A stretch of 50,919 nucleotides of DNA, taken from assembly GCA_937969445.1 (NCBI GenBank), contig CALBVZ010000031.1:1-50919 (forward strand). Reading direction: 5' to 3'. The notes beneath the pieces are model-generated. The model did no database searches. It saw nothing but the letters and a program-made list of their open reading frames with translations, and had not been told where the DNA came from. Positions 1-50,919 of this stretch are shown here, piece by piece; position 1 is the first letter of the stretch, and each line of letters begins with the position of its first letter. This stretch comes from an uncultured Octadecabacter sp. (GTDB taxonomy: Bacteria; Pseudomonadota; Alphaproteobacteria; Rhodobacterales; Rhodobacteraceae). The translations under genes were made by a program, and so were the position numbers.

Positions 1-857
1 CCTTGCTCACGGAACCATGCAACCAGATCCAGCTCAGCCTGATAGATTTCCTCGGAGGCGCGCAGTGCAGCAGCGTCAAGCACTTCACGCACGACAGCTT
101 CGTCATCACCAAGGCGGCCAAGCGCATCATCAGATGCAATCACCAGCAGGGAGTTCAGGATGTGACCTGTCAGGTTGATGTTGGTCTGCACTTCGTAGAA
201 CCGCTTGAACTGGATGGTTGGCAGCGGGTTTTCCTGTGCATCAACAACACCCTGCTGCAACGCGAGATAGACTTCGGAGAAGGCCATCGGCGTTGGGTTT
301 GCGCCAACAGCGTTCGGGAACATCAACATAACCGGAGAGTTCGGAACGCGGATTTTCAGGCCTTCCATATCCTCAGGTGTCAGGATCGGCTTGTTCGATG
401 TCACGTGGCGCTGGCCGTAGTAAACAAGGCCAAGAACCTGGTTGCCGGTGGCGTCGTGATAGCCGTCAGACAGTTCTGCGAACAGGTCACTGCCACGATA
501 GGACAGCCAATGATCCCAGCCGCGCATGATGAACGGATAGTCGGAAATCGCGATCGGGCCGTAGTAGCGCTCAACAAAGCTTGGGCCGGTATAGATGATG
601 TCAACTGCGCCAAGGCCAAGGCCTTCGTTGATTTCAACTTCTTTACCCAAGCTGGATGCTGGGAAAATGTTGATTTCAACGCGGCCCTCGGTGCGTGTGG
701 CAACTTCTTCGGCGGCCCATTCGGCGACCTGATGGTAGGCTGAGCCGGTCTCATAAACGTGAGCCCACTTCAGTGTCTCTTGTGCAAATGCAGCCGTTGA
801 ACCGGCCAGCGCAAAGCAGCCCGCAGCCACAATCGAGGTAAAGTTTCGAATCGTCAT
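1..857 (-). CDS. TRAP transporter solute-binding protein, DctP family (partial, C-terminus off window)
   Basis: Not listed in the ORF track because it has no stop inside the window. Read on the minus strand from ATG at 857-855 it opens with a signal peptide (MTIRNFTSIVAAGCFALAGSTAAFAQE), then LKWAHVYETGSAYHQVAEWAAEEV, KEVEINEGLGLGAVDI, GLKIRVPNSP and ALQQGVVDAQENPL. This is the usual DctP order, with the conserved Arg of the carboxylate-binding region in LKIRVP. About 285 codons are present of the roughly 330 expected. Known for the family: periplasmic capture of organic acids for a DctQM membrane pair, presumably encoded beyond the left edge. The adjacent GntR gene and kduI remnant suggest a uronate-type ligand; that is inference. 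The + strand ORF at 3-743 is a shadow of this gene. Confidence 0.9.
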   Translation of the reverse strand, partial: MTIRNFTSIVAAGCFALAGSTAAFAQETLKWAHVYETGSAYHQVAEWAAEEVATRTEGRVEINIFPASSLGKEVEINEGLGLGAVDIIYTGPSFVERYYGPIAISDYPFIMRGWDHWLSYRGSDLFAELSDGYHDATGNQVLGLVYYGQRHVTSNKPILTPEDMEGLKIRVPNSPVMLMFPNAVGANPTPMAFSEVYLALQQGVVDAQENPLPTIQFKRFYEVQTNINLTGHILNSLLVIASDDALGRLGDDEAVVREVLDAAALRASEEIYQAELDLVAWFREQ

Positions 858-934
858 AGTTCTCTCCCTTAATGCCCAAAAGTGGGCGGTATAGCCGTAA
901 CCGTCTCTCTGTCTCCTCCAAGAGAGTTGACGGT

Positions 935-959
935 AACTAGTATATCTAATATACAAGTT
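935..959. promoter_or_regulatory. 25-bp palindrome, probable GntR operator
   Basis: The pattern is AACT-n-GTATAT-nnn-ATATAC-n-AGTT, so 11 of 12 positions would pair apart from one flanking and one central mismatch (10 of 12 matched pairs). It lies between the divergent TRAP binding-protein gene and the GntR gene, about 78 bp upstream of the first and 64 bp upstream of the second. GntR/FCD regulators normally bind such symmetric sites between themselves and their target operon. Binding by the neighbouring regulator is inferred. Confidence 0.6.
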
Positions 960-1022
960 AATGCCGAAAGCAAGCCATTTGCCGAACCGCTGTGGCTAGC
1001 CTAAACCAGACAGCTGAAACGA

Positions 1023-1805
1023 ATGACCAAAACAATGGATAGACATCAGTTGCCGAATTCAAGAAAACGCGCGAAAAACGCCGCGCCGACCAGTCAGGCG
1101 CGCTTTCGGTCCGGGGCCGCGCCCACGCTTGCAGAGAGCGAGTATGAAAAGCTGCGCGATCGTATCATATCGATGGAGCTGCTTCCCGGCGTTGCCATTT
1201 CTGAGACCGAATTGGCAGCGCAATCTGGTGTCAGTCGCACGCCCGTCCGTGAAGCCGTCTTGAGGCTGGCACGCGAAGATCTGGTCGAGGTTGCACCTAA
1301 GTCCGGAACTTTCGTGGCACGCATACCGGTTTCCGTTTTGCCAGAAGCACTTATCGCGCGTCGTGCGCTGGAAGGTGTGACAGCAGGCGCAGCGGCGCAA
1401 TATGCCTCTCGCAGTCAGGTTCTTGAATTGTACGCGCTTCTTGAAAGGCAGAAAGAATTTGCAGACCAAGGCAACTTTGACGGTTTTCACGTATCCGATG
1501 AAGCGTTTCACCAAAAGATTGCCGAGATTGGCCGTTTGCCCGGTCTTTGGATCATGGTTCAGCAAGTCAAGATTCAGATCGATCGCTTCCGCCGCCTAAC
1601 CCTGCCAGAACCTGGCCGCATGTCTATGGCGCTGGCAGAACACATTGACGTTGTATCCGCCATCGAAAGCAAAGAACCGGAAAGCGCGCGCCAAAACATG
1701 GAAATCCACCTGAATGGCCTGCAGCTGCATATTAAGAATGTCGTTGATGCCCATCCGGATTTCTTCATCCACGACGCAGACTTGAACGATCTGGTCAACG
1801 TCTAG
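1023..1805 (+). CDS. GntR-family transcriptional regulator with FCD domain
   Basis: 260 aa. After a basic, low-complexity N-terminal extension of about 38 residues, a winged helix-turn-helix spans about residues 39-100 (AESEYEKLRDRII...GVSRTPVREAVLRLAREDLVEV), the signature of the FadR/GntR group. An FCD ligand-binding domain follows at about 108-240 and carries the Asp/His set used for metal or acid binding (SDEAFHQKI, EHIDVV, EIHLNGL). Starting at 1023 gives the long N-terminus; no later start fits the HTH better. The gene is divergent from the TRAP binding protein and 47 bp ahead of the kduI remnant, so it probably represses a sugar-acid operon in the absence of its inducer. Confidence 0.88.
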   Translation: MTKTMDRHQLPNSRKRAKNAAPTSQARFRSGAAPTLAESEYEKLRDRIISMELLPGVAISETELAAQSGVSRTPVREAVLRLAREDLVEVAPKSGTFVARIPVSVLPEALIARRALEGVTAGAAAQYASRSQVLELYALLERQKEFADQGNFDGFHVSDEAFHQKIAEIGRLPGLWIMVQQVKIQIDRFRRLTLPEPGRMSMALAEHIDVVSAIESKEPESARQNMEIHLNGLQLHIKNVVDAHPDFFIHDADLNDLVNV

Positions 1806-1852
1806 ACCCCCAATGCCCTAACGAGCACGTCCAGCTAACATCGGGAGTCACA

Positions 1853-2132
1853 ATGACCATAGATATTCGCCAAGTCTGCAGCCCTGCAGAAACTAAAACA
1901 TTCGATACGCAGAAACTGCGCGAAAATTACCTGACCGAGGACGTTTTCCGTGAGGGCGAAGTGACGATGACCAATAGCCACCTGGACCGCACAATCGTGG
2001 GCGGTGCTGTCGCCGGATTGGTCCATTCACAGCGGTGTGGGCACCGGGCGGTATAGCTTTATCTGGTCGATGGCTGGAGACAATCAGGACTTCACAGTTA
2101 TGGATTTTGTGCAAGTGGCGGACGTGCGCTGA
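1853..2132 (+). pseudogene. kduI: kduI remnant (5-keto-4-deoxyuronate isomerase) with a large internal deletion
   Basis: The 5' part encodes MTIDIRQVCSPAETKTFDTQ...[12 protein letters not shown], which matches the start of KduI. Beginning at TGG 2019 in a different frame, the sequence encodes [22 protein letters not shown]...QVADVR followed by TGA at 2130-2132, which matches the last 37 residues of KduI. Only about 90 of the family's ~280 residues remain. The middle, which includes the metal-binding cupin core, is gone, and the two parts are one base out of register. The 67-aa ORF in the track is just the 5' part reading into a chance stop. A Shine-Dalgarno-like GGGAG precedes the ATG. KduI isomerises the uronate from pectin, alginate or glycosaminoglycan breakdown; this copy cannot. 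Confidence 0.85.
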
Positions 2133-2433
2133 CAGCAAATCGGGGACTTCAAAAAATGCATTATTGTGCCCCAGCGAGAAATTGGACGACCTTTTGGGAT
2201 AGGCTTCCAGTGCCACGCCATTTTCGTGTTTGGGTTAGATCCTGGCCAATTGGACGGTTCCCTCCCTTTTTTTGGGGGGGGTAGAAAGCGATCGGGTTCA
2301 CCATGCAAACGATTTGCTTCGCAGACTCTGGCGATCTCGAGGCGTTTCCGCCCTTCGCCGCTCACCTGCGCAAAACACCTTCGGCTCGACAAGAAAAATG
2401 GCGATTACCAGCTTTGCTTTGGTTACGCGTGAC
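2133..2433. other. Region with no recognisable gene; contains a T7G8 homopolymer junction
   Basis: About 300 bases lie between the kduI remnant and the 3' end of the potI-like gene. Several short overlapping ORFs occur on both strands, including a 44-codon + strand frame at 2303-2437, but none resembles a family I know and none has a convincing ribosome-binding site. A run of seven T followed by eight G lies at 2267-2281. The most likely explanation is eroded sequence from the broken uronate locus. No terminator hairpin is evident. Confidence 0.5.
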
Positions 2434-3246
2434 TTAGTGCTCTGCCAGTAGTTCACCCCGCTTCTGCTTTTGGATTGCGCGTTTCGACGTGATGGACGCC
2501 ACCAAGACCCCAATCGTTACCAAGCCAATGATGATCGTCGACAGGGCGTTAATCTCGGGGCTAACGCCAAGGCGCACTGACGAATAGATTTTGATCGGTA
2601 GCGTCGTGGCAGACGGACCAGCAGTGAATGATGCAATCACAAGGTCATCGAGTGACAATGTGAAAGCCAAGAGCCAACCGGACGCGACAGCAGGCGCAAT
2701 GATGGGAAGCGTGACGGACCTAAACGCGTCCCAAGGCGAGCAGCCCAAATCAAGTGCAGCTTCTTCTAAGCTTTCATCAAATGTTGCCATCCGTGATGAG
2801 ACAACAACGGACACGTAACACATTGAGAAAGTCGCATGCGCAAGCACGATTGTTGAAACGCCCCGGTCCATACCAACTGCGATGAACAACAGCAAAAGCG
2901 ACAAACCTGTAATGACTTCAGGCATCACGAGTGGTGCGTAGATCATTCCCGAAAATAGTGTCCGCCCTCGAAAGCGACCAGCACGTACAAGAACAAAGGC
3001 CGCCATCGTCCCTAAGACCGTCGCAATCGTAGACGAAATGAAACCCACTTTGAGGGTGACCCAAGCCGCGTCTAGGAAGGCTCTGTTTTGCATCAGCTCG
3101 CCGTACCATTTGGTCGAGAAGCCACCCCAAACTGATACGAGTTTCGATTCATTGAAGCTGAAGATGACCAAGACGATCATAGGGATATACAAAAATGCAA
3201 AACCGACCGTCAGTGAGACAACGTTGAACCAGGATGGTTTTTTCAT
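2434..3246 (-). CDS. potI: Spermidine/putrescine ABC transporter permease (PotI-like)
   Basis: 270 aa with six predicted membrane segments. It carries the ABC importer EAA loop at about residues 162-181 (EAALDLGCSPWDAFRSVTLP), which docks on the ATPase. The N-terminal FLYIPMIVLVIFSFNESK and late FTLSLDDLVIASFTAGPSATTLP are typical of PotC/PotI. Its start overlaps the end of the upstream permease gene by four bases (ATGA), so the two are translationally coupled. It is the last gene of the leftward potFGHI operon. Putrescine rather than spermidine as the main substrate is inferred from the catabolic genes next door. Confidence 0.93.
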   Translation of the reverse strand: MKKPSWFNVVSLTVGFAFLYIPMIVLVIFSFNESKLVSVWGGFSTKWYGELMQNRAFLDAAWVTLKVGFISSTIATVLGTMAAFVLVRAGRFRGRTLFSGMIYAPLVMPEVITGLSLLLLFIAVGMDRGVSTIVLAHATFSMCYVSVVVSSRMATFDESLEEAALDLGCSPWDAFRSVTLPIIAPAVASGWLLAFTLSLDDLVIASFTAGPSATTLPIKIYSSVRLGVSPEINALSTIIIGLVTIGVLVASITSKRAIQKQKRGELLAEH

Positions 3247-4139
3247 TTGTTCTGCTCTCGTTGCATTTGCTCATTTCGTTGGAGCAAAACTATTGGGATG
3301 ATCAGAACCAGAAGCAAGATGACTGCCACCGCCGAGGCCAATGGCCAGTCACGGTTTGAGAAAAACTCTTCCCATAAGACCTTACCAATCATCAAGGTTC
3401 TTGAGCCGCCCAAGAGGGATGGGATCACGAACTCGCCCAAGGCTGGAATGAACACTAGGAAACACCCAGCAATAACACCTGGTTTGGACAAATGTACCGT
3501 GACAGACCAAAACGCGCTGATACGTGTGCAGCCCAAATCTTGGGCGGCTTCCAGCAGTGAACTGTCGAGCTTTTCGAGCGTTGCGTAGATGGGCAGAACC
3601 ATGAAGGGGAGGTATGTATAAACGATACCAATATAGACAGCGAGATTGGTATTCATGATGACCAGTGGATCGGAAATGGCACCTATCCACATCAGGAACT
3701 GGTTCAAAAAGCCGTCATTGGAAATGATGCCAATTAGGGCATAGATGCGGATCAGGAAGCTTGTCCAAAATGGCAAAATAATCAGCATCAGAAGGCTTGG
3801 CCGCCATTCTTGAGGTGCATTCGCAATCCCGTAAGCGAACGGAAAGCCAATAAGCAGCGTAAAGAAAGTCGCGAGAGCGGCGATCTTGAGGCTCGACCAA
3901 TATGCTTTAATGTAAAGTGCATCTTCAGTCAGGAAAACGAAGTTTTCAAAGTCGAGGGCGGACCAAAATTCCTTTATCCCAGACCAGCCTTCGCCCACTT
4001 CCAAAGTTGGCGTATAGGGCGGAATTGAATTCGCGTAATCAGACAGGGAAATCTTGAGGACGATCAGGAACGGAACCAAGAATAAGGCCAGAAGCCAAGT
4101 ATATGGAACACTAATGAGGAGGCGACGCGCAAGACTCAT
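3243..4139 (-). CDS. potH: Spermidine/putrescine ABC transporter permease (PotH-like)
   Basis: 298 aa, inner membrane. An N-terminal anchor (TWLLALFLVPFLIVLKISLSDY) precedes a periplasmic loop of about 45 residues and the remaining helices. The EAA loop is at about residues 197-220 (EAAQDLGCTRISAFWSVTVHLSKP). The SLSDY and LPFWTSFLIRIYALIGII stretches are characteristic of PotB/PotH permeases. It pairs with the PotI-like protein and lies nine bases after the ATPase gene. It is an ordinary full-length family member. Confidence 0.93.
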   Translation of the reverse strand: MSLARRLLISVPYTWLLALFLVPFLIVLKISLSDYANSIPPYTPTLEVGEGWSGIKEFWSALDFENFVFLTEDALYIKAYWSSLKIAALATFFTLLIGFPFAYGIANAPQEWRPSLLMLIILPFWTSFLIRIYALIGIISNDGFLNQFLMWIGAISDPLVIMNTNLAVYIGIVYTYLPFMVLPIYATLEKLDSSLLEAAQDLGCTRISAFWSVTVHLSKPGVIAGCFLVFIPALGEFVIPSLLGGSRTLMIGKVLWEEFFSNRDWPLASAVAVILLLVLIIPIVLLQRNEQMQREQNK

Positions 4140-4148
4140 GATGCCCCC

Positions 4149-5279
4149 CTATGAAGCCAGAACAATACCAGCGGTATCTGTCCATGATAGCCAAACAGTG
4201 TCGCCCCAAGTAATCGAACGGCGAGAAATTCGGCGATTGTTAGCGATTTGTGATTTGATCAAAGCGCCGCTTTCAAGGCGCACATAGTATGTCGACATAT
4301 TGCCGAGGTACGCGATGTCTTCAACAATACCGCTGACGCGGTTGTGGCGGTCCATTGGTTCTTCGGTAAAGATGGCGACCTTTTCCGGACGGACAGCAAA
4401 CGCGCCTGAGGTTGATATACTTAGGTTTTCGCCCGCCATGCCACGAATTGCGGGCTTACCTTCACCCCAAGACAGTTCAGCAGTATCTTCCGCCAGTTGG
4501 GTGACCTGTCCTTCGATGATATTCACGTCACCGATAAAGTCAGCGACGTAAACGGAACTAGGCGCTTCATAAATGCGGTCCGGCGTGTCGACCTGTTTCA
4601 GCTTGCCGTGGTCCATTACGGCAATGCGGCTGGCAACGGTCATCGCTTCTTCTTGGTCGTGCGTCACGATGACAAATGTAGTTCCGGTCTTTTCCTGGAT
4701 GTCCATCAACTCAAACTGCGTTTCTTGGCGCAGTTTTTTGTCGAGCGCACCGAGCGGTTCGTCGAGCAAGAGCAACTTGGGCGCTTTGGCCAAAGCACGT
4801 GCGAGCGCCACGCGTTGGCGCTGACCGCCTGACATCTGGTGCGGCTTTCGGCTTGCGAATTTTTGAAGCTGAACGAGGCGAAGCATTTCTTCGACGCGGC
4901 CATCAATTTCAGACTTAGGCATATCGGATCGTTTCAACCCAAATGCTAGGTTTTGTGCAACGGTTAGGTGGGGAAACAATGCGTAAGATTGAAACATCAT
5001 GTTTACGGCGCGCTTGTTAGGCGGAATGCCGTTCATGTCAGTGCCATCAATCGTGATACGTCCATCGGTAACAGTTTCAAACCCGCCGAGCATTCGCATC
5101 AATGTTGTTTTACCGCAGCCTGACGGGCCGAGTAGGGCAAAGAATTCTTGCGGATAAATTTTCAGGTCAATGTCATCTATCGCAGTGAATGTACCGAAGC
5201 GCTTGGTCACATTTGAAAACTCGATGAGGGGTGTGGCGGTCTCATCTTCCCAAGGGGCAAAGGGTGCATCAGCGTTCAT
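4149..5279 (-). CDS. potG: Polyamine ABC transporter ATP-binding protein (PotG-like)
   Basis: 376 aa when begun at ATG 5279 (MNADAPFAPWEDETATPLIEF). The track's longer ORF to 5477 runs back into the potF coding region and is not credible. Walker A GPSGCGKT is at about 51-58, the Q-loop is in MMFQSYALFPHLTV, the ABC signature MSGGQRQRVALARALA is at about 149-163, and Walker B LLLLDEPLGALD is at about 169-180. A C-terminal TOBE region follows (FAVRPEKVAIF). It energises polyamine uptake through the PotH/PotI pore. A 76-base gap containing a stem-loop separates it from potF, while potH follows after nine bases. Confidence 0.94.
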   Translation of the reverse strand: MNADAPFAPWEDETATPLIEFSNVTKRFGTFTAIDDIDLKIYPQEFFALLGPSGCGKTTLMRMLGGFETVTDGRITIDGTDMNGIPPNKRAVNMMFQSYALFPHLTVAQNLAFGLKRSDMPKSEIDGRVEEMLRLVQLQKFASRKPHQMSGGQRQRVALARALAKAPKLLLLDEPLGALDKKLRQETQFELMDIQEKTGTTFVIVTHDQEEAMTVASRIAVMDHGKLKQVDTPDRIYEAPSSVYVADFIGDVNIIEGQVTQLAEDTAELSWGEGKPAIRGMAGENLSISTSGAFAVRPEKVAIFTEEPMDRHNRVSGIVEDIAYLGNMSTYYVRLESGALIKSQIANNRRISRRSITWGDTVWLSWTDTAGIVLAS

Positions 5280-5299
5280 TGGAAGTATCCTGTTGGAGG

Positions 5300-5324
5300 C
5301 GCATGGAGGCAACACCCCCATGCG
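5300..5324 (-). promoter_or_regulatory. Stem-loop between potF and potG, probable mRNA-stabilising or processing element
   Basis: A ten-pair stem with a five-base loop: CGCATGGAGG pairs with CCCCCATGCG. The single imperfect pair is G-U in RNA made from the minus strand but A-C in RNA from the plus strand, which argues that it acts in the pot transcript. No T-run follows, so it is not a normal terminator. Such hairpins after a binding-protein gene often raise its mRNA level relative to the membrane components; that role is inferred here. Confidence 0.5.
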
Positions 5325-5355
5325 TTGGTTCTTATCGGCACTAATTCCGAAACGG

Positions 5356-6441
5356 TTAGGTTCCCGACTTAATCCGCGTCCACATTCGCGTAACGACCCG
5401 CTGAACGCGTGGTTCATACGGTGTGGCCGTGTAGAGGTTTCCGAGCGTTGTTTCGTCAGGGTAGATCGCAGGATCACCGATTACGTCTTCAAGCAAGAAT
5501 TCTTGCGAAGCGAGGTTACCGTTCGCGTAGTAGACGTAGTTAGATGCTGCAGCCATATTTTCGGCGTCCATGATAAAATTCAGGAACTTGTGTGCTGCTT
5601 CAGGGTTCGGCGCATCAGCTGGAATAGCCATTTGGTCGAACCACATTAAAGCACCTTCAGAAGGAGCGTTGTATGCGATTTCAACACCATTATCGGCTTC
5701 ATACGCGCGATCACGTGCTTGAAGAACATCGCCAGACCAACCGAAAGCAACGCAGATGTCACCGTTCGCAAGGGCGTTGATGTATTCAGAGCTATTGTAC
5801 TTGGCAACATAAGGCGCGACGGCAGTTAGGACCGGCTCTGCGAGTGCAAGAACATCGGGGTCTTGTGTGTCAGGTTCTTCGCCAAGATATGCCAGTGCTG
5901 CAGGGATGATCTCCGTCGGAGCATCCAGAAAGTAGACACCGCATTCGGCTAGCTTTTCCATGTTGTCAGGGTTGAAAATCAAATCCAGCGAACCGATTGG
6001 TGCATCTTCGCCAAGAACTTCAGTGACGCGATTGACGTTCACACCAATGCCGGTTGTGCCCCACATGTAGTTGATCGAATAAGAGTTGTCTGGGTCGTAC
6101 TGCGCCGTACGCGATTCAATAACATCCCAAAGGTTCGAGTGGTTCGGAAGCTGGTCCAGATCGAGCTGTTGGAACGCACCCGCTGTGATCTGACGCTGCA
6201 AGAAGTCGCCTGTCGGTACAACGAGGTCGTACCCGGAACTGCCAGCGAGCATTTTGGTTTCAAGTACTTCGTTGCTATCAAAAACGTCGTAAATGATTTC
6301 AATGCCGGTTTCTTCTTCGAATTGCTCCAGAAGGTCTTCGTCGATGTAATCGGACCAATTGTAGATCCGTACTTCTTCTGCAGAGGCAGCTTGCGATAGC
6401 GCGCAAAGTGCGATCGTTGACAGTGTGGTTAACAGTTTCAT
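5356..6441 (-). CDS. potF: Putrescine/polyamine periplasmic binding protein (PotF-like)
   Basis: 361 aa when begun at ATG 6441 (MKLLTTLSTIALCALSQAASAEE, a clear Sec signal peptide). The 43-residue extension in the track runs through the promoter and operator and is rejected. The mature protein starts VRIYNWSDYIDEDLLEQFEEETGI, the hallmark of PotD/PotF. Further family blocks are YDLVVPTGDFLQRQI, WGTTGIGVNVN, CVAFGWSGDVLQA and MWFDQMAIPADAPN. It delivers polyamines to PotGHI. It is the first gene of the operon and lies directly behind the 20-bp palindrome shared with the divergent GntR gene. Confidence 0.95.
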   Translation of the reverse strand: MKLLTTLSTIALCALSQAASAEEVRIYNWSDYIDEDLLEQFEEETGIEIIYDVFDSNEVLETKMLAGSSGYDLVVPTGDFLQRQITAGAFQQLDLDQLPNHSNLWDVIESRTAQYDPDNSYSINYMWGTTGIGVNVNRVTEVLGEDAPIGSLDLIFNPDNMEKLAECGVYFLDAPTEIIPAALAYLGEEPDTQDPDVLALAEPVLTAVAPYVAKYNSSEYINALANGDICVAFGWSGDVLQARDRAYEADNGVEIAYNAPSEGALMWFDQMAIPADAPNPEAAHKFLNFIMDAENMAAASNYVYYANGNLASQEFLLEDVIGDPAIYPDETTLGNLYTATPYEPRVQRVVTRMWTRIKSGT

Positions 6442-6463
6442 TGGCTTCTCCTTATTGGCCGGA

Positions 6464-6483
6464 AAACTTTTGATCAAAAGTTT
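6464..6483. promoter_or_regulatory. Perfect 20-bp palindrome, probable GntR operator of the polyamine island
   Basis: The sequence AAACTTTTGATCAAAAGTTT equals its own reverse complement at every position. It lies 22 bp upstream of the potF start and about 73 bp upstream of the divergent gntR start, so one protein bound here could control both uptake and catabolism. A TTGACA at 6482-6487 abuts it and could be a -35 box for the rightward operon, but no good -10 follows at the usual spacing. Confidence 0.65.
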
Positions 6484-6556
6484 GACAAAAGCAAGTTTTT
6501 TTGCAAATCTTGATGAAAAGAGACGTATATTCGACACCCTTAAGTGGTCAAAATCG

Positions 6557-7234
6557 ATGCAAATTGACAAGAAAATGCCAGAACATCAGGCAGTCTACGA
6601 AACATTACGCGATAGGATTCTGTTGGGTCAGTTTGCACCAGGGCAACCGATGACCATACAGGGTCTTGCGGAAATGCTCGGCGTCGGGATGACACCAGTT
6701 CGCGAAGCTATCCGTCGCTTAACATCAGAAAGTGCTTTGGAAACTTTAGGTAATCGTCGCGTAATAGTGCCATTCCTTACGCAAATCCAGCTCCAAGACA
6801 TCTATTTTCTGCGATTGAAGATTGAACCTGAGCTCGCAAGAAGGGCAGCAAATAACGCTACAAAGCAGCAGGTGGAAAATCTCCGAGTAATTGACCGCGA
6901 AGTGAATGTCGCGATCGATGCTGGAGACGTCAGCGCATATCTAGAAAGTAACAAAGCGTTTCACTTCAATATCTATGCTATCGCCGACACTCCTATTCTG
7001 ACACGTGTCGTGCAATCGCTTTGGCTACAGGTTGGCCCAAGTTTGCGTGTTGTCTGCGGGCGCTATGGAACAGCGCGCCTTCCAGACAAACATCCCGACA
7101 TTTTACAGGCACTATTAGATGGCAGTGCTGACGCCGCAGAGGTCGCAATGCGGGAAGACATTGAACAGGGCATTATTCTCGTGGGTGAACCCCTTAAAGA
7201 CCAATTTGATCAAAATGCAGGTGAAGACCGATGA
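6557..7234 (+). CDS. GntR-family regulator of the polyamine island
   Basis: 225 aa from ATG 6557 (MQIDKKMPEHQAVYETLRDRILLGQF). The longer frame from 6425 crosses the palindrome and the potF start, so it is rejected. The winged HTH is at about residues 9-72 (TIQGLAEMLGVGMTPVREAIRRL). An FCD-type all-helical effector domain follows, with NKAFHFNIYAIADTPIL. The last four bases overlap the next gene's start (ATGA), so the regulator is the first gene of the rightward catabolic operon. A polyamine or glutamyl-polyamine effector is likely but unproven. It is not related to E. coli PuuR, which belongs to a different family. Confidence 0.9.
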   Translation: MQIDKKMPEHQAVYETLRDRILLGQFAPGQPMTIQGLAEMLGVGMTPVREAIRRLTSESALETLGNRRVIVPFLTQIQLQDIYFLRLKIEPELARRAANNATKQQVENLRVIDREVNVAIDAGDVSAYLESNKAFHFNIYAIADTPILTRVVQSLWLQVGPSLRVVCGRYGTARLPDKHPDILQALLDGSADAAEVAMREDIEQGIILVGEPLKDQFDQNAGEDR

Positions 7235-8619
7235 GCCGCCGTGAAGCAAAATCTACGACACTCGAATGGGTGACTGAGCTGCCAAGCCATTTTCAGGATT
7301 ATCTTGGAGCGCGCAGTATTGATGAAGTCGAAATTATCATTCCCGACATCGCCGGCACGTCCCGTGGTAAAGCCATGCCTGCTTATAAGTTCAAGCCGGA
7401 CGAAGCATTCTTTCTCCCGATCTCCTTGTTCTACCAGACGATCTCTGGGGAATACGTAGATATGGAAATCGAGAACCAATGGCTTGAGAAAGATGTAATG
7501 CTTGTGCCCGATATGGAGACAGCCACAGCTATTCCATGGGGTGAAGATCCATCCGTGCAAATTATTTGTGACATGAAAACGCGTGAAGGTGAAAACCTAG
7601 GAATCGCGCCGCGAAATGTTCTTCGCCGAATTTTAGACATTTATGCAGAGGAAGGCCTGACGCCCATCGTTGCGCCTGAGTTGGAGTTTTACTTAACAAA
7701 GCCCAACGTTGATCCAAATGAACCGATCGAGGCACCTATTGGTCGCACGGGTCGAAAAGGGTCCAGTAGCCAAGTTTATTCCATGGCCGCCGTTGATGAA
7801 TACGGGCCTGTCATCGACACGATTTACGACTTTGCAGAAGCGCAGGGCCTCAAAATAGATACTGTCATTCAAGAAGGCGGAGCAGGGCAGATCGAAATCA
7901 ATCTGCTGCATGGTGATCCACTCGACTTGGCAGATCAAGTATTCATATTTAAGCGCACGATCCGCGAGGCTGCTCTGAAAAATGGGATTTATGCCACGTT
8001 TATGGCAAAGCCGATGCGGGACGAACCGGGAAGTGCGATGCACATCCACCAGTCCATTCTAAACACAAAGACGGGCAAGAACATTTTCTCTGACGAAGAT
8101 GGCAACGCGACCGACGCATTCACTCATTTCATTGGCGGTTCCCAAAAGTACCTGATGCACGCAGTGCCATTGCTTGCGCCTTACGTGAACTCATACCGTC
8201 GGATCACGGTAGATGGTCAAAGCGCACCGGCCAATCTTGAGTGGGCGTCTGACAATCGGACAACGGGCCTGCGGGTGCCACATTCTGGGCCCGATGCCCG
8301 CCGTTTGGAAAACCGTGTTATTGGCATGGACTGCAACCCATATCTTGCGATCGCGACCTCTTTGGCCTGCGGATATCTCGGCATGAAAAACAAAACCATG
8401 CCGCGTGCGGAGGCCGTAAATGAGGTCTGGGAAACAGAGGATGCTTTGCCACCGGGCTTAAATGCCGCGTTGAGTCAATTTGAAGGTGCTACCGAACTTT
8501 GGGATGTCTTAGGGGTAGAATTCTGCCAACTGTTTTTAGACTTGAAGCGGGCTGAGAACGAAGAATACCAACGCGAGATTTCGCCATGGGAGCGGCAACA
8601 CCTGTTGTTGAACGTATAA
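7231..8619 (+). CDS. puuA: Glutamine synthetase family protein, probable gamma-glutamylpolyamine synthetase (copy 1)
   Basis: 462 aa. It has the GS fold with a short beta-grasp N-terminus (IPDIAGTSRGKAMPAYKF) and catalytic blocks APELEFYL, EGGAGQIEINLLHGDPL, GSAMHIHQS, NSYRRI and RRLENRVIGMDCNPYLA. The Glu and His metal- and ATP-binding positions are present. The PuuA group ligates glutamate to putrescine using ATP; true GlnA proteins share these motifs but not this context. It is coupled to gntR by a four-base overlap and to the following oxidase by one base. A second copy lies at 10308. Which amine each copy prefers cannot be read from the sequence. Confidence 0.88.
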   Translation: MSRREAKSTTLEWVTELPSHFQDYLGARSIDEVEIIIPDIAGTSRGKAMPAYKFKPDEAFFLPISLFYQTISGEYVDMEIENQWLEKDVMLVPDMETATAIPWGEDPSVQIICDMKTREGENLGIAPRNVLRRILDIYAEEGLTPIVAPELEFYLTKPNVDPNEPIEAPIGRTGRKGSSSQVYSMAAVDEYGPVIDTIYDFAEAQGLKIDTVIQEGGAGQIEINLLHGDPLDLADQVFIFKRTIREAALKNGIYATFMAKPMRDEPGSAMHIHQSILNTKTGKNIFSDEDGNATDAFTHFIGGSQKYLMHAVPLLAPYVNSYRRITVDGQSAPANLEWASDNRTTGLRVPHSGPDARRLENRVIGMDCNPYLAIATSLACGYLGMKNKTMPRAEAVNEVWETEDALPPGLNAALSQFEGATELWDVLGVEFCQLFLDLKRAENEEYQREISPWERQHLLLNV

Positions 8620-9923
8620 TGAACCTCCTGTCCGTGAATGACAGAGCGGGGGCATACCCGCCTTCGTTTTACGCAAGCAACATTAAGCCCATCTCAGACG
8701 CTGACGCGATCCAAGGCGATTCAAGCTGCGATGTTTGCGTGATCGGTGGCGGATTTACGGGCCTTTCGACAGCGCTGCATTTGGCCCTAAAGGGCTATTC
8801 TGTAACCTTGCTTGAGGCGCAGCGCATTGGGTTCGGTGCATCTGGCCGAAATGGTGGTCAAGTCGGGCAAGGTCAACGCGTCGATCAAGACGACCTAGAA
8901 GATATGTTCGGCGAAAACCGCGCACGTGAACTTTGGGAAATCGGTATGCAAGCCGTGGAATGCGTACGTGATTTGTCCAAATCCGAATTGGTAGACGCTG
9001 ACTTCCATCCAGGCATCGTGCACGCCGATCATCGTGCGCGCTATGTTCCCCATTCCCGTGATTACGTTGAAAAGATGAACACAAAGTACGGGTACGAACA
9101 CATCTCATTCCTGGACAAGGAAGAGATGCAGGTGCTTGTCCAATCGAAAGCCTATCACGGCGGAAGTTTTGACACCCGCTCGGGCCATATTGATCCGTTG
9201 CAATTTGCACTAGGTCTAGCGCGAATTGCGCAGAAAACTGGTGTAAAACTTCATGAAGGTAGCCATGTCAGATCGATACAGAATGGAACGACGGCTGTCG
9301 TCAAAACGGATACTGCGCGGGTTTCTGCGAAGTATGTTGTCATGGCCTGTAATGGTTACATTGGTGATTTGGACAGGGATGTGTCGCGCCGTGTCATGCC
9401 GATCAACAACTATATCGTCGCAACTGAACCTTTGTCAGATGTGGATCGCGCCAAGGTTTTGACCAAGAATATCGCAGTGGCGGATACTAAGTTTGTGGTG
9501 AATTACTTCCGCTTTAGCGACGATAACCGTATGCTTTTTGGCGGTACTGAAAGCTATAGCTACAAGTTCCCCAAAGACATCGCGCGCAAGGTTCGCAAGC
9601 CAATGAGCGAGATCTTCCCACAACTCAAAGACGTAAAGATCGATTATGCGTGGGGCGGAACATTGGGCATCACCATGAACCGCTTGCCCCATTATGCACG
9701 GTATGGTGCGGGCAACGTTATAAGCATGTCAGGGTTTTCCGGTCAGGGTGTTGCGCTTGGCACGCTGTCTGGGCAGATCGCGGCCGACGCGATCGCAGGA
9801 CAGGCGGAACGGTTCGACATCATGTCACAAATTCCATCTCCCAAGTTTCCGGGTGGTCCACTTATGCGCCAACCACTGCTGATCTTAGCGATGCTGTGGT
9901 TTTCGATGCGCGACAAACTTTGA
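8619..9923 (+). CDS. puuB: FAD-dependent oxidoreductase, DadA/PuuB family (copy 1)
   Basis: 434 aa from ATG 8619, where TAATGA joins it to the previous stop; the longer frame from 8586 lies inside puuA. The Rossmann dinucleotide site is CDVCVIGGGFTGLSTALHLA at about residues 38-55. FASGRNGGQVGQGQR-like GASGRNGGQ follows and is the FAD-contacting motif of PuuB/DadA oxidases. C-terminal YAWGGTLGITMNRLPHYAR and MSGFSGQGVALGT complete the fold. Family role: oxidative deamination of gamma-glutamylputrescine to the aldehyde with release of ammonia and H2O2. It is the first of three paralogues in this island. Confidence 0.87.
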   Translation: MNLLSVNDRAGAYPPSFYASNIKPISDADAIQGDSSCDVCVIGGGFTGLSTALHLALKGYSVTLLEAQRIGFGASGRNGGQVGQGQRVDQDDLEDMFGENRARELWEIGMQAVECVRDLSKSELVDADFHPGIVHADHRARYVPHSRDYVEKMNTKYGYEHISFLDKEEMQVLVQSKAYHGGSFDTRSGHIDPLQFALGLARIAQKTGVKLHEGSHVRSIQNGTTAVVKTDTARVSAKYVVMACNGYIGDLDRDVSRRVMPINNYIVATEPLSDVDRAKVLTKNIAVADTKFVVNYFRFSDDNRMLFGGTESYSYKFPKDIARKVRKPMSEIFPQLKDVKIDYAWGGTLGITMNRLPHYARYGAGNVISMSGFSGQGVALGTLSGQIAADAIAGQAERFDIMSQIPSPKFPGGPLMRQPLLILAMLWFSMRDKL

Positions 9924-9930
9924 GGGTCTT

Positions 9931-10275
9931 ATGAGTAAAGTTATTTCAGTCAATACGACTGGCATACCTGAGGCTGGCACAATTGGACCCGGGAAATTGA
10001 TCTCCGGTCAAAGCACGACAAAGCTTTGGCACGCGTTTTCGAATAGGTCTGATCAGTTTCATGTTGGCCATTGGAGCAGCGGCCCCTGCGAGCTGTCTGT
10101 GAGTTATACAGAAGACGAACTGTGTGTAATTGTTGAAGGCAGTGTGACATTGACCGGTGCTGACGGCACTGAAACACATCACGCCAAGGGTGATGCGTTT
10201 GTTATTCCGTCGGGGTTTTCTGGCGTTTGGAAATCCAATGAAGATGTCACCAAAATTTACGCAACATTTGAATAA
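9931..10275 (+). CDS. Small cupin protein (DUF861/cupin_3 type)
   Basis: 114 aa, single cupin domain. Recognisable blocks are FHVGHWSSGPCELSVSYTEDELCVIVEGSVTLT and GDAFVIPSGFSGVWKSNEDVTKIYATFE, the GxW...G pattern of DUF861 proteins. The canonical HxH metal motif is reduced here, so it may bind a small ligand rather than act as an enzyme. It starts seven bases after the oxidase and 32 bases ahead of the second ligase, so it is in the same transcript. Cupins of this type are common in amine and ureide operons, but their job is mostly unknown. Confidence 0.8.
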   Translation: MSKVISVNTTGIPEAGTIGPGKLISGQSTTKLWHAFSNRSDQFHVGHWSSGPCELSVSYTEDELCVIVEGSVTLTGADGTETHHAKGDAFVIPSGFSGVWKSNEDVTKIYATFE

Positions 10276-10307
10276 AGTTACAATGAAATCTGAGATCGAC
10301 ACATCTC

Positions 10308-11678
10308 ATGAAAGATAAGGCGGGCAACGTGGTTTCTAAAGATACGCAAAACTGGCTGGCGAAGCACCCTGAAATCGACGCGATCACGGTCGCGCTGTGC
10401 GATATTAACGGCGTCTTGCGCGGGAAGCGTATTCCGCTTTCGCAGCTGGGCAAGCTTTTGGACGGCGGAATACGGATGCCGCAATCGATTTGCACGGTTG
10501 ATATCTGGGGGCGCGATATCGAAGTCAGTGAACTTGTCTTTGAAAGCGGTGATGCAGATGGCGTTTGTACCGTCACCGAACGCGGTCTAATCGAGCGATC
10601 GGATGGCGTTGCTACTTCGGCAATGTTTCAGGTGACGTTGAATCTAGAAGATGGCACGCCTTTAACAACCGACCCGCGTCACGCACTCGAAAATGTGGTG
10701 AAACGCCTTGATGCCAAAGGGCTGACGGCTGTTGTGGCAACTGAACTTGAGTTTTATCTGACAGAGATGATTGATGGTGTGGCGCATGCCCCAATCTTGC
10801 CTAACGCGCAGCTGCCCACCACGAAAGGTAACGTTCTGTCTGTAGCAGAATTGGATATCGTAAGCGCGTTTCTAGATGATGTTTATGCAGCCTGCCGTAT
10901 TCAAGATATTCCTGCTGATTCCGCAATCTCAGAAGCTGGCGCAGGCCAGTTTGAAATCAACTTGCTTCATTCTGCGGACCCGTTGAAGGCCGCCGATGAT
11001 GCGTTATTGTTCAAAAATATCGTCAGGCAAATGGCACGAAAGCATGGATTTTGTGCGACCTTTATGGCCAAGCCATTCGGTGATCAGGCCGGCAGTGGGA
11101 TGCACGTTCACTTTTCCATGCTCGATAAGGATGGGAACAACGTCTTTGATGACGGCACCGAATTAGGTTCCGACACATTGCGGTTCGCGGTCGCCGGTTT
11201 GTTGGGCGCAATGCAGGAAAGCACTTTGATTTTCGCGCCCCACCAGAACAGCTATAGACGGATGCGTCCTAATTCCCATGCACCGACTAACGCTGCTTGG
11301 GGCTATGAAAACCGCACCTGTGCGATCCGAATTCCGGGTGGACCAAACGCAGCGCGGCGTATCGAACACCGCGTCGCGGGCGCGGATGCGAACCCGTATT
11401 TGGTGCTGGCTGTTATCCTTGGGGCGGCGTTGATCGGCATTGATGCGCAGGTTGCGCCATCGGCCCCAATTTCAGGCAGTGCATATGACGTTGGCGCTCC
11501 AAGTCTGCCGATGGATTGGTTGTCAGCCATTACTGAATTTGAGCAGGGCAAGACTATGATCGATGTGCTTGGCCCGCAATTGGTGAAGCTATTTTCGCAA
11601 GCTAAGCAACAAGAAATCCAACACTTTCTAAGCATTGTTCCCGATGTTGAGTACCACGCCTATCTGGAGACCGTTTGA
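10308..11678 (+). CDS. puuA: Glutamine synthetase family protein, probable gamma-glutamylpolyamine synthetase (copy 2)
   Basis: 456 aa. Same family as the 7231 gene but clearly diverged: ALCDINGVLRGKRIPLSQL, ATELEFYLTE, EAGAGQFEINLLHSADPL, MAKPFGDQAGSGMHVHFSML, NSYRRMRPNSHAPT and RRIEHRVAGADANPYLVLA. The N-terminus resembles the R-G-K-R-x-P box of PuuA/FluG-type ligases. Its stop (TGA) shares a base with the ATG of the next oxidase, as in the first puuA-puuB pair, so the ligase-oxidase module appears to be duplicated as a unit. Substrate difference from copy 1 is inferred, not shown. Confidence 0.87.
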   Translation: MKDKAGNVVSKDTQNWLAKHPEIDAITVALCDINGVLRGKRIPLSQLGKLLDGGIRMPQSICTVDIWGRDIEVSELVFESGDADGVCTVTERGLIERSDGVATSAMFQVTLNLEDGTPLTTDPRHALENVVKRLDAKGLTAVVATELEFYLTEMIDGVAHAPILPNAQLPTTKGNVLSVAELDIVSAFLDDVYAACRIQDIPADSAISEAGAGQFEINLLHSADPLKAADDALLFKNIVRQMARKHGFCATFMAKPFGDQAGSGMHVHFSMLDKDGNNVFDDGTELGSDTLRFAVAGLLGAMQESTLIFAPHQNSYRRMRPNSHAPTNAAWGYENRTCAIRIPGGPNAARRIEHRVAGADANPYLVLAVILGAALIGIDAQVAPSAPISGSAYDVGAPSLPMDWLSAITEFEQGKTMIDVLGPQLVKLFSQAKQQEIQHFLSIVPDVEYHAYLETV

Positions 11679-12985
11679 TGGCCGTCTTGCACAGCTATTC
11701 CGGTAATGGCGAACACACGACAAGCTATTACGCGGCTTCAGCCAACACGCGCGCATTGCGGCCAGCACTTGTGGGCGATCAGACATTCGATGTGTGTGTT
11801 GTCGGTGCCGGTTATTCAGGCCTGTCCACGGCCCTGCACCTTGCCGAGCAAGGTCACAACGTCGCGATTGTCGAAGGCGCGCGCATCGGGTGGGGCGCAT
11901 CTGGTCGTAATGGGGGTCAAGTCGTCAACGGCTTGAACGCGTCTTTGCAAACCATCAAACGCCGCTATGGCCAAGATACGGCAAACTTTGTCGCGGGTTT
12001 GGTGATGGAAGGCGGCGAGATCATTCGCGAGCGCGTCGAAACTTACGACATTCAATGTGACTACAAACCGACAAACCTGTTCACCGCCTGCACCGATGCC
12101 CACATGCAGGAGCTCGAAGAACGTTTGGAGTTGTGGCAGGGCTACGGTTTGAACACGCAAGAAATGGTGTCGAAAGGTCAAATCGGAAAATACGTCGGAA
12201 CGGACATGTACGCGGGTGGAATGATCGACCATTCGGGGGGGCACATGCACCCGCTGAACCTAGCTTTGGGCGAAGCAGAGGCATTCGAAAAGAATGGCGG
12301 TGCAATTTTTGAAATGTCGGTTGTAACAGATGTCGATTATGAGGCCGCGCGCCCTGTCGTGAAAACCGCAACAGGTACGATCACATGCAAAACCGTCGTT
12401 CTTTGCGGCAACGCGTATCTGGGCAAAGTTGTGCCAAAGCTGACGTCCCGCGTTATGCCTGTGTCGACGCAAATTATGGCGACCGAACCGCTAAGCGAAG
12501 AAATGGCCAACCGCCTGTTGCCGACCGATACCTGTGTCGAAGATATTCGCTATATTTTAGACTACTACCGCTTGTCTGCAGACAAGCGTCTGCTGTTTGG
12601 AGGTGGGACTGTTTATGGTGGCGCAGAGCCAAGCGACATCGAAGCCAAGTTGCGCAAGAACATGAACAAAGTCTTCCCAGAGCTGGCGAATACAAAAGTG
12701 GAATACGCTTGGAGCGGTAATTTCGCGCTGTCATTTAGCCGCGTTCCGCAAATGGGGCGCCTAAACAACAACACCTATTTCGCACATGGATATTCAGGTC
12801 ATGGCGTCACAGGATCACACACATTTGGTCGGATTTTGGCGGAAGCCATTTCTGGCGATGCAAGCCGCTATGATGTATTCGAAAAAGTGCCATACATCCC
12901 ATTCCCAGGTGGCCGCATGTTCCGCGTGCCGTACTCGATGATCGGATCATGGTACTACGGCTTCAAAGATAAATTCGGATTGTGA
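11678..12985 (+). CDS. puuB: FAD-dependent oxidoreductase, DadA/PuuB family (copy 2)
   Basis: 435 aa from ATG 11678; the track starts one codon earlier at a TTG that overlaps the puuA stop. The FAD site is FDVCVVGAGYSGLSTALHLAEQ, then GWGASGRNGGQVVNGLNAS. YAWSGNFALSFSRVPQMGRL and FAHGYSGHGVTGSHTFGRILAEA form the C-terminal FAD contacts. C-terminal FPGGRMFRVPYSMIGSWYYGFKDKFGL is shared with the other two copies. It is translationally coupled to puuA copy 2 and followed seven bases later by speB. It presumably oxidises the glutamylated amine made by its partner ligase. Confidence 0.87.
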   Translation: MAVLHSYSGNGEHTTSYYAASANTRALRPALVGDQTFDVCVVGAGYSGLSTALHLAEQGHNVAIVEGARIGWGASGRNGGQVVNGLNASLQTIKRRYGQDTANFVAGLVMEGGEIIRERVETYDIQCDYKPTNLFTACTDAHMQELEERLELWQGYGLNTQEMVSKGQIGKYVGTDMYAGGMIDHSGGHMHPLNLALGEAEAFEKNGGAIFEMSVVTDVDYEAARPVVKTATGTITCKTVVLCGNAYLGKVVPKLTSRVMPVSTQIMATEPLSEEMANRLLPTDTCVEDIRYILDYYRLSADKRLLFGGGTVYGGAEPSDIEAKLRKNMNKVFPELANTKVEYAWSGNFALSFSRVPQMGRLNNNTYFAHGYSGHGVTGSHTFGRILAEAISGDASRYDVFEKVPYIPFPGGRMFRVPYSMIGSWYYGFKDKFGL

Positions 12986-12992
12986 GAACATA

Positions 12993-13961
12993 ATGTCAGA
13001 CAATGGTGATCAAGCGTTTCGCAAGAACGACCCCAAAGGCCGCTGGTTTGAAATGACATATGGCGGTGCGGTAAGTTTCTTACGCCGTACGTATAGCCGG
13101 GACCTGAACGGTGTCGATGTGGCTGTCTTGGGCGTGCCCTATGACAATGCCGTCACGTATCGTCCGGGCACACGATTGGGTCCGCGTGCGATCCGTGCGG
13201 CATCGGTCCAATTGGCAGAGCTCAAAGCGTTTCCGTGGGGGTTTGACCCATTTGATACGCTGAACGTCGTTGATTTTGGGGACGTCATGCTTGACCCGCA
13301 TCACCCTGAAACCGTGCATCCTGCGATCCATGCGCAGGCGGCAGACATTATCGAAACTGGGACAAAACTTTTGACGATGGGTGGGGATCACTCAATCGCT
13401 TACCCGCTCATCAAAGCGCACGCAGAAAAACATGGGCCAGTCGCGCTTATCCAGTTTGATGCACATTGCGACACGTGGGAAGATGACGGCATTGCAATGG
13501 ACCACGGCACAATGTTTGCACGCGCGGTGGCTGATGGCATCATTGATCCGTCTAAATCCACGCAGATCGGTCTGCGAACCTACAACGATAGTGACCACGG
13601 CTTTGAAATTCTAAGCAGCCCTTGGGTTCACCGTCATGGTATTCACGCAGCAATCGATGTTGCCAAAGAGCGCGCTGGCGATGCTCCGGTCTATGTCAGT
13701 TTTGATATCGACGGGCTTGATCCTGCGTTTGCCCCTGGAACGGGTACGCCAGTTCCGGGAGGTTTGGCGTCATGGCAAGGTCTTGAGGTTATCCGCGGGC
13801 TTGGCGATCTAGATCTGGTCGGTATGGATATTGTTGAAGTATCTCCACCATTTGACACATCTGAAATCACGGCATTGGCCGCGGCGCATGTCGCGCATGA
13901 TTGGTTATGTGTTCTGGCCGAAAAAGCCGGTGCAAAAACCGCCAAAGTTGGACGAACATAG
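12993..13961 (+). CDS. speB: Agmatinase (ureohydrolase family)
   Basis: 322 aa. The three manganese-binding signatures of ureohydrolases are intact: GGDHSIAYP at about residues 130-138, DAHCDTW about 25 residues later, and SFDIDGLDPAFAPGTGTPVPGG. The N-terminal GVPYDNAVTYRPGTRLGPRAIRAAS is the agmatinase block. It hydrolyses agmatine to putrescine and urea in the cytoplasm, feeding the glutamylation pathway encoded around it. Guanidinobutyrase and related guanidino-acid hydrolases share these motifs, so the exact guanidino substrate is the main uncertainty. Confidence 0.87.
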   Translation: MSDNGDQAFRKNDPKGRWFEMTYGGAVSFLRRTYSRDLNGVDVAVLGVPYDNAVTYRPGTRLGPRAIRAASVQLAELKAFPWGFDPFDTLNVVDFGDVMLDPHHPETVHPAIHAQAADIIETGTKLLTMGGDHSIAYPLIKAHAEKHGPVALIQFDAHCDTWEDDGIAMDHGTMFARAVADGIIDPSKSTQIGLRTYNDSDHGFEILSSPWVHRHGIHAAIDVAKERAGDAPVYVSFDIDGLDPAFAPGTGTPVPGGLASWQGLEVIRGLGDLDLVGMDIVEVSPPFDTSEITALAAAHVAHDWLCVLAEKAGAKTAKVGRT

Positions 13962-13971
13962 GAAACGCACA

Positions 13972-14652
13972 ATGAAAATCGGTATCCTTCAAACTGGCCG
14001 GGCACCTGAAAGTTCGGTCGAGAAACACGGCGACTACGACGAGTTTTTCAAACGTTATCTCGACGGTCGCGGTTTTGAATTCGTCACCTATGAAGTGCTT
14101 GATGGGGAATTTCCTGTTTCACCGCAAAGCGCGGATGGCTGGCTAATCACAGGTTCCCGCTTTGGGGCGTATGAAGATCACGATTGGATTCCACCGCTTG
14201 AAGAACTTCTACGAAATATTTTCGCCGCAGGCCTACCAATTTTTGGGGTATGCTTTGGACACCAGATTTTGGCGCAAGCACTTGGTGGTAAGGTCGAAAA
14301 GTTTGACGGAGGATGGTCCGTCGGTCCAACCGCGTACAGAAGCAGCCAATTTGGCGATCAGAAAATGATTGCGTGGCACCAAGATCAAGTCACGAAACGC
14401 CCCGAAATGGCTGAAGTTGTCGGGTCGTCAGATTTTTGCGAGAACGCGATCCTTGCCTACGGTGACCAAGCATTGACCATCCAACCGCATCCCGAATTCA
14501 CGGCGGACTTTATGGGTGATTTGTTGAAAGCACGTGGTGAGACATTGCCGAAACAAATTAGGGATGGCGCGGTGGCAGCAATTGCAGACCCACTGACGCG
14601 CATCAGTTTTGCGGACGAAGTTGAAGCGTTTTTCAAGAAACCCCGTTCCTGA
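13972..14652 (+). CDS. Class I glutamine amidotransferase-like protein, candidate gamma-glutamyl-GABA hydrolase
   Basis: 226 aa from ATG 13972 (MKIGILQTGRAPESSVEKHGDYDEFF). The longer frame from 13831 overlaps speB and is rejected. Catalytic triad elements are visible: nucleophile Cys in IFGVCFGHQILAQALGG and His/Glu in LTIQPHPEF. E. coli PuuD, which cleaves gamma-glutamyl-GABA, belongs to the peptidase C26 branch; the GVCFGHQ elbow here is closer to the GuaA-type amidotransferase branch. Because no other hydrolase is present in the island, it probably removes glutamate from the oxidised product, but this is inference. Confidence 0.75.
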   Translation: MKIGILQTGRAPESSVEKHGDYDEFFKRYLDGRGFEFVTYEVLDGEFPVSPQSADGWLITGSRFGAYEDHDWIPPLEELLRNIFAAGLPIFGVCFGHQILAQALGGKVEKFDGGWSVGPTAYRSSQFGDQKMIAWHQDQVTKRPEMAEVVGSSDFCENAILAYGDQALTIQPHPEFTADFMGDLLKARGETLPKQIRDGAVAAIADPLTRISFADEVEAFFKKPRS

Positions 14653-14663
14653 ATTCGTCGCCG

Positions 14664-15950
14664 ATGAATCATACCTCATCTTATTATGCCGCCACGGCCA
14701 ATGCGAAAGCGGTGTTTCCACAGCTGTCCACTGACATTGCCGCTGATGTGGTAATCGTTGGCGGTGGGTTTACGGGTGTGGCAACTGCACTTGAATTGGC
14801 AGAACGCGGGCTATCTGTGGTGTTGTGCGAAGCCAATAAAATTGGCTGGGGTGCAACCGGCCGCAATGGCGGACAAATCACCGGCAGCCTGTCTGGCGAT
14901 AAAGCGATGGAACGCGAATTCCGTCGAACGATTGGCGACAAAGCGGCCGATTTCGTTTGGAATCTGCGCTGGCGCGGTCACGACATTATCCGAAAACGCA
15001 TCGAGAAATACAAAATTGATTGCGACTTGCGCTTTGGGCAGATGCAAACGGCGCTGACAAAAGGGCAATTGGCCGACCTGGAAGACATCTATGTAACGGG
15101 ATGTCAGCGTGGGATGTCTGAAGACCTCGAGATGATTCCCGAGGCGGGAATGCCCGACTACCTCGAAACAGATCTCTATATCGGCGGGTTGTTGAACCGC
15201 AAAAACATGCACGTGCATTCGCTGAATTTCTGTTTAGGACAGGCGGAGGCTGTAGTCTCATTAGGCGGAAAAGTCTTCGAAAATAGTGAAGTCATCAATA
15301 TCGAGCATGGCCCAAACCCTGTGGTCCGAACCAAAAACGGTTCTGTGCGCGCAGATAAAGTTATGCTTGCTGGAAATGCCTACCACCTACTTGAACAGAA
15401 AAAACTGCGTGGAAAGTTGTTTCCTGCGTCTTTGGCGAACATGGCAACAGCGCCGTTATCGAAAGAAGATGCCGCCGCAATCAACCCGCATAACCTTGCG
15501 GTTTATGACGGGCGTTTTGTCTTGGACTACTACCGTTTGACCGCGGACAATCGCGTAATGTTTGGTGGTGGAACAAACTATTCTGGGCGCGATAGTCACG
15601 ACGTCGCACGTGAGTTGCGCCCCGCATTGGAACGCACTTTTCCACGCCTAAAGGACATCGAGATCGACTACAGTTGGTCAGGCATGGACGGAATTATTCT
15701 AAACCGAATTCCACAGGTCGGACGCATTGGATCCAACGTGTTTTATGTCCAAGGTTACAGTGGGCACGGCATCGCACTTAGTCACATTCTAGCGGAACTT
15801 ACGGCCCAATGTATCTGCGGAGAGCCTGACGATTTTATAGTGTTCGAAAACTGCAAACACTGGAACCTGCCTGTCGGTAGAACAATTGGAAGTATGATGA
15901 TTGCTGTCGGAATGGCATATTATAAGTTGCGCGATAAACTCGAAGTCTAG
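14664..15950 (+). CDS. puuB: FAD-dependent oxidoreductase, DadA/PuuB family (copy 3)
   Basis: 428 aa. ADVVIVGGGFTGVATALELAERG is the dinucleotide site and GWGATGRNGGQITGSLSGD the following FAD motif. YSWSGMDGIILNRIPQVGRI and YVQGYSGHGIALSHILAEL mark the C-terminal half. It is not next to a ligase; it follows the amidotransferase by eleven bases. It shares more local blocks with copy 2 (NMHVHSLNFCLGQAEA versus HMHPLNLALGEAEA) than with copy 1. A role on a different amine, or on a later intermediate, is possible. Confidence 0.86.
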   Translation: MNHTSSYYAATANAKAVFPQLSTDIAADVVIVGGGFTGVATALELAERGLSVVLCEANKIGWGATGRNGGQITGSLSGDKAMEREFRRTIGDKAADFVWNLRWRGHDIIRKRIEKYKIDCDLRFGQMQTALTKGQLADLEDIYVTGCQRGMSEDLEMIPEAGMPDYLETDLYIGGLLNRKNMHVHSLNFCLGQAEAVVSLGGKVFENSEVINIEHGPNPVVRTKNGSVRADKVMLAGNAYHLLEQKKLRGKLFPASLANMATAPLSKEDAAAINPHNLAVYDGRFVLDYYRLTADNRVMFGGGTNYSGRDSHDVARELRPALERTFPRLKDIEIDYSWSGMDGIILNRIPQVGRIGSNVFYVQGYSGHGIALSHILAELTAQCICGEPDDFIVFENCKHWNLPVGRTIGSMMIAVGMAYYKLRDKLEV

Positions 15951-16021
15951 CTCTCGCTTCAACGGCCAATCATATGAAGTCGAGCCTGTCGTAATTGGAA
16001 ACAGAGAAGGATTGTCGCAAG

Positions 16022-16690
16022 ATGGAATTAAATGCAGATTTTACCAAGCGCGCCTTGGTTCATGCAGAGAAAATAGAGTGGGTGGCGTCACCGATGGTTG
16101 GGGTCGATCGCCGTATGTTGGACCGGATTGGCGATGAAGTGGCCCGTGCGACGTCAATTGTTCGCTATGCACCGGGTAGTTCATTTTCGGCTCACACGCA
16201 TACCGGTGGCGAAGAATTTATCGTCCTTGATGGTGTTTTCCAAGACGAGCATGGCGACTATCCAGCCGGCACTTACGTTCGCAACCCACCCACAACGGCC
16301 CACACCCCTAGTGCTGCAAATGGATGTATCATCTTTGTGAAACTTTGGCAGTTTGACTTGGCGGATCGAAATCAATTCCGCAAAAATATGGCAGAAGAAC
16401 TGGGCCCAGAGGTCGATGGTCAACGCATCGCGGTTTTGCACGCTGATCAACGTGAAACTGTGACGTATCGCACGCTTGCACCAGAAACTGAGATCACGCT
16501 GAGAGAAATGGGCGGTATCGAGCTTTTGCTACTCGCGGGCGATTTGGTGGAAATGGGCGATCAATTGTCAAAGGGGTCGTGGCTACGTCTGCCAAGTGGG
16601 GACGTCTTGAACGTTAAAGCCGGGCCCAACGGTGCGAAGTTGTGGATCAAGACTGGCCATCTATCATTTGCAAAGGCCCCCGAAGTTTAG
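16022..16690 (+). CDS. ChrR-like double-cupin protein
   Basis: 222 aa from ATG 16022, with GAAGGA about 12 bases upstream; the track uses a TTG 27 bases earlier. The first cupin (residues ~30-110) holds [35 protein letters not shown], an HxH...E metal set like the C-terminal domain of ChrR. A second, weaker cupin fills the rest. Full ChrR also has an N-terminal zinc anti-sigma domain, which is absent here, and no ECF sigma factor gene lies nearby. It is therefore more likely a metabolic or oxidative-stress cupin of the polyamine operon than an anti-sigma factor. It is the last gene of the rightward run. Confidence 0.75.
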
Positions 16691-16766
16691 AAAACTGCTG
16701 CGCATTTGGAAATGATACCAATCGGGTTGCCAACCTCGTGATCGGCTAGAGACCCGTTATGTTTGC

Positions 16767-16797
16767 GCGCGCCCCAAATGTGGGGCGCGCAGAATTT
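16767..16797 (+). terminator. Rho-independent terminator after the polyamine operon
   Basis: Stem GCGCGCCCCA / TGGGGCGCGC (10 pairs, loop AATG) followed by AGAATTTT. The T-rich side faces the rightward operon, and the opposite side is not T-rich. It lies 76 bases after the cupin gene and just past the convergent mmsA stop. Confidence 0.8.
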
Positions 16798-16804
16798 TAA
16801 GGGG

Positions 16805-18304
16805 TTACTCCATCACTGGGATAGAGAACTCGCCGCCTTCTTTAATACCTGACGGCCAGCGCGCGGTGACGGTTTTTGTCCGTGTGTAGAACTTGAACGC
16901 GTCCGGGCCGTGTTGGTTCAGATCACCAAAGGCAGATTTTTTCCAACCGCCGAATGTGTGGTATGCCAACGGCACGGGGATCGGAACGTTTATGCCAACC
17001 ATGCCGATATTAATCCGGTTCGCAAAATCGCGCGCTGTGTCGCCATCGCGTGTGTAGATCGCTGTGCCATTGCCGTACTCATGGTCCATCGCAAGGCTAA
17101 GCGCCTCCTCATAAGATTGGGCACGTACCGTCGTTAGAACAGGTCCGAAGATTTCTTGCTTGTAGATGTCCATGTCTTTCGTCGCATGGTCAAACAGGTG
17201 CGCACCGACAAAGAAGCCGTCCTCATAGCCTTGCAGGTTGAAGTTGCGACCGTCCACGACAAGTTTCGCACCTTGATCAATGCCCGTCTGAACCAGACGT
17301 TCGATGTTTGCTTTGGCTGCGGCTGTCACAACAGGACCATAGTCCACATCTGTACCTGACGTGTATGGGCCAACCTTTAGGGCTTCTACACGTGGGATTA
17401 GTTTTTCGATCAAGCGATCAGCGGTCTCATCGCCAACCGGGACCGCGACAGAAATCGCCATGCAGCGTTCGCCTGCAGCGCCGTAGCCTGCACCAATCAA
17501 TGCGTCAGCCGCTTGATCCAAGTCTGCGTCAGGCATGATGATCATGTGGTTCTTTGCGCCACCGAAACACTGAACCCGCTTGCCGTTTGCACAGCCACGT
17601 CCGTAGATGTATTCCGCGATTGGAGTAGAGCCAACAAAGCCAATGGACTCGATGATGTCATTGTCGAGGATAGCATCCACAGCACCTTTGTCGCCATTCA
17701 CAACCTGCAAGATCCCCTTAGGAAGACCTGCCTCTTCCATTAGCTCAGCTAACATCAACGGAACAGATGGTGCGCGTTCAGATGGCTTCAGGATGAACGC
17801 ATTACCGCATGCGATTGCCGGAGCAAACATCCACATTGGGATCATCGCAGGGAAGTTAAACGGCGTGATGCCGGCGCAAACGCCAAGTGCTTGCTTCATC
17901 GAATACATGTCGATGCCTGGGCCAGCGCTGTCCGTGAAGTCACCCTTTAGAAGTTCAGGCGCGCCAATACAGTATTCAACAACTTCGAGGCCGCGCTGTA
18001 CGTCACCTTTTGCGTCAGGGATGGTCTTGCCGTGCTCGCGGCTAAGGGCTTCGGCCAACTTATCCATGTCGCGGTTCAAAAGGCCTGCAAAGGCCATCAT
18101 TACACGGGCGCGGCGCTGCGGGTTAACAGCCGCCCAAGCAGGCTGGGCTACGGCTGCAACTTCAATTGCAGCGTTCATTTCTTCGGCGCTGGCCAACGGA
18201 AGCCGCGCTTGGACTTCACCAGTTGCAGGGTTGAACACATCAGAGAAGTTCCCCGAAGTGCCCTTTGTGTGCGCGCCGTTAATGTAGTGCGATAGTTCTT
18301 GCAT
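16805..18304 (-). CDS. mmsA: CoA-acylating methylmalonate-semialdehyde dehydrogenase
   Basis: 499 aa, the usual family length. N-terminal HYINGAHTKGTSGNFSDVFNPATGEVQARLP is characteristic of MmsA. The cofactor region contains GFVGSTPIAEYIY and the catalytic cysteine lies in GAAGERCMAISVAVPVG. C-terminal INVPIPVPLAYHTFGGWKKSAFGD is also MmsA-specific. It converts (methyl)malonate semialdehyde with CoA and NAD to propionyl- or acetyl-CoA in valine, beta-alanine and inositol breakdown. CTGGAGGATATC precedes the ATG. The divergent LysR gene, its likely regulator, is broken. It could conceivably take aldehydes from the polyamine pathway, but the usual PuuC enzyme is of a different type. Confidence 0.93.
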   Translation of the reverse strand: MQELSHYINGAHTKGTSGNFSDVFNPATGEVQARLPLASAEEMNAAIEVAAVAQPAWAAVNPQRRARVMMAFAGLLNRDMDKLAEALSREHGKTIPDAKGDVQRGLEVVEYCIGAPELLKGDFTDSAGPGIDMYSMKQALGVCAGITPFNFPAMIPMWMFAPAIACGNAFILKPSERAPSVPLMLAELMEEAGLPKGILQVVNGDKGAVDAILDNDIIESIGFVGSTPIAEYIYGRGCANGKRVQCFGGAKNHMIIMPDADLDQAADALIGAGYGAAGERCMAISVAVPVGDETADRLIEKLIPRVEALKVGPYTSGTDVDYGPVVTAAAKANIERLVQTGIDQGAKLVVDGRNFNLQGYEDGFFVGAHLFDHATKDMDIYKQEIFGPVLTTVRAQSYEEALSLAMDHEYGNGTAIYTRDGDTARDFANRINIGMVGINVPIPVPLAYHTFGGWKKSAFGDLNQHGPDAFKFYTRTKTVTARWPSGIKEGGEFSIPVME

Positions 18305-18341
18305 GATATCCTCCAGAATTGATTGGGGAGATGTTAGGTTT

Positions 18342-18353
18342 GCGCTAATGCGC
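18342..18353. promoter_or_regulatory. Short inverted repeat between mmsA and the LysR pseudogene
   Basis: GCGC-TAAT-GCGC sits in the 62-bp gap between the two divergent starts, where a LysR protein would be expected to bind. The repeat is short and could be chance; the site is offered only on position and symmetry. Confidence 0.3.
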
Positions 18354-18366
18354 GTGGAAGAGAAAA

Positions 18367-19319
18367 ATGCGCAATGTTCCTTGCAATAGTATCGGTGCTG
18401 AATTGGACAATTGGGATGATCTTAGGGTCTTTTTGGCCGTGGCTCGTGCAGGAAGCCTGAATGGTGCTGCCCCCTCGCTAAAGATGGATCCGGCGACTTT
18501 GTCGCGACGGATTCACCGACTTGAAAAACGGCTGGGCGCGACGCTTTTTGTGAAGTCATCACATGGGTATTTGCTAACCAATGATGGCAAGCGAGTTCAG
18601 GATGAAGTCGAAGTCGCTGAGGGGCCGCTTATCCGCGCCATTGAACCTGGTCAGTCGGACCCAAAAGGGCTGTCGGGGCAAATCAAAATTGGGGCACCAG
18701 ATGGTATGGCAAATTTTGTTTTGCCACAGGTGACACAAGAGATAATGGCAGAAAACCCAGCGCTTGAAATCCAAATTGTTGCGTTGCCTCGTATCTTCAA
18801 CCTGTCCAAGCGCGAGGCCGATATCGCGGTTTCCGTTGCGAGACCCGCAGCAGGTCGGCTGTCTGTTAAAAAATTTCCGACTACGAATAACACTTGGCAG
18901 CAACGCAAAGTTACCTTGACGGAGCAGGGCCACTTCGCGATGTCGCTGATCTCAAAAACCATCGATTAATCGGTTACATTCCCGACCTTGTTTTCTCAGC
19001 GGAACTCGATTTTTCTGCATTGCTAAACGGCCAATCCCCAACCCTGATTTCGAATTCAACGTCGGTTCAACTAAACTGGGTGAGTGCAGGTGCTGGCCTA
19101 GCCGTTGCCCACGATTCTGCGATCCCTCATTTTCCAACGGTTCAAAGGATTCTAACGCGTGAATTCTCACTTATGCGAACGTTTTGGTTAATCCGGCACG
19201 AGGACGATAAAAGGGTAGGGCGGCACGCGCAATTTGCCCGAACCCTTAAGAGAAAGCTGAGCGACGAAATCTCGCGGCTTGAGAAGCAGGTCGTAGAAAA
19301 CTGCCAGCCGATGCGCTAA
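18367..19319 (+). pseudogene. LysR-family regulator, disrupted by a frameshift and a nonsense codon
   Basis: Two track ORFs are parts of one gene. The 5' part encodes the HTH (DNWDDLRVFLAVARAGSLNGAAPSLKMDPATLSRRIHRLEKRLG) and half of the effector domain, up to SVKK at about 18873. The rest continues one base out of register as ISDYE-stop-HLAATQSYLDGAGPLRDVADLKNHRLIGYIP to the end. One A missing from an A-run near 18868-18873 explains the shift. The TAA at 18888-18890, where a Leu codon would be expected, is a second lesion. Intact, the protein would be about 315 aa. It is divergent from mmsA, the usual place for its regulator. GGAAGAG precedes the start. Confidence 0.82.
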
Positions 19320-21565
19320 TCTCGCTTTTGCACATCCACCATAGCTGTGTGTGCGCTACATCCTTGTCCCAGTTTCGACGTGCCGACATCTATAGTCAGG
19401 ACATTTGGGTTTCCGTCGGGGTCGATTTTCTGCTCGGTGTCTCCGTACCAAGCACCAGTCGGTAAGGCGACGACATCCAACAAGATTTCAGTCGAAACGA
19501 AAACTCGGGCCAGGCAACGACCACGTGCATTGAATACCTTAACGATATCGCCAGTCTTTAGGCCACGTTGGTTCGCATTTGAGGGATGCATCACCAACGT
19601 TTCAGGCCGCGCACCTTCAACGTCCGCCAATGCACATTCCATCTGGCTATGCAGTTTGTCACCGGGCTGTGGTGAAACAAGGTGAAGTGGTGACTGGGGC
19701 GTCGCTTGGCCTAACCATTCACTTGGAGGTAGCCAGACAGGATGCCCGGGGCAGTCATCATATCCAAACCCATCAACGGTTTCGGAGAAAATTTCGATCT
19801 TACCAGACGGCGTGTGGAGCGGGTTGCCATCGGGATCTTCACGAAAGATCGTCAAAAATGATTTTTCTGGTGTGTCGACCTTCAACGGCAACCGAACCCA
19901 ATTTCGTTCACGCAATTCGTCAAAGTCAGGTACGTCGATACTCGTGGTCTGAGCGTGTTCTTCAAACCGTCGGTAGAGGTGACGCAGCCAGCCTTCAGGG
20001 TCGCGGCCTTCGGTAAAAGCGTCAGCAATACCCATGCGCTTGGCAAGTCCCGTGAAGATCGCGTAGTCGTCCTTCGCCTCACCAACTGGGGGAATTAACT
20101 GCGGCATGTTGAACAAATAGTTGTCGAGGTTGCTGCGTCCAATGTCTTCGCGCTCATAGGGGGTGGTTGCAGGGAAGACGATGTCAGCCCGTTTCGCCGT
20201 AGCCGTCCACCACGGTTCGTTAACAATAATGGTCTCGGGTCGTTTCCATGCGTTATTCAATCGATTCAGGTCTTGGTGATGGTGGAACGGGTTACCGCCG
20301 GCCCAGTAAACCAGCCGGATATCCGGATATTTCGATCGCTTTCCGTTAAAGTCGTACTCTTGCCCTGGATACATCAACATGTCCGCGATGCGCGCAACAG
20401 GGATGACGTCGCTAATTGGGTTCGTTCCCTGCGGCAGAGTAATCCCTTGCATCCGCTGTAACGATTTTCCGATGCCGCCAATTGCACCGTAACCGTACCC
20501 GACACCGCCACCTGGTAAGCCAATTTGCCCCAACATCGCAGCCAATACCGCCGACATCCAATAGGGCTGTTCGCCGTGCTCTGCCCGCTGAAGGGACCAC
20601 GCAACGGTTATCAATGTACGCGTCGTCGCGATTTGTTGCGCGATCTCGCGAATTTTCTCTGCCGGAAGCCCACATAGCGGGCTGGCCCATTCTGGTGTTT
20701 TGGGTTGCCCGTCACGTTCGCCCATTAAGTATGGCCTAAAGCGATCAAAACCTGTGGTGTAACGATCTAGAAACGCGCGATCTGTGAGGCCGTTCTCTTC
20801 AAGGTAGAATGCCAGTGCCAACATCAATGCTGTGTCTGATGCTGGCTTTGTTGGCATCCACTCGCATCCTTCGGGCGCATCAGTGCTTTGTGGGCCGATG
20901 TTGATACAACGTTTGCCTTGTGCGGCGAACTTTTCGAACCACGACCCAGTTTCATGTTCGGTAATGCCCCCCATGCTCACCTGAGAGTTCTTGGGGTTCA
21001 CGCCACCAAACATCAAAAGGGTTTGGGTGTGCTCTGCGATGGTTTCCCAGCTGTCTTGTGACCCATAGGTGTATTTAAGAAACGGGACACCGAAAACATG
21101 CGGCATGATTGCCTGTGCGCAGCCGGTTGAATAGCTGCCAAACGACGACACATAGCCACCGGCTGTGTTTAGAAATCTGTGAATTTGGCTCAATGCGTGA
21201 TGGAAACGACCTGCAGATGCCCAACCGTAGGATCCCCCGAAAATCGAACTATTTCCGTGATCTTTTCGAATACGATCAATTTCCTGGGCGGCAATGTCCA
21301 ATGCCTCATCCCACGGAAGTTCAACAAACGTATCACTTCCGCGATCAGTCGTGTTTCGATTGTCGAGCCAACCTCGCCGAATAGATGGACGCAAAACGCG
21401 ACTAGAATGATGGACCGCTTTTGGTAGAATATCCGAGATGCCTGTCGGCTCGCGATCGTTGGCAAAAGGTTTCGTTCCAACAATTTTGTTGCCGTCGGTC
21501 AAAACCTCGAAAGCACCCCAATGACTTGAGGTGACCTTGCCCGTTTTCTTTCCTGTGCACGTCAT
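19316..21565 (-). CDS. Molybdopterin-dependent oxidoreductase, BisC/DMSO reductase family
   Basis: 749 aa. It begins without a Tat or Sec signal and without an N-terminal 4Fe-4S cysteine cluster, as in BisC, TorA and DorA. The likely molybdenum-ligand serine is in YVSSFGSYSTGCAQAIMPHVFG at about residue 168. Other family blocks are FGGVNPKNSQVSMGG, INIGPQSTDAP, GLPGGGVGYGYGAIGG and the C-terminal MHPSNANQRGLKTGDIVKVFNARG. A cytoplasmic S- or N-oxide reductase, such as biotin or methionine sulfoxide reductase, is most likely; substrate cannot be told. Its stop overlaps the LysR pseudogene's stop by four bases. Confidence 0.85.
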   Translation of the reverse strand: MTCTGKKTGKVTSSHWGAFEVLTDGNKIVGTKPFANDREPTGISDILPKAVHHSSRVLRPSIRRGWLDNRNTTDRGSDTFVELPWDEALDIAAQEIDRIRKDHGNSSIFGGSYGWASAGRFHHALSQIHRFLNTAGGYVSSFGSYSTGCAQAIMPHVFGVPFLKYTYGSQDSWETIAEHTQTLLMFGGVNPKNSQVSMGGITEHETGSWFEKFAAQGKRCINIGPQSTDAPEGCEWMPTKPASDTALMLALAFYLEENGLTDRAFLDRYTTGFDRFRPYLMGERDGQPKTPEWASPLCGLPAEKIREIAQQIATTRTLITVAWSLQRAEHGEQPYWMSAVLAAMLGQIGLPGGGVGYGYGAIGGIGKSLQRMQGITLPQGTNPISDVIPVARIADMLMYPGQEYDFNGKRSKYPDIRLVYWAGGNPFHHHQDLNRLNNAWKRPETIIVNEPWWTATAKRADIVFPATTPYEREDIGRSNLDNYLFNMPQLIPPVGEAKDDYAIFTGLAKRMGIADAFTEGRDPEGWLRHLYRRFEEHAQTTSIDVPDFDELRERNWVRLPLKVDTPEKSFLTIFREDPDGNPLHTPSGKIEIFSETVDGFGYDDCPGHPVWLPPSEWLGQATPQSPLHLVSPQPGDKLHSQMECALADVEGARPETLVMHPSNANQRGLKTGDIVKVFNARGRCLARVFVSTEILLDVVALPTGAWYGDTEQKIDPDGNPNVLTIDVGTSKLGQGCSAHTAMVDVQKRD

Positions 21566-21785
21566 GGGTTTTCCAAATTCTACGAACTGTTTGCAGGCTG
21601 CAAAAAATACCTGAAATTAGTCTATGTTCTTTTTGGTGCCGGTACTGTCAATCGATCTTATCTCGAAATACGCATGCTTAGGGAATACACTCGGTTTCTT
21701 TAATCGAAGGGCTTAATGCGCGAAGCCGTGAGTGTGGCGTTTCTAGCCCATCAAGCAGGCTAAAGTATTGACACGTTCCAATCTG

Positions 21786-21814
21786 TTGACTTTCGATCTG
21801 GATTGTCGTTTATT
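21786..21814 (+). promoter_or_regulatory. Possible promoter giving a leaderless transcript of the GbsR-type gene
   Basis: TTGACT at 21786-21791 and TTTATT at 21809-21814 are separated by 17 bases. A start six to eight bases further on would coincide with the ATG at 21821. No ribosome-binding sequence is visible before that ATG, which fits leaderless translation. The -10 matches the consensus at only four of six positions. Confidence 0.35.
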
Positions 21815-21831
21815 TCTGTTATGACAGAAAT
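21812..21831. promoter_or_regulatory. Operator of the GbsR-type regulator, copy 1 (overlaps its own start codon)
   Basis: ATTTCTGT-TATG-ACAGAAAT, a perfect eight-base inverted repeat around a four-base spacer. The ATG of the regulator at 21821 falls within the spacer. The same arms recur at 22408-22427, upstream of the next gene, so this is very likely an autoregulatory site. Confidence 0.7.
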
Positions 21832-22381
21832 TGCAGATATTAATGATTCTTCCGCCAAGGCACAGTTTGTCTTGTATTGGGGTGACATGGGCAGCCAATG
21901 GGGCGTTAACCGTTCCGTGGCGCAGATACATGCGCTGTTGTTTCTCAGTGTGAACCCATTGAACGCCGAAGAGATCGCAGACCAACTTGCGATTGCGCGT
22001 TCAAATGTTTCAAACTCTCTCAAAGAACTTGTCGGGTGGAAACTGATCCGCCGTGTTCCTGTTCCCAATGACCGCCGCGAACATTTTGTCGCTGAGGTGG
22101 ATGTGTGGGAAATGGCGATGCGCATCGCGCAGGGCCGTAAGGAACGCGAGATTGATCCAGCGATGTCAGCCATTGATAATTGTGTCCAACAGGCTGTGAA
22201 TGAACCAGGCCTTGATCCAATCGTTTTGGGCCGGATGCATGAGATGCAAGATTTTCTGAAGACTGCCGATCGCTGGTCTTCGCAAATGTTAAACGTACCT
22301 AAATCTAAGCTGAATATGCTGATGAAGATGGGCGATAAGGTTTTTTCTCTGCTCAAGTTGACAGGGAAAAAGACTGAATAA
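21821..22381 (+). CDS. GbsR/MarR-type transcriptional regulator
   Basis: 186 aa from ATG 21821 (MTEIADINDSSAKAQFVLYWGDMGSQWGVNRSVAQIHALLFLS). The GDMGSQWGVNRSVAQIHALL block is diagnostic of the GbsR group (COG1510). A winged HTH follows at about residues 50-95 (LNAEEIADQLAIARSNVSNSLKELVGWKLIRRV). A helical C-terminal dimerisation region completes it. The track's six-residue longer version starts upstream of the operator. It is followed by the DUF4166 gene, and identical inverted repeats precede both, so it probably controls itself and that operon. The inducing signal is unknown. Confidence 0.85.
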   Translation: MTEIADINDSSAKAQFVLYWGDMGSQWGVNRSVAQIHALLFLSVNPLNAEEIADQLAIARSNVSNSLKELVGWKLIRRVPVPNDRREHFVAEVDVWEMAMRIAQGRKEREIDPAMSAIDNCVQQAVNEPGLDPIVLGRMHEMQDFLKTADRWSSQMLNVPKSKLNMLMKMGDKVFSLLKLTGKKTE

Positions 22382-22407
22382 ATTACGACCACTTTTTTTG
22401 CCCATGC

Positions 22408-22427
22408 ATTTCTGTCCATACAGAAAT
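22408..22427. promoter_or_regulatory. Operator of the GbsR-type regulator, copy 2
   Basis: ATTTCTGT-CCAT-ACAGAAAT: arms identical to those at 21812-21831, with a different spacer of the same length. It lies 28 bases upstream of the DUF4166 start, in the 74-bp gap after the regulator. Confidence 0.7.
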
Positions 22428-22455
22428 TAAAGACCAAACAGAATAAGGTGGCACA

Positions 22456-23097
22456 ATGAAAGCCAGTAATTTCTCAATTCATACCAATCCTGATGATCGG
22501 TTTGCCAAACTGGCGGGACGCAAGGCGTGGGACAGTTTGCGCCCTGCTGTGCGCAAGCGATTTGGCAAACGTTTGAATGGTGGCGTTAGCGTCACCTACC
22601 AAGGAAAAGTTGTTTCGATGCAGATGAATCTAGCTGGACGCATTCTTGCACACGCAGCCCGCATGATCGGCGCACCTTTGCCTTATGATTTGTCTTCTGT
22701 AGATCAACCCGCTGTGGTGACCGTAACCGAAGACATCGCCGGAAGCGGCCAGTTTTGGATCAGGCAATACGGGCGAAAAGCAGGTTTCCCGCAAGTTGTT
22801 CACAGCTCAAAGCGATTTGCAGGGTCGACCGGCCTTGAGGAATACATCGGCTACGGCATCGGCATGGCGTTAAACATTAGCGCCGAAGGGCAGGACCTTT
22901 TGTTCAAAAGTGATCACTATTTTCTGCAAGTCCTTGGGCGACGCATACGTCTTCCGCGGGCCCTAAGCCCAGGCGCATTGGTTATCGGTCACCATGACAT
23001 CGGGAACGGACAGTTCCGGTTTTCACTAGACCTGCGCCACCGCCTATTTGGGCAAATGATTTCCCAAGACGCAATATTTCAAGATGGAAAAGAGTAA
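22456..23097 (+). CDS. DUF4166 domain protein
   Basis: 213 aa, soluble, no signal peptide. It shows the DUF4166 pattern: an N-terminal part with RFGKRLNGGVSVTYQGKVVSMQMNLAGRILAHAARMIGAPLP, then TVTEDIAGSGQFWIRQYGRKAGFPQVVHSSKRF and a beta-rich C-terminus ending FRFSLDLRHRLFGQMISQDAIFQDGKE. The biochemical function of DUF4166 is not known. It is often fused or adjacent to NAD-dependent epimerase-like proteins, as here, where the next gene starts three bases later. AATAAGGTGG precedes the ATG. Confidence 0.82.
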   Translation: MKASNFSIHTNPDDRFAKLAGRKAWDSLRPAVRKRFGKRLNGGVSVTYQGKVVSMQMNLAGRILAHAARMIGAPLPYDLSSVDQPAVVTVTEDIAGSGQFWIRQYGRKAGFPQVVHSSKRFAGSTGLEEYIGYGIGMALNISAEGQDLLFKSDHYFLQVLGRRIRLPRALSPGALVIGHHDIGNGQFRFSLDLRHRLFGQMISQDAIFQDGKE

Positions 23098-23100
23098 GCA

Positions 23101-24594
23101 ATGGACAACCCAATTCTCTGGAGCCTGATCTCGGTACAAGTTTTCATGGGCGCATTTGATACGCTTGTGCATCATGAAGGCACCGAGCGTCTGGCATGGC
23201 GCGCCTCACAAAAGCACGAGCTGCGCCTGCACGGTGTGCGCAACTTTTTCTATGCATTAATATTCATGACCTTTGCGTGGTTAGAACCCCACGGTGTATT
23301 CACCACCATTCTGGCCAGTATCTTAGCAATTGAGGTTCTGATTACGCTTTGGGATTTTGTCGAAGAAGACCTGACCCGCAAACTGCCCGCAACCGAACGG
23401 ATTAACCATACATTGCTGGCGCTGAACTACGGCGCGATCCTTGCGCTCGCTGCACCCTACCTTTGGGAGTGGGCATTCCTACCAAGCGGGTTAGTCCCCG
23501 TCAGTTACGGTTGGTGGAGCATCATGGCGACCGTATCTGCGATTGGCGTCGGGGTTTTTAGCGCGCGCGATCTATTGGCTGCGGCACGTAGTGACCGGCT
23601 TGACCGGGGTGATCCCGCCGCTTTGGTTGAAGCACTAAAACCATGCCAACACATCCTGATCACAGGCGGTACCGGCTTCATCGGTTCGCGTCTGGTCGAG
23701 GCCCTTGTTGCGGCCCGCCATCACGTCACTGTCCTCACTCGCGACGTGCAAAAGGTTGATCAGCTTAACCATCCAGTGCGTGTCATCGCCAACTTCGATT
23801 TGATCGAAAATGACGAGCAATTTGATGCCATCGTGAACCTTGCTGGCGATCCCGTGGCAAGCGGTATCTGGACGGCAAAGAAACGCGCAAGAATTATCAG
23901 GTCGCGTGTTGAAATGACCCGTGCAGTGCATGCGTTGATCGCGCGGCTCAATCATAAGCCAGAGTGTTTGGTAAATGGTTCCGCAGTTGGATGGTATGGC
24001 CTACAAAATGATGGCGACGACGCAAAGCTGACCGAGGAAGCCCTAGCGAAACCCGCCTTCGTCCATGATGTTTGTGAAGCTTGGGAGCAGGAAACTCTCC
24101 CTATATCAGCGCAAGGTGTGCGGGTCGTGATCCTGCGGATCGGGCTAGTTCTGGGTGTCGACGGCGGAATGCTTGCCAAGTTACTGACTCCGTTCGAATT
24201 TGGCGGTGGAGGGATTATGGGGAATGGCAGGCAATGGATGCCGTGGATCGAACATGACGACATGATCCGAGTAATCGCTTTTGCAATCGCGACTCAAAGT
24301 ATCGCGGGCCCCGTGAACGCTGTTGCACCAAAGCCAGAACGGAACGAAGCGTTCTCCCGGGGTTTGGCCGCCGCTTTACACCGCCCACTGTGGCTGCGGT
24401 TCCCTCATTGGCTGCTTTCGGGTGCGCTTGGTGACTTGGGGCGCGAAACCATGTTGGGTGGACAGCGCGTGGTACCGATGCGGCTAAGTGAAGTTGGTTT
24501 TGTCTTTCGCTACGACACTCTCGCACCAATGTTACGTAAGATTACTGGGTCGAAAGACACAGGTGGTACTAGATCTAAGTGGCGAAACATCTGA
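23101..24594 (+). CDS. Membrane domain fused to a TIGR01777-type (SDR39U1) NAD(P)-dependent epimerase
   Basis: 497 aa. Residues 1 to about 165 hold several hydrophobic segments (LWSLISVQVFMGAFDTLVHHEG, FFYALIFMTFAWLEP, TTILASILAIEVLITLWDF, ALNYGAILALAAPYLWEW, WSIMATVSAIGVGVF). The rest is an atypical SDR: dinucleotide motif ILITGGTGFIGSRLVEAL at about 182-199, then IVNLAGDPVASGIWTAKKRARIIRSRVEMTRAV, VNGSAVGWYG, WMPWIEHDDMIRVI and VVPMRLSEVGFVFRY, all typical of TIGR01777. It lacks an obvious YxxxK pair. It is cotranscribed with DUF4166. Function is unknown; the membrane part would hold the enzyme at the inner membrane. Confidence 0.83.
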   Translation: MDNPILWSLISVQVFMGAFDTLVHHEGTERLAWRASQKHELRLHGVRNFFYALIFMTFAWLEPHGVFTTILASILAIEVLITLWDFVEEDLTRKLPATERINHTLLALNYGAILALAAPYLWEWAFLPSGLVPVSYGWWSIMATVSAIGVGVFSARDLLAAARSDRLDRGDPAALVEALKPCQHILITGGTGFIGSRLVEALVAARHHVTVLTRDVQKVDQLNHPVRVIANFDLIENDEQFDAIVNLAGDPVASGIWTAKKRARIIRSRVEMTRAVHALIARLNHKPECLVNGSAVGWYGLQNDGDDAKLTEEALAKPAFVHDVCEAWEQETLPISAQGVRVVILRIGLVLGVDGGMLAKLLTPFEFGGGGIMGNGRQWMPWIEHDDMIRVIAFAIATQSIAGPVNAVAPKPERNEAFSRGLAAALHRPLWLRFPHWLLSGALGDLGRETMLGGQRVVPMRLSEVGFVFRYDTLAPMLRKITGSKDTGGTRSKWRNI

Positions 24595-24727
24595 TATTCC
24601 GGCAAGCTTCAGGATTGCTGAGATCGAACAATCGGCGGCCTGATGCGCCTAATCTAGTTGAACTGTTACGATGGTCACCCCAAACCTGATTTGAAAAATC
24701 GCGAAGATCCTGTGAGAAGTTGCCTTT

Positions 24728-26308
24728 ATGAACGCCCGTCCGAACATCGTTGTAATTGTCGCAGATCACGTTGCCTTTGCGGGACACTATGGTCAGGAGC
24801 GTTACGACTATCGTTGGCCATCGCTTGAGCGTATCGCGAAACGCGGGGCTTGGTTTGATCGGGCCTATGCTATCACTCCAGTTTGCACACCATCGCGCGC
24901 CAGTTTCCTAACTGGAAAGCGTCCAGATAAGCATGGGTTGCGTTGGAATTCAGAGTACCCAATCCCGCACAACCGCAAAGAATTCCGCGATGATGAAGAA
25001 CTATACGCATCGCATTTGGCGAAAGCCGGGTATGATAACTACTACTTTGGCAAGTGGCACTGTGGCGTCAATAAGACGGCCGAAGACTATGGATTAAAGG
25101 GCTGGAGCCTGCCTGAGTACGGAAATCTCTATGCCTGCGATGCTTATAAAAAATACCTCAAGAAGATTGGCGAAGATCAACCGCGCTGTCGTATCGAACA
25201 TCACTTGTTGCGTCCTGAATTGGACAACAAAGAAGTCTTGATGGACCCATCAGAGCCTTGGGATTACATGGATGGTGCTGGCGTTCTTTTGGGGTCGTCT
25301 GAAGTCAATGAGCAGTTCTTTGTTGCGAACCTAGCCTGTGATCAGCTGACGCAGTTGCGCGATACCGATCAGCCTTTTTCGATGGTTGTCAGTATGTGGG
25401 GGCCACATCACCCCTATTATCCAAGCCAGGAATTCGCTGACCTAATCAACCCGTCAGATATTCCGACCTACCCGAGCTTTGACGAAGACTTATCAAGCAA
25501 ACCGTGGCGATACCGAGTGCAACGCGATTTGCGCTGCCAACATCGCGCATTTGAGCGTTGGCCAGATTGGGAGACGTGGCAAAAGGTTCTTGCGCGTTGC
25601 TATGCTGCTGGCCTGCAAACGGATGCTGCCATTGGCCGAATTGCCGATAAACTTGACGCGCTGGGTTTGGCGGACAACACCTTGTTCGTTGTGACCGCGG
25701 ACCATGGGGACGGGATCGCTGCACATGGTGCCGGTTGGGACAAATACTCCACGTTCTCGGAAGAGGTCGGGCGCATTCCATTGGTCGTGAATTACCCTGC
25801 TAAGATCGTACCTGATCAGCGGGTAACAGCACCTGTAAGTCTGTTAGACGTTACCGCGACTATTCTCGACGCGGCAGAGGTCGAAGACCTATCGCATCCG
25901 CTGCCGATTGATGGCGAAAGTCTTGTTGGTATTGCAGATGGAAGTTGTGAACGCACAGCGCTGATCTGCGATCACTTCGGGCATTCCGGAGACATCAGCT
26001 TTCAGAAAATCCTGTATCGAGATGGATGGAAGTATGTGTCTGTTTGGGGGGACGACGACGAACTATATTGTCTCGACAACGATCCCTTTGAATTGAATAA
26101 TCGGCTTAACGATCCAGACACATTTGATCGCCAGAATATCATGCGTAGACAGATTGCAGATCATATAGTTGACCGGCGCGAAGTTAGACGCGCATGGCAG
26201 CCTGCTGAGTTTTGGGAAGACGGAATCGTTTTCTCTTCACCAGAATGGCCGCGCGAAGAGGTATTGCAGCTCTATAAGTTGCGCACACAACTTGCTGATA
26301 AATTGTAA
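24728..26308 (+). CDS. Type I sulfatase / phosphonate monoester hydrolase family protein
   Basis: 526 aa, no signal peptide, so probably cytoplasmic. N-terminal PNIVVIVADHVAFAGHYG provides the first metal-binding Asp. The maturation motif C-T-P-S-R (PVCTPSRASFLTGKRPDKHG) would give the formylglycine nucleophile. Later TADHGDGIAAHGAGWDK supplies the Asp-His metal pair. D-H after the first Asp, in place of the usual D-D, resembles the D-Q seen in the choline-sulfatase and phosphonate monoester hydrolase branch. No formylglycine-generating enzyme gene is visible nearby. Substrate is unknown; a sulfated or phosphorylated ester from marine organic matter is plausible. Confidence 0.85.
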   Translation: MNARPNIVVIVADHVAFAGHYGQERYDYRWPSLERIAKRGAWFDRAYAITPVCTPSRASFLTGKRPDKHGLRWNSEYPIPHNRKEFRDDEELYASHLAKAGYDNYYFGKWHCGVNKTAEDYGLKGWSLPEYGNLYACDAYKKYLKKIGEDQPRCRIEHHLLRPELDNKEVLMDPSEPWDYMDGAGVLLGSSEVNEQFFVANLACDQLTQLRDTDQPFSMVVSMWGPHHPYYPSQEFADLINPSDIPTYPSFDEDLSSKPWRYRVQRDLRCQHRAFERWPDWETWQKVLARCYAAGLQTDAAIGRIADKLDALGLADNTLFVVTADHGDGIAAHGAGWDKYSTFSEEVGRIPLVVNYPAKIVPDQRVTAPVSLLDVTATILDAAEVEDLSHPLPIDGESLVGIADGSCERTALICDHFGHSGDISFQKILYRDGWKYVSVWGDDDELYCLDNDPFELNNRLNDPDTFDRQNIMRRQIADHIVDRREVRRAWQPAEFWEDGIVFSSPEWPREEVLQLYKLRTQLADKL

Positions 26309-26346
26309 TTTGCTTCAGCCCAAAGGAAAAAGTGCGTGCTAACAAA

Positions 26347-26369
26347 GCCCTCTTCAGGGCGCTCTTTTT
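26347..26369 (+). terminator. Rho-independent terminator after the sulfatase gene
   Basis: Stem GCCCT / AGGGC with loop CTTC, followed by GCTCTTTTT. It lies 38 bases after the sulfatase stop and faces rightward. Confidence 0.7.
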
Positions 26370-26408
26370 GCGCGAACATTTTTTGTCAATGATACCTATC
26401 GTTGTGCT

Positions 26409-26798
26409 ATGGGGGCCTGGGCGGATATAACTTCCGCAGGGAAAGCGAATGGATTGGGTATGCGTCAGGGCACAACAGACCTGATGATTGAGTTTGCCGT
26501 TGCGTGTTTGGCAACCGAAGATCATCGACGTATCAAGAAATTGGTGCGCGAGATGGCACAGGCCTGGCCGAACGAGGCCGCGCTAGGCATCGCATTTGCG
26601 ATCACATCAGCGGCTTCAACGTTTGAGGAAATCGTGGATACGCAAGCGTCGTCGAAGTCGGCGCAATTGGGCTTTCGACTGGCGGCATTGGTCGCGGCAG
26701 ATATTTATGCGATTCAAGAGATGGGTCAAACTCCTGCTAAGGCGCAGGATTTACTGCATTTTTGGCGGCGCGTTGATCCGTACTTCTTAGACGTTTAG
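26409..26798 (+). CDS. Hypothetical helical protein
   Basis: 129 aa, no signal peptide or membrane segment, rich in Ala and predicted mostly helical (TTDLMIEFAVACLATEDHRRIKKLVREMAQAW, SAQLGFRLAALVAADIYAIQEMGQTPAKAQDLLHFWRR). I do not recognise a family. The start is uncertain: ATG 26409 has no ribosome-binding sequence, and ATG 26460 (MRQGTTDLMIEF) is an alternative. A TTGTCA at about 26384 could be a -35 box. Its last 62 bases overlap the convergent Tat-signal gene, so one of the two ends may be misread. Confidence 0.6.
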   Translation: MGAWADITSAGKANGLGMRQGTTDLMIEFAVACLATEDHRRIKKLVREMAQAWPNEAALGIAFAITSAASTFEEIVDTQASSKSAQLGFRLAALVAADIYAIQEMGQTPAKAQDLLHFWRRVDPYFLDV

Positions 26799-27261
26799 GC
26801 GATGTACTAGCTAGGCGCCACGAGGTTGCATCTGCGGAGACTTCAGAAGTTGTCTCGCATATGGTTTCAATAGGTTCGCCCGCTTCATCCTCCTCGACCA
26901 GCGTGTCGAGGATGTCCTTCGCGGTTTCGACGGCCTTTTTGGTTTTGCCGAACATGCCCGGCACCCCGCCACCCGGATACATCGGATGTACGGCGGTCGC
27001 GCTACCTGCGATCGGTACTTTGATGATGTTTTGATTAACCAGTTCACCCATCAAAGCGTTCGCTTGTTCAGGGCTGACTCGCAGCCATTTCTGGATAAGT
27101 GCTGGGCTCGCTTGGTTGTGCGCGCGGGCGTATAGCGCCGCCCAGCCGACCTGAAAGGTATTGACTGGGGCTTTGACCACTGGGACGGCCATAGCGGGCA
27201 GGGGCAAGACTGGGATCACAGCCGCTGCTCCGGCGGAACGGAGAAAATCACGTCGTTTCAT
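26737..27261 (-). CDS. Tat-exported protein of unknown function
   Basis: 174 aa. A classical twin-arginine signal opens it: MKRRDFLRSAGAAAVIPVLPLPAMA, cleaved near residue 25. The mature part has a helical block resembling a small winged helix (ASPALIQKWLRVSPEQANALMGELVNQNIIKVP), a Gly/Pro-rich link (HPMYPGGGVPGMF), then an acidic coil (ETAKDILDTLVEEDEAGEPIET). The last ~28 residues are basic and unlike the rest, and are encoded opposite the end of the convergent gene. A lost original stop codon would explain this. Function unknown. Confidence 0.68.
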   Translation of the reverse strand: MKRRDFLRSAGAAAVIPVLPLPAMAVPVVKAPVNTFQVGWAALYARAHNQASPALIQKWLRVSPEQANALMGELVNQNIIKVPIAGSATAVHPMYPGGGVPGMFGKTKKAVETAKDILDTLVEEDEAGEPIETICETTSEVSADATSWRLASTSPKRLRSTDQRAAKNAVNPAP

Positions 27262-27330
27262 GAGTGATAGATGGGTATGGATTGTTGACCTTTTAAGGGG
27301 GAAAGCCCGCTCTGTATTCCCCGCAAATGG

Positions 27331-28065
27331 TCAGACCATGCGAATGACGTCTTTATCAATCGACAGCATGTAGCCGCGCCGCGCGATGTTGCGCACAAGG
27401 AGCTCGGACATCATTTGGTTGCCAAGCGTGTCACGCAAACGTTTGATCCGTGTGGCACCTGCAGCTTCTTCGCAGTCAGATGATGGACGGCCAGAAATAA
27501 CGCCTTCGATTTCAGCGCCGGTCAATACTTCGTCGTCCATGCGGGCTTCGGCCAAGACGGAAAGCGTTTCGATCGCGGCATCGGTCAGTTTGAATTCGAA
27601 GTTGTTTAGATAGACCATGTTTTGATCGCGTGAGATCAGAAGCGAGTTCACCTCAATCCCTTTGCGTTCGATCTGCCCCATCCTACGGTTCATCGCGATA
27701 AGCATCACAAGGAAAGCCACAGCGGCGACGAGCAACGCAGTCGCAAAAATCAAAAGCACGAAAATCACAAAGCGATAGCTGTCGAGCGTAGCAGAAAATG
27801 CCGTGCCCGATTGCGCGAGGATTTCCAGTAGTTTGATTTCTGCCTGACCCGTAAGCGAGGCATTCTCGACAAACAGCGCTTCGACGCGGGCATTAAATGC
27901 ATTGGCGTCTGGCAAGTTAAGGAACAACAAAACAGCCGCCGTGAACAAGATAACCACGATGGCTGCAATTCCGCCAATGACAATACGATTGCCCGTCTGA
28001 CGTGCTTCAATAGCGGAGGTAGTATTCGCCTGCACTGTTCCGTCTCTCCTCAAGACCTGCGTCAT
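27331..28065 (-). CDS. Membrane-anchored protein with C-terminal OmpR-type winged-helix DNA-binding domain
   Basis: 244 aa. Two hydrophobic segments, about residues 27-50 (RIVIGGIAAIVVILFTAAVLLFLN) and 98-124 (RFVIFVLLIFATALLVAAVAFLVMLIA), flank a ~47-residue loop that should be periplasmic. Residues ~148-238 look like a response-regulator output domain: MVYLNNFEFKLTDAAIETLSVLAEAR, then ATRIKRLRDTLGNQ...LVRNIARRGYML, like the RRLRxKLG...RGxGYxL of PhoB/OmpR. The order is the reverse of ToxR/CadC, where DNA binding is N-terminal. There is no receiver domain. Its start overlaps the upstream small exported-protein gene by 59 bases. Targets are unknown. Confidence 0.78.
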   Translation of the reverse strand: MTQVLRRDGTVQANTTSAIEARQTGNRIVIGGIAAIVVILFTAAVLLFLNLPDANAFNARVEALFVENASLTGQAEIKLLEILAQSGTAFSATLDSYRFVIFVLLIFATALLVAAVAFLVMLIAMNRRMGQIERKGIEVNSLLISRDQNMVYLNNFEFKLTDAAIETLSVLAEARMDDEVLTGAEIEGVISGRPSSDCEEAAGATRIKRLRDTLGNQMMSELLVRNIARRGYMLSIDKDVIRMV

Positions 28066-28288
28066 CGAAGACGCCTTCTATACTTAACAACTGCCAATCA
28101 TCGGCAGAAAGGCGCGGGGCCAGTTCAGCGCGTGCGCCTTCTGACGTACATGCGCCCATGATCTCTGCAACACCGTAGTGCAGCCGGAGAGGATCGTCAC
28201 GCTTGGCTTTGTAGTCAGCATAACACGCGGCCTGCGCCGATGCGGACAACATTACAAACGTGAGTGTGAGAGTAAGAATACGTTTCAT
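28007..28288 (-). CDS. Small secreted protein of unknown function
   Basis: 93 aa from ATG 28288 (MKRILTLTLTFVMLSASAQAACYADYKAKRDDPLRLHYGVAEIMGAC). The signal peptide is clear, cleaved after AQA. The mature protein is about 73 residues with two cysteines that could form a disulfide, and ends EYYLRY. The track begins five codons earlier. It overlaps the start of the membrane regulator gene by 59 bases in another frame, so the two are almost certainly cotranscribed and may work together. I do not recognise the family beyond similar small proteins I would expect in Rhodobacteraceae. Confidence 0.7.
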   Translation of the reverse strand: MKRILTLTLTFVMLSASAQAACYADYKAKRDDPLRLHYGVAEIMGACTSEGARAELAPRLSADDWQLLSIEGVFDDAGLEERRNSAGEYYLRY

Positions 28289-28453
28289 ACCGCGAACATG
28301 CATTGGGTGGTGTTGTTATTCAATATCCGTAACGCCTTTGCATGCTGAAAGCCAATAACGCCGCCCCGTTATTGAGAGACATTCGGCCCCCGCAGCATCG
28401 TTGGTTCATATCAGGCCGTCACACAGAACGGCGAAACCCGAAAGGACCATCCA

Positions 28454-28894
28454 ATGTTTGTTCGCTCACTTAAAACGACGTTCACCGCAGGCCTTCTCGC
28501 CACAACTTTGGCTTTAACGGCTGTTGTCCCAAATAGCGCCGCCGCGCGTATGTCAGACGAGGACATCGCAGCAATTCTTGGATTGCTGGTTATCGGTGCC
28601 GCCATTCACAATAGTCGCAGATCGGACGCCACACCTGTCGCTCCGTCACGCCCGCAGCCGACAACAACCCGTGGATGGCGTGTTCTGCCAGCTGACTGCA
28701 TTCGAAATGTAACGCGTCGGAACGGCAACACGATCCGCATGTTCGGCCAGCGCTGCCTTAACAACAACTACGCCCATGTTAACCGCCTGCCAGAAGCTTG
28801 CCACGTTCGCGTTCGCACTGAGAATGGTCAACGCCGTCAGGGTTACCGCGTTCGTTGTTTGCGTGACGCAGGATTCCGCACCAACCGGCACTAA
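28454..28894 (+). CDS. Secreted or periplasmic protein of unknown function
   Basis: 146 aa. Signal peptide MFVRSLKTTFTAGLLATTLALTAVVPNSAAA, a short hydrophobic stretch (DIAAILGLLVIGAAIHNS) right after, a Pro/Thr linker (VAPSRPQPTTT), then a basic, cysteine-containing C-terminal domain (LPADCIRNVTRRNGNTIRMFGQRCLNNNY...CHVRVRTENGQRRQGYRVRCLRDAGF). Four cysteines could form two disulfides. The mature domain is strongly basic and might bind a polyanion such as polysaccharide or nucleic acid; that is only inference. AAAGGACC precedes the ATG. Confidence 0.7.
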   Translation: MFVRSLKTTFTAGLLATTLALTAVVPNSAAARMSDEDIAAILGLLVIGAAIHNSRRSDATPVAPSRPQPTTTRGWRVLPADCIRNVTRRNGNTIRMFGQRCLNNNYAHVNRLPEACHVRVRTENGQRRQGYRVRCLRDAGFRTNRH

Positions 28895-28940
28895 GGCCGG
28901 GGCGGACATCGGGTAGCCGCCCCCAGCGGTTACTCATCTA

Positions 28941-28978
28941 GAGGCAGGGGGGAGGACATGGCCCCCTGCCTCTTTTTT
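28941..28978 (+). terminator. Strong rho-independent terminator
   Basis: Perfect 11-base arms GAGGCAGGGGG and CCCCCTGCCTC around a ten-base loop, followed by TTTTTT. It ends the transcript of the secreted basic protein at 28454-28894. Confidence 0.88.
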
Positions 28979-29101
28979 ATGTCGAATATGATTGGTCTTT
29001 GCAGTCAGTGCATGACGGAATTGCACGGGTGCCCCTATCTGGATGGGTAAGAATACCTTACCTATGACCACAAGGAATCGATTGATCTGAAAGGACAGAC
29101 C

Positions 29102-29260
29102 ATGATCCAAGACCGTTTGACAGCCAAGTTTTTGGCGGTCCCGCATATTAAAAAGAACGATGTGAAACCGCTTAAGGCAGTGCCAGCCAAGCGTAAGGCG
29201 GCACCAGCGACTGATTTTTATACTCGTGGTCGTAGTCTATTCGGTACTTTCTGGCTCTGA
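29102..29260 (+). CDS. Small basic protein of unknown function (52 aa)
   Basis: Too short for the ORF track. ATG 29102 follows GAAAGGACAGACC, a good ribosome-binding site. The product, starting MIQDRLTAKFLAVPHI and ending YTRGRSLFGTFWL, is rich in Lys and Ala in its middle (KPLKAVPAKRKAAPA) and has a hydrophobic C-terminus. Codon use is like that of the neighbours. It lies 30 bases before rnhB in the same direction and may be cotranscribed with it. No signal peptide or known domain is evident. Confidence 0.6.
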   Translation: MIQDRLTAKFLAVPHIKKNDVKPLKAVPAKRKAAPATDFYTRGRSLFGTFWL

Positions 29261-29289
29261 GGCTTGCAGCCTCGACCCGTGTTTGAGAC

Positions 29290-29919
29290 ATGGGGTGGAT
29301 GAGCACATTTGAAGCCACCGGCCCCGATTTCACATTTGAACAAGACCTGGTCGCCCGCGGCGCATTGCGCATTGCGGGTGTCGATGAAGTAGGGCGCGGC
29401 CCATTGGCTGGCCCCGTCACTGCAGCCGCCGTGATCCTTGACCCGTCCAACATCCCAGATGGACTAAATGACAGTAAGAAACTGACCGCGAAACGCCGCG
29501 AGGCGCTTGAACCGCTGATCTTAGCGAACGCGCAAGTATCGATCGCCCATGCGACCGTCGAAGAAATAGATGAAATCAATATTCTACGCGCCAGCCATCT
29601 GGCGATGGAAAGGGCTGTGGCCGGATTAGGTGAAGTCGATCATGCCCTTATTGATGGAAACATGATCCCCGGTGGGCTGGCAGTTCCCGCGACAACAATC
29701 ATCAAAGGTGACGCCCGTTCTTTGTCCATCGCGGCGGCTTCAATTGTGGCCAAAATATGTCGGGATCGGATCATGGTGGATTTGGCGCAACAGTACCCTG
29801 GGTACGGTTGGGAGACGAACGCAGGATATGGATCAAAAAGTCACATATCTGCACTTCAAAATTTGGGGGTTACCCCACACCATAGACGATCATTCAAACC
29901 CGTCCACAATATGTTGTGA
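29290..29919 (+). CDS. rnhB: Ribonuclease HII
   Basis: 209 aa. The catalytic acidic residues lie in the standard blocks IAGVDEVGRGPLAGPVTAAAVIL and ALIDGNMIPGG, with DSKKLTAKRRE between them and IVAKICRDRIM and YPGYGWETNAGYGSKSHISAL near the end. It removes RNA from RNA-DNA hybrids, including single ribonucleotides misinserted into DNA. ATG 29290 and ATG 29299 (MSTFEATGPDF) are both possible starts; neither has a strong ribosome-binding site. In Caulobacter and relatives rnhB sits directly upstream of ccrM, as here. Confidence 0.94.
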   Translation: MGWMSTFEATGPDFTFEQDLVARGALRIAGVDEVGRGPLAGPVTAAAVILDPSNIPDGLNDSKKLTAKRREALEPLILANAQVSIAHATVEEIDEINILRASHLAMERAVAGLGEVDHALIDGNMIPGGLAVPATTIIKGDARSLSIAAASIVAKICRDRIMVDLAQQYPGYGWETNAGYGSKSHISALQNLGVTPHHRRSFKPVHNML

Positions 29920-29941
29920 CAAGCATATTTTCTAACCCTTT

Positions 29942-29980
29942 GATTCAATAAAGTTTTTGACTGCGAATCGCCTTTGACTC
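29942..29980. promoter_or_regulatory. Cluster of three GANTC methylation sites upstream of ccrM
   Basis: GATTC at 29942, GAATC at 29965 and GACTC at 29976 lie within 39 bases, 65 to 103 bases ahead of the ccrM start. GANTC is the recognition site of CcrM, the product of the next gene. In Caulobacter the ccrM promoter carries such sites and its activity depends on their methylation state; the same feedback is likely here. Confidence 0.6.
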
Positions 29981-30017
29981 ACATTGAGGTCAACAAACGA
30001 GCGGATAACCGCCGTGA

Positions 30018-31154
<1,137 letters not shown>

Positions 31155-31218
31155 ACCTACACACAGTTTACAAGTTTACCGCCTGTGCCTGCGGCCCAAT
31201 AGCCGTGGCACCACTTAC

Positions 31219-31254
31219 CCCCCGTCGGTCGCAAGACCTGACGGGGGTTTTTTT
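31219..31254 (+). terminator. Rho-independent terminator after ccrM
   Basis: Arms CCCCCGTCGGTC and GACC-T-GACGGGGG (one bulged T) around GCAA, followed by seven T. It lies between ccrM and galE. Confidence 0.88.
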
Positions 31255-31323
31255 CTGTGTTAGTTCCCTCGTGACGTTAGGCAAATTCCACGCCATAAGG
31301 GGCCAAGTTTAACGAGGATCAAA

Positions 31324-32328
31324 ATGGCGAAAATTCTTCTAACGGGCGGCGCGGGTTATATCGGGTCGCACACGTATCTGGCGCTTGTTGAGGCCGGATT
31401 TGAAGTTGTGATCCTGGACAACTTTTCTAATGCGAAGACTGATGTTCCGAACCGTTTGCAAGATATCGCTGGCAGTTCCGTCGACTTGGTTGAAGGCGAT
31501 GTTTTAGATCGCACAGTGCTGGATGCGCTATTTGCGGACCACAAGATTGACGGCGTCGTACACTTTGCAGCCCTTAAAGCGGTCGGTGAAAGCGTCCAGA
31601 AGCCACTGGACTACATGAACACGAACGTTGGCGGTTTGCTGAACCTGCTTGCTGCGATGGATCGCGCTGATGTGCGGCGTATCGTGTTCTCGTCCTCTGC
31701 GACGGTTTACGGCGACACGAACGTGCAGCCGATCCCAGAAGAACATGCACGCACATACACGTCACCCTATGCGTTCACCAAGATCGCGGGTGAGCAAATA
31801 CTTGAACAGCTTACAGATGATTGGGCTGTTGGTATTTTGCGGTATTTCAATCCAGTTGGTGCGCATAAGTCCGCGATCATTGGCGAAGACCCTGAAGACA
31901 TTCCGAACAACTTGGTTCCATACATGGCCAAGGTCGCGACGGGTGAGCTGGCAGAGCTAAGCGTGTTTGGGGACGATTATGACACTCCAGACGGAACAGG
32001 TGTGCGTGACTATATCCACGTGGAAGACCTTGCTGACGGGCATGTGTTGTCGCTGAAGTCGCTAATCGAAACGGGCGAAAGCCATACGGTGAACCTCGGC
32101 ACTGGCGAGGGTTCGTCTGTTTTTGATGTTATCAAGGCATACGCGGATGCCTGTGGACATGACTTAGCGTATAAGATTACGCCACGGCGTGACGGGGATG
32201 TAGCTGCCCTGACTGCGCGTCCTGAAAAGGCGAAAACGGTTCTTGGCTTTGAAGCAAAGCGCACACTTGCTGACATGTGCACGTCCAGTTGGGCATGGGT
32301 TAGTGGACAGCGTAAAAACTCACACTAG
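31324..32328 (+). CDS. galE: UDP-glucose 4-epimerase
   Basis: 334 aa, full length. NAD-binding ILLTGGAGYIGSHTYLALVEAG is at the N-terminus, VVHFAALKAVGESVQKPLDYMNTNVGGLLNLL follows, and the catalytic YxxxK is in SPYAFTKIAGEQ, with the partner serine in VFSSSATVYG. YFNPVGAHKSAIIGEDPEDIPNNLVPY and DYDTPDGTGVRDYIHVEDLADGH are GalE-specific. It interconverts UDP-glucose and UDP-galactose for surface polysaccharide. GAGGATC precedes the ATG. Its end overlaps the convergent alkB stop by four bases. Confidence 0.94.
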   Translation: MAKILLTGGAGYIGSHTYLALVEAGFEVVILDNFSNAKTDVPNRLQDIAGSSVDLVEGDVLDRTVLDALFADHKIDGVVHFAALKAVGESVQKPLDYMNTNVGGLLNLLAAMDRADVRRIVFSSSATVYGDTNVQPIPEEHARTYTSPYAFTKIAGEQILEQLTDDWAVGILRYFNPVGAHKSAIIGEDPEDIPNNLVPYMAKVATGELAELSVFGDDYDTPDGTGVRDYIHVEDLADGHVLSLKSLIETGESHTVNLGTGEGSSVFDVIKAYADACGHDLAYKITPRRDGDVAALTARPEKAKTVLGFEAKRTLADMCTSSWAWVSGQRKNSH

Positions 32329-33473
32329 CGAGGCAGCGGGTTCGTGGCGTTTTTATACGGCGTCCAGTCTTCGATTTCCGGATAATATTTCTTGCGCCAT
32401 GCACGCACGCGCGGATTCATGATCCGTAGCCAGACAGGTGGCACCATCGCCGCCATCGTCATCACCGGATAGCCATAGGGCAGTTGCGGTGCCTCATCTT
32501 CATCGTAGGTTTGCAGCAATGGAAAACGGCGATCAGGTTTGTAGTGATGGTCTGAATGGCGTTGAAGGTTAATCAGCAGCCAGTTGGACGCAAGTTGTGA
32601 CGCGTTCCAAGAATGGCGCGGTAGAACATGTTCGTATTTTCCGTCCCCAAGGTGTTTTCGGGTTAGGCCGTAATGTTCGACGTAGTTTACGATTTCCAGC
32701 TGCCACATAGAAATGAAAGCTTGGTATGCGAACAGGCCAAGCCCGATCCAACCACCGATCCAAACTGCGATCGTGATCATAACGATTTGCAAAGCGGCAT
32801 ATCGCCAGAACGGGTTGGAGCGGTGATGCCAGGGCAGGTTCTTGCGTGCCAACATCGCGGCTTCTGCTTTGAATGCTGAAACGGGTTGTTGATGAAGGAC
32901 GCGGAAGAAATACTTGTGGAAACCCTCATTGTAGCGGGCTGTTACGGGGTCGCGTGGGGTGCCAACATACCGATGATGCACCAACAGATGCTCGCTTCGG
33001 AAATGCGAATAAAGCGACATTGAAAGCAGGATGTCAGCAAGCCAACGCTCAAATTTTGGTTTCTGATGGGCAAGTTCGTGGGCGTAAACGATACCGATTG
33101 TACCAGACATCACGCCAAGCCCGAAGGCGAGGCCGATCAGTTCCCAGACGTTCAGGTGCCCCGATGCTGTGACGTACCAAATGATACCAAAGAGGGTCAC
33201 AAACTGTAGCGGTGCCCAAATTATCGTGACAAGGCGATACCAAAATAGTTCGCCTTCAGATGTTTCTAGATCCGCATTGGCGTCATAGGTCCCTGCAATC
33301 GCGTCGATTGCGGTGAACAAATACCATGTCATGATCGGCATCAAAAACACCGTCCAACCGCCATAAATCGCCTCGATCCAAGCGACAGGAACGAGGCCGA
33401 CGGAACACCAGAACGGGGCCGCGCGTGTTATGCGGGCCATGTTAGTGGGCGATACGATAGGGAAAGATGTCAT
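32325..33473 (-). CDS. alkB: Alkane 1-monooxygenase (AlkB-type membrane di-iron hydroxylase)
   Basis: 382 aa with several membrane helices. The di-iron histidine boxes are all present: HELAHQK, EHLLVHHRYVGTPRDP and LQRHSDHHYKPDRR. NYVEHYGLTRKHLGDGKYE, a block typical of AlkB, lies between the second and third boxes. It hydroxylates medium-chain alkanes at the terminal carbon in the inner membrane using rubredoxin electrons. No rubredoxin gene is visible nearby. Related AlkB-like proteins act on other hydrophobic chains, so the true substrate may differ. It is transcribed alone, divergent from nothing and convergent with galE. Confidence 0.92.
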   Translation of the reverse strand: MTSFPIVSPTNMARITRAAPFWCSVGLVPVAWIEAIYGGWTVFLMPIMTWYLFTAIDAIAGTYDANADLETSEGELFWYRLVTIIWAPLQFVTLFGIIWYVTASGHLNVWELIGLAFGLGVMSGTIGIVYAHELAHQKPKFERWLADILLSMSLYSHFRSEHLLVHHRYVGTPRDPVTARYNEGFHKYFFRVLHQQPVSAFKAEAAMLARKNLPWHHRSNPFWRYAALQIVMITIAVWIGGWIGLGLFAYQAFISMWQLEIVNYVEHYGLTRKHLGDGKYEHVLPRHSWNASQLASNWLLINLQRHSDHHYKPDRRFPLLQTYDEDEAPQLPYGYPVMTMAAMVPPVWLRIMNPRVRAWRKKYYPEIEDWTPYKNATNPLPR

Positions 33474-33518
33474 GACAAACTCCGGTTTGGGCGGAGTATA
33501 GCGCTTCGCGGGTTACGC

Positions 33519-34571
33519 TCAAACATGGCGTAGCGTCGCGTTGGCGATTGTGTAAGCCTTTTGCATCACGGTGGGGAGGGCGGTGGCGTCAAATTCCTCT
33601 TCGGGAATGAAGTGCCCACGATCTGGAACTGCATCCACCGGCAGCCAAGCGGTTTGAACCCTTAAGATCAGGTGGAAATGTGTGAACGTGTGGCGTGCGT
33701 GTTCATTTAGTTCAGTCCAATCTGTCGAATACGGAGATGCACCATTAGGGTCTTCGTTCCATTCGGTTGTTGGCCACCCAAGCATGCCACCTAGAAGTCC
33801 TTTGTCGGGACGCGTTTCCAGCAACCACGCGCCATCTGCACGCCGTGCGATATAGGCAATGCCAGTGCGTGTTGGTTTGGGTTTCTTTGGGGTTTTCTTG
33901 GGTAATTCCAACTGCGTTCCAGCAGACTGTCCATCACATTCTTTGCGAATAGGACAGATGTCGCAGGCCGGATTCTTAGGTGTGCAAACCGTTGCGCCAA
34001 GATCCATCACCGCTTGGGCGTAATCGCCGGGTCGATCGCTAGACGTATGGCGCTGGGCGTATTTCATGAAAACAGGCTTGGCGGCGGGCAGGGGTGTGTG
34101 ATCATCATACAGTCGCGCCATAACGCGTTCGACGTTGCCATCGAGTACGGTTGACGGCTCATCGAATGCAATCGCTGAGATCGCGGCGGCAGTATATGGG
34201 CCGATGCCGGGCAATTCGATGAGGGCATCGTAAGTTTGCGGGAAAATTCCAGCGTGATCCTGAACCACGGTCCGGGCGCATTTCAAAAGATTGCGCGCCC
34301 GAGCGTAGTAGCCGAGACCAGCCCACGCCGCCATCACATCGGCATCCTTTGCCGACGCGAGGCCTGCAATGGTTGGCCAAAGGGTTGTGAACTTTTGATG
34401 GTATGCCCGAACGGCGGCGACGGTTGTCTGCTGAAGCATCACTTCCGACAACCAAACTGCGTAAGGATCGGGGCGTTTTCCGGCTTTTCGCGCAGCCGGC
34501 ATCACACGCCATGGCATTTCGCGGGCATGGATATCGTACCAGTCTAAAAGGGCGTTCGTTATGTCACGCAA
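33519..34571 (-). CDS. mutY: A/G-specific adenine glycosylase
   Basis: 350 aa from a TTG start at 34571, with an in-frame stop two codons upstream. The helix-hairpin-helix ALIELPGIGPYTAAAISAIAF at about residues 115-135 is followed by the active-site Asp region VLDGNVERVMARL. A 4Fe-4S loop with spacing C-x6-C-x2-C-x5-C follows (CTPKNPACDICPIRKEC). A C-terminal NUDIX-like recognition domain (LLETRPDKGLLGGMLGWPTTEW...TFTHFHLIL) completes the protein. It removes adenine opposite 8-oxoguanine. Divergent from the DUF721 gene with a 68-bp promoter region. Confidence 0.94.
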   Translation of the reverse strand: MRDITNALLDWYDIHAREMPWRVMPAARKAGKRPDPYAVWLSEVMLQQTTVAAVRAYHQKFTTLWPTIAGLASAKDADVMAAWAGLGYYARARNLLKCARTVVQDHAGIFPQTYDALIELPGIGPYTAAAISAIAFDEPSTVLDGNVERVMARLYDDHTPLPAAKPVFMKYAQRHTSSDRPGDYAQAVMDLGATVCTPKNPACDICPIRKECDGQSAGTQLELPKKTPKKPKPTRTGIAYIARRADGAWLLETRPDKGLLGGMLGWPTTEWNEDPNGASPYSTDWTELNEHARHTFTHFHLILRVQTAWLPVDAVPDRGHFIPEEEFDATALPTVMQKAYTIANATLRHV

Positions 34572-34639
34572 TGTTTATGACCTATTAAGCTTGGTTTCTC
34601 TGGCGTTGTTGTGCCAGAGGTTTAGACTAGCGTACAAAG

Positions 34640-35155
34640 ATGAAACAGCCACGTCCTCATAGCACCACGCGCGGATTCTCTCGTGCTGTCACCCTGATGC
34701 AAAAACGCATTCGTGGGGCAACCGAAACGCGTGGGTTCGCGCAATCACGTGTTTTGACCCATTGGGCTGAGATTGTTGGCGAAGCCACCGCCAAAATCGC
34801 GCATCCGGTTGATGTTGGCTATGCCAAGGGCGGGTTTGGCGCGACACTGACGGTTCTGACTTCCGGCGCACAAGCGCCGATGCTTGAGATGCAGAAAGAG
34901 CAGATTCGCGAAAAGGTGAATGCGTGTTATGGATATAACGCGATCGCGCGCATACGTATCACGCAGACAGCGGCCACAGGATTTGCTGAGGGACAGTTGG
35001 CGTTCGACCACGGTCCCAAAACACCACGCGGCCCTAAACCAGAAGCACAGGCGGCAGCCAAAGACCTTGCCGAACCTGTCGAGAATGAAGACTTACGCTC
35101 CGCCCTCGCGGCATTGGGCGCAAACGTAATTAGTAAACGTCCTACAAAGACATAA
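34640..35155 (+). CDS. DUF721 / DciA-like protein
   Basis: 171 aa. The DUF721 core is FAQSRVLTHWAEIVGEATAKIAHPVDVGYAKGGFGATLTVLTSGAQAPMLEMQKEQIREKVNACYGYNAIARIRI at about residues 33-110. DciA of this family helps load the replicative helicase where DnaC is absent; whether this divergent alphaproteobacterial form does the same is not shown by the sequence. The C-terminus is a Pro/Ala-rich tail with a helical end (LRSALAALGANVISKRP). It lies 24 bases ahead of the DsbA-like gene. Confidence 0.8.
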   Translation: MKQPRPHSTTRGFSRAVTLMQKRIRGATETRGFAQSRVLTHWAEIVGEATAKIAHPVDVGYAKGGFGATLTVLTSGAQAPMLEMQKEQIREKVNACYGYNAIARIRITQTAATGFAEGQLAFDHGPKTPRGPKPEAQAAAKDLAEPVENEDLRSALAALGANVISKRPTKT

Positions 35156-35179
35156 AATTCACACCTGAAAGAAGACCTG

Positions 35180-35845
35180 ATGAACAAATCTGTCCTAACT
35201 TCCGTTGCTGCTGTTGCCATTGTCGCCGTTGCAGGTGGCGCTTGGTTCATGAACCGCACACCAGCAAATGCTGAAACCGCAAGCATTGTCGCTCCTGATG
35301 CCATGAATGAGTTTGATGTCGTTGAAATGATCCAAGGCAATCCTGACGCCGCGGTTCAAGTTGTTGAATACGCATCCTACACTTGCCCGCACTGTGCGAA
35401 CTTCCACGCAGATCAGTATCCTCAGATCAAAGAGAACTACATCGACACGGGTTTGATCGGGTTCACATACCGCGAAGTCTATTTTGACCAGCCGGGCCTG
35501 TGGGCGTCTATGGTTGCCCGTTGTGGTGGCGAGATGCGCTTCTTTGGCATTACGAACCTGCTATTCGAAAACCAGCAAGACTGGGCACGTGCCGGAGATG
35601 GTGCAGCAATCGCGCAGTCATTGCGTAACATTGGTAAGGTCGCTGGCTTGTCAGACGAAGAACTCGACGTTTGCATGACGGATGCAGACAAAGCGCAAAC
35701 ACTTATGGCTTGGTATCGCACGAACGGCGACGCAGACAACGTTCAGGGCACGCCGACGTTCCGCATCAACGGCGAAGAGTACTCCAACATGACCTATGCG
35801 GACTTCGCTGAGGTTCTTGACGAAAAGTTGGCTGAAGCTAACTGA
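35180..35845 (+). CDS. DsbA-family thiol-disulfide oxidoreductase
   Basis: 221 aa. An N-terminal uncleaved or cleaved membrane signal (MNKSVLTSVAAVAIVAVAGGAWFMNRT) is followed by a thioredoxin fold with active site CPHC in EYASYTCPHCANFHADQYPQIKENYI and the cis-proline loop VQGTPTFRINGEEY. The helical insertion between them is typical of DsbA/BdbD-type proteins. It would form or shuffle disulfides in the periplasm. Two further cysteines (ARCGGEM, DVCMTDAD) are present. Its TGA shares one base with the next gene's ATG. Which substrates it serves is unknown. Confidence 0.87.
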   Translation: MNKSVLTSVAAVAIVAVAGGAWFMNRTPANAETASIVAPDAMNEFDVVEMIQGNPDAAVQVVEYASYTCPHCANFHADQYPQIKENYIDTGLIGFTYREVYFDQPGLWASMVARCGGEMRFFGITNLLFENQQDWARAGDGAAIAQSLRNIGKVAGLSDEELDVCMTDADKAQTLMAWYRTNGDADNVQGTPTFRINGEEYSNMTYADFAEVLDEKLAEAN

Positions 35846-36969
35846 TGACGCCACTCGCTGGCTTAAAAGTCGTTGAGCTGGCCCGCATTCTGGCGGGCCC
35901 TTGGGCTGGTCAATTGTTTGCCGATATGGGTGCTGAGGTCATAAAGGTCGAAGCGCCGAGTGGCGACGATACCCGCACATGGGGCCCTCCGTTTATTGAA
36001 CACGACGGTGAGACGTCAGCGGCGTATTTCCACGGGTGCAATCGCGGCAAGAAGTCGGTCGTGATTGATTTTCGTACCGAAGCTGGCAAAGCCGCGCTGC
36101 TGTCGTTGCTTAGCGACGCAGACGTCATAATCGAGAATTTCAAAGTCGGTGGACTAGCGAAATATGGGTTGGACTATGCGACCCTTAAGGAAAGCCACCC
36201 GCGGTTGGTTTACTGTTCGATCACCGGTTTTGGCCAAGACGGACCGTATGCGGCGCGCGCGGGTTACGACTATATCATCCAAGGTATGTCAGGTCTGATG
36301 TCTGTCACGGGTGAACCCGATGGCCAGCCGCAAAAGGTTGGCGTGGCGGTGACTGATATCTTGACGGGTCTCTATGCAAGCAACGCTATTTTGGCGGCTG
36401 TGCATCAACGTCACCAGACGGGGCGTGGGCAACAAATTGACCTCGCGCTTTTGGACGTTGCTGTTGCGACGACAGCAAATCAGGCGATGAACTATCTGGC
36501 GACCGGTACCTCCCCAGAACGGCTCGGAAACGCACACCCGAACATCGTTCCGTATCAGGTTTTCGAATGTGCGGATGGGCATGTGATTATTGCTGTTGGC
36601 AATGACGGGCAGTTCCGGAATTTCTGTAAGGTGTTGGGTGCCGAAGAACTGGCCGATGAATCGCGTTTCGCGACCAACCCTGCACGTCTCGAAAATCGCG
36701 ATGTATTGGTGCCGATTCTGGCCGACAAAATGCTAGCTTGGACAAAGTCGGATGTTATGGCGGCTTGCGAGGCGAATGGTGTTCCCACAGGCCCTATTAA
36801 CACGTTTGAAGATGTGTTTGCGGACCCGCAAGTTATCGCACGCGGGCTAAAGCTGGACATTGATGGCGCGCTTTCAGTTCGCCCGCCGATCCGGTTTTCG
36901 GACGCTGAGCTTTCGCTTGATCGACCGGCACCAAAGTTAGGGCAAGATCAGGATATTATTGGGGAGTGA
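35845..36969 (+). CDS. Class III CoA-transferase (CaiB/BaiF family)
   Basis: 374 aa. LAGLKVVELARILAGPWAGQLFADMGAEVIKVEAPSGDDTRTWGPPF is the family's N-terminal block, then NRGKKSVVIDFRTEAGKAALLSLLSDADVIIENFKVGGLAKYGLDY and YCSITGFGQDGPYAARAGYDYIIQGMSGLMSVTGEPDG, which includes the catalytic Asp region. GRGQQIDLALLDVAVATTANQAMNYLATG follows. It moves CoA between carboxylic acids such as carnitine, oxalate, succinyl or bile acid derivatives. Substrate cannot be read from the sequence. It is one base coupled with the DsbA-like gene and overlaps the convergent lpxK end by 14 bases. Confidence 0.9.
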   Translation: MTPLAGLKVVELARILAGPWAGQLFADMGAEVIKVEAPSGDDTRTWGPPFIEHDGETSAAYFHGCNRGKKSVVIDFRTEAGKAALLSLLSDADVIIENFKVGGLAKYGLDYATLKESHPRLVYCSITGFGQDGPYAARAGYDYIIQGMSGLMSVTGEPDGQPQKVGVAVTDILTGLYASNAILAAVHQRHQTGRGQQIDLALLDVAVATTANQAMNYLATGTSPERLGNAHPNIVPYQVFECADGHVIIAVGNDGQFRNFCKVLGAEELADESRFATNPARLENRDVLVPILADKMLAWTKSDVMAACEANGVPTGPINTFEDVFADPQVIARGLKLDIDGALSVRPPIRFSDAELSLDRPAPKLGQDQDIIGE

Positions 36970-37942
36970 TCCCAATCTGGGCAAGCTTTGCATCAAGCAA
37001 CGTCCAGTCCGACACAGACAACCGCACGGGCAATACAGAAACCTTTGCGCGGAACGCATCGGGTAGACGCACAGCGTCTTTCTCAGTCGTCACGAGGTTA
37101 AGGCCCCGCGTTTTCGCCTCTGTCTCCAGTCGCGTTAATAAAGCGTCGGTGAACGGCTGATGATCATCCAATGCCTCACCTCTTACCACGTCAGCACCCA
37201 GTCCCTTTAGTGTCGCAAAAAACTTTTCGGGGTGTCCAATTCCTGCAAAGGCAAGCACGCGTTGACCTTGCCAAGGCATGCCCGTTGGTAAGGGGTCCAG
37301 CTGCCCATCAAGGCGGGCGCAATTTGACGGCAAGGCAGGCTGAAACGCATTGCGTGCGTGCGCTGGACCGATCACCAACATCGCGTCCGCGCGTGCAAGC
37401 CCACGATCGGCCGGCTCTCGCAAGGGTCCCGCCGGAATTGTGCAGCCGTTGCCAAACCCTTTGACGGCATCAACAGTTACGATGCTAAGATCTTTGAACA
37501 CGCGGGGATTTTGAAAACCGTCATCCAGAAGGATCAACGTCGCACCCGCGCCTTCAGCCGCCATAACCCCAGTCGCGCGATCCTTTGAGACCCAAGTTGG
37601 CGCGAATTGCGCGAGCAGCAGAGGTTCATCACCAACGTCTGCCGCACGGTGCTCGCTTGGGCTAACCAACACCGGCCCTTCCAACGCACCACCGTAGCCG
37701 CGACTGACGATATGGGGTGTTTGGCCCATTTCAATCAGCTTTTGCGCCAAAGCGATTGCAGTTGGCGTTTTACCTGTACCGCCAGCATTAATGTTTCCGA
37801 TGCAAATGACTGGAACTTTTGCGTGATGCTTTGGCGTTTGCCTGACGCGTCGCGCAGTTGCAGCGGCGTAGAGCATTCCAAGCGGTGACAAGAGAAAAGA
37901 TAGCACAGCTTTGTTGCGGTACCAGAAAAGTGGTGGTCTCAT
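36956..37942 (-). CDS. lpxK: Tetraacyldisaccharide 4'-kinase
   Basis: 328 aa from ATG 37942 (MRPPLFWYRNKAVLSFLLSPLGMLYAAATARRV), where the N-terminal helix attaches the protein to the inner membrane. The 29-residue extension in the track lies in waaA. Walker A VICIGNINAGGTGKTPTAIALA is at about residues 46-67, and HIVSRGYGG, DVGDEPLLLAQFAPTWVSKDRATG and LLDDGFQNP are LpxK blocks. It phosphorylates the lipid A disaccharide at the 4' position. It is translationally coupled to waaA by a four-base overlap, the common arrangement in alphaproteobacteria. Confidence 0.94.
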   Translation of the reverse strand: MRPPLFWYRNKAVLSFLLSPLGMLYAAATARRVRQTPKHHAKVPVICIGNINAGGTGKTPTAIALAQKLIEMGQTPHIVSRGYGGALEGPVLVSPSEHRAADVGDEPLLLAQFAPTWVSKDRATGVMAAEGAGATLILLDDGFQNPRVFKDLSIVTVDAVKGFGNGCTIPAGPLREPADRGLARADAMLVIGPAHARNAFQPALPSNCARLDGQLDPLPTGMPWQGQRVLAFAGIGHPEKFFATLKGLGADVVRGEALDDHQPFTDALLTRLETEAKTRGLNLVTTEKDAVRLPDAFRAKVSVLPVRLSVSDWTLLDAKLAQIGITPQ

Positions 37943-39054
37943 TGAGCGTCCCCAGCGTTTTCGCAATGCCGTACAGCGTCCTGAACGAGGCTGTTGATGA
38001 CCTCGGCATTGTGCGTGATTTCCGCCCATCCAGCCATTGCCATGCGCGCAGTTTGCTCAGGCGAAATCAACGCACCAACAGCAATGCCAAGTTCGCCAGC
38101 TGTTCTGATTTCACGGCAAGCTTGCGCCTCTGACAGACGAACGTAGCGCGATTCGTGCGGCGCCTTTCGCGGACCGTGAATAATTGCCGATCCAAGAACA
38201 ATAGGCTCAAACGGTGACGCCGCATCGCCGCTGCCAAGCGTCCCACCCATAAAAGTTAGCGGCGCAATCCGATACCACAAACCAAGCTCTCCCTCGATGT
38301 CAGCGACGTAGGCTTGCTGTTCCGGCATCGGGCTATCGCCCTGCGAACGCACACCCACTTTCAAGCCTGCTTCGCGCAGTGTCTCGGCTAATTGTTGGCC
38401 ACTATCAACGTCGCGCGGCGCAATGATCATCAACAACCGGTGGCTTTTGCGGCTGGCTGATAAATGCGCGGCGGCCATGTGTTTTACCTCGTTTGGAACC
38501 ACATCAGCAGCAAACCAAAACGGACGTGTTCCTAGTGCTTCGACAAGAACGGTAAGTTCATATTGGTTGTGGGGAAGGGCGATGGGTTCTTCCAAGATCG
38601 GGCCGGTGGCGGTTACTTTGTCCCGCGAAACACCGCCACGAATAAGACGGGTCGCCGTTGCGCCATCAGCGGTCAAAATCCGCGAGAACGGAACCGCCGC
38701 GTTGCGCGATGCGCCAGGCAACCAACGTGATCCGCCGGTAAACAAGGTGCTGACGCGTGCATTTATCAGGGTCGCGCCGATCTCGTTTTTCGCGACAAGA
38801 CGTAACAGCACAGGACGAATTGGCCCCCCATTCCAGATCAAAAACTGTGGCTGCCATCGTGCAAGAAAATCGCGTGTTCTGGCCGGGCTGTCAGTCGGGA
38901 CTTGTACCACTTCAACGCCATCCGGCACGTCTGCAAAAGACGGTATGATGTCCTCGGAAGCGGTGATCAGAACGTCATTATGGTCCAGAAACCGAATTGC
39001 GAGTGAAAGAGTTGTGGTGACTTCGTCTGCGTCGCCGCAATGAACCCAAATCAC
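37939..39054 (-). CDS. waaA: 3-deoxy-D-manno-octulosonic acid (Kdo) transferase, short form
   Basis: 371 aa from GTG 39054. E. coli WaaA is about 425 aa and has an N-terminal membrane helix; this protein starts directly at the first Rossmann strand (IWVHCGDADEVTTTLSLAIRFL). GDADE aligns with the VSVGE block that carries the catalytic Glu. C-terminal TFMGGTLGSGDAASPFEPIVLGSAIIHGP is the Kdo-binding loop of WaaA, normally GGSLxxxGGHNPxEPA. It would attach Kdo to lipid A. The start is in the same frame as the preceding DUF4170 gene, five codons after its stop. Loss of the anchor may be compensated by that partner. Confidence 0.87.
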   Translation of the reverse strand: MIWVHCGDADEVTTTLSLAIRFLDHNDVLITASEDIIPSFADVPDGVEVVQVPTDSPARTRDFLARWQPQFLIWNGGPIRPVLLRLVAKNEIGATLINARVSTLFTGGSRWLPGASRNAAVPFSRILTADGATATRLIRGGVSRDKVTATGPILEEPIALPHNQYELTVLVEALGTRPFWFAADVVPNEVKHMAAAHLSASRKSHRLLMIIAPRDVDSGQQLAETLREAGLKVGVRSQGDSPMPEQQAYVADIEGELGLWYRIAPLTFMGGTLGSGDAASPFEPIVLGSAIIHGPRKAPHESRYVRLSEAQACREIRTAGELGIAVGALISPEQTARMAMAGWAEITHNAEVINSLVQDAVRHCENAGDAQ

Positions 39055-39069
39055 CGCCCCAATTCCCGC

Positions 39070-39312
39070 TTAGCCGAGTTCTTCGGTCGAAGAGGCTTCA
39101 ACACCTTCTTCGCGCAGCCGATGAATGTGCGCGATGAAGTAACGCATATGCGCGTTGTCGACTGTCTTTTGTGCTTCGGATTTCCACGCGTTGAACGCAG
39201 TCTCGTAGTTTGGGAACATGCCAACGATGTGAATGTCTTCGACATCCTTAAATGCATTTTTGGTTGGATCGATGAGTTCGCCGCCAAAGACGAGGTGAAG
39301 ACGCTGAGACAT
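39070..39312 (-). CDS. DUF4170 domain protein
   Basis: 80 aa from ATG 39312 (MSQRLHLVFGGELIDPTKNAFKDVEDIHIVGMFPNYETAFNAWKSEAQKTVDNAHMRYFIAHIHRLREEG). ACAGGTG precedes this ATG, so the six-residue longer version is rejected. This matches the DUF4170 pattern, a small soluble alphaproteobacterial family usually found beside waaA and cysQ. Function is unknown. It lies 15 bases ahead of waaA and 66 bases after the cysQ-like gene, so the cysQ-DUF4170-waaA-lpxK run is probably one operon. Confidence 0.85.
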   Translation of the reverse strand: MSQRLHLVFGGELIDPTKNAFKDVEDIHIVGMFPNYETAFNAWKSEAQKTVDNAHMRYFIAHIHRLREEGVEASSTEELG

Positions 39313-39378
39313 AGGGCACCTGTGGGTCAAATTACGTTGCAGCGACCCTATGGCTTAGGGCGCGAATGGTAAAGCGTA

Positions 39379-40149
39379 TCAGGCAAGTGCTTCGATAAGT
39401 GCCGCGTGAATTCCGCCTGCTGCGACGGTACCGTTTATTTGCGGATGCGGATTATTGAAAATGGCCGTTTTACCGGCTTGGTCGCTCGCGGTGCCGCCAG
39501 CCTCAGAGACGATTAGCATACCGGCAGCAACGTCCCACTCCCACGTCGGACGCAGCGTGAGCATTCCGTCAAACCGACCCTCGGCGACTAACGCAAGACG
39601 ATACGCAAGCGAAGAGCGGAACGCACGCTTAAACGGGGGTGCTGTGGTTGCCCAGTATTTTGGATCCATGTTTGGCTTGGAAGACAGGACCGTCGCGGTA
39701 TCGATAGGTTTATCCCCTGGCGCAAAAAGGGGTGCGCCGTTTAGCGACGCACCGCCACCCAATGTTGCCGTATACATCGCGTCCCGCATAGGAAGGTAGA
39801 CGACCGCTGCGGTGACGATGCCATTCTCAGTTACCGCCAATGAATGCGCCCAATCTTTGCTGCCTTCGATGAACGAACGTGTCCCATCGATAGGGTCGAT
39901 GATGAACTGGCGGTCTGTTTTTAGGCGTCCGTCGCCGTCTTCGGTTTCTTCTGACAACCAGCCGTAATCTGGCCTTGCGCCTTGCAGGTCTGCAGAAAGT
40001 TGGCGGTTCACATGCAAGTCGGCCTCGGTCACGGGGCCTTGGCCGTCGGATTTTTCCCAAATCTCGGGCGAGGCATTGAAATACCCTCGCGCGATGTCGC
40101 CCGCAGATCGTGCGGCGTCGATCAAAAGTTTAAGGTCAGTGTTAGGCAC
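39379..40149 (-). CDS. Inositol monophosphatase-family phosphatase (CysQ-like)
   Basis: 256 aa from GTG 40149. The metal-binding motifs of the family are in order: GPVTEADLHVNRQL, GWLSEETEDGDGRL, FIIDPIDGTRSFIEGSKDWAHSLAV and TWEWDVAAGMLIVSEAGG. CysQ hydrolyses 3'-phosphoadenosine 5'-phosphate left over from sulfate assimilation; family members acting on inositol phosphates share all these motifs. Position next to DUF4170 and waaA is usual in Rhodobacteraceae. Its start overlaps the upstream metalloprotease-like gene's stop by eight bases. Confidence 0.88.
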   Translation of the reverse strand: MPNTDLKLLIDAARSAGDIARGYFNASPEIWEKSDGQGPVTEADLHVNRQLSADLQGARPDYGWLSEETEDGDGRLKTDRQFIIDPIDGTRSFIEGSKDWAHSLAVTENGIVTAAVVYLPMRDAMYTATLGGGASLNGAPLFAPGDKPIDTATVLSSKPNMDPKYWATTAPPFKRAFRSSLAYRLALVAEGRFDGMLTLRPTWEWDVAAGMLIVSEAGGTASDQAGKTAIFNNPHPQINGTVAAGGIHAALIEALA

Positions 40150-41488
40150 CGGCGAGTGTCATCCCGTCGATCATCAACGATGGAATGACCCGACTGAAAT
40201 GTGTTCGTGCATCGTTCGCGGGTATAATCCGCGCCAGCATATCGTGCAGGTTACCGGCGACCGTACATTCGTTTACAGGGTAAGAAATTTCGCCATTTTC
40301 AATCCAAAAACCAGATGCACCGCGTGAATAGTCACCTGTGTTGGGGTTGATCGTTGACCCGATCATCGAAGTGATAAGCAGCCCTGTTCCCATGTCTTTG
40401 ATGATGTTGGCAGGGCTTTGTTCGCCTTGCGTCAGTGTTAGATGTGAAACAGATGGCGACGGCGGGCCGGATGTGCCGCGGGATGCTGAACCAGTGCTTT
40501 GAAGCCCAAGTTTGCGGGCAGTGGCGAGGTCCATTGTCCAACCCGTGAGTACGCCATCATCGATGATTTTGCGTTCAGCCGTTGGAAGGCCCTCACCGTC
40601 AAACAAGCGCGATCCGGCAACGCGGGCGCGGTGTGGTGTTTCGATCAGGTTCATGCCTTTCGGCAAAACCTGCTTTCCATCTTTTCCAAGCAACCAAGAC
40701 GATCCCCGTGCGATCATCGCGCCGTTGCTAGCGGCCAGTAGGTGGCCGATTAAGGATGACGCGATACGTTCATCAAACAAAACCGGATAGGTGCCTGTTT
40801 TCGGTTTGCGAGCGCCGTGTCGTGCAACAGCGCGTTCCCCCGCGATGCGACCAATCTCAGCCGCGTCGCGCATGTCGGAGAGGTGGATGCGGCTGTCAAA
40901 ATCATAGTCGCGCTCCATTCCAGTTCCGCTTCCTGAAATCGCAACAGAGCTAAGCGAGTGGCCTGTGCTTTCGGAACCGCCTGAAAAACCATTGGAGGCA
41001 GCCAGATGGGCCTGACGGCGACCGTAAGTTGCAGACGTAGACTGAACCTGCGCAACGCCATCGACGGCCATCGCTGCTGCCTCGGCGATGCGGGCCTGCT
41101 CTTCCAGCCACTTTGGATCGGGCTCATCATTTGCATCAACGAGGTCCAAACGCGTCGCATCAATGTCGGTCGCCAGCTGGTTTGCGTCCGCGATACCAGC
41201 GTGTGGATCTTCTGGTGCTTCGTTCGCCATCGCGACGGCACGTGCGGCCATTTCCTCGACGGTGCGATCACTGATGTCAGATGCGGAAACGTTGGCAGAG
41301 CGATACCCAACAAAAACCCGCAAACCGATGTCCGTGCTTTCGGATCTTTCCGCCTGTTCAAGCACGCTGTTGCGCACGTCAATTGATACAGAGGTACCAG
41401 CAACGGCAACTGCATCGGCGCTATCAGCGCCCGCAGCTTTGGCGGCATCAATCAATCGGTGTGTGAGGTCTGCAAGTGTTTTGGTCAT
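40142..41488 (-). CDS. TldD/PmbA family protein (TldE-like)
   Basis: 448 aa. ADSADAVAVAGTSVSIDVRNSVLEQAERSESTDIGLRVFVGYRSANVSASDIS is the N-terminal block of PmbA/TldE. RHGARKPKTGTYPVLFDERIASSLIGHL and IDDGVLTGWTMDLATARKLGLQSTGSASRG follow in the C-terminal domain. It lacks the HExxxH zinc motif found only in TldD, which fits the TldE partner. The TldD-TldE dimer is a peptidase that matures modified peptides and degrades antitoxins such as CcdA. The tldD gene is not in the window. It overlaps the cysQ-like gene by eight bases. Confidence 0.88.
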   Translation of the reverse strand: MTKTLADLTHRLIDAAKAAGADSADAVAVAGTSVSIDVRNSVLEQAERSESTDIGLRVFVGYRSANVSASDISDRTVEEMAARAVAMANEAPEDPHAGIADANQLATDIDATRLDLVDANDEPDPKWLEEQARIAEAAAMAVDGVAQVQSTSATYGRRQAHLAASNGFSGGSESTGHSLSSVAISGSGTGMERDYDFDSRIHLSDMRDAAEIGRIAGERAVARHGARKPKTGTYPVLFDERIASSLIGHLLAASNGAMIARGSSWLLGKDGKQVLPKGMNLIETPHRARVAGSRLFDGEGLPTAERKIIDDGVLTGWTMDLATARKLGLQSTGSASRGTSGPPSPSVSHLTLTQGEQSPANIIKDMGTGLLITSMIGSTINPNTGDYSRGASGFWIENGEISYPVNECTVAGNLHDMLARIIPANDARTHFSRVIPSLMIDGMTLAGA

Positions 41489-41525
41489 GTGACGTCCTTT
41501 ACTTGCCTCAGGACGTAATGTGAGA

Positions 41526-41555
41526 CGAGGCGACCCGCAAGTGTAGGCCGCCTCG
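41526..41555. terminator. Possible terminator hairpin between the DUF2125 pair and tldE-like gene
   Basis: CGAGGCG and CGCCTCG can pair, with two further GC pairs inside, over a loop of about ten bases. No T-run follows on either strand, so factor-independent termination is uncertain. It lies 34 bases past the first DUF2125 stop on the minus strand. Confidence 0.4.
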
Positions 41556-41588
41556 AAATGTTGTTACAGAAGGCGTTAAGCCCAAAGT

Positions 41589-43094
41589 TTACTGAAGTCG
41601 TTGGCCGTTGGCCAAAACGTGCCCTTCGCTGTTCACTTCAAGAACAGTTTCCAGCATGTCGTCGCCAACAGGCGTGGCGAACATACCCATCATCATGCGT
41701 GGCATCATCAGATCTTCTTCAGGAATTATACCCATCGCAACCAGCTTATCCATCAGCGCGTTCGCACCGTTTAGGTTAACGGTTACTGTCCCTTCAGGGC
41801 GCGCAATACCCGGAATTGTCTGGAAATCGGTCCAGTCAAACGTCATCGCACCGGTGGCCGTTGCTTCAGCGCCGACAGCGGCAATGCGCAGGTTTTCGAT
41901 GGTTACTTCGTCAACTTCGATTGGTGGAGGCCCCATCAGACCGACCATCGCTGCGATGTCGAGCAGGTCCATACCGTTCGTGCCCAAACCGGTGATGTCG
42001 AATGAAATCTCTGCAGGATCGCGTGGCAATTGGCCTGCTGGATCAATCATGCCCCAGATAGACTCGCCAATGGTAACGTCCTTCAGGCCCGTCGCGATGC
42101 GGAAATCTTGTGGCTCATCAGATGCATTCAACGGAACGTCATAGTCCATTGAAAGCGCGCCGATGCCAAGATCTAGCTCACCTGGGAACAGCATCGGTTC
42201 AAACATTGTCATCGCAAAGGAATTTGCTTCGCCGTTCATAGCGAGACCTTCCTCAGTGAAGGAAAGTGTAAACTCTTGCGCGCCAGTTGATGTTTTCTGG
42301 GTGTTGATGACATCACCATCCAGCGTGGTTTCTGTCGAAGACGAATTGCCTTCTCCAGTGCTTCGGGCGACCACAGACAAACCGTTTCGAAGCGCTTCAG
42401 ACAAGTTCATGATGTCAGAACCGCCAACCTGGAATGTCGCGTCGATTGAAGACGTCATCGGCTGGGTGATTTGCTGGCTGCGCGACGTGATATTGTCGAC
42501 GTTGAATGTGAAGTCCGCTTCTGATGCGCCGACTTCTGTATCGGCTGTGTATGTAATCAGGTTGCCTTCTGTCACTTGGGACGTGCCACCCCAGTTGGCG
42601 AGGGTCATGAAACCTTCAACGGCGATTTTCTCGAGGCCGGTTGCACCGTCTACGGTAACGTCGCCAATTTCGAAACGCAGGTTGTTGCCTTCGGAAACGT
42701 ACGCGATGTCACCTGGGTTGCCTGACGCAGTTACTGTGTAACCATCGTGGGTCATGGTTGCCGTCGCGCTAAAGCTGCCTTCGCCCTGCGCGCCGCCTGC
42801 GACGGTGAGCGTCATCGGGGATGGGTATTCGATCGTTACAGAACCGTCGCCGTTTTCAATCATCGACACTGCGTCAGTCTTGATCTGAAAGCTCGCGATG
42901 CCTTCTGGGAGAATGACGTTGATCTCTGGGTTAACCAGCTGATCACCAGAAATTTCACCGCTCAATGTAGCGCCCATTCCAGCGTACAATGCTTGCTGGT
43001 TTGACCATACATCTGCTGCGTTTACATCTGCCATTGCTGGCGCTGCGAGGGCAGTGGAAAGGGCGATAAAACTCGTCGCCAAACGATACGTCAT
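41589..43094 (-). CDS. DUF2125 exported protein (copy 1)
   Basis: 501 aa. Signal peptide MTYRLATSFIALSTALAAPAMA, then DVNAADVWSNQQALYAGMGATLSGE. The body is acidic and beta-rich, low in Cys, typical of the DUF2125 family found in Rhodobacterales. Its last 48 residues (MGIIPEEDLMMPRMMMGMFATPVGDDMLETVLEVNSEGHVLANGQRL) are almost the same as those of the next gene, while the first two thirds have diverged. Likely periplasmic or outer-membrane associated. Function is unknown. A hairpin with T-run lies just upstream of its start; TAGGAGACAAACC is the ribosome-binding region. Confidence 0.85.
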   Translation of the reverse strand: MTYRLATSFIALSTALAAPAMADVNAADVWSNQQALYAGMGATLSGEISGDQLVNPEINVILPEGIASFQIKTDAVSMIENGDGSVTIEYPSPMTLTVAGGAQGEGSFSATATMTHDGYTVTASGNPGDIAYVSEGNNLRFEIGDVTVDGATGLEKIAVEGFMTLANWGGTSQVTEGNLITYTADTEVGASEADFTFNVDNITSRSQQITQPMTSSIDATFQVGGSDIMNLSEALRNGLSVVARSTGEGNSSSTETTLDGDVINTQKTSTGAQEFTLSFTEEGLAMNGEANSFAMTMFEPMLFPGELDLGIGALSMDYDVPLNASDEPQDFRIATGLKDVTIGESIWGMIDPAGQLPRDPAEISFDITGLGTNGMDLLDIAAMVGLMGPPPIEVDEVTIENLRIAAVGAEATATGAMTFDWTDFQTIPGIARPEGTVTVNLNGANALMDKLVAMGIIPEEDLMMPRMMMGMFATPVGDDMLETVLEVNSEGHVLANGQRLQ

Positions 43095-43104
43095 GGTTTG
43101 TCTC

Positions 43105-43142
43105 CTAAAAAATGTGCGGCGCCTGAACCATTCAGACGCCGC
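43105..43142 (-). terminator. Hairpin with T-run between the two DUF2125 genes
   Basis: Arms GCGGCGCCTGAA and TTCAGACGCCGC (12 pairs, loop of three) followed on the minus strand by ACATTTTTT. The one mismatched pair is G-U only in minus-strand RNA. It lies 24 bases after the second copy's stop and ends about 11 bases before the first copy's ATG, so it could terminate one gene and attenuate the other. Confidence 0.75.
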
Positions 43143-43165
43143 TAAAATGTTACTCTTGTTGAATT

Positions 43166-44677
43166 CTAACGAAGTCGCTGACCATTTGCGAGAAGGTGAC
43201 CTTCGCTGTTCACTTCAATCGTCGAGGTAAGCATATCGTCGCCAACAGGCGTCGCGAACATGCCAAGCATCATACGTGGCATCATCGCTTCTTCTTCCGG
43301 GATCAGGCCCATTTGAATGAGCTTGTCGACCAACCCGTTCACACCGTTGATTGCAAAATCAACTTTGCCTTCAGGGCGCGGCAGGCCGTCGAATGTTTCA
43401 AGATCGCTGTTGTCGAAAGTAAACGCGCCTTCCCCCGTAATTTCGGCACCCGCACCGCGAACCGTTAGCTCAGTAATCTGGGCACCGTTAAGCTCACCAG
43501 GAATGTCGGACATCATCGCGGCTTCTTGCTGCGCTGGATCAAGGAAATCGAAGAACGGCGTAACTTGCGCATCTAAGCCAAGGGCAATTGTCAGCGCATC
43601 ACGCGGCAGAATGTTCTGAGGATCCGCCATGTTCCAAATGGCATCGCTGACCGCGAGATCGGTGAAGTCGAATGCCAAACGCGCGTCACGCGGGCCATCT
43701 TCGCTTTGGCTCAGCGGGATTTGGAAATCGAAGCCGTATTTGCCCATTGATACATCAAGCGGGAAGGGAATTTCTTCCGGGATCAGCATGCTGATGTTAA
43801 TATCGTGAGATTCACCAATGTAGGCGATGCCATCAATATCCATGTCAAAGCCAAGTGAGCCGCGATCAACAGACGCGGTTCCTGATGCAGCTTCTCCATC
43901 AACGTCAATGTCAAACGCATAGCTGACAGCGCCAAAGGTGTATCCACCCTCGAGCGCCAAACCGTCGACGAACGGAGGCATCTCTGCCTCCATGTCCATA
44001 TCCATCGGCGTGGCGATGTTTGCGAACATATCAAGGTCAGCAAGGTCAGCGTTCGCGCTTACGATCCCGTCACCGTCAATCTCGTTGAACAGAATATCGA
44101 TATCGAGAGCGCCAACATTAAACGCGTAAGCGATGCGTGTCAGGTTGTCGGACTTTACCGAATACGTGCCCGCAAGGTCGATCATCGCGAACATAGCGTC
44201 CTTCAGTTCAACTTCCTCGCCCGCCTGACCTTCAAGGCTATCAACGCTGATCGCATATCTGTCAGCTTTGATGTCATAAACCATCGCCTCGGGGTCGCCG
44301 GATACATTCAGGACCATGCCTTCATGCTCGACAGCAAGGTTAACCGCGGAAGGATCGCCATATTCTGGTGTGAAATTCAGTTCGATTGGGTAGTTGTCCG
44401 GCACCGTAATTGTGACCGTGCCGTCGCCATTTTCCACGAGCATGATGTCACCAAGGTTTGCGGAAACCGATGCTTCATCATCAGACATTTCGATTTTTAC
44501 GTCAGATATTGTCAGCGTATCACCAGACATATCTTCACCACTTGTGGTGAATCCTTGGCCGTAAACTTCCATTTGGTCGGTCCAATTGTCCCACACTTGC
44601 TGAGCTGTGACATCTGCTGTCGCGGTGGTACCGCACAAAACAGCGGCGATGATTGCGGAATGGCGAATGCTCTTCAT
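43166..44677 (-). CDS. DUF2125 exported protein (copy 2)
   Basis: 503 aa. Signal peptide MKSIRHSAIIAAVLCGTTATA, then DVTAQQVWDNWTDQMEVYGQGFTTSGEDMSGDTL. Very acidic, with many Asp-rich beta segments (FNVGALDIDILFNEIDGDG, DMDMEAEMPPF). The C-terminus (MGLIPEEEAMMPRMMLGMFATPVGDDMLTSTIEVNSEGHLLANGQRLR) is nearly identical to copy 1, so the pair arose by tandem duplication with strong constraint on this end. Function unknown; a periplasmic lipid or polymer handling role would be a guess. It is divergent from the SDR gene. Confidence 0.85.
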   Translation of the reverse strand: MKSIRHSAIIAAVLCGTTATADVTAQQVWDNWTDQMEVYGQGFTTSGEDMSGDTLTISDVKIEMSDDEASVSANLGDIMLVENGDGTVTITVPDNYPIELNFTPEYGDPSAVNLAVEHEGMVLNVSGDPEAMVYDIKADRYAISVDSLEGQAGEEVELKDAMFAMIDLAGTYSVKSDNLTRIAYAFNVGALDIDILFNEIDGDGIVSANADLADLDMFANIATPMDMDMEAEMPPFVDGLALEGGYTFGAVSYAFDIDVDGEAASGTASVDRGSLGFDMDIDGIAYIGESHDINISMLIPEEIPFPLDVSMGKYGFDFQIPLSQSEDGPRDARLAFDFTDLAVSDAIWNMADPQNILPRDALTIALGLDAQVTPFFDFLDPAQQEAAMMSDIPGELNGAQITELTVRGAGAEITGEGAFTFDNSDLETFDGLPRPEGKVDFAINGVNGLVDKLIQMGLIPEEEAMMPRMMLGMFATPVGDDMLTSTIEVNSEGHLLANGQRLR

Positions 44678-44694
44678 GGAATGGCTCTCTATTC

Positions 44695-44730
44695 AAAAAA
44701 ATGTTGCGCAGAGCTTTTCAAGTCTGCGCA
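44695..44730 (-). promoter_or_regulatory. Hairpin with T-run in the leader of DUF2125 copy 2 (attenuator-like)
   Basis: Arms TGCGCAGA and TCTGCGCA around ten bases, followed on the minus strand by ACATTTTTTT and then, 17 bases later, the ATG. No minus-strand gene lies upstream that it could terminate, so it sits in the 5' leader. The layout copies that found before copy 1. Confidence 0.5.
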
Positions 44731-44806
44731 GTAGGGTCAAGGTCAGGAAAACGTTACGGCATGTCTTAACATAGTACTGCGGGCGCAGTTTTCGAGAGGA
44801 TCGAGC

Positions 44807-45556
44807 ATGGATTTGAAGAACAAGGTTGTTTTGATCACGGGCGCAAGTCGCGGCATTGGTGCGGCCAGTGCGCGGGCTTTCGCCGACGCGGGTGCGAAGG
44901 TCGCGTTGGTTGCGCGTTCCGGTGCCCAAATAGCGGAACTGGCCGCTGAAATTGGCGATGCGGCAATCGCCATTCCGTGTGACGTGTCGTCCTTTGATGA
45001 CGTTGTGCGCGCGATTGGTGAAACGGTTAGCGCCTTTGGGCCGCTTGATGTTTTCATCGGTAACGCTGGTCTTCTGGACCCGATCAGTCACTTGGCAGAG
45101 GCCGATCCCGATGCATGGGGCAAAACGATTGATGTGAACCTTAAGGGGGTTTTCAACGGGATGCGGGCTGCGATGCCTGATATGATCAAGCGCGGCAAAG
45201 GAACAATTATTACGATTTCTTCGGGTGCCGCCCATGGCCCTGTTGAAGCCTGGTCGTCCTACTGTTCGTCTAAGGCAGGCGCCTACATGCTGACGCGATG
45301 CGCGGACAAAGAAGCCCGTGAACACGGGTTGCGCATTCTGGGCTTGTCCCCCGGCACTGTCGCGACTGACATGCAGCGCGACATCAAGGCGTCGGGAATC
45401 AACCCTGTTAGCCAGCTTGAATGGAGCGATCATGTCCCACCCGAATGGCCCGCAAGAACGCTTGTGTGGATGTGTAGCGAAGAAGCTGATGAATTCTTGG
45501 GTGACGATGTTTCCCTGCGCGACGAACGCGTACGCAAGAAGGTTGGCTTGATATGA
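44807..45556 (+). CDS. Short-chain dehydrogenase/reductase
   Basis: 249 aa. Classical SDR: cofactor motif VLITGASRGIGAASARAFADAGAKVALVARS at the N-terminus, FIGNAGLLDPISHLAE, catalytic serine in IITISSGAAHGPVEAW, and YxxxK in SSYCSSKAGAYMLTRC. LSPGTVATDMQRDIKASG follows. The Arg in VARSG after the second strand hints at NADPH. Substrate unknown. Its TGA overlaps the enoyl-CoA hydratase start by four bases (ATGA), and the two may act on the same acyl or alcohol intermediates. Confidence 0.88.
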   Translation: MDLKNKVVLITGASRGIGAASARAFADAGAKVALVARSGAQIAELAAEIGDAAIAIPCDVSSFDDVVRAIGETVSAFGPLDVFIGNAGLLDPISHLAEADPDAWGKTIDVNLKGVFNGMRAAMPDMIKRGKGTIITISSGAAHGPVEAWSSYCSSKAGAYMLTRCADKEAREHGLRILGLSPGTVATDMQRDIKASGINPVSQLEWSDHVPPEWPARTLVWMCSEEADEFLGDDVSLRDERVRKKVGLI

Positions 45557-46158
45557 TTGATGCAATCGTTTCCGACGGTGCGTTGACGCTCAAGATCAAC
45601 CGCCCCGACAAAGCGAATGCCTTAACCGAAGCCATGCTATCTGAGCTTGCTGACTGCGTTGAACGCGCTGACCAGCCCGTGCTGGTTATCACCGGCGTCG
45701 GTAAAGTATTTAGCGCAGGTGCCGATCTTGATGATGTGCGTGGCGGGACGCTGGCGACTTCGACTGAATGGGAGCGCCTTTCGTCTGCGGTGGCATCATT
45801 CAAGGGCCTTAGCGTTGCATCGTTGAACGGGTCCTGTGCGGGTGGTGCATTGGGAATGGTGCTGGCCTGCGATCTGCGTATTGCCGTTGAGACCGCGAAG
45901 TTCTTTTACCCTGTGATTAAGATTGGCGTGCTGCCACAGCCTTCTGACCCAAATCGGATGCGTGCGTTGATCGGTCCGTCGGCAACGAAACGCATATTAC
46001 TGACAGGCGCTAAAATTGATGCACCTGAGGCCCTCGCGATCGGGTTGATTGACCAGATCAGCGACGCAAACCTTGCAGCTGATACCATTGATCTTATCGA
46101 ACCCGCGCTGAAAGCGAGCCCAACACAAGTTAAAGCAATCAAAGCACTGATCGGTTGA
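45553..46158 (+). CDS. Enoyl-CoA hydratase/isomerase family protein (short)
   Basis: 201 aa, shorter than the usual ~260. LTLKINRPDKANALTEAMLSEL opens the crotonase fold. The oxyanion-hole blocks are GVGKVFSAGADLDDVRGG and SLNGSCAGGALGMVLACDLRIAVETAKFFYPVIKIGVLP. The C-terminal helical part is brief (IDAPEALAIGLIDQISDA...LKASPTQVKAIKALIG). The second Glu of true hydratases is not evident; position 'PQPS' replaces the usual PxxG region. Cotranscribed with the SDR. It may be an isomerase or a hydrolase; exact reaction unknown. Confidence 0.83.
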   Translation: MIDAIVSDGALTLKINRPDKANALTEAMLSELADCVERADQPVLVITGVGKVFSAGADLDDVRGGTLATSTEWERLSSAVASFKGLSVASLNGSCAGGALGMVLACDLRIAVETAKFFYPVIKIGVLPQPSDPNRMRALIGPSATKRILLTGAKIDAPEALAIGLIDQISDANLAADTIDLIEPALKASPTQVKAIKALIG

Positions 46159-46202
46159 TGATGCCCGTTTTAATGAAAGCCCACGTGGTGTAATGGAACA
46201 AT

Positions 46203-47516
46203 ATGAATGATCTTTTGAACACCGCCCTAAGCTACGTGATGCCGGTCTTTGAATTCGCGATAGCTTGGATGATTGACCCCGCGAACTGGGTGCAGTTTGC
46301 CCTTTTGGTTGGTGCTTACTTTGCTGCGGTATTCATTACCCGTAAGTCCAACCCGCGGATCACGAAGCTACTGACGCCGGCCAAAGACAGCTCCACGATC
46401 CTTTCACATGCTCGGCGGTTCATCCTGATTTTCCTTCCACTGCTTTTGCCGCTTTTGGCGTTTGGATTGACAGCGATTGGCGAACAAGTAACCCGTTCGA
46501 TTTTTGGCTCAGGCGAAGTCATTGCGTTCGGTAAGCGCGTCTTCCTGTTCCTCGCAGCGCGGGCTTTTGTGCGCGACATGCTCAGCGATCCATTGTTGAA
46601 AATGATCGGCAAGTTGGTTCTTGTTCCGTTAGCAGCGGTCTATGCGCTGGGCTTTCTTGATCCAGTTCTCGCATGGCTCGAAGCGACGGTGGTACCCTTG
46701 GGTAATATGTCGTTTTCTGTGTTGGGGCTTTTGCGGTTTCTTGTGGTCGCGACGATCATGTTTTGGCTTGGCCGTTGGTCCAACGACCAAAGTAGCGCGA
46801 TCATTGAAAAGCAGGAAATGCGGCCTGCAACACGGCAGTTGGCCGCCAAAGCGACCGAAATCGCGATCTTTGGCGCTGCATTTTTGGTGGCGATGAACAT
46901 CGCAGGTGTTCCACTGACATCACTTGCGGTTTTAACCGGTGCGCTTGGTGTTGGTATCGGTTTTGGTCTTCAAAAGATTGCTTCGAACTTTGTGTCGGGC
47001 GTTATCCTGCTGCTCGAGGGGCAGGCGACTGTCGGTGACTATGTTGAGCTTGATGGCGGTGAGGCCGGCACGATCGTTAAGATGACAGCGCGTGCTGCTA
47101 TTTTGGAAACATACGACGGTAAATGGATTGTTGTCCCGAACGAAGACTTCATTGTTACGCGTGTTATCAACTATTCCGATAGTGGTTCCGCGAACCGGTA
47201 TGACGTCACCTTTTCCGTGAGCTATGACACGGACATCAACAAAATCCCTGACATCGTTGTGCCCGCAGTTGCCGCGCTTGATTTTGTGCTGAACGACCCG
47301 ATGCCACCTGATGTTGAGCTAGAGAATTTTGGCGACAGTGGGATCGATTTTATCGTCGAGTTCTGGGTCAATGGTATCGATGATGGCCGCTACAAGTATC
47401 GCAGCCATGTGCGTTTCGCTGTTTGGAATGCGCTTAAGGATGCTGGCATTGAAATTCCGTTCCCGCAACGTGTCGTCGAAATTAAGGGTGGATTCCCCGC
47501 TGGTTTGACTGAATGA
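46203..47516 (+). CDS. MscS-family mechanosensitive channel
   Basis: 437 aa. N-terminal helices (WVQFALLVGAYFAAVFI, FILIFLPLLLPLLAFGLTAIG, LVLVPLAAVYALGFL, FLVVATIMFWLGRW, AIFGAAFLVAMNIAGV) precede the MscS pore and beta domain: SLAVLTGALGVGIGFGLQKIASNFVSGVILLLEGQATVGDYVEL at about residues 240-283, then GTIVKMTARAAILETYDGKWIVVPNEDF. It opens under hypo-osmotic stress in the inner membrane. It is larger than E. coli MscS (286 aa), with an extra N-terminal helix set. Its TGA overlaps the following start by four bases. Confidence 0.92.
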   Translation: MNDLLNTALSYVMPVFEFAIAWMIDPANWVQFALLVGAYFAAVFITRKSNPRITKLLTPAKDSSTILSHARRFILIFLPLLLPLLAFGLTAIGEQVTRSIFGSGEVIAFGKRVFLFLAARAFVRDMLSDPLLKMIGKLVLVPLAAVYALGFLDPVLAWLEATVVPLGNMSFSVLGLLRFLVVATIMFWLGRWSNDQSSAIIEKQEMRPATRQLAAKATEIAIFGAAFLVAMNIAGVPLTSLAVLTGALGVGIGFGLQKIASNFVSGVILLLEGQATVGDYVELDGGEAGTIVKMTARAAILETYDGKWIVVPNEDFIVTRVINYSDSGSANRYDVTFSVSYDTDINKIPDIVVPAVAALDFVLNDPMPPDVELENFGDSGIDFIVEFWVNGIDDGRYKYRSHVRFAVWNALKDAGIEIPFPQRVVEIKGGFPAGLTE

Positions 47517-48676
47517 CCGACGCTTTGATTATCGGCGGCGGCCCCGCCGGATTGATGGCGGCTGAAGTTTTGTCAGCGGCAGGACGTTCTGTCGTTGTTG
47601 CGGAAGCAATGCCGACTGTTGGTCGCAAGTTCTTGATGGCGGGAAAGTCCGGCTTGAACCTAACGAAGGCAGAACCAAAACCCGCGTTCAATGCGGCGTA
47701 TGGTGATGCTTCAACAGCTCTTTCTGACATATTATCTGCATGTGGCCCCGATGATGTTGTCGCTTGGGCCGAAGGGCTAGGGCAAGATGTTTTTACGGGA
47801 TCGACCGGTCGTATTTTTCCCAAACAGATGAAGGCTTCTCCGCTGTTGCGCGCGTGGCTTACGCGGTTGGTGGGTCAAGGCGTTACGATCAATACACGCT
47901 GGTGCTGGACTGGTTGGGACGGCGATATCGCTATGTTTGACACGCCTGATGGCCCTGAAAGAATAACCGCGAAAACAACAATTCTTGCGATGGGCGGCGC
48001 AAGCTGGAAACGCCTTGGCTCTGATGGACGTTGGGCCAAACATTTTTTGGGTGATGTCGCCCCGTTTCAACCTGCAAACATGGGGTTTTCCTTCGACTGG
48101 TCAACCCACATGACCCAGCACTTTGGTGCAGCGGTTAAGGGAACAAAGTTGACAGCTGGCAACACAACATCCCGTGGTGAATTCATCATTTCCAGCAAAG
48201 GCATCGAAGGCGGCGGCGTCTATATGGTGTCTTCCGCTGTTCGCGATGGATCACAGCTGAGTCTGGACCTTTTGCCTGAGATGTCCGTCGATGCGATCGC
48301 GGCCAAACTAGATGCGCCAAAGGGAAAACAATCGACCGCTAACATGCTGCGCAAGGCGTTAAAACTGGATCCAGTTAAACGCGCTTTGTTGAACGAGCTT
48401 GGCCGAAATTTAGACGCACCCCTTGCGCAGAAAATTAAGGCCCTGCCATTTCCAACGCTCACACCGCGCCCGATTGATGAGGCGATCTCAACGGCAGGTG
48501 GCGTTCGGTTTGATGCCCTAACTGACGACCTTATGCTCAAGTCGCACGAGGGGGTCTTTTGCGCTGGTGAGATGCTCGACTGGGAAGCGCCGACAGGTGG
48601 CTATTTGATCACCGGCTGCCTGGCTACGGGACGATGGGCCGGGCTTGCAGCTGCGCGACACCTTCAGACGTCGTAA
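47513..48676 (+). CDS. NAD(P)/FAD-dependent oxidoreductase (TIGR03862-like flavoprotein)
   Basis: 387 aa. ALIIGGGPAGLMAAEVLSAAGRSVVVAEAMPTVGRKFLMAGKSGLNLTKAEP is the HI0933-like/TIGR03862 signature. GSTGRIFPKQMKASPLLRAWLTRLV, LAMGGASWKRLGSDGRWA and the C-terminal VRFDALTDDLMLKSHEGVFCAGEMLDWEAPTGGYLITGCLATGRWAG complete the two FAD-contact parts. The physiological reaction of this family is not established. It is translationally coupled to the channel gene. The end overlaps the convergent epimerase gene by 13 bases. Confidence 0.9.
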   Translation: MTDALIIGGGPAGLMAAEVLSAAGRSVVVAEAMPTVGRKFLMAGKSGLNLTKAEPKPAFNAAYGDASTALSDILSACGPDDVVAWAEGLGQDVFTGSTGRIFPKQMKASPLLRAWLTRLVGQGVTINTRWCWTGWDGDIAMFDTPDGPERITAKTTILAMGGASWKRLGSDGRWAKHFLGDVAPFQPANMGFSFDWSTHMTQHFGAAVKGTKLTAGNTTSRGEFIISSKGIEGGGVYMVSSAVRDGSQLSLDLLPEMSVDAIAAKLDAPKGKQSTANMLRKALKLDPVKRALLNELGRNLDAPLAQKIKALPFPTLTPRPIDEAISTAGGVRFDALTDDLMLKSHEGVFCAGEMLDWEAPTGGYLITGCLATGRWAGLAAARHLQTS

Positions 48677-49668
48677 TAGTCGCGATACCAGTCAACGAAG
48701 GCTTTAACGCCCGTTTCGATGTCCGTTTTTGGGGAATACCCTGTGAGCTTTTGCAAAAGTGCACCATCAGCCCATGTCGCTGGAACGTCACCGGGTTGGA
48801 TGTCCATGAAGTTCTTCTCGGCGGGCAATCCAGTCGCTTTCTCAATGGCCTCAATGAACGCCATCAACTGCACAGGTTCGCCGTTGCCGATATTCACGAT
48901 CCGGTGCGGCGCAACGGGGGAAAGGCTGTCGTCATCCGGCACCACGTCTGAACGTTCTGGCGCTGCGTCCAACAACAGATGAATTCCGCGAACAAGGTCC
49001 GTGACATAAGTAAAATCGCGGGACATATCGCCATGATTGTACACATCAATCGGGTCGCCGTTCAGTACTGCTTTCGTAAACTTGAAAAGCGCCATATCGG
49101 GACGCCCCCAAGGGCCGTAAACCGTGAAAAATCGAAACATCGTCGTCGGGATGTCGTAAAGATGGGCGTAGGAGTGCGCCATGACTTCGTTCGATTTCTT
49201 GGTCGCCGCATAGAACGACATTTGCGTGTCGGCCTTGTCCGTTTCAGCGTAAGGCATCTGCGTGTTCGCGCCGTAAGCCGAAGACGTGGACGCCAATAAC
49301 AGGTGCTTAACGGGTGTCGCGCGCACGGCCTCAAGTAGATTGAAGGTCCCGATGATGTTGGCCTCAACGTATGAGCGCGGCTCATCGATGGAATAGCGCA
49401 CGCCTGCTTGCCCAGCCAAGTGCACAACAAAATCCGGCTTTTCCGCTGCAACGAGGTCCATCAACACTCCGTCTGCTTCGAGGCGATCATTAACCGCTTT
49501 GAATGCCTTGGACTGCAATAGGTTTGCTTGCCGCCGTTCCTTTAACCGGACATCGTAGTAGTCCGTCATCGCGTCAAACCCGATGACGTCAAACCCTTCC
49601 GCGAGCAGAAGTTTGCAAAGGTGATAACCGATGAATCCTGCTGATCCGGTGACGAGTACCTTAGGCAT
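48664..49668 (-). CDS. NAD-dependent epimerase, probable UDP-glucuronate 4-epimerase
   Basis: 334 aa. VLVTGSAGFIGYHLCKLLLAEGFDVIGFDAMTDYYDVRLKERR is typical of UDP-glucuronate 4-epimerases such as LspL/Cap1J, as is QAGVRYSIDEPRSYVEANIIGTFNLLEA. Catalytic residues are in ASTSSAYGANTQMPYAETD and SFYAATKKSNEVMAHSYAHLYDIPTTMFRFFTVYGPWGRPDMA. It would make UDP-galacturonate for capsule or lipopolysaccharide. Its ATG shares one base with the ugd stop (TGATG), so it directly uses the UDP-glucuronate made by the preceding gene product. Confidence 0.92.
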   Translation of the reverse strand: MPKVLVTGSAGFIGYHLCKLLLAEGFDVIGFDAMTDYYDVRLKERRQANLLQSKAFKAVNDRLEADGVLMDLVAAEKPDFVVHLAGQAGVRYSIDEPRSYVEANIIGTFNLLEAVRATPVKHLLLASTSSAYGANTQMPYAETDKADTQMSFYAATKKSNEVMAHSYAHLYDIPTTMFRFFTVYGPWGRPDMALFKFTKAVLNGDPIDVYNHGDMSRDFTYVTDLVRGIHLLLDAAPERSDVVPDDDSLSPVAPHRIVNIGNGEPVQLMAFIEAIEKATGLPAEKNFMDIQPGDVPATWADGALLQKLTGYSPKTDIETGVKAFVDWYRDYYDV

Positions 49669-50919
49669 CAGGACTCACCCTCAGTTTTGGGTTCCAGCGG
49701 TGTGCGGCCGATAGAGATGTATGCGTCAAAGCCCGCACGCTTAGCGTCTTTCGTAGAATAGATATTACGCAAATCGGCCATGCGCGGTGTTGTCATGTGC
49801 TTCGCCATTCGTTTGAGGTCGAGACCGCGGAATTCGTTCCATTCCGTAAGGATTACCACAAGGTCGGCGTTACGCGCGGCTTTATATGCATCCTCTACCC
49901 AGTTTACGCCGGGCAGTAACGCTTCGCCCTCGTGCTTACCTTGAGGGTCAGTCACGCGCACTTTGGCGCCGCCACCGACAAGTGCCGGAATAATCGTCAA
50001 TGCAGGCGCGTCGCGCATGTCATCGGTATTGGGTTTGAACGTGACGCCAAGAACGGCAACAACCTTGCCGTTAAAGCTGCCATCACACAGGTCGAGAAGC
50101 TTATCGACCATGCGGCGTTTGACCTCTTCGTTGACCTTGATCACGGCCTCGGTGATTTGCATCGGCACCGCGTGCTCTTGGCCGATACGTGCTAAAGCTT
50201 TGGTATCTTTTGGAAAACAAGATCCGCCATAGCCTGGGCCAGCATGCAAGAACTTGTTGCCGATACGCCCATCAAGGCCCATACCTTTGCTGACTTGCTT
50301 GATGTCTGCGCCAGTGCGTTCGCACAGTGCAGCGATCTCGTTGATGAACGTAATCTTCGTGGCAAGAAACGCGTTGGCCGCGTATTTGATCATTTCCGCG
50401 CTTTCGAGATCGGTAATGACGATGGGAAAATCGCGCAAAAACAGCGGACGGTAAACGTCGTTCATGACGTCCCCAGCGCGATTGGATTGCACGCCAACAA
50501 CAACACGATCAGGGCGCATGAAGTCATCAATGGCGGCACCTTCGCGCAGGAACTCCGGATTGGACGCGACGTCGAATTCGAGTTCAGGGTTGGTTTTGTG
50601 AACGACTTGTTTGACCTTGCGATTGGTACCAACAGGGACCGTCGATTTGGTCACAATGACAGTGTAATCCTTCGCGGCGAGGGCGATTTCCTCAGCCACC
50701 GCCATCACGAATGTGAGGTCTGCATGCCCGTCACCACGGCGCGTTGGCGTTCCAACGGCGATGAAAACAGCTTCTGCGCCATCGATTGCGGCAGTCAAAT
50801 CCATTGTAAACGTCAGGCGCCCTGCGTCGACATTCTTGGCCATAAGTTCTTCGAGGCCAGGCTCATAAATTGGAACTTCACCAGCCTCCAGTTTGGCAAT
50901 CTTGGCGGGGTCTTTGTCG
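49668..50919 (-). CDS. ugd: UDP-glucose 6-dehydrogenase (partial, N-terminus off window)
   Basis: The track starts the ORF at 50843 (MAKNVDAG), but the frame stays open to the right edge and encodes DKDPAKIAKLEAGEVPIYEPGLEELMAKN, which is the normal early Ugd sequence. The true start is therefore outside. FIAVGTPTRRGDGHADLTFV and VTKSTVPVGTNRKV belong to the cofactor domain. The catalytic cysteine is in GPGYGGSCFPKDTKALARIG. VLGVTFKPNTDDMRDAPALTIIPAL is the C-terminal UDP-binding block. It oxidises UDP-glucose to UDP-glucuronate with two NAD. It is coupled to the epimerase downstream. Confidence 0.95.
   Translation of the reverse strand, partial: DKDPAKIAKLEAGEVPIYEPGLEELMAKNVDAGRLTFTMDLTAAIDGAEAVFIAVGTPTRRGDGHADLTFVMAVAEEIALAAKDYTVIVTKSTVPVGTNRKVKQVVHKTNPELEFDVASNPEFLREGAAIDDFMRPDRVVVGVQSNRAGDVMNDVYRPLFLRDFPIVITDLESAEMIKYAANAFLATKITFINEIAALCERTGADIKQVSKGMGLDGRIGNKFLHAGPGYGGSCFPKDTKALARIGQEHAVPMQITEAVIKVNEEVKRRMVDKLLDLCDGSFNGKVVAVLGVTFKPNTDDMRDAPALTIIPALVGGGAKVRVTDPQGKHEGEALLPGVNWVEDAYKAARNADLVVILTEWNEFRGLDLKRMAKHMTTPRMADLRNIYSTKDAKRAGFDAYISIGRTPLEPKTEGES

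Follow-up and report, generated by a model that had tools for sequence, protein, structure and literature searches.

Repressors that are made from leaderless mRNAs and control their own synthesis include lambda CI and TetR. The AcuR-acuI-dddL operon of Rhodobacter, a member of the same bacterial group as the locus described here, likewise begins with its autorepressor gene; 5'RACE has shown the mRNA to be leaderless from the AUG, there is no Shine-Dalgarno site and the operator overlaps the -10 element (PMC3017554). AcuR differs in being a TetR-family protein, in having one promoter for the whole operon and no twin site, and in its operator, TAATAGAC-n6-GTCTATTA, which overlaps the promoter and is described as lying 5' of the start codon (PMC3017554). 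Leaderless translation of AcuR is low, about 7.5% of that of acuI, and is abolished when the ATG is changed to TTG or CTG (PMC3017554). CvkR of CRISPR-associated transposons, a MerR-type repressor with a 15-nt motif (PMC9938897), and CrtR of Corynebacterium, a MarR autorepressor with a TTAA motif upstream of crtE (PMC5401885), are also made from leaderless mRNAs; in neither case is the operator said to have a start codon at its centre.

Closer in protein family are GbsR and OpcR of Bacillus subtilis, which belong to the same MJ223-like MarR subfamily as the regulator studied here, the GbsR operator being, as here, an inverted repeat rich in A/T whose arms stand four bases apart (PMC7396694, PMC6207618). 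Operator sequence and targets differ. GbsR and OpcR serve the choline response or osmoprotection, and GbsR forms a roadblock placed beyond a leadered start (PMC7396694, PMC6207618), whereas OpcR excludes polymerase (PMC7396694). CydE of Alishewanella, a distant characterised relative, is a GbsR-type repressor of cytochrome bd that was footprinted on TATTTCAGAAATTTCTGAAAGTTCA, of the form TTTC-N10-GAAA (PMC6096048). Like the regulator proposed here it represses its own operon, and its footprinted site TTTCAGAAATTTCTGAAA shares the TTTC-N10-GAAA outline with TTTCTGTNNNNACAGAAA at our locus. Unlike it, CydE controls cydAB, is relieved by sulfate and binds sites described in the promoter region; its inner bases are CAG-CTG as against CTGT-ACAG, its second footprint does not resemble our palindrome, and the likeness is one of published sites (PMC6096048). 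The family members and the leaderless-autorepressor mode are of kinds already known. What is new is that a predicted operator always has the start codon at its centre, an arrangement kept from order to order and found on different genes in sister families; no matching description of a start codon inside an operator spacer was found in the literature searched, a search that most subscription papers lay outside.

The window, a stretch of 50,919 nucleotides from an uncultured Octadecabacter sp., carries the following features at this locus.

21786-21791, forward strand: -35 element TTGACT
21804-21839, no strand: extended operator 1, TGTC-N4-ATTTCTGT-TATG-ACAGAAAT-N4-GATA, its outer arms mirror-complementary in orthologs
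21809-21814, forward strand: -10 element TTTATT (-12 to -7), 17 bp from the -35 element and overlapping the left operator arm
21812-21831, no strand: predicted core operator 1, over the -10 element, the predicted transcription start and the start codon
21821-21823, forward strand: ATG start codon, whose A is also the predicted +1 of the leaderless mRNA
21821-22381, forward strand: GbsR/MJ223-type MarR regulator, 186 aa (PF12802, E=1.2e-12)
22393-22400, forward strand: T-tract TTTTTTTG, candidate -35-like or shape element upstream of operator 2
22408-22427, no strand: predicted core operator 2 (the twin), ATTTCTGT-CCAT-ACAGAAAT
22445-22448, forward strand: AAGG, Shine-Dalgarno-like site of the DUF4166 gene by sequence
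22456-23097, forward strand: DUF4166 protein, 213 aa (PF13761, E=8.3e-35)
23101-24594, forward strand: 497 aa protein with a TIGR01777 epimerase-type oxidoreductase domain (309.9 bits, cut-off 207)

The N-terminal half of the regulator is a MarR-type winged helix-turn-helix (PF12802, 48.3 bits, cut-off 27; PF01047, 30 bits, cut-off 24.6). Its closest solved relative is MJ223 (1KU9), both in a profile search (E=5.8e-17) and in a Foldseek search with the AlphaFold model (rank 1, E=1.7e-9), and MJ223 is also the modelling template of GbsR, so that the GbsR-type assignment of the initial annotation is supported. Its best NCBIfam relative is CudC (NF047500, GbsR-type choline regulators), at 43.8 bits against a cut-off of 218; by sequence, the regulator is related to CudC and is not a member of it. 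GbsR holds choline or glycine betaine in an aromatic cage of six Phe near the linker (PMC6207618). Residues 92-115 of the regulator contain, by eye and judging from the regulator alone, a single aromatic, the invariant W96; the choline cage seems to be absent, which suggests that the ligand differs from that of GbsR.

The initial annotation had reported identical arms with a four-base spacer at 21812 and 22408, and ATTTCTGT-N4-ACAGAAAT is indeed an exact palindrome at both places, with spacers TATG and CCAT. At up to three mismatches the window holds these two matches against 0.17 expected, no shuffle reached two, and no third copy was found within it. The genome-wide search for TTTCTGT-N4-ACAGAAA that had been proposed as a check returned the same two exact sites and no others in the 2.36 Mb assembly (74% complete). 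At up to three mismatches the genome contains 93 sites compared with 128 for a reversed control, no excess over chance.

One genome per species was scanned, giving 58 usable orthologs (53-90% identity), and plasmids gave three more; with the window added and one near copy dropped, 61 loci were aligned on the start codon. They span at least four alphaproteobacterial orders and belong to Rhodobacterales, Hyphomicrobiales (Roseibium, Methylobacterium, Xanthobacteraceae), Sphingomonadales (Novosphingobium), Maricaulales and Parvularcula; the carriers, about 60, are marine and soil bacteria. Conservation is close to zero upstream of -36, rises at TTGAC (-35 to -31) and rises again from -17. The register of the palindrome relative to the gene is identical in all 61 loci, and the ATG that had been placed in the operator spacer (21821-21823) occupies the same position in 59 of them, ATA standing there in the other two.

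The conserved operator extends beyond its core. Outer arms TRTC (-17 to -14) and GAYA (+15 to +18) share the palindrome centre, and their paired positions are complementary in 48-80% of loci. Since these arms are mirrored about the centre, operator 1 is probably 36 bp long and reaches codon 7. Codons 2-4, which lie within it, are frozen. Codon 2 is ACA in 61/61 loci (only 17% of Thr codons in the rest of the gene) and codon 3 is GAA in 61/61 (53% elsewhere); codon 4, where it encodes Ile, is either ATT or ATA, and ATC, which makes up 60% elsewhere in the gene, never occurs there. Residues 1-6, moreover, are predicted to be disordered (AlphaFold model, pLDDT 88). Hence the operator best explains the conserved MTEI N terminus.

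The promoter of the regulator is fixed in the same frame. TTG lies at exactly -35 to -33 in 60/61 loci, and the -35 hexamer, counted from the A of the ATG, is TTGACT or TTGACA in 48/61. The -10 consensus of the orthologs is GATATT/TATATT, 47/61 combining an A at -11 with a T at -7, a combination that the window itself does not have. Hexamers at -35 and -12, 17 bp apart, are the textbook arrangement for transcription that begins exactly on the A of AUG, and the spacing in the window places +1 on that base. From this sigma-70-type promoter (TTGAC at -35, xATATT-like -10) a leaderless mRNA is predicted for all loci except a few. The window's own -10 element is weak, matching at 4/6 and lacking A at position 2, and the promoter is missing from the list of a generic promoter scan, so the prediction comes mainly from the 61-locus footprint. 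None of the 61 loci has a Shine-Dalgarno-like 4-mer at -20 to -4, and in 27 an in-frame upstream stop, as near as -12, is reached before any ATG, GTG or TTG. Together with the fixed promoter positions, these results support the leaderless mRNA that had been predicted; they also speak against the longer protein with its own ribosome site that the initial annotation had named as its refutation. The predicted operator overlaps the regulator's own promoter (-9 to +11, or -17 to +18 with the outer arms); the regulator resembles AcuR, a TetR-family protein, in mode only.

In the two ATA orthologs (L037:5001 and L080:1716) the change makes the palindrome perfect, and L080 has no ATG, GTG or TTG near the conserved N terminus. 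Because the change of ATG to TTG or CTG abolishes leaderless translation of AcuR, by analogy little repressor may be made in these two.

We consider it likely that the regulator is an autorepressor with a local regulon, which by its predicted binding excludes polymerase from its own leaderless promoter and from the twin promoter. Binding and repression are inferred with the CydE footprint as backing by analogy, and the leaderless 5' end from the promoter positions. Counting against this reading are the poor -10 element of the window, the twin promoter with no convincing -35, the two ATA orthologs and the members that have no twin site ahead of DUF4166. At its own gene the regulator would bind the 36-bp palindrome from -17 to +18 and, since the -10 element, the point where transcription starts and the start codon all fall inside it, would shut out RNA polymerase. 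Release triggered by a ligand would then yield a leaderless mRNA from the AUG, keeping the level of repressor low. At operator 2 the regulator would cover a separate promoter, whose mRNA would have a leader and a Shine-Dalgarno site and could therefore give more of the target enzyme. The low leaderless translation of AcuR (PMC3017554) suggests, by analogy, that the use of the arrangement is little repressor and more enzyme.

The second site had been proposed as a twin before the target genes, and it recurs: a palindrome with up to two mismatches lies after the regulator stop codon and before DUF4166 in 46/61 loci, about 20-150 bp from the stop and in most loci about 25-30. It was not found before DUF4166 in Yoonia/Loktanella and some other members. 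The left arm of the twin is often TTTCTCT, TATAC runs across the spacer and the right outer arm is GAYA. A T-tract or A/T-tract ending in TTTG is strictly placed 17-24 bases left of the operator centre, with TTT at -20 to -18 in 43-46 of the 46 loci; in these loci it is neither a good -35 element nor a terminator with a hairpin, and there is no TTGAC or convincing -35 of any kind. The twin operator overlaps a promoter distinct from that of the regulator, and, because a Shine-Dalgarno site precedes the ATG, the target mRNA is predicted to be leadered. A third half-site-like ACAGNA recurs downstream of the twin (+21 to +26; near 22438-22443 in the window).

The features that set the twin promoter apart from the first (a T-tract from -24 to -17, a spacer with TATAC and the lack of TTGAC) would suit a regulator that binds the twin site and activates the DUF4166 promoter, or that acts there as a roadblock, as B. 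subtilis GbsR does, its operator lying downstream of where transcription starts, while its relative OpcR excludes polymerase (PMC7396694). We regard this as unlikely, since the sole -10-like sequence at the twin lies under the operator itself and the characterised GbsR-type proteins are repressors (PMC6207618, PMC6096048).

The palindrome might instead work as RNA, a hairpin in a leadered transcript presenting the AUG in its loop and controlling translation, not transcription. Indeed, the fold computed for 21800-21845 has -10 kcal/mol (z -2.6) and holds the AUG in a four-base loop, and in many sister-family targets described below GGAG precedes an in-loop ATG by 8-9 nt, so that a transcribed hairpin is possible there. 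A leaderless mRNA, however, holds only half the palindrome and so has almost no fold (-1.6 kcal/mol), the twin has the same arms and no start codon in its loop, and 26/46 twin sites carry an uncompensated G to C change at -3 that breaks the RNA stem and leaves the site intact; control through RNA is improbable on these grounds. Least credible of all is translation from a longer leadered frame with the spacer ATG incidental: a TTG lies in frame at -18 (21803 in the window) and a candidate start occurs there in 15/61 loci, but protein similarity begins at the spacer ATG and the upstream stops and missing Shine-Dalgarno sites count against it.

The predicted autorepressor has a narrow reach. TTTCTSTN4ACAGAAA sites in 27 carrier genomes are local to the locus except for four distal copies, and a reversed-control motif gave no sites in the same genomes. 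In Anderseniella (L126) the distal site precedes a DCC1-like gene, itself followed by a DUF4166 fusion, and the DCC1-like ATG lies in the spacer (MTEN). In Maricaulis, Yoonia and Loktanella the distal sites precede small hydrophobic proteins, by eye probably membrane proteins.

A sister clade of regulators, with the bacterial family in common, shares 39-44% identity and stands apart in the tree with 98-99% support. Its operator is that of the main family and the T-tract is seen again, while the regulator's own start codon is usually found 13-31 bases further downstream. Among the 20 loci with a recognisable twin, 13 have the ATG of the target in the spacer (MTEI/MTEM/MTET/MTEV), and GGAG often stands just ahead of the palindrome. 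Since it is the target's ATG and not the regulator's that occupies the spacer, the start codon within the operator, judged from sequence, arose on different genes. Such targets include L136:1723-2156, L138:1499-1917 and others in L007, L014, L020 and further loci; their MTE- N termini belong to small hydrophobic proteins, in L020 apparently to a DCC1-like protein. A link of the sister regulators to CydDC, considered after a Rhizobium match, was rejected because larger loci show a small membrane protein instead. A third clade (L028, L031, L035 and Rhizobium L131, before cydDC) has TTTCAG-N6-CTGAAA-like sites, a form that the characterised CydE site shares (PMC6096048). The cyd context occurs only in this distant relative L131; no cytochrome bd operon accompanies the window locus, where DUF4166 and TIGR01777 follow the regulator.

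A wider reading, which we hold tentatively and think rather unlikely, makes one palindrome serve as operator, transcription start and start codon in a lock of two layers. An mRNA begun on the A of the AUG would carry half the palindrome and have its start codon free, while a read-through transcript from upstream would close the AUG into the loop of a hairpin, have no ribosome site and so stay silent. The operator would also have written the first residues of unrelated proteins, MTEI, MTEN and MTEM, in the regulator, a DCC1-like thiol oxidoreductase and small membrane proteins.

DUF4166 is the gene after the regulator in 54/59 loci and TIGR01777 is next in 36/59; other loci have a DCC1-like protein and a saccharopine-dehydrogenase/DUF4166 fusion downstream instead. 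The 497 aa protein has an N-terminal extension of ~180 aa that by eye is probably membrane-embedded. The structure model of DUF4166 (pLDDT 91) is mostly beta, and its best PDB matches are weak, nitrobindin and lipocalin barrels at TM about 0.4 with none below E 0.001; for the ligand they give no more than a lead, towards a hydrophobic molecule or heme. We found no mention of DUF4166 in the literature searched. The protein has an invariant His, H179.

Protein-coding, translation-start and DNA-binding constraints fall on the same 20-36 bases in a clean and widely conserved case and, being fixed on the same bases, they open the cost and use of leaderless autoregulation to single-base-change tests. 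Genes for DUF4166, TIGR01777 and DCC1-like proteins, which have no known role, gain a predicted regulator and operator, and with these a route to the inducing signal.

The cassette is patchily distributed. Close matches (at least 70%) occur within the genus in the genome of the window and in a single one of the 18 others, and within the family in 5/397 genomes, the window's own counted; this pattern suggests that the cassette was gained and lost, or transferred. The gene after the operon (24728-26308) encodes a sulfatase related to choline-sulfatase; it was rejected as a regulon member, as the window holds no third site and no homolog was recorded after the cassette in relatives. Upstream, a LysR-type regulator (18367-19319) appears to be spread over two overlapping frames (18367-18969 and 18894-19319), which suggests a frameshift.
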